A stretch of 20,020 nt of DNA. It comes from a virus. The translations under genes and the position numbers were made by a program. The DNA lies in IMG/VR virus record IMGVR_UViG_3300010883_007844, positions 1 through 20,020 of that record; one strand, given 5' to 3'. Below are positions 1 to 20,020 of the stretch, piece after piece. Position 1 is the stretch's first letter. Each line of letters opens with the position of its first letter. The notes under the pieces were generated by a model. The model saw nothing but the letters and a program-made list of their open reading frames with translations, did not search any database and was not told the DNA's origin.

Positions 1-49
1 CCTTCCGTTCACTCATGACTACTTTGGGTGTTCGGTGGGGCTTCAGCCC

Positions 50-117
50 TTTTTTTGGCTGTTTTGGGGTGTTTTTTGGCTGTTTTGGCCTGTTTTGGCC
101 TGTTTTTGGCCTGTTTT
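50..117. repeat. Phased T-tract repeat, probable intrinsic bend
   Basis: The short unit GGCCTGTTTT and close variants are iterated. Runs of four to seven T begin at 50, 62, 72, 83, 93, 103 and 114. From 62 on the spacing is 10, 11, 10, 10 and 11 bases, close to one B-DNA turn. A/T-tracts in helical phase are a known cause of intrinsic DNA curvature. A second short series begins at 171, 181 and 192. The 15-mer TTTTTGGCCTGTTTT at 103-117 recurs at 344-358. Confidence 0.7.
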
Positions 118-130
118 GGGGTCAAAATGG

Positions 131-144
131 TAAATTTATATTTT
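131..144. other. A/T-only run, candidate unwinding element
   Basis: Fourteen consecutive A/T bases (TAAATTTATATTTT) sit between the phased T-tracts and the DnaA-box-like sites, in DNA otherwise rich in G. In bacterial origins an A/T-rich duplex-unwinding element usually lies beside the DnaA boxes. The role here is inferred from position only. Confidence 0.35.
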
Positions 145-212
145 GGCTTTTCTACGGAGAGTGGTCGGTATTTTTCGGTGTTTTTTGGCTGTTTTGAGGA
201 ATAGTTGAAAAC

Positions 213-326
213 CTGTGGATAACTCCCTTTGGAACTTGGATCGCAGGAAGTTATTCACAGGTTTATGCAAGTTGGGGCAACCACCGAAAGTGGTAATTAG
301 CTTGGCTCGCAGGAAGTTATCCACAG
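213..326. promoter_or_regulatory. Cluster of three DnaA-box-like sites
   Basis: The nonamer TTATCCACA occurs at 317-325 on the + strand and at 214-222 on the - strand; the variant TTATTCACA occurs at 251-259. All fit the DnaA-box consensus TTATNCACA. Each is part of a 12-bp motif AGTTATYCACAG (213-224 inverted, 249-260, 315-326). Three such sites within 114 bases is far beyond chance. They could recruit host DnaA for phage replication, regulate transcription, or titrate DnaA. Confidence 0.65.
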
Positions 327-336
327 TTGGGGCAAC
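235..336 (+). repeat. Direct repeats carrying DnaA boxes (iteron-like)
   Basis: A 26-bp element at 235-260 recurs at 301-326 with two mismatches (240/306 and 255/321), offset by exactly 66 bases. Each copy is followed by GTTGGGGCAAC (271-281 and 326-336), itself a small inverted repeat (GTTG-GGG-CAAC). The first copy has ten extra bases (261-270) between the two parts. Another small inverted repeat, ACCAC/GTGGT, lies at 280-294. The arrangement resembles iterons of replication origins. Confidence 0.65.
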
Positions 337-554
337 TTTGCGGTTTTTGGCCTGTTTTCGGGATTTGGGCTGGCGCCCCACTTTGGCGGGTTTCTGGTTT
401 TGGGTGGTGGTGTGCTGGTGGGGTCTGGTCTAGGGTGTGGTTGGTGGTTGGAAGGCGGTCGGGCCCGTGCCAGAGTCTGGTGCGGGCTTTGCCGCGTGTG
501 GGGCGTCTTTTGGTGTAGGGTGGCGGGGAGCTATTGGGTAAGGTGCGTTTCTTT

Positions 555-908
555 ATGGCTGGACGACCACCGACGGCAGGGTCGGCGATTCACTTGCGAG
601 TTGTCGATCGTGTGCGGATGCTGCGCCGTTTGTGGAATCTAAGCCAGGACGTTATCGCCGCCGAGATGCGTGCTCGTGGGCATCTCTTTAGTCGGCAGTC
701 CGTTGCGCTAATCGAGGGTGTAGGTCGAACCGTGACTCTCGACGAGCTGAATGATCTGACGCTTGTGCTGCGGAAGTTAGCCCCGGAGTCGCTACGGCCG
801 GAGGAGTTGACACCGATGCTGCTGGTGTCGGACCCGGACGAGTGGCTCAAATGGCTGAATACGCCGACCATTTCGGCCGAGTGGCTAGCGTCGCTGGGAG
901 TGTTGTGA
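555..908 (+). CDS. Helix-turn-helix DNA-binding protein (XRE-like)
   Basis: This 117-residue protein probably binds DNA as a regulator. From about residue 18 it reads like a Cro/C1-type HTH: an opening helix (VRMLRRLWNLSQ), a stretch with the helix-turn-helix pattern ending in SRQSVALIEGVGR, then an ELNDLTLVLRK helix. The C-terminal third is not recognised. ATG 555 is chosen because AGGTG at 541-545 gives acceptable spacing; TTG 534 behind GGGGAG (525-530) and GTG 543 are alternatives. The gene overlaps the small terminase gene by four bases (GTGA, 905-908), so the two are likely co-translated. It could regulate the packaging/head operon or act at the DnaA-box region just upstream. The fold is fairly clear; the target is unknown. 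Confidence 0.7.
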   Translation: MAGRPPTAGSAIHLRVVDRVRMLRRLWNLSQDVIAAEMRARGHLFSRQSVALIEGVGRTVTLDELNDLTLVLRKLAPESLRPEELTPMLLVSDPDEWLKWLNTPTISAEWLASLGVL

Positions 909-1363
909 ACACGAAACAGCGCATGTTCGTCGCTGAGTATCAGGTGGACCGTAACGCTAAGGAAGCGGCGACTAGGGCCGGGTACGCGCCGGGGACGGCT
1001 CGCCATACCGGGTGGCGTTTACTACAGCACCCTGAGGTCATCAAGGCGTTAGCGCTGGCTGATGGCCGCCGGCAGGACCGTCTCGGGATAGACGCCGATG
1101 ATCTGGTGCAGCGTTTGATCGACATCGGCGACAAGGCTTTTCATGGGGCCCCGAAGGTGACGCGGGAGGGTAAGCCGGTCACGGTCGACGGCGTGACGAT
1201 TATGGACTGGCAGCCGGTGGCGGCGTTGCGGTCGGTTGAGGACCTGATGAAACACCTTGGGATCGCCGGGGCGGAGCAGCACGAGGTGGGGTTGGCGGGT
1301 GACGTGGTTTATACGTTGACGTTGGACCGGGAGCTGCCCGAAGAGGTCGAGGGCGTGGAGTGA
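905..1363 (+). CDS. Terminase small subunit
   Basis: This protein of about 152 residues should recognise phage DNA at the packaging site and hand it to the large terminase. The N-terminal part shows the typical small-terminase HTH pattern: KQRMFVAEYQVDRNAKEAA, then RAGYAPGTARHTGWRLLQHP and a following valine-rich helix, as in the Terminase_2 (XtmA-like) family. The C-terminal part is more variable, as is usual. GTG 905 is preferred over ATG 842: GGGAG at 896-900 is well placed, the GTGA overlap with the upstream gene is conventional, and conserved residues begin right after it. It overlaps the large subunit gene by GTGA at 1360-1363. Length and neighbour fit the family well. Confidence 0.88.
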   Translation: MNTKQRMFVAEYQVDRNAKEAATRAGYAPGTARHTGWRLLQHPEVIKALALADGRRQDRLGIDADDLVQRLIDIGDKAFHGAPKVTREGKPVTVDGVTIMDWQPVAALRSVEDLMKHLGIAGAEQHEVGLAGDVVYTLTLDRELPEEVEGVE

Positions 1364-2613
1364 CGCAGACCTTCGAGCAGACGCCGGTCGCCTATGTGCG
1401 GCCGCGGCTGTATCCGAAACAGTTGGCGGCGATTTTCTCGCCGTCCCGGTACGCCATCATCGAAGCCTCGACGAAGTCCGGCAAGACGGTGGGCTGCATC
1501 GTGTGGCTGCATGAGCAGGCTGCGCTCAACGGGGGCCCGAACCGCCACTTTTGGTGGATTGCCCCCATTAAGCGGGTGGCCCGTATCGCGTTCCGGCGGC
1601 TCAAGGCGTATCTGCCGCCGGACACGTTCAAGTCAAACGAGACGGAGATGACGATCACGTTACGCAACGGCGCCGTGATCGTGTTCTTGGGTGCTGAGGA
1701 CCCGGACACCCTGTACGGGGAGGACGTGTTCGCGGCGGTGATTGATGAGGCTACGCGGATTAAGCCGGGGGCGTGGCACGCGGTGCGTTCGACGTTGACC
1801 GCGACGCAGGGCCCGATCCGGATCATCGGCAACGTGAAGGGCTCGCGGAACTGGGCTTACAAGCTGGCGCGCAAAGCTGAGACGGGACTTCGCGAGGCAT
1901 ACCATTACGCGAAGTTGACGGTCAATGACGCGGTCGCTGCCGGGATCTTCCCCCGTGAGGAGCAGGAGGACGCTAAGGACGTGCTACCCGATGCCGTGTA
2001 CCGCGAGCTTTACATGGCGGAGGCCGCGGATGCCGGCGATCAGTACATCCAGGTTGACAAGATCGGGATCGTGCAGGGCTGGCCGGACACGGCCAAGACG
2101 GCGCGGGTGTGGGACTTCGCGATTACAGATGAGAACGCCGACGTCGACTTCGACCCTGATTACACGGCGGGCGTCAAGTTGGCGTTTGATGGACGCCGTA
2201 CGTTTGTCCTCGACGTTGTGCGGGAACGGAAAACGCCGGACGTGATCACTGAGCTGGTGAAGGCGACCGCGGCCCGCGACGGCCGGGCATGTACGCAGTT
2301 GATCGAAGAGGAGAAGGGCGCCGCGGGCGCGATGATGGTCGCGCTGTTCAAGCGGATGTTGCGAAGCGTCCAGGGTGCTGGGCGGGTGCAGGCGGCGAAG
2401 GTGACGGGGAACAAGGTGGTGCGTGCGTTTCACTTCGCTGCTGACTGCAACGACGGGAACGTTCTGCTCGTCGAGGGCCCCTGGAACGATAAATTTCTCG
2501 AGGAGTGCGAAGATTTCCCTGGTGGGCCCCACGACGACCAGATCGACGCGGCGGCGCATGGCTACAACTTCCTTCGCCCGAACATCGGACGCCGGGAGCC
2601 GCGGTGGCTGTGA
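1360..2613 (+). CDS. Terminase large subunit (packaging ATPase/nuclease)
   Basis: This 417-residue motor protein pumps DNA into the prohead and cuts concatemers. The N-terminal ATPase has a Walker A-like motif ASTKSGKT (36-43), a Walker B with catalytic Glu (AVIDEA, about 126-131) and a coupling-type motif around GNVKGSRNW (157-165). The C-terminal RNase H-like nuclease shows WDFA with D252, an acidic IEEEKGA segment (315-321) and HDDQIDAAAHGY (391-402), supplying the expected metal-binding acids. Both domains look complete. The GTG start overlaps the small subunit stop and is preceded by CGAGGG at 1348-1353. No intein or frameshift is seen. Which packaging mode (cos or pac) it uses cannot be judged from the sequence. 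Confidence 0.95.
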   Translation: MTQTFEQTPVAYVRPRLYPKQLAAIFSPSRYAIIEASTKSGKTVGCIVWLHEQAALNGGPNRHFWWIAPIKRVARIAFRRLKAYLPPDTFKSNETEMTITLRNGAVIVFLGAEDPDTLYGEDVFAAVIDEATRIKPGAWHAVRSTLTATQGPIRIIGNVKGSRNWAYKLARKAETGLREAYHYAKLTVNDAVAAGIFPREEQEDAKDVLPDAVYRELYMAEAADAGDQYIQVDKIGIVQGWPDTAKTARVWDFAITDENADVDFDPDYTAGVKLAFDGRRTFVLDVVRERKTPDVITELVKATAARDGRACTQLIEEEKGAAGAMMVALFKRMLRSVQGAGRVQAAKVTGNKVVRAFHFAADCNDGNVLLVEGPWNDKFLEECEDFPGGPHDDQIDAAAHGYNFLRPNIGRREPRWL

Positions 2614-2771
2614 CACGGGCCTTGCGGTATCTCAAGGCACGGGCCCCGGTGATTCTGGACGTCGCCGGGTTCGTTTGCATCGTGGTCGGTGCGGCGATCC
2701 TTTTCGGGGCGTGGTCGTTGCTGGTGGCTGGCGGGCTACTAATCACCGCTGGGCTACGCGCCAGCGACTAA
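2604..2771 (+). CDS. Small two-helix membrane protein, unknown role
   Basis: This is a small protein of about 55 residues between terminase and portal. After a basic N-terminus (TRALRYLKAR) it has two adjacent hydrophobic stretches, roughly DVAGFVCIVVGAAILFGAW and LLVAGGLLITAGL, suggesting a membrane hairpin. GTG 2604 is chosen because GGGAG at 2594-2598 lies five bases upstream; GTG 2610 would give the GTGA overlap used elsewhere in this genome but with poor spacing. The portal gene begins 11 bases after its stop. Function is not known. A role at the membrane during packaging, superinfection control or lysis is possible, but nothing in the sequence decides it. Confidence 0.65.
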   Translation: MAVTRALRYLKARAPVILDVAGFVCIVVGAAILFGAWSLLVAGGLLITAGLRASD

Positions 2772-2782
2772 CATCCGATGTG

Positions 2783-4060
2783 ATGCGTTCGATCATCGGT
2801 TCCCTACTTAACCGGGCCCCCGTCAATTACGCCCGCGACGCGATCTTCTCGCCTGTGTTCTCTCCCTCCCGTAACCAGCGGACTAAAGAACTCTCGACGA
2901 TGGAAGTGCAGTCGACTGTCTTCGCGATCGTTGACCGGATCTCGTCGACGGTCGCTGCGAATGAGTGGAACCTGTACCGCGGCGGTGAGGTAGCGGCGAC
3001 ACCGTCGCAGGAAGACCCGGCGGCGATCGTCTCCGCTCACCCGGCGTTGTCGGTGTTGAACAACCCGAACCCGCACTACTCGCGGTCTCGGCTGTTCGAG
3101 TCGATTCAGCAGCATTACGAGCTTACGGGCGAAGCTCGGCTGATCGCTGTTCGCCCGAAGGGTCTAGATAGCGCGCCACCGATCGAACTGTGGCCGATCC
3201 GCCCTGACCGTCTCCGGCCTATCCCACACCCGACCGAGTTTATCTCCGGCTGGCTGTATAAGGCCGGGATGCACGAAGTCCGTTTGAGTGACGACGAGGT
3301 TATGCCGATGTCACGCCCGGACCCGCTCGACCCGTATTCGGGTATAGGGCCATTGGGTGCGCTCCAGCTCGATATTGAGGGGGAGCATTCAGCGGCTGAA
3401 TGGAACGCCGCGTTTTTCCGTAATGGTGCGGAGCCGGGTGGCGTGATCGAACTCGACGAGGAATCCCCGCTCGACGACCCCGAGTTTGACAAGTTGCAGG
3501 AGCATTGGAACCTACAGCACAAAGGCGCCAACAACGCGCACCGTGTGGCGATTGTCGAAATGGGCCAGTGGAAAGAACGCAAGATGTCTTTCCGTGATAT
3601 GCAGTTCGAGCAGTTGCGTCGGTTCACTAAGGCGCAGATCATGGCGGCGTGGACGTTCCCGAAGCCGCTGATCGGTGACGTCGAGGATGTGAACCGTGCC
3701 AACGCTGACGCCGGTATAGCCATCTTTGCTGAGGGGCTGCTAGTGCCACGGCTTAACCGTTGGCGAGAACTGCTGAACCGCGAGTTCCTGCCCTTCTACC
3801 GCAAAGGCGGCCGGCCGCAATACCATTTCAACTATGCCGACCCGGTGCCGCTCAACAAACAGCAAGAGGGCCAGAATCAGCGGCTAGCGGCGCTCAACGT
3901 GGCTTCGTTTGTCGATAAGGGGTTCGACCCTGCCGGCGTGCTCGAGGCGTTCGGGTTCCCGGCGATCGAGTGGCTGGGGCCCCCGAAGGACCGTTTCGCG
4001 TTGGCGCATCCGCCGGAGCCGGTAGCTGAAACACCCGACTTCGGCGAACAAGAGGGCTAG
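2783..4060 (+). CDS. Portal protein (HK97-like)
   Basis: This 425-residue protein should form the dodecameric ring at the capsid vertex through which DNA enters and leaves, and to which the neck attaches. Family-typical sections include the early VFAIVDRISSTVAANEW helix, the LWPIRPDRLRP strand region, the DPLDPYSGIGPLGAL segment and FEQLRRFTKAQIMAAWTFP followed by LIGD, all in HK97-portal order. The frame stays open upstream into the terminase gene, but that extension is out-of-frame terminase sequence. ATG 2783 (or GTG 2780) fits the family start. No clear ribosome-binding site precedes it, so coupling to the upstream small gene is likely. The tail end after about residue 400 is Pro- and Glu-rich. 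Confidence 0.92.
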   Translation: MRSIIGSLLNRAPVNYARDAIFSPVFSPSRNQRTKELSTMEVQSTVFAIVDRISSTVAANEWNLYRGGEVAATPSQEDPAAIVSAHPALSVLNNPNPHYSRSRLFESIQQHYELTGEARLIAVRPKGLDSAPPIELWPIRPDRLRPIPHPTEFISGWLYKAGMHEVRLSDDEVMPMSRPDPLDPYSGIGPLGALQLDIEGEHSAAEWNAAFFRNGAEPGGVIELDEESPLDDPEFDKLQEHWNLQHKGANNAHRVAIVEMGQWKERKMSFRDMQFEQLRRFTKAQIMAAWTFPKPLIGDVEDVNRANADAGIAIFAEGLLVPRLNRWRELLNREFLPFYRKGGRPQYHFNYADPVPLNKQQEGQNQRLAALNVASFVDKGFDPAGVLEAFGFPAIEWLGPPKDRFALAHPPEPVAETPDFGEQEG

Positions 4061-4071
4061 TATCACGTCTG

Positions 4072-4788
4072 ATGCACGGCTTTCGTTTCATTTCTGATGA
4101 CCTTGACGCTCGCGATGTGCTATCGCAACGGATCACTAACGCCGGGCCCCGTGGCGATAACTGGTTCCGTATCGAGAACAAGGCCGGGGCCACAACCGCG
4201 GACCTGTTCATATATGACGAGATCGGTTACTTCGGTACGACCGCCGCCGAGTTCGGCAAGACACTGCAAGCGCTCGACGTCGACAGCATCGATGTTCATA
4301 TCAATTCGGTGGGTGGCTCAGTGTTCGACGGAATCGCCATCTACAACGCCCTGCGGACACACGCCGCCAAGGTCACGACGCAAGTCGACTCGGCTGCGCT
4401 GTCTATCGCTTCGGTGATTGCTCAGGCCGGCGAGTCGCGAACGATGGTGTCGGGCTCCCAAATGATGATCCACGAGGCGCACGGCGTTCAGATGGGTTTC
4501 GCTGGCGATATGCGTGAGATGGCGGACCTCCTCGACAAGCAGACCGGCATCATCGCCGGCATATACGCTGAGCGTTCCGGTAAAGACGCCGCCGGGTTCG
4601 AGACGATGATGCGCGAGGCGACCTGGCTAGACGCCGACGAGACGGTGGCTGCCGGCCTCGCCGACGATGTCCTCATACCTTCCAAGACCGACGACAACGA
4701 GAATCGATCCGATCCTGGGTTAGAGCAGAAAGAAGCGGAGCGGCGACGGCAGCAAGCCTTTGTCGACTCCGCACAGGTACAGCTCTAA
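4072..4788 (+). CDS. ClpP-like prohead protease
   Basis: This 238-residue serine protease should cleave scaffold or capsid delta domains during head maturation. It has the phage ClpP-like pattern: IYDEIGYFGTTAAEF (47-61), the oxyanion segment HINSVGGSVFDG (76-87), the nucleophile region AALSIASVIAQAG with Ser111, MMIHEAHG with His134 and the LLDKQTGIIAGIYAERSG helix with Asp155 as probable third triad member. The last 30 residues are charged and Gln/Arg-rich and may be a scaffold-like tail. It lies between portal and major capsid genes, the usual place. No separate scaffold gene is visible, so the N-terminal delta-like region of the capsid protein probably serves that role. Confidence 0.92.
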   Translation: MHGFRFISDDLDARDVLSQRITNAGPRGDNWFRIENKAGATTADLFIYDEIGYFGTTAAEFGKTLQALDVDSIDVHINSVGGSVFDGIAIYNALRTHAAKVTTQVDSAALSIASVIAQAGESRTMVSGSQMMIHEAHGVQMGFAGDMREMADLLDKQTGIIAGIYAERSGKDAAGFETMMREATWLDADETVAAGLADDVLIPSKTDDNENRSDPGLEQKEAERRRQQAFVDSAQVQL

Positions 4789-4803
4789 ACCTAGGAGACA
4801 AAT

Positions 4804-6168
4804 ATGTCAGATGGCCGTATTGTGAACGGTGTGCCGGTGCCGACCAGCCCCGAGGAGATGGCGGAACTCGCCGCCGATAACGACCTGTGGGCGAAGGTCA
4901 CTGAGACCCCGGAGATCCGCGCCGAGTTCCTGACCGCTTACAACGCGGCGATGAACAAGGCCGGCAAACTCGCCGACCAGCTCGAGGAGTCCATTTCGGC
5001 GGGCATCATCGACCAGCTCAAGGAGTGGGGAGTCGCCGAGAACAAGGTCGACTTTTCGGAACTGACGAAAGAGATCCGCAGCCTCAAGCCCGGAGCACGG
5101 GATAAGGGTTACAACCCGAGGGCGCTCGGCGCTCAGCTCGATGATATGTACGACAACCCGGCGGACTTCTTCAAGGACATTTGGCACCTGACCAACGAGT
5201 CGGACGACCTCCGGGCCCGCCACACTCGGCTAAAGAACGCTTTCAGTGAGAAGGTGCCCAGCGAGGGCGGGTTCCTTGTGCCGGAACAACTCCGGTCTGA
5301 TCTGCTGCGAGTAGCGATCGATCGTTCCATCGTTCGACCCAGGGCCCGTGTCGTGCCGATGGATTCGTTGCGTGTTCCTTTTCCGATGATCGACTCGACG
5401 TCTAACGCCACGTCCGTCTACGGCGGCATCGTCGCTTACTGGACCGAAGAGGGCGGCACCATGACCGACGTGTCGCCGAAGTTCGGCCGGTTGGTGCTCG
5501 AAGCTAAGAAGCTCACCGCCTATACGGAAGTACCGAACGAACTGGTGTCCGACTCGATCTCATCGTTCGCGGTGTTCATCGAGGAACTGTTCCCTGAGGC
5601 GCTAGCTCACTTTGAAGACGTCGCATTCTTCGGTGGCTCCGGTGCCGGCGAACCCCAGGGCTTCCAGAACGCTGCGTGCTCGGTCGACGTGGCGAAACGT
5701 ACCGGCCAGGCAGCGACAACGATCGTGTGGGAGAACCTTGTCGATATGTATTCCCGGATGTTGCCGGGGTCGCTCGACCGTGCCGTGTGGGTAGCGCACA
5801 TTGACACGTTCCCGGAGCTAGCCACCATGGCCCTGTCTGTGGGTACAGGAGGCTCAGCCATCTGGCTAAACAACGGAGTCGAGGGGCCCCCGATGACGAT
5901 CCTCGGCCGGCCGGTGATCTTCACGGAGAAGATGGAGACGGTCGGGACGCTCGGCGATATCGCGTTCGTCGACTTCGGTTACTACCTGATCGGCGACCGG
6001 CAGGTCATGACCGCCTCCAGCTCGCCGCATTTCAAGTTCCAGACGGATCTGACGGCGTACAAGATTATCCAGCGGGTGGACGGCAAAATGTGGCTCCAGT
6101 CGGCGATCACGCCGGAGACAGGTTCTACCACGATGTCGCCGCTGGTACGACTCGCGACAAGGGCTTAG
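4804..6168 (+). CDS. Major capsid protein (HK97 fold)
   Basis: This 454-residue protein should form the icosahedral shell. The first ~150 residues are charged and helical, like a delta/scaffold domain that the upstream protease would remove. The mature HK97-type part starts near SEGGFLVPEQLRSDLL (153-168), with VPFPMIDS, the EAKKLTAYTEVPNEL strand, the FFGGSGAGEPQGF loop and a C-terminal VDGKMWLQSAITP stretch. Such SEGG-LVP and GxGxxEPQG motifs are hallmarks of the family. AGGAG at 4793-4797 sits six bases before ATG, one of the best ribosome-binding sites in the window, as expected for the most abundant product. A hairpin follows the gene at 6177-6221. Confidence 0.95.
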   Translation: MSDGRIVNGVPVPTSPEEMAELAADNDLWAKVTETPEIRAEFLTAYNAAMNKAGKLADQLEESISAGIIDQLKEWGVAENKVDFSELTKEIRSLKPGARDKGYNPRALGAQLDDMYDNPADFFKDIWHLTNESDDLRARHTRLKNAFSEKVPSEGGFLVPEQLRSDLLRVAIDRSIVRPRARVVPMDSLRVPFPMIDSTSNATSVYGGIVAYWTEEGGTMTDVSPKFGRLVLEAKKLTAYTEVPNELVSDSISSFAVFIEELFPEALAHFEDVAFFGGSGAGEPQGFQNAACSVDVAKRTGQAATTIVWENLVDMYSRMLPGSLDRAVWVAHIDTFPELATMALSVGTGGSAIWLNNGVEGPPMTILGRPVIFTEKMETVGTLGDIAFVDFGYYLIGDRQVMTASSSPHFKFQTDLTAYKIIQRVDGKMWLQSAITPETGSTTMSPLVRLATRA

Positions 6169-6176
6169 ACAAGTAA

Positions 6177-6221
6177 GTGCAGCAGGACCGGGGCCGCCTA
6201 CGGGCCCCGGAAGCCCTGCAC
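6177..6221 (+). terminator. GC-rich hairpin after the capsid gene
   Basis: An imperfect inverted repeat follows the capsid stop: GTGCAG (6177-6182) pairs with CTGCAC (6216-6221), and CCGGGGCC (6188-6195) with GGCCCCGG (6203-6210), around a seven-base loop. Five bases on each side between the two stems are mostly unpaired. No T-tract follows, so full Rho-independent termination is unlikely. It may partly attenuate downstream transcription or protect the 3' end of capsid mRNA. Confidence 0.45.
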
Positions 6222-6245
6222 CCAACATAAAGAAAGAGAGAAACC

Positions 6246-6668
6246 ATGAACGCAATCGGACGCCTTTTTAACGTGGTGCAGAACGCTTCAGGGGTGGCTA
6301 TTCCGCTCACTCGGTCCGGGGGTGTCACCTTCGTGACTTTTGAGGAAGACGGCAGCACTATCGCCACTTTTACTGAACTGGACTCGAGAGGGGTTGAGAC
6401 TGAGCAGGCGCTAGACGTCAACTTCGAGCCTCACAAGGGGCCCGGTATTGGTGGCACCTGGACCGCTATGGCCGAGCAGGACTCCACGGTCGACCTCGGC
6501 GACGACGCGACGAACGATTCAATGGTGCTATCGGTCAACGCGGAACAGTTGAGCACCGGTTACGACCAAGTGGAGTGCACGGTCGACGGCGGTGTCGTGA
6601 CGGCGATCATCCACGACCTGACCGTGCAGCGGGACCCAGCAAACCTCGCCTCGTCCATAGTGGCGTAG
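6246..6668 (+). CDS. Probable virion protein downstream of capsid
   Basis: This 140-residue protein is rich in beta-type sequence and lacks any membrane segment. It begins with a short helix (AIGRLFNVVQNASG) and then alternates Thr/Val/Gly-rich strands. The C-terminal half (GYDQVECTVDGG, then AIIHDLTVQRDPANL) reminds me of proteins found after the capsid gene in other actinobacterial siphoviruses, but I cannot name a function. Position between the capsid and neck genes suggests a head decoration or accessory protein. The start ATG follows a purine-rich AGAAAGAGAG tract. A hairpin upstream (6177-6221) may set its expression relative to the capsid protein. Confidence 0.7.
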   Translation: MNAIGRLFNVVQNASGVAIPLTRSGGVTFVTFEEDGSTIATFTELDSRGVETEQALDVNFEPHKGPGIGGTWTAMAEQDSTVDLGDDATNDSMVLSVNAEQLSTGYDQVECTVDGGVVTAIIHDLTVQRDPANLASSIVA

Positions 6669-6677
6669 GGGGTTGCC

Positions 6678-7142
6678 ATGAGCACACTTATAGACGGTAC
6701 GTCGGTCCGGCAGGTAGCACTCGGGATCAGAGTTCAGAAGGCGACGGCGTCGTTGCCGCAAACAACCGACGGCGCCCTGTTCACGATCTCGGGTGGGCAG
6801 GTCGCGGTCGTGTCACTGATCGGTGAAGTAACGACAGTTATCCAATCCCAAGCAAACAACACGAAATTGAAGTTCAACCCGACAGCGACCGGCGCAGATC
6901 AGGACTTGTGCGCTGTGCTTTCGATCACCGCCGACGCGGTGGGCGAGTTGTATACGATCAGCGGCACGGTCGGCGACGCGTTGCGTTCCGACCTGTTGAT
7001 CGGTAACGGCATTTTGCAGGATGCTCTTGTGCTGTCCGAGGGCAGCATCGAACTGGATTGCGCCGCGTCGAACACAGGGTCGGTGAAGTGGGACCTGATC
7101 TATATCCCGCTTGATGACGGCGCTTCTGTGGCATCTGCGTAA
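6678..7142 (+). CDS. Probable virion protein (decoration-like), function unknown
   Basis: This 154-residue soluble protein is predicted to be mainly beta, with motifs SGGQVAVVSLIGEVTTVIQ (39-57), a Thr/Asn-rich NNTKLKFNPTATGADQDL segment and a C-terminal VKWDLIYIPLDDGA. I recognise the type from head-gene clusters of actinobacterial phages, where it stays a hypothetical protein. It could be a capsid decoration or head-fibre protein. AGGGGG at 6667-6672 lies five bases before ATG. Its stop overlaps the next start by one base (TAATG). No catalytic motif is visible. Confidence 0.65.
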   Translation: MSTLIDGTSVRQVALGIRVQKATASLPQTTDGALFTISGGQVAVVSLIGEVTTVIQSQANNTKLKFNPTATGADQDLCAVLSITADAVGELYTISGTVGDALRSDLLIGNGILQDALVLSEGSIELDCAASNTGSVKWDLIYIPLDDGASVASA

Positions 7143-7354
7143 TGCCGAAGATCACGCTCGGCCAAGAACGGCGGGCGGCTAAGCGGGCGGCTAAGGCTGC
7201 GGCTAAGGCTGCTGCGGCGGGCACAGTTGCCTCACCTGTGCCCGCCGCCCCTCCTATGGCGGCTGCTGCCGCTGAATGGGTGGCATGGTCTAAGGCTGTC
7301 GGTAACCCAGTGGCGACTAAAGCGGCCGCTGTAGCGTACGCTAAGAGTCTCTGA
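7142..7354 (+). CDS. Small Ala/Lys-rich protein, unknown function
   Basis: This 70-residue protein is extremely Ala-rich. A basic helix-like N-terminus with repeats of RAAKRAAKAAAKAAAAG is followed by a Pro-containing linker and a second helix (EWVAWSKAVGNPVATKAAAVAYAKSL). The first part comes from a DNA repeat of the CGGCTAAG type. The coding sequence holds a perfect 13-bp hairpin at 7214-7248, which is unusual. Start and stop overlap both neighbours by one base, supporting expression from the same mRNA. Lys/Ala-rich small proteins can bind DNA or act as internal virion proteins; this is only a suggestion. Confidence 0.6.
   Translation: MPKITLGQERRAAKRAAKAAAKAAAAGTVASPVPAAPPMAAAAAEWVAWSKAVGNPVATKAAAVAYAKSL
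7214..7248 (+). repeat. Perfect 13-bp inverted repeat inside a gene
   Basis: GCGGCGGGCACAG (7214-7226) and its exact complement CTGTGCCCGCCGC (7236-7248) flank a nine-base loop. This is one of the strongest stems I found in the window. It lies inside the Ala/Lys-rich gene and encodes part of its AAAGTVASPVPAA linker. No T-tract follows. It could pause polymerase or ribosomes or be an RNA-processing site. Confidence 0.75.
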
Positions 7355-7494
7355 TGGCATCGTGGAAGTGTGAGCGGGCGACGTGTGGGGCTACCTTTTC
7401 GGTAGGGGCCCCGCAATGTCCGCAGTGCGGTGGCAAGAAGCACCACGAGGTCGGGGCCCCGGAGCCGGCCGCGAAGCCACCAGCGAAGAAGTAG
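7354..7494 (+). CDS. Tiny zinc-ribbon-like protein
   Basis: This 46-residue protein has four cysteines in a zinc-ribbon-like layout: C6-x4-C11 and C22-x2-C25 (KCERATCG and CPQCGGKKHH), with two following histidines. The C-terminal 15 residues are Pro/Ala/Lys-rich. The ATG overlaps the preceding stop by one base (TGATG), which supports translation of this short frame. Two VGAP repeats are encoded by GGGGCCCC-containing DNA. Zinc ribbons of this size often mediate protein or nucleic-acid contacts. Its place in the head/neck cluster suggests a structural or assembly role, but none is established here. Confidence 0.6.
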   Translation: MASWKCERATCGATFSVGAPQCPQCGGKKHHEVGAPEPAAKPPAKK

Positions 7495-7497
7495 CCA

Positions 7498-7677
7498 ATG
7501 TCCGGCTGGGATCAACTGCTATCCATTGAGCAGGACGCGCGCGATGAACTGGAGCAGCAACGTGCCGAGCCGCCGATCGCGTGCCCGAATGACGGGACGG
7601 TGCTTGTAGCTGATCCGGCTGGCGGGTTGCGTTGCTCCTTCGATGGTTGGCATTACCCGACCGACGCGCGGCTGTGA
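7498..7677 (+). CDS. Small CPNDG/CSFDG-type protein near neck genes
   Basis: This 59-residue protein begins with a helix (WDQLLSIEQDARDELEQQRA) and then has a small Cys-containing beta unit: IACPNDGT (C29), a Gly turn, and LRCSFDGWHYP (C46). This pattern resembles short proteins often found before the head-tail adaptor gene in actinobacterial phages, where a fuller zinc ribbon can occur. Only two of four potential metal ligands are cysteine here, so metal binding is uncertain. It starts three bases after the previous stop. Function is unknown; a neck assembly or structural role is the natural guess from position. Confidence 0.6.
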   Translation: MSGWDQLLSIEQDARDELEQQRAEPPIACPNDGTVLVADPAGGLRCSFDGWHYPTDARL

Positions 7678-7708
7678 TTTAGTATGCACAAATTAGGAAG
7701 GGGCCCCG

Positions 7709-8719
7709 GTGGGTAAACCGTTTTATGCGACCGTCGAGCAGTTGCAGGCCGCCGCCGATTACAAGTCAACCGCCTACGAGGCCGAACGGCTCCGCCGAAT
7801 ACTCGACGGTGCTTCGCGTGATATCGAGTTGAGTTTTCACCGCCATTATTACCCGCTGACTGAGGCCGTTACGTTCACTGATCCGCCGACGTCGACACCG
7901 CGCCGCGTGCAGTCTGCCGGGTTCGACCTTGACCGGGATCTATTGGCGCTCACCGCCGCGACTGAGGACGGCACATCCGCAACGCTGGCCAACGTCGAGT
8001 TGCACCCTGGGCAGTACGGCCCGCCGTATTGGTGGATCGGGCTAACAGGCTCCACGATCGTTGTGACGGGCCGTTGGGGATACTCAGAGGACACTGCACC
8101 CGCCGGCGCCCTGGAGGCCGCTATCAGCGACACGACGGGCACGTCTGTAGATGTCACTAATTCGGCGCTGATCGGTGTCGGCGACCTGATCCTTGTCGAC
8201 TCTGAACAGATGATCGTTACCGCGAAACTGCAACTCGACTCCGGCCAGAACCTATCGAACAACCCGACGGCTTCCGTGTCTGACGTCACGATCGGTCTGA
8301 CGGACGGAACCAAGTTCGCGGTCGGTGAGATCATCCTGATCGACGCCGAAGATATGTTGATCGTGGCGATCAGCGGAAATAACGGAACCGTCAAGCGGGC
8401 CTATAACGGGTCTGTGCTCGCGGCTCATTCAGCCACCGCCGACATCTACGCACCGCGGACGTTGACCGTCGAACGTGGCGCTGTGGGCACCACCGCCGCC
8501 ACCCATTTAGATGCGGCGACGATCACTAAGAACGTACCGCCGGGCCCCATCGTCGATTTCTGTATTGCCGAGGCGCTATCACGCTACGAGAACGAGTCGG
8601 CCGGCTACCTCCGGCAAGTCGGTTCGGGTGAGTCGGCGCGCGAAGCCCGCGGCGCAGGACTGGCCGTGGCCCATAGACAGGCGAGTCCGTTGCGGCGGGT
8701 ACGGCTGGCGGCGGTATGA
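7709..8719 (+). CDS. Head-tail adaptor (gp6-like) with inserted beta repeats
   Basis: This 336-residue protein probably forms the ring under the portal. The N-terminal helices (residues 7-45) and C-terminal helix (IVDFCIAEALSRYENESAG, 281-299) resemble phage head-tail connector proteins, which are often shorter. Between them, residues about 140-275 hold two related units: a first with LIGVGDLILVDSEQMIV (154-170) and a second with FAVGEIILIDAEDMLIVAI (203-221), followed by VKRAYNG and RTLTVERGAVGTTAATH elements. GTG 7709 is chosen because AGGAAGGGG (7695-7703) lies just upstream. The stop overlaps the next gene by ATGA. The adaptor role is fairly secure by position and ends of the protein; the inserted units may decorate the neck. 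Confidence 0.75.
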   Translation: MGKPFYATVEQLQAAADYKSTAYEAERLRRILDGASRDIELSFHRHYYPLTEAVTFTDPPTSTPRRVQSAGFDLDRDLLALTAATEDGTSATLANVELHPGQYGPPYWWIGLTGSTIVVTGRWGYSEDTAPAGALEAAISDTTGTSVDVTNSALIGVGDLILVDSEQMIVTAKLQLDSGQNLSNNPTASVSDVTIGLTDGTKFAVGEIILIDAEDMLIVAISGNNGTVKRAYNGSVLAAHSATADIYAPRTLTVERGAVGTTAATHLDAATITKNVPPGPIVDFCIAEALSRYENESAGYLRQVGSGESAREARGAGLAVAHRQASPLRRVRLAAV

Positions 8720-9096
8720 CAAACACTGTTACGAGCTCGGGGCCCTTGTTCAACGGCCAGGCTGCCGATCAGGCGAGGGCGCTCGTGTCGGACGTTGTCG
8801 CCGCGGTGTCTAAGGTCGCCGCCGCCGAGATCGGCATCGCGTTCAGGGGCCACGCGCAGAACCCGACTGGGCATTACGTCTCAACAATCAAGATCAACAG
8901 TGTCTCGACTGACTCCGCGACTGTGGACGCTATGAACAATTGGTACGGGCCCTGGTTGACCGGCACGGGTTCCCGTAACGCCACGTCGTCCTTCAAGGGT
9001 TACCCTCATTTCCCGGAGGCGACGCGCAGCACAAACGCTCAGGCGTCGAAGGTTGCCGGTTCCGCGGTATCGATCCGGGTCAAGGCGATGAACTGA
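8716..9096 (+). CDS. Neck/tail completion protein (HK97 gp10-like)
   Basis: This 126-residue protein has an Ala-rich N-terminal helix (ARALVSDVVAAVSKVAAAEIG), a beta section (GHYVSTIKINSVS) and the segment WYGPWLTGTGSRNATSSFKG, which is characteristic of head-tail joining or minor tail-completion proteins in actinobacterial siphoviruses. It should sit between head and tail, stabilising their junction. Its start overlaps the adaptor stop (ATGA at 8716-8719) and its stop overlaps the next start by one base (TGATG at 9094-9098). The gene order adaptor, this gene, terminator-like gene, tail tube is the usual one. Confidence 0.72.
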   Translation: MTNTVTSSGPLFNGQAADQARALVSDVVAAVSKVAAAEIGIAFRGHAQNPTGHYVSTIKINSVSTDSATVDAMNNWYGPWLTGTGSRNATSSFKGYPHFPEATRSTNAQASKVAGSAVSIRVKAMN

Positions 9097-9557
9097 TGGC
9101 GTTCACCGCTGCCACCGTGCAAGCCCTGTTCGACTCGATGGCGTCGCACGCTGGCGCGTCGGGACTGTTCGAGCGGGTCAACACTCACGAACCGAAGCGG
9201 GCCCCTAAGGGTCTGGTCGCTGCGTTGTGGGTTGACAGTATCGGCCCGGCGCAATCATCCGGCCTGGCAGCGACCACGGCTCGTGTCGTGTTCAACCTGC
9301 GGATCTATAAGGACATGATTTCGGAACCGCAGGACGCGATCGATCCGGCGATACTGGCGGCGGCTGCGGCGCTGATGGAGGACTACTCCGGCGACTTCAC
9401 GCTCGGCGGGACTGTCCGCGCGATCGACCTGTTAGGCATGACCGGCGTTCCGCTGTCGGCGCAGGCCGGGTACATCAACGCCGACGAACGGATGCTTAGA
9501 GTTATGACCATCACGATCCCGCTCATCATTAACGACGCGTGGACGCAGGCGGCTTAG
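9096..9557 (+). CDS. Tail terminator-like protein
   Basis: This 153-residue protein has the alpha/beta mix expected of tail terminators: an N-terminal helix (AATVQALFDSMASHAG), strands around LVAALWVDSIGP and ARVVFNLRIYKDM, a helix AILAAAAALMEDYSGDF and a C-terminal strand MLRVMTITIPLIINDAW. Such proteins cap the tail tube and join it to the neck. Identification rests on this layout and its place directly before the tail-tube-like gene. It is translationally coupled to the previous gene (one-base overlap). A neck protein of another type is possible. Confidence 0.65.
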   Translation: MAFTAATVQALFDSMASHAGASGLFERVNTHEPKRAPKGLVAALWVDSIGPAQSSGLAATTARVVFNLRIYKDMISEPQDAIDPAILAAAAALMEDYSGDFTLGGTVRAIDLLGMTGVPLSAQAGYINADERMLRVMTITIPLIINDAWTQAA

Positions 9558-9566
9558 GAGAAACAC

Positions 9567-10322
9567 ATGGCTAAAAGTTCAGGACTCGGAGACAACTTCT
9601 ACGTAGGAGGCTACGACCTGAGCGGCGACACGCAGTCGCTCGGGCGGATCGGTGGCGGCGCGGAACTGCTCGAGACGACCGGGATCGACAAGTCCGGCAT
9701 AGAACGCCTAGGCGGGACACGTTCCGGCGGGTTCGACTTTGAGTCGTATTTCAACGACGCCGCTGCTGCTGCTCACGTCGCCCTGAAGCCGTTGCCGAGA
9801 ACAGACGTCATTATGAGCTATTACCGGGGCACGACGCAAGGCAACCGTGTGGCGAACCTTGTAGCGAAGCAGGTCAGTTATGACCCGACCCGCGGCAACG
9901 ACGGGTCACTCACGTACTCGGTGACGGCGGAGTCGAACGGGTACGGGATCGAGTGGGGCCGGATGCTCACCGCCGGGAAACAAACGGACGGCTCGGCGGG
10001 TAACGGAACCGGATTTCAAGATCCGCCGGGGGCGTCAACCACGTTCGGACTTCAAGCTTATATGCACGTCTTCGCCTTTACGGGTACGTCGGTGGTGGTG
10101 AAGCTGCAAGAATCGCAGGACAACGCTTCAGGGGACGCTTACGCCGACGTTACCGGCGGGGCGTTCGCATCCGTGAACGGTGCCAACGTGACCGAACGGA
10201 TCGCCACCAGCAACTCGCAGACGGTTGAGGAGTGGTTACGGATCGTCACAACGGGGACGTTCTCAAACTTTGTGTTTGCCGTGGCTGTGGTCCGCAACGA
10301 GATAGCCGGCCAGGTGTTCTGA
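9567..10322 (+). CDS. Major tail protein (tail tube), long paralogue
   Basis: This 251-residue protein begins MAKSSGLGDNFYVGGYDLSGD and looks like a family of tail proteins in actinobacterial phages. The N-terminal ~125 residues hold TGIDKSGIERLGG (38-50), YFNDAAAAAH and DPTRGNDGSLTYSVTAESNG. The rest (VFAFTGTSVVVKLQESQDNA, then EEWLRIVTTGTFSNFVFAVAVVRNE) looks like an added beta domain that could be displayed on the tail surface. AGGAG at 9556-9560 gives a strong ribosome-binding site, as expected for an abundant protein. Its N-terminal half shares motifs with the gene at 10769, so the two are probably paralogues. Confidence 0.78.
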   Translation: MAKSSGLGDNFYVGGYDLSGDTQSLGRIGGGAELLETTGIDKSGIERLGGTRSGGFDFESYFNDAAAAAHVALKPLPRTDVIMSYYRGTTQGNRVANLVAKQVSYDPTRGNDGSLTYSVTAESNGYGIEWGRMLTAGKQTDGSAGNGTGFQDPPGASTTFGLQAYMHVFAFTGTSVVVKLQESQDNASGDAYADVTGGAFASVNGANVTERIATSNSQTVEEWLRIVTTGTFSNFVFAVAVVRNEIAGQVF

Positions 10323-10756
10323 TGGTGAACTACATCGAGCCGGCGTTGCCCGTGTCTGCGTACCGGACGTTCTCATATTTGACGCCTCCCGATACGCATA
10401 CGACGGTCGTGTCGTGTGAGCAGTTCGATTGCCAGATGCAAGCGAACGGGTTCGTGGTCACGGTTGATGAGCAGACTGAGATCGGGGCCCGGCAAGCTGT
10501 CTATATTCGCGACGTTGCCGGTCGGCATTTCATGGAGAACCGCGACGACGCTGGGCAAACCTCGTTTACGTTCCCGCCGGGTGAGAACTGCTTCTTGCAG
10601 CACCGGGTGAAGCTCGACCGTGACGCGTTGTTTATTGTTCGTGGCGGCGACTGGCGCGGGAACCCGCGCAAGGAATTTCGCGTGCACGACTCAGCCGACC
10701 ATTGGGTCGAGGCGTTCGCGGAGCACCAGGACAAGTTGAAACAGGCGACGGGATAG
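10322..10756 (+). CDS. Tail-region protein between two tube paralogues, unknown function
   Basis: This 144-residue soluble protein starts at ATG 10322, overlapping the previous stop by one base (TGATG). Motifs include SAYRTFSYLTPPDTH, SCEQFDCQMQANGF with two nearby cysteines, RQAVYIRDVAGRHF, CFLQHRVKLDRDALFIVRGG and WVEAFAEHQDKLKQA. It recalls small conserved proteins in actinobacterial phage tail clusters, but no function can be named. Its fixed place between two tail-tube-like genes suggests a structural or assembly partner for one of them. The next gene has its own ribosome-binding site. Confidence 0.7.
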   Translation: MVNYIEPALPVSAYRTFSYLTPPDTHTTVVSCEQFDCQMQANGFVVTVDEQTEIGARQAVYIRDVAGRHFMENRDDAGQTSFTFPPGENCFLQHRVKLDRDALFIVRGGDWRGNPRKEFRVHDSADHWVEAFAEHQDKLKQATG

Positions 10757-10768
10757 GAAGGCTACGGA

Positions 10769-11176
10769 ATGGCAAAAGAAACTGGCTTAGGAATTACGAC
10801 GCTGTCGGTCGATGACTCGGGTGGGTCGGCGCGGGCGATCGTGAACGACATCACGAACTTCTCGTTCTCGACCCCGAGGGGTATCCAGGACGTGACCGGT
10901 GTCGACAAGTCCGCAATGGAACGGCTCCTGTTAATCGCTGATGCTCAGGTGCAACTGAACGGCGTGTTCAACGATGCGAGCAACGCGGCCCACGACGTCT
11001 TTAAGACAGTGCCGTCGACGTCGGTGGCGCGGACGGTGACGTTTGTCGTGTCCGGCCAGACGTTGCCTAACGAGATGCTGTTCAGCGATTACGCGCTTAC
11101 GCGTGCCACTGACGGTTCGTTGACGTGGACGGCGCCCGGTGCGCTGGCTAACGGCACCGTCCCGACGTGGGCGTAA
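10769..11176 (+). CDS. Tail-tube-like protein, short paralogue
   Basis: This 135-residue protein begins MAKETGLGITTLSVDDSGGSA and has IVNDITNFSFSTPRG, VTGVDKSAMERLLLIADAQ, VFNDASNAAHDVFKTVPST and a final ALTRATDGSLTWTAPGALANG. The motifs TG-x-DKS-xx-ERL, FNDA-xx-AAH and DGSLT, in the same order, are shared with the longer protein at 9567, pointing to duplication and divergence. The short version fits a bare tail-tube fold and may be the actual tube, or both may contribute. AGGAAGG at 10755-10761 precedes the ATG. Confidence 0.75.
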   Translation: MAKETGLGITTLSVDDSGGSARAIVNDITNFSFSTPRGIQDVTGVDKSAMERLLLIADAQVQLNGVFNDASNAAHDVFKTVPSTSVARTVTFVVSGQTLPNEMLFSDYALTRATDGSLTWTAPGALANGTVPTWA

Positions 11177-11180
11177 AGGT

Positions 11181-11492
11181 GTGCTCCTCGAGTTAGCGGT
11201 AACGCTCCCCGGTGCTGACACGGTCGACGTAACGGTCGACCTCGACAAGCTAGAACCCGACGACGAGCAGGCCGCGATTGAACTGGTCGGCATGAAACCG
11301 ATGGCGGCGCTGGCGGTAGGCGACTGGGATGACGCCGCCGTCAGGGCCCTGCTGTATGTCGCGCTGGTTAAGCAACTGCCCGAACCGTTTGCGTTCGACG
11401 ATATGGATATGGATTTCGGGGCCCTGGCTAGCCAGTTCGCCGAGCCGGATCTAGAGCTAGAGGCGTCTATGCCGATGACTGTGGGCCCCTGA
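11181..11492 (+). CDS. Tail assembly chaperone-like protein
   Basis: This protein of about 103 residues lies directly before the tape measure gene, where siphoviruses encode tail assembly chaperones. It is acidic, with VDVTVDLDKLEPDDEQAAIE at the start, a helical AAVRALLYVALVKQLPE middle and an FAFDDMDMDFGALASQFAEP acidic end. The start is uncertain: GTG 11181 follows the tube stop closely but its AAAGG is too near, while ATG 11139 would overlap the tube gene. Many chaperones are made as two products by frameshifting. Here no second chaperone frame exists, but a GGGCCCC heptamer (11483-11489) ends just before the stop, and a -1 slip there would read on into the tape measure. Confidence 0.65.
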   Translation: MLLELAVTLPGADTVDVTVDLDKLEPDDEQAAIELVGMKPMAALAVGDWDDAAVRALLYVALVKQLPEPFAFDDMDMDFGALASQFAEPDLELEASMPMTVGP

Positions 11493-13732
11493 TGGCTATG
11501 GCTTTCGGTGGCGGTGGCGGTGGCGGTGGGAACCGTGTTCACGTTGCCGTTACGGGTGACAGCAGCGGGTTGACGAAGGCGCTGAAGAAGGCCGACACAG
11601 AAGTCGATAAGTTTGGTAAGAGCGTAGAGAAGACCGCCACGACGTCCGCCAAGAAAGCCGACGCCGCTTTTGAGGGTTTTGGTAAGAGCGTTTCGACGAC
11701 GTTTAAGAAACACGCCGCCATGATTAAGACCGGGTTCGCGTTGGCGGCCGGCCGCGCCATTGTCGGGTTCGTCAAGACCGCGGTTAGGGCCAACAGCGAC
11801 CTCACCGAAAGCGTCAACGCCGTAGGCAAGGTGTTCGGAACGGCTTCCAACGTCATCCTGGGTTTCGGCCGAATCGCGGCGGATACGGTCGGGTTATCTA
11901 ACGCTGAGTTCAACCAGCTCGCTGCGAACATAGGGGCGACGCTCGGCAACGCCGGCCTAAGCGCCGAGGAGCTTGGCGCCGAGACGATCAAGCTAACGAA
12001 GCGCGCCGCCGACCTCGCATCGGTATTCAACACCGATGTCGACCAGGCGTTAGCTGCTGTCACATCCGGCCTAAACGGCATGGCTGTACCGTTGCGTAAA
12101 TTCGGCATCAACATCGTCCAGGCGGAGGTCAGGCAACGCGCTGTTGCGCTCGGCCTGGCAGACACGACTACGACCGTCGATAAGCAGGCGAAGGCGTTAG
12201 CGACGCTCGACATCTTCTATGAGCAGTCGACTACGTCGGCCGGTGACTTCGCGGACACGATCGAAGATGTAGCAAACGCTCAACGGAGACTCGAAGCGAG
12301 GGTCGAGGACACTTCCGCCGCGATCGGTGAAGCGCTAGTGCCGGCGGTTGGGTTCGCTCAGAGGGCGTTCCTCTTCATGCTTGAGGATTTGAACGGCTTG
12401 ATCGGCCGGTTCAGCGAGTCAACCGACTCGGCGAACCGTCTCCGTGCGGCGTTCAAACACATGGGCGAAGCGACACCGGAGGACGCCGCTCTCCGGCTTT
12501 CCTCCGCGCTCAGATACCTGAATGACAGCCAGGACGCTGCAAACAAGACATCCGAGGAACACAACAAGACATACGCGGAAAACAACAAGACAGCGGCATC
12601 GTCCGCCAAGCAAAACCTTGTTACCGCCGAGACGTTCGAGCAGTTGGCGGGCGCCTCCGGTCTAACCGCCGAGGAACTACACGACGCGAGTGTCCAGGCG
12701 TTGAACATGGTGCGCGCGTCGGACGCGACGGCTGCCGCTGTCGGCAAGATGGAGGACGCGTTCGAACGGCAAGTCCGTGCGCTCAAGTTGACGGATAAAG
12801 CAACCACGGACCTCCTCGCAAAATACGGCATAGCGGCCGGCGCGGCACAGGCATACGGGCGCGCACAATCAATCCTTAGGGGTGAGTCGGAGCAGCTAGA
12901 GACGGCCATTGTTGATGTCGACGAAGCCTTCGACGGAGTAGCGAACCAGTACGACACTATGTCGGCTCAGATAGCCCGCTACCGGATGGGGCTCGAGCTG
13001 CTGACACAGGCCGAACGCGATCAGGCCGACGCCACCGACGAAGCCACGGCCGCCAGTGAACGCCGCGAGGACTCGCTCCGTAGTATCCATAACCCGCTTT
13101 TCCGGGCGGTGGAGGTCATAGATGAACTCGCCCACGCTAACAAGCATGTCGCACGGGCCGAACGTAAGTTCGGTACGGATTCCCGTCAGTTCGAGGCCGC
13201 GGTTATTGAACGGGCGAACATCATCGCGGACTTCCAGGACACGCTGCTACGGCTCCAGGAGCAGGGGATCGAACCGACCGGCGAAGCGGCACGCTCCATG
13301 CTCGAGGGCATGCAGATACCCGACCACGTAATTGATGGGATCTTCGCCGATTTAGACCGGATCAAGGCGGCCATAGGCCAGCGCTTCGCGGACTGGCCAC
13401 TGAGCTCGGACCGTGGCGGCGGCGGCGGTGGCGGCGCCGGCGGCCCGAACCCGCACCACTCGCGGTTTGCCGAGCCGTTTCACACGGGCGGCCGGGTCAA
13501 CGCACCCCGCGGCCAGGAGACAACGATTCGGGCCCTGGGTGGCGAGATCGTCACCAACCCGGCGCACCAGGGGGCCCCTACGGGCCCCGCAACGGGTGCC
13601 GGCAACGTGACGACATACAACGTGACGGTGCAAGTCGGCGCCGTGTTCGGTGTACGGGCCGACGAGATCGCGCTGATGGTCGAACAGGAACTAGTGAAGC
13701 TGCGCGGTGAAGGGTTCGTAACGAACGAATGA
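11492..13732 (+). CDS. Tape measure protein
   Basis: This 746-residue protein should set tail length and travel with the DNA on infection; at the usual 0.15 nm per residue it predicts a tail of about 110 nm. It opens with a Gly run (5-13), has a basic, Thr/Ala-rich helical section with two FGKSV repeats (41-67), a membrane-like Ala-rich stretch near IKTGFALAAGRAIVGFVKT and long helical regions. A Gly hinge (643-652) leads to FHTGGRV (663-669), RALGGEIV and a C-terminal coiled helix, typical for actinobacterial tape measures. No peptidase domain is seen. ATG 11492 overlaps the chaperone stop by one base; ATG 11498 is an alternative. The end overlaps the next gene by ATGA. Confidence 0.9.
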   Translation: MAMAFGGGGGGGGNRVHVAVTGDSSGLTKALKKADTEVDKFGKSVEKTATTSAKKADAAFEGFGKSVSTTFKKHAAMIKTGFALAAGRAIVGFVKTAVRANSDLTESVNAVGKVFGTASNVILGFGRIAADTVGLSNAEFNQLAANIGATLGNAGLSAEELGAETIKLTKRAADLASVFNTDVDQALAAVTSGLNGMAVPLRKFGINIVQAEVRQRAVALGLADTTTTVDKQAKALATLDIFYEQSTTSAGDFADTIEDVANAQRRLEARVEDTSAAIGEALVPAVGFAQRAFLFMLEDLNGLIGRFSESTDSANRLRAAFKHMGEATPEDAALRLSSALRYLNDSQDAANKTSEEHNKTYAENNKTAASSAKQNLVTAETFEQLAGASGLTAEELHDASVQALNMVRASDATAAAVGKMEDAFERQVRALKLTDKATTDLLAKYGIAAGAAQAYGRAQSILRGESEQLETAIVDVDEAFDGVANQYDTMSAQIARYRMGLELLTQAERDQADATDEATAASERREDSLRSIHNPLFRAVEVIDELAHANKHVARAERKFGTDSRQFEAAVIERANIIADFQDTLLRLQEQGIEPTGEAARSMLEGMQIPDHVIDGIFADLDRIKAAIGQRFADWPLSSDRGGGGGGGAGGPNPHHSRFAEPFHTGGRVNAPRGQETTIRALGGEIVTNPAHQGAPTGPATGAGNVTTYNVTVQVGAVFGVRADEIALMVEQELVKLRGEGFVTNE
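13571..13588. repeat. Perfect GGGGCCC/GGGCCCC hairpin within tape measure gene
   Basis: Two seven-base arms (13571-13577 and 13582-13588) flank the four-base loop CTAC. The 13-mer CCTACGGGCCCCG at 13577-13589 is identical to 6197-6209 in the hairpin after the capsid gene. In the protein it encodes QGAPTGPA. Confidence 0.6.
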
Positions 13733-16700
13733 GTAATTACCTTTATTTCTACGGCACCAGCGGCACTTACCTATCGACAGCGGACCGGCCGGAACTGTCG
13801 ATCACGGGGGCCCTTGAGATTTGGTGCAAGGTGGCGCTAGACGATTGGACCCCGGCTGCTGATATGTCGCTGCTGTCGAAGTGGAGCAGCGGTACACGCA
13901 GCTATGACTTCTTTGTGAACTCCACAGGAACGCTGGGGTTCCGCTGGTCGCCGGACGGCGCCGCAGGGACTGTCGTTACCACCCTCTCGTCTGCTAGCCC
14001 GTCAGTGTCCAACGGCGGTGTCCTGTGGGTCAAGGTCGAGGCGTCGGGCACCGGAACCTATAAGGTAGATTTCTACACGGGTGGGACGGGTGACGTGCCG
14101 GTGTGGGTCAAGCTCGGGGCGTCGCAGACAGCGTCCGGGAGCATGGCTCCGTTCGATTCGTCGGCGAAACTGGTGTTCGGTGGCACCCACGACGGCACCT
14201 CTGGCCTGTTCACAGGCGAGTTCTACGAGGCGCGGCTATTCGATGGGCTGGCGGGCCCGCTCGTCTGGCATGTCGATATCGGCCTGTTAACTACAGACGA
14301 GGCGACGGCGGGCGCCTGGTACGAACTGTCGCCTATTCGCGAATTCGTGACCCTAAACAGCGGCGCGGGTGCGATTTTCGTTAAGCCGGAAGCGAACGCC
14401 ACTCCGTCGTCGGTGCTGTCACGGGCCGAGGGTGTCTGGCGGTGGTCCGACTGGTATCGCAGAGGGCTCGGGTATTTAGCGGATACGTCCGGTAACAACC
14501 GGCACGCAGTAGAGACGAATAGCCCGGTGCGCATTTTCTGGCAAGGTACGCAAGCCCTTAAACTGCCAGGTGTCGCCGCCAATTACGCCTCGACGCCGGA
14601 CGCCACTGCCCTAGACATCGTCGGCGATCTCGACCTTCGGTGCATGTTCCGTATCTCCGACTCGACACCCGCAGCCGACTCTGCGCTGATAGCTAAGTGG
14701 ACGACGTCCGGTAATCAGCGCAGCTACAAACTGTTTGTCGACACGACGAGCAAACTAGGTTTGGAATGGTCGACCGATGGCACGTCGGGAACTGTTGTTA
14801 CTGCCCTGTCAACCGCTAACCCTGATTACGAGCCGGGCGCCCTGACAGATCAGCACATTTTCGTAAGGGCGACTCTCGACGTGTCGTCGGGCGACGTCGA
14901 CTTTTACACGTCACCCGCGAACGATCAACCGAAATGGACGAAGCTCGGCTCTACCGTCTCCGGCTCCGCAACGTCCATATTCTCATCGTCCGCGATCCTC
15001 GAGTTAGGTTCGTCGGCGGTCGGCACAGCCGACCTTTACCAAGGCCGCATACGCCGAGCGCAGGTATATACGGGGATCGCCGGGACGCTCGTTTTCGACG
15101 CTGACTTCACCGACAAGACCGCAGTCGCGGAACCCTTCGCGACGTTCACCGAAGGATCATCGAACGGCGCCACCGTTACGATTAACCGTGGAGCAACCGG
15201 AGCGCTCGCCGCCGTCGAGGACCGCGGAATGTACGTACTCGACGGGTCCAACGATTACCTGACAGTACCGGATGATGCCAATCTTGACTTCGCTGCTGAC
15301 GAGTCGTTCACTCTCATGTTTTTCGGCCGTGTGTACGACACGACGCCGTCAACGATTGGGATTCCGTTATCGAAACGGGATTCCCTGGGATCAGGCGACG
15401 TCGGGTATTCGTTATTCATAAACACGATTGGCCAAGTCGGTCTGCATATATCAGACGGCAGCGGCTCTGTCAGTTGTAGGTTCACTGGCGGGTTGACTGC
15501 AGGGGAGGCGTTCGTAGCTACCGGTGTCCGTAACGTGGTAGACGACGACCTTACTTTTTTCATGGATGGTGTCTCGGGTACACCGGCAACGGACACCACG
15601 ACGGGGACGCTCGCGAACAGTGTCGCGTTCAATCTGGGTGCTGATGGACGACCGGCTACCTTTTTTGGACCGGGTGAGTTTTTCGGGGCGGCGCTGTGGC
15701 GCGAAGCCTTATCCGACGCTGATGTCGCCACTGCTGGCACCGAGTTGCGGAACCTGGCGACCGGCAAGGCGGCGACGTTCCCGACGTTCGACCCTGCCAT
15801 CGCTGACGTCACCTACAGCGTCGAGGTAGCGTTCGCGAACCTCGCCTTGTACGCCGACCCGGTCTGGTACGAACTCGACGCATCGATACGCAACATGCGG
15901 ATACGTCGCGGCCGCACGCATATCCTCAACGAGTTCATACCGGGCCGACTCACGATCGAGTTCGACAACGTCGCCGGGCACCTTGACCCGCTGTACCGGG
16001 CAGGCAAGTGGGCACCGAGCGTACAACCAGCGAAACAGATCCGGGTACGGGCTAAGTACAACGGGGTCACGTACGACCTGTTCCGCGGGACGATCACCGG
16101 GATACCGAACTCTTACCCTGGGCTGCTGGACTCGGTGGCGACCGTGACCGCTGTCGACGGGTTCGACATCCTCGCCCGCACCCTTCTCTCCGAGGCGAAC
16201 GTGCAAGAGTTCGGCGACGTCCGGGTGCATCATTTGTTGACGGAGGCGAACTGGCCCGGCGACCGGCGGGTAATCCGCCTAGCGACTGGCGACACGACAT
16301 CCGAATATCAGGTGCAAGCGTTGACGCCGTCGAGCGGTTCGGCGTTGACGCTGCTGCGGCAGGTGACTGGCTCGGACCCTGGGCAACTGTTTATCGACGC
16401 CGCCGGGAACGTCGTGTACGAGGCGCAGCAATCCCGTTACTCGACGGCGTCGGCAGTCACGTTCGATGCGACCGGCGCTCAGTACACAAGCGGCAGCACC
16501 GCCTTCGACTCGGACAAGATATCGACGAAGGTGAACATTTCGGCCACCGGGTTAGCCGACCAGTCGTCGGAAGCGACCATATCGTCGCGGCGGTTCGGGT
16601 TGCGGGAACTATCGAAAACGACGCTCAATATATCCACCGGCGATATGGGCAACGTCGCCGGCGCGATCCTGAAAACGACTAACGAAGCGGTGCCACGGTT

Positions 16701-16896
16701 CGACTCGATCACTATCGACCCCAAGAGCGACCCGACTGTCCTGTGGCCGCAGGCGCTAGGCCGCGACATATCCGACGTGATCCAGATTCAACGCACTCCC
16801 GCCGCCGGGAACACGATCGATATACGGTCCCGGATTGAGGGTGTAGAGCATTACGTAGAGCCGGGATCGTGGCGCACGACCTGGAGGTTATCTTGA
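13729..16896 (+). CDS. Large tail-tip protein: three LamG-like domains plus minor tail domain
   Basis: This 1055-residue protein probably forms the tail tip and binds the host surface. Three LamG/concanavalin-A-like units occur near residues 1-185, 274-460 and 500-680. The first two are clearly duplicated: LLSKWSSGTRSYDFFVNST and LIAKWTTSGNQRSYKLFVD, each followed by an SPDG or STDG-GTVVT segment. The third is more distant (PLSKRDSLGSGDVGYSLFI). From about 695 the minor tail domain begins (VTYSVEVAFANLALYADPVW, MRIRRGRTHILNEFIPGRL, TIEFDNVAGHLDPLYRAGKW), as in other actinobacterial minor tail proteins. LamG domains often bind sugars, so receptor binding is plausible. It is the only gene between tape measure and lysis cassette. 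The ATG overlaps the tape measure stop (ATGA). Confidence 0.85.
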   Translation: MSNYLYFYGTSGTYLSTADRPELSITGALEIWCKVALDDWTPAADMSLLSKWSSGTRSYDFFVNSTGTLGFRWSPDGAAGTVVTTLSSASPSVSNGGVLWVKVEASGTGTYKVDFYTGGTGDVPVWVKLGASQTASGSMAPFDSSAKLVFGGTHDGTSGLFTGEFYEARLFDGLAGPLVWHVDIGLLTTDEATAGAWYELSPIREFVTLNSGAGAIFVKPEANATPSSVLSRAEGVWRWSDWYRRGLGYLADTSGNNRHAVETNSPVRIFWQGTQALKLPGVAANYASTPDATALDIVGDLDLRCMFRISDSTPAADSALIAKWTTSGNQRSYKLFVDTTSKLGLEWSTDGTSGTVVTALSTANPDYEPGALTDQHIFVRATLDVSSGDVDFYTSPANDQPKWTKLGSTVSGSATSIFSSSAILELGSSAVGTADLYQGRIRRAQVYTGIAGTLVFDADFTDKTAVAEPFATFTEGSSNGATVTINRGATGALAAVEDRGMYVLDGSNDYLTVPDDANLDFAADESFTLMFFGRVYDTTPSTIGIPLSKRDSLGSGDVGYSLFINTIGQVGLHISDGSGSVSCRFTGGLTAGEAFVATGVRNVVDDDLTFFMDGVSGTPATDTTTGTLANSVAFNLGADGRPATFFGPGEFFGAALWREALSDADVATAGTELRNLATGKAATFPTFDPAIADVTYSVEVAFANLALYADPVWYELDASIRNMRIRRGRTHILNEFIPGRLTIEFDNVAGHLDPLYRAGKWAPSVQPAKQIRVRAKYNGVTYDLFRGTITGIPNSYPGLLDSVATVTAVDGFDILARTLLSEANVQEFGDVRVHHLLTEANWPGDRRVIRLATGDTTSEYQVQALTPSSGSALTLLRQVTGSDPGQLFIDAAGNVVYEAQQSRYSTASAVTFDATGAQYTSGSTAFDSDKISTKVNISATGLADQSSEATISSRRFGLRELSKTTLNISTGDMGNVAGAILKTTNEAVPRFDSITIDPKSDPTVLWPQALGRDISDVIQIQRTPAAGNTIDIRSRIEGVEHYVEPGSWRTTWRLS

Positions 16897-17177
16897 ACCC
16901 GGACGATGACGGTCGGAACGATGATCGAGACGACGATTTACACGATGCCGTTTTTGGGAGGCCACAAATTAATCATCCAGGGCTGGTTACAGACACGAAA
17001 ACGCTCCGCGCGGACCTGGCCGACGAACGTGTTAGACGTGCTGAGGGTGATAAACGTATTTGGGATAGGGTCGAGGTCGTTGCCCGGAAAGTCGACAGGA
17101 TCATCTGGGTGTCGGCAACGTCAGGCCTAGTAGGCGCGGTGACCGGCGGCGGGCTCGTCACTTGGTTGATGCCCTGA
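16893..17177 (+). CDS. XhlA-like membrane protein of lysis cassette
   Basis: This 94-residue protein has a very acidic start (NPDDDGRNDDRDDDLHDA), a coiled-coil-like charged section (TLRADLADERVRRAEGDKRI, then WDRVEVVARKVDR) and one C-terminal hydrophobic helix (WVSATSGLVGAVTGGGLVTWL). This resembles hemolysin XhlA-type proteins that act with holins. TTG 16893 is chosen because GGAGG (16883-16887) lies five bases upstream and TTGA overlaps the tail-tip stop; GTG 16869 is an alternative. Its stop overlaps the endolysin start by one base. A holin, antiholin or endolysin-anchoring role is likely, but not decided by sequence. Confidence 0.65.
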   Translation: MNPDDDGRNDDRDDDLHDAVFGRPQINHPGLVTDTKTLRADLADERVRRAEGDKRIWDRVEVVARKVDRIIWVSATSGLVGAVTGGGLVTWLMP

Positions 17178-17932
17178 TGCCGGCTACACCGAACGTCGCG
17201 CGGATGATCTTGGCGGTACGGGCCGAGTTCGAGCCACGGACAGACGCCGGCGAGTTCGGCGACGCCCGACTGATCGGGATCGGTGTCTGCAACTGCCGCA
17301 AGAAACGGGGCAGTTCCTCGTGGTCGCATCACGCCTGGTGCAACGCCGGAGACATCCGGATCTCACGCCGCACGATTGCGACACCCGACGAGCGGCGCCT
17401 CGGTGACGCCATCAACGACTACCTTGCCGCCAACCGTGACCAGCTCGCCATATACCGCATTCTTTGGTGGCAGCGCTCTACCTTTACCGGCAACACCATC
17501 ACGGGCCACAGGGACCACCTACACGCCGTGCCGTGGCCCTACGGCATCGGGACACCGCCATGTGCCGGCGGCGTCCTCGAAGTGCGGCACCGTGACGGGT
17601 CGATAGGTAACACGTTCGGGATACTCGAGCCACCAGGCGCCGACATAGGAGACGAAGCAATGCAAACGAAAGAACTGACCGCCCTGTTGCAGTCGTCGCT
17701 GATCGACGCCGGCTACGACTTGGGTGACTTCGAGGGGTTGACCGTTGAGAACCCCGACGGGACGGTCACGCAATACCCGGACGGCGCCGACGGCATAATT
17801 CGCTTACGGGCCGGCGTGTCGTATCCGGCGCTGGTGGCCGGGCTCGTGCCTGATAATATCGACGCCGACGAGTTCGTCACCGACCAGGAACTGGCCGCCC
17901 ACGCTTACAACGCCGACGCCCACCACGCATAA
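17177..17932 (+). CDS. Endolysin, M15-like zinc peptidase domain with C-terminal extension
   Basis: This 251-residue protein probably cuts peptidoglycan cross-bridges at lysis. The first ~130 residues look like a VanY/M15-type or extensin-like D,D-peptidase: SSSWSHHAWCNAGDI with His51/52 and Asp59, then TGHRDHLHAVPWP with His114 and His116, the expected zinc-ligand pattern. C38 and C40 are also close to the site. Residues 162-251 are a different acidic part beginning MQTKELTALLQSS, possibly wall-binding. A ribosome-binding site (AGGAG, 17647-17651) and ATG 17660 at this boundary may start a separate short product. ATG 17177 overlaps the previous stop (TGATG). No signal peptide is seen, so a holin is needed for release. 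Confidence 0.72.
   Translation: MPATPNVARMILAVRAEFEPRTDAGEFGDARLIGIGVCNCRKKRGSSSWSHHAWCNAGDIRISRRTIATPDERRLGDAINDYLAANRDQLAIYRILWWQRSTFTGNTITGHRDHLHAVPWPYGIGTPPCAGGVLEVRHRDGSIGNTFGILEPPGADIGDEAMQTKELTALLQSSLIDAGYDLGDFEGLTVENPDGTVTQYPDGADGIIRLRAGVSYPALVAGLVPDNIDADEFVTDQELAAHAYNADAHHA
17660..17932 (+). CDS. Possible internal-start product of endolysin gene
   Basis: ATG 17660 is in frame within the endolysin and is preceded by AGGAG at 17647-17651 with eight bases between, a better site than that of the full-length gene. The product would be about 90 residues, beginning MQTKELTALLQSSLIDAGY and ending VTDQELAAHAYNADAHHA. Some phage lysins make such in-frame short forms that join the full-length enzyme as extra wall-binding subunits. 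Translation here is inferred only. Confidence 0.35.
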   Translation: MQTKELTALLQSSLIDAGYDLGDFEGLTVENPDGTVTQYPDGADGIIRLRAGVSYPALVAGLVPDNIDADEFVTDQELAAHAYNADAHHA

Positions 17933-17945
17933 GGAGTACAGATCC

Positions 17946-18128
17946 ATGTTCCAAGTATTAAAAGACCTAGTAGGGGGCGCGCCTGTGCGGTCGCTCGGTA
18001 TCGGCACCGTCCTCGCATCGGCATATGATGTGGTGTGGCCGACCGATGTCGCGTCGTACCTTGTGCTCGTCCTGGCTGGTTTGACCGCTATCTATGCCCA
18101 CCGAGACGAGAAGACGGCCGTGGTGTAA
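17946..18128 (+). CDS. Small holin-like membrane protein
   Basis: This 60-residue protein has a basic/amphipathic start (FQVLKDLVGGAPVRS), a moderately hydrophobic first segment (LGIGTVLASAYDVVW), a clear second one (VASYLVLVLAGLTAIYA) and a charged tail (HRDEKTAVV). Size, one or two membrane helices and its place directly after the endolysin support a holin that makes membrane lesions at the set lysis time. AAGGAG at 17931-17936 precedes the ATG with nine bases between. An intrinsic terminator follows at 18155-18213. Small membrane proteins cannot be assigned safely without tests. Confidence 0.6.
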   Translation: MFQVLKDLVGGAPVRSLGIGTVLASAYDVVWPTDVASYLVLVLAGLTAIYAHRDEKTAVV

Positions 18129-18139
18129 AGTAGGCGTCG

Positions 18140-18288
18140 CCTCTTACCCAGGCTGCGGCGCAGGCCCAAGTCGTGATCGGTGTTCCCGCGTGACTTGAGC
18201 CGGCCGCTTTTCTAATTCCTGGTTCTGTCGCTCGGTATGTGTATGGTGCTAGTTCGCGGTCCGACCGGACTGCGGAAAGGGTAAGAGG
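18140..18288 (+). repeat. Ten-bp inverted repeat spanning the leader and covering a ribosome-binding site
   Basis: CCTCTTACCC (18140-18149) is the exact reverse complement of GGGTAAGAGG (18279-18288), with one extra G-U pair possible. The right arm contains AAGAGG, the ribosome-binding site of the gene at 18293. The arms enclose the terminator hairpin. RNA reading through from the lysis operon could pair and hide this site, while RNA started between the arms could not. This function is inferred. Confidence 0.5.
18155..18213 (+). terminator. Intrinsic terminator after lysis cassette
   Basis: GCGGC (18155-18159) pairs with GCCGC (18203-18207) and GGCCCAAGTC (18163-18172) with GACTTGAGCC (18192-18201), with one mismatch and a small internal loop. 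The loop is 19 bases. TTTTCT (18208-18213) follows directly. This fits a Rho-independent terminator closing the late head-tail-lysis operon. Confidence 0.6.
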
Positions 18289-18292
18289 TCTC
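18214..18292 (+). promoter_or_regulatory. Leader of recombination operon, possible promoter and operator
   Basis: This short gap lies between the terminator and the 72-aa gene. A weak -10-like TATGGT occurs at 18242-18247 without a convincing -35. CGGTCCGACCG (18257-18267) is a perfect small inverted repeat and could be a repressor site. A promoter is expected here because the terminator precedes it, but I cannot place it with confidence. Confidence 0.3.
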
Positions 18293-18511
18293 ATGGCTGA
18301 CTATTTGATTGTTTCCGTGCCGGAGCACGAGGGCGTCGAACCCGTCGTACTGGATCACGTCGAGGATGTCGACAGCCTTAAGGCCGCGGTCGACATCTCT
18401 AGCCACGTACTGATACCGGGTGAATTTGTCGACGTCTATCGCGTCTTCGCTGGACCACGGCGAGTGCATGTTGTCGAGACGGTCACTAGGTCAATTGTCG
18501 ACGTCGTATGA
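18293..18511 (+). CDS. Small protein of recombination operon, unknown function
   Basis: This 72-residue protein is acidic and probably alpha/beta: ADYLIVSVPEHEG, VVLDHVEDVDSLKAAVDIS, HVLIPGEFVDVYRVFAG and VHVVETVTRSIVDVV. No known motif is evident. ATG 18293 is preceded by AAGAGG (18283-18288), and its stop overlaps the exonuclease start by ATGA (18508-18511). This coupling suggests a role with the recombination proteins, or a regulatory role, yet it may simply be an early-phase protein. Codon use is like that of the neighbours. Confidence 0.65.
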   Translation: MADYLIVSVPEHEGVEPVVLDHVEDVDSLKAAVDISSHVLIPGEFVDVYRVFAGPRRVHVVETVTRSIVDVV

Positions 18512-19473
18512 CCTGGCACGGCGTACCGATCGAACACGAGAACGAAGCCGCCTGGCTCGAGGCACGCCGCGACGGTATCGGCGCCAGCGACGTGTCCGGC
18601 ATCGTCGGCCTCTCGCCCTACTCGTCGCCGTTCTCCGTGTGGGCTGACAAGGTACACGGCAGCACCCGCGAGCCGACGTATGGAATGCAGCTCGGTAAGA
18701 AGCTAGAGGACATCATCCTCGAGTCGTTCGAGGAGCAGACGGGTCTTTTCGTTCCGACGCTCGGCCGGCAGCTACACATCGCGCACCCACAGTTCGCCTG
18801 GGCACAGGCGACACTCGACGGGATCGTTTATGAGGGGCACGACACCGCGCCGGACGCTGACTACGGCGCTATAGCCAACGCGATCGGTGTCGTTGAAGCT
18901 AAAACAGACGGCCGCTTTGAGCGGTGGGCGAAGGTGCCCGACCACCACCAAATTCAGGTGCAGTGGCAGATGTACGTGTCGGGATTAGAGCACGGATGGC
19001 TCGCGGTGCTCCACGGCGGGCGACTCTTCGAGGTGTACGACATCGAGAAGGATCTCGGCATACAGGAACAGCTCGTGACGAAGGTGTCGCAGTTCCGGGC
19101 CAAGCACCTGATGGTCGACCCGGCCGAGAACAACGGTGAACCGCTCCCACCTGACGCCGACGACCACCGGGCCACGTCCTCGTCGATCGCTGAGCTATGG
19201 CACTCGCCGGCTGATGACGAAGTGATCGACCTGTCTAAAGCGATGGCCGCTGACGTCACAGCGCTGCTGGGTCTGAAGATCGGGAAGGCCGACATCGACG
19301 CTCAGATCCGTAAAGTGTCAGCCCGTATCAAGATCGCGTTGCGGGACGCCGCCGTTGGTAACTACGGCGGGCGGACCGTCGTCACCTGGAAGAAGCAGAC
19401 ACGCGAGGGCTACTACGTCGACCCGCACGACTTCCGGGTGCTACGGACACCGAAACCGAAGGAGACACCATGA
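18508..19473 (+). CDS. YqaJ-type exonuclease (phage recombinase nuclease)
   Basis: This 321-residue nuclease should resect double-stranded ends to give 3' single strands for RecT. Family motifs appear in order: WLEARRDGIGASDVSGIVGL (16-35) with the IGASD signature, GKKLEDIILESFEEQTG with E67, LDG with D104, VVEAKTDG with E130 and K132 (the PD-(D/E)XK core) and HHQIQVQWQMYVSGLEHGWL. The C-terminal ~100 residues are charged and helical, ending with TVVTWKKQTREGYYVDP. The ATG overlaps the 72-aa gene stop and the end overlaps RecT by ATGA, so all three are coupled. All catalytic residues look intact. Confidence 0.92.
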   Translation: MTWHGVPIEHENEAAWLEARRDGIGASDVSGIVGLSPYSSPFSVWADKVHGSTREPTYGMQLGKKLEDIILESFEEQTGLFVPTLGRQLHIAHPQFAWAQATLDGIVYEGHDTAPDADYGAIANAIGVVEAKTDGRFERWAKVPDHHQIQVQWQMYVSGLEHGWLAVLHGGRLFEVYDIEKDLGIQEQLVTKVSQFRAKHLMVDPAENNGEPLPPDADDHRATSSSIAELWHSPADDEVIDLSKAMAADVTALLGLKIGKADIDAQIRKVSARIKIALRDAAVGNYGGRTVVTWKKQTREGYYVDPHDFRVLRTPKPKETP

Positions 19474-20020
19474 CCGACACCGACCTATCGACCCGCATCG
19501 ACGCCGGGGGCCCCGAGAAGAAGGACGCCCTGGCGGTGATGCTCAACCACCACAAAGACCAGTTCGCCGTAAGCCTCACCAGCCGAACCGGGGCCCCGAT
19601 GATCGACCCCGACAAGTTCACACGGCTCGCCCTGACCACGCTCCGCACCGTCCCGAAACTCGCCGACTGCAAACCGTCGTCGCTGCTCGGTGCCCTGATG
19701 ACCTGCGCCCAGCTCGGGCTCGAACCGGGGGGCCCGCTCGGGCAGGTGTACCTAGTGCCGTTTAAGAACGAGGCGACGCTCATTATCGGTTACCAGGGCT
19801 TCATCGATCTGATGTACCGGAGCGACCGGGTGGCGTCAGTGTCCGCACACGCCGTCTACGAAGCCGACGAGTTCTATTTCGAGCTTGGCACCAACGCCCA
19901 CCTGTTGCACCGGCCGGCGCTCGACGACCGAGGCGAACTGATCGCCGTGTACGGCATCGCCGAACTAGTGAGCGGCGCGAAACCGTTCGACGTGCTGTCG
20001 AAATCCGACGTCGACAAGCG
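19470..20020 (+). CDS. RecT-type single-strand annealing protein (partial, cut at window edge)
   Basis: Only the first 183 residues lie in the window; the gene runs off the right edge. It should coat single-stranded DNA made by the YqaJ exonuclease and anneal it to complementary strands. RecT-family features are FTRLALTTLRTVPKLADCKP, SSLLGALMTCAQLGLEPGGP, LGQVYLVPFKNEATLIIGYQ and GFIDLMYRSDRVASVSAHAVY. The start has GGAG at 19461-19464 and overlaps the exonuclease stop (ATGA). Pairing with a YqaJ nuclease is the standard arrangement of a RecE/RecT-like module. Confidence 0.93.
   Translation, partial: MTDTDLSTRIDAGGPEKKDALAVMLNHHKDQFAVSLTSRTGAPMIDPDKFTRLALTTLRTVPKLADCKPSSLLGALMTCAQLGLEPGGPLGQVYLVPFKNEATLIIGYQGFIDLMYRSDRVASVSAHAVYEADEFYFELGTNAHLLHRPALDDRGELIAVYGIAELVSGAKPFDVLSKSDVDK

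What the first reader, a model, noticed from the sequence alone, without database searches (positions are those of the whole stretch)
18140..18292. Leader may silence recombination genes on read-through RNA
CCTCTTACCC (18140-18149), just after the holin-like gene, matches exactly the complement of GGGTAAGAGG (18279-18288), which contains the ribosome-binding site of the 72-aa/YqaJ/RecT operon. The pair also encloses the terminator. Late transcripts that read through would carry both arms and hide the site; transcripts starting from an internal promoter would carry only the right arm and be translated. This would be a simple switch that keeps early genes off on late RNA.
Basis: partly seen in the sequence, partly recalled or inferred. 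Interest (0 to 1): 0.58.

Follow-up and report, generated by a model that had tools for sequence, protein, structure and literature searches.

The report
Phage gene boundary with RBS-pairing arm
Between a phage's lysis-side genes and its recombination genes lies a terminator-like hairpin, a promoter-like motif and a ten-base match that could hide the next gene's ribosome-binding site on read-through RNA, but no relative was found that could show whether the match is more than luck.

Summary
[quoted passage not shown] It encloses a terminator-like hairpin, one extended -10-like motif and a leader hairpin. A fold of 18129-18300 forms the stem fully (z -3.5), and scrambling the left arm exposes the SD. 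The stem depends on context: it dominates in 13 of 21 distinct read-through contexts and vanishes in several longer ones.

Chance is not excluded. By shuffles, some gene start among 22 in the window would show such a match with probability 0.044; 5 of 622 naive starts in fetched loci and window had one of 10 or more, 2 of them long-range. No relative with this junction was found, so covariation is untestable.

The proposed switch is plausible and works like known T4 and IS200 read-through locks, with late and early reversed relative to T4. I rate an ordinary boundary with an incidental pairing slightly ahead of a selected lock. A trans-acting version was tested and not supported.

The parts
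17177..17932 (+). 251-aa protein, probable lysis/peptidase protein (weak)
   Evidence: No PHROG or Pfam hit; weak tblastn match over a third of its length to mycobacteriophage tape measure, endolysin and hypothetical proteins in 8 records, E 8e-4 to 6e-3
17946..18128 (+). 60-aa hydrophobic 'holin-like' ORF, last gene before the boundary
   Evidence: ORF and translation; no family hit; role inferred from position and hydrophobicity
18140..18149 (+). left arm CCTCTTACCC
   Evidence: exact reverse complement of 18279-18288
18155..18213 (+). intrinsic-terminator-like hairpin and TTTTCT tail
   Evidence: fold of 18154-18216, -27.6 kcal/mol; also in the fold; not listed by the consensus scan
18238..18247 (+). 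extended -10-like element TGTGTATGGT, no clear -35
   Evidence: only TGTGTATNNT in the window, both strands; not found by the sigma-70 scan; function inferred
18253..18276 (+). 10-pair hairpin at the inferred 5' end of the short leader
   Evidence: fold of 18253-18277, -16.2 kcal/mol
18279..18288 (+). right arm GGGTAAGAGG, holds the SD region
   Evidence: sequence; pairing
18293..18511 (+). 72-aa ORF, first gene of the operon, orphan
   Evidence: translation; no PHROG/Pfam hit; no match in the phage collection or viral contigs
18508..19473 (+). YqaJ/RecE-like exonuclease
   Evidence: PF09588 E 6.7e-24, phrog_434 E 5.2e-64
19470..20020 (+). RecT-like annealing protein, cut by the contig end
   Evidence: PF03837 E 5.1e-35, phrog_148 E 1.4e-51

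Best explanation
This is a boundary between a late (structural/lysis-side) and an early (recombination) module of a phage, probably of an actinobacterial host. An intrinsic terminator ends most late RNA at about 18213, and a separate promoter near 18238-18247 starts a short-leader mRNA for the 72-aa/YqaJ/RecT genes. Shown: the sequence elements and their predicted folds. Inferred: that the terminator and promoter work, and which genes are late or early. On any RNA that reads through, the 10-bp arm pairing would form at least part of the time and lower access to the SD, but I think it slightly more likely that this pairing is incidental than that it was selected.
For: Terminator-like hairpin with T run and the single extended -10-like motif; YqaJ and RecT downstream. 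Chance is adequate to give the arms: P = 0.044 over 22 gene starts by shuffles; 5 of 622 naive starts in fetched loci and window have a match of 10 or more, 2 of these 5 at long range; exact 10-nt inverted repeats are frequent in this window. The stem is absent in several longer contexts, in some of which other upstream segments pair with the SD.
Against: The match sits at a start that follows a terminator-like hairpin, its left arm lies just after the upstream stop codon and its right arm exactly on the SD; for this leader alone the shuffle frequency is 9 of 20,000. The fold is stable against shuffles (z -3.5).
Confidence: 0.52

Rival explanations
1. Selected read-through lock: the left arm pairs in cis with the SD on late RNA that escapes the terminator, hiding it; RNA from the internal promoter lacks the left arm and is translated. 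Terminator and lock together keep the early operon off on late RNA.
For: Exact 10-bp pairing, duplex -16.8 kcal/mol; full stem in 18129-18300; arm pairing 0.7 or more in 13 of 18 read-through contexts (13 of 21 distinct contexts); with local folding of 17600-18800 the outermost pair is 0.93 at span 160 and about 0.5 at span 300; left-arm shuffles: SD unpaired median 0.31 and 0.26 against native 0.001 and 0.003, 0 of 100 as low in each of two contexts. T4 genes e and I-TevI use the same logic.
Against: No relative to test covariation; pairing lost in contexts 18129-18450, 18040-18300, 17800-18300, 17800-18400, 17700-18511; the SD is already partly paired in the short leader (0.32-0.79 unpaired); promoter lacks a recognisable -35; no RNA data.
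Confidence: 0.38
2. Trans repression: the 3' end of terminated late RNA carries the left arm and pairs with the SD of early mRNA as an antisense.
For: Complementarity is the same; an SD-pairing 3'UTR is known within one mRNA for S. aureus icaR (abstract).
Against: Cofold gain -12.6 and -11.2 kcal/mol is matched or bettered by 9 and 12 of 100 arm-shuffled controls, and opening the left arm in terminated RNA costs 3.3-11.4 kcal/mol depending on the 5' end.
Confidence: 0.04
3. DNA-level inverted sites: the two GGGTAAGAGG copies are protein binding sites flanking the promoter (looping repressor or activator).
For: Exact inverted copies, 139 bp start to start, either side of the promoter-like motif.
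Against: No enrichment of the motif in the window: 16 sites at up to 2 mismatches against 13.6 expected; the right copy is explained by the SD.
Confidence: 0.05

Closest known systems
T4 gene e and I-TevI leaders (RBS sequestered on long early transcripts, freed on transcripts from a late promoter inside the stem)
   Same: A promoter placed between the arms yields RNA lacking the 5' arm; RBS hidden on read-through RNA (review passages)
   Different: T4 uses compact stem-loops and keeps genes off on early RNA that are expressed from late promoters; here the arms are 129 nt apart, enclose a terminator-like hairpin, and early-type genes would be off on late RNA. The T4 gene e structure is reported as demonstrated; this one is only predicted.
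IS200 (and Tn10/IS10) protection from external transcription
   Same: IS200 combines a terminator for impinging transcripts with an RBS-occluding stem (passage in PMC3196728; Beuzon 1999 and Davis 1985 seen as reference titles only)
   Different: Insertion sequence transposase, not a phage recombination operon; there two stem-loops, here one long-range helix enclosing the terminator-like hairpin
icaR 3'UTR-SD pairing (S. aureus)
   Same: A distant strand pairs with an SD and blocks initiation (abstract)
   Different: 3'UTR of the same mRNA, not an upstream read-through segment

Membership tests
T4-type read-through RBS lock | SD and/or start codon paired with an upstream arm | tested here: met
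   Exact 10-bp complement, stem predicted in 18129-18300
T4-type read-through RBS lock | Stem dominates in the read-through transcript | tested here: inconclusive
   13 of 21 distinct contexts at 0.7 or more; near 0 in several longer ones
T4-type read-through RBS lock | Promoter between the arms | tested here: inconclusive
   TGTGTATGGT at 18238, no consensus promoter by the scan
T4-type read-through RBS lock | Structure kept in relatives | tested here: inconclusive
   No relative with the junction found
T4-type read-through RBS lock | Translation repressed on long RNA, released on short RNA | not testable with these tools
   needs RNA mapping and reporters
IS200-type terminator plus RBS occlusion | Terminator upstream of the occluded RBS | tested here: inconclusive
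   hairpin with T run, -27.6 kcal/mol; not listed by the consensus scan
IS200-type terminator plus RBS occlusion | Transposase of the IS200 family | tested here: not met
   operon encodes an orphan 72-aa ORF, YqaJ and RecT

The most novel reading that the evidence does not exclude
A phage late-to-early boundary with a two-layer guard: a terminator, and wrapped around it a long-range arm pairing that hides the early operon's SD only on RNA that escaped the terminator, so late RNA cannot feed the recombination genes.
Probability: 0.35. Interest if true: 0.5.

Novelty: new member of a known kind. Interest (0 to 1): 0.27.

Why it matters
If true, it would extend read-through RBS locks, known from T4 and insertion sequences, to the late-to-early boundary of a phage of probable actinobacterial host, with the temporal order reversed relative to T4, and suggest a simple signature (SD complement placed just after the upstream stop codon, terminator and promoter inside) that can be searched for. 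If not, it shows how easily a GC-rich leader gives a ten-base SD match.

Tried and rejected
Covariation: no material. Viral contigs was scanned 8 of 8 times (YqaJ, 72-aa, holin-like, RecT, capsid, the two-arm DNA pattern, the RecT pair alignment, tail protein) and genome contigs 2 of 2. The nearest YqaJ/RecT relative (L002, 47-49% identity) has its YqaJ gene directly behind other ORFs and no homologous leader; in L002 and the next YqaJ relative L043 no listed start had a match of 10 or more (best 9 and 8), which says nothing about loss because the leaders are not homologous. The capsid relatives lack a YqaJ or RecT match and Streptomyces phage Dagobah has no such junction in its annotation. 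The 72-aa, holin-like and lysis-like proteins had no match at E <= 1 in the 82 loci compared, and none convincing in L084. BLASTN of the leader gave one 36-nt match at E 0.9. No Rfam family at gathering score.

Trans-acting 3' end: tested, not supported. DNA operator idea: no enrichment. Start at GTG 18239 in the same frame: considered and rejected, since it overlaps the -10-like motif and I see no SD before it. The 12-nt direct repeat GTCGCTCGGTAT (17990, 18227) as an operator: 3 sites at up to 2 mismatches against 2.4 expected. pLS20 establishment leaders (PMC8708921, passages) were read as a possible precedent and not used: no evidence of RNA sequestration there.

Full report
Observation. 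The right arm holds the SD region of a 72-aa ORF starting at 18293, which overlaps YqaJ (18508-19473), which overlaps RecT (19470 to the contig end); YqaJ and RecT are supported by Pfam and PHROGs, the 72-aa ORF by nothing. The left arm begins 12 nt after the stop codon of a 60-aa hydrophobic ORF whose holin identity is not supported by any family hit. The window is a whole 20,020-base virus record; RecT runs off its end, so the genome is not complete.

Surroundings. From the left the window carries terminase, portal, Clp-type protease, capsid and tape-measure genes, then a 1055-aa protein, a 102-aa ORF, a 251-aa protein with weak matches to mycobacteriophage tape measure, endolysin and hypothetical proteins and the 60-aa ORF. 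Relatives by DNA are Gordonia, Mycobacterium and Arthrobacter phages (179 records; the 20 listed rows all match in RecT); the best-placed capsid relative in the phage collection is Streptomyces phage Dagobah, 55% identical over 80%. An actinobacterial host is therefore likely, by inference. The leader holds a terminator-like hairpin (18155-18207 plus TTTTCT), one extended -10-like motif at 18238 (the sigma-70 scan lists none here) and a hairpin at 18253-18276.

Folding. 18129-18300 folds with the full arm helix at -77.6 kcal/mol, z -3.5, 0 of 200 shuffles as stable; part of this comes from the internal hairpins. Arm pairing is 0.7 or more in 13 of 18 read-through contexts, and in 13 of 21 distinct contexts when the printed ones are added; it is 0.03 or less in 18129-18450, 18040-18300, 17800-18300, 17800-18400 and 17700-18511. 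In local folding of 17600-18800 the outermost pair is 0.93 at span 160 and about 0.5 at span 300. The SD arm is 0.00-0.33 unpaired in the 18 read-through contexts and 0.32-0.79 in the 5 short-leader contexts, so read-through RNA would be less accessible, but partly through other partners, and the short leader is not fully open. Permuting the left arm's letters raised the SD's unpaired share from 0.001 to a median 0.31 (18129-18320) and from 0.003 to 0.26 (18080-18340); 0 of 100 permutations reached the native value in either.

Chance. A complement of 10 or more to the SD region in the 127 nt upstream arose in 9 of 20,000 shuffles. Over 22 plausible starts and 196 nt upstream each, the chance that any start shows one is 0.044; in the real window 18293 has 10 and the other 21 have 4 to 8. 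In 622 naive SD-bearing starts of the window and fetched loci, 5 had 10 or more; their arm gaps are 95, 22, 7, 7 and 136 nt, the two with gap 7 looking like homologues, so 2 of 622 are long-range. The naive starts include false ones. The pairing is thus unusual for this leader but not beyond chance for a reader who looked at the whole window.

Relatives. Nothing with this junction was found: YqaJ gave one viral contig, the 72-aa and 60-aa proteins and RecT alone gave none, the two-arm DNA pattern none, capsid four contigs without YqaJ or RecT, RecT as an alignment 70 viral loci and 4 genome loci, none with the 72-aa, 60-aa or lysis-like protein at E <= 1, the tail protein one locus without convincing matches to them. 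Compensatory change could not be tested. This is absence of material, not evidence against.

Mechanism. I take the region to be an ordinary late/early boundary with terminator and new promoter (inferred from sequence), and leave the arm pairing at roughly two in five as a selected read-through lock. The trans version was not supported: cofold gains of -12.6 and -11.2 kcal/mol are equalled or bettered by 9 and 12 of 100 arm permutations.

Known systems. T4 genes e, soc, 49 and I-TevI hide the RBS or start codon in a helix; for e and I-TevI the reviews state that RNA from a late promoter lacks the 5' part of the stem and is translated (passages of PMC3014915 and PMC2988022). IS200 pairs a terminator for impinging transcripts with an RBS-occluding stem (passage of PMC3196728). 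The icaR mRNA shows a distant strand blocking an SD (abstract of PMC3868564). The Tn10 and IS200 originals were seen only as reference titles. Literature searches naming phage read-through, RBS sequestration and recT or late transcripts listed no case that I could recognise from title and abstract start as one at a phage late-to-early boundary; these cover only open-licence PMC papers, and I read listings and passages only.

Noticed in passing
window 1-360: T-rich, lower-GC left end with repeated GGCCTGTTTTGG-like units and three DnaA-box-like sites (TTATCCACA at 214-222 minus and 317-325 plus, TTATTCACA at 251-259): possible DnaA-type replication origin next to the terminase genes. Four sites at up to one mismatch in the window are not rare by shuffles (10 of 100), but three cluster within 112 nt.
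   Followed up: partly
window 17990-18001 and 18227-18238: Exact 12-nt direct repeat GTCGCTCGGTAT, one copy in the 60-aa ORF and one directly upstream of, and overlapping by one base, the -10-like motif.
   Followed up: partly
window, whole: Excess of exact 10-nt inverted repeats within 220 nt: 19 counted (overlapping 10-mers included) against a shuffle mean of 8.05, 2 of 200 shuffles as many.
   Followed up: no
window 4804-6165: Capsid is 55% identical over 80% of its length to Streptomyces phage Dagobah, which has terminal repeats and no RecT annotated.
   Followed up: partly
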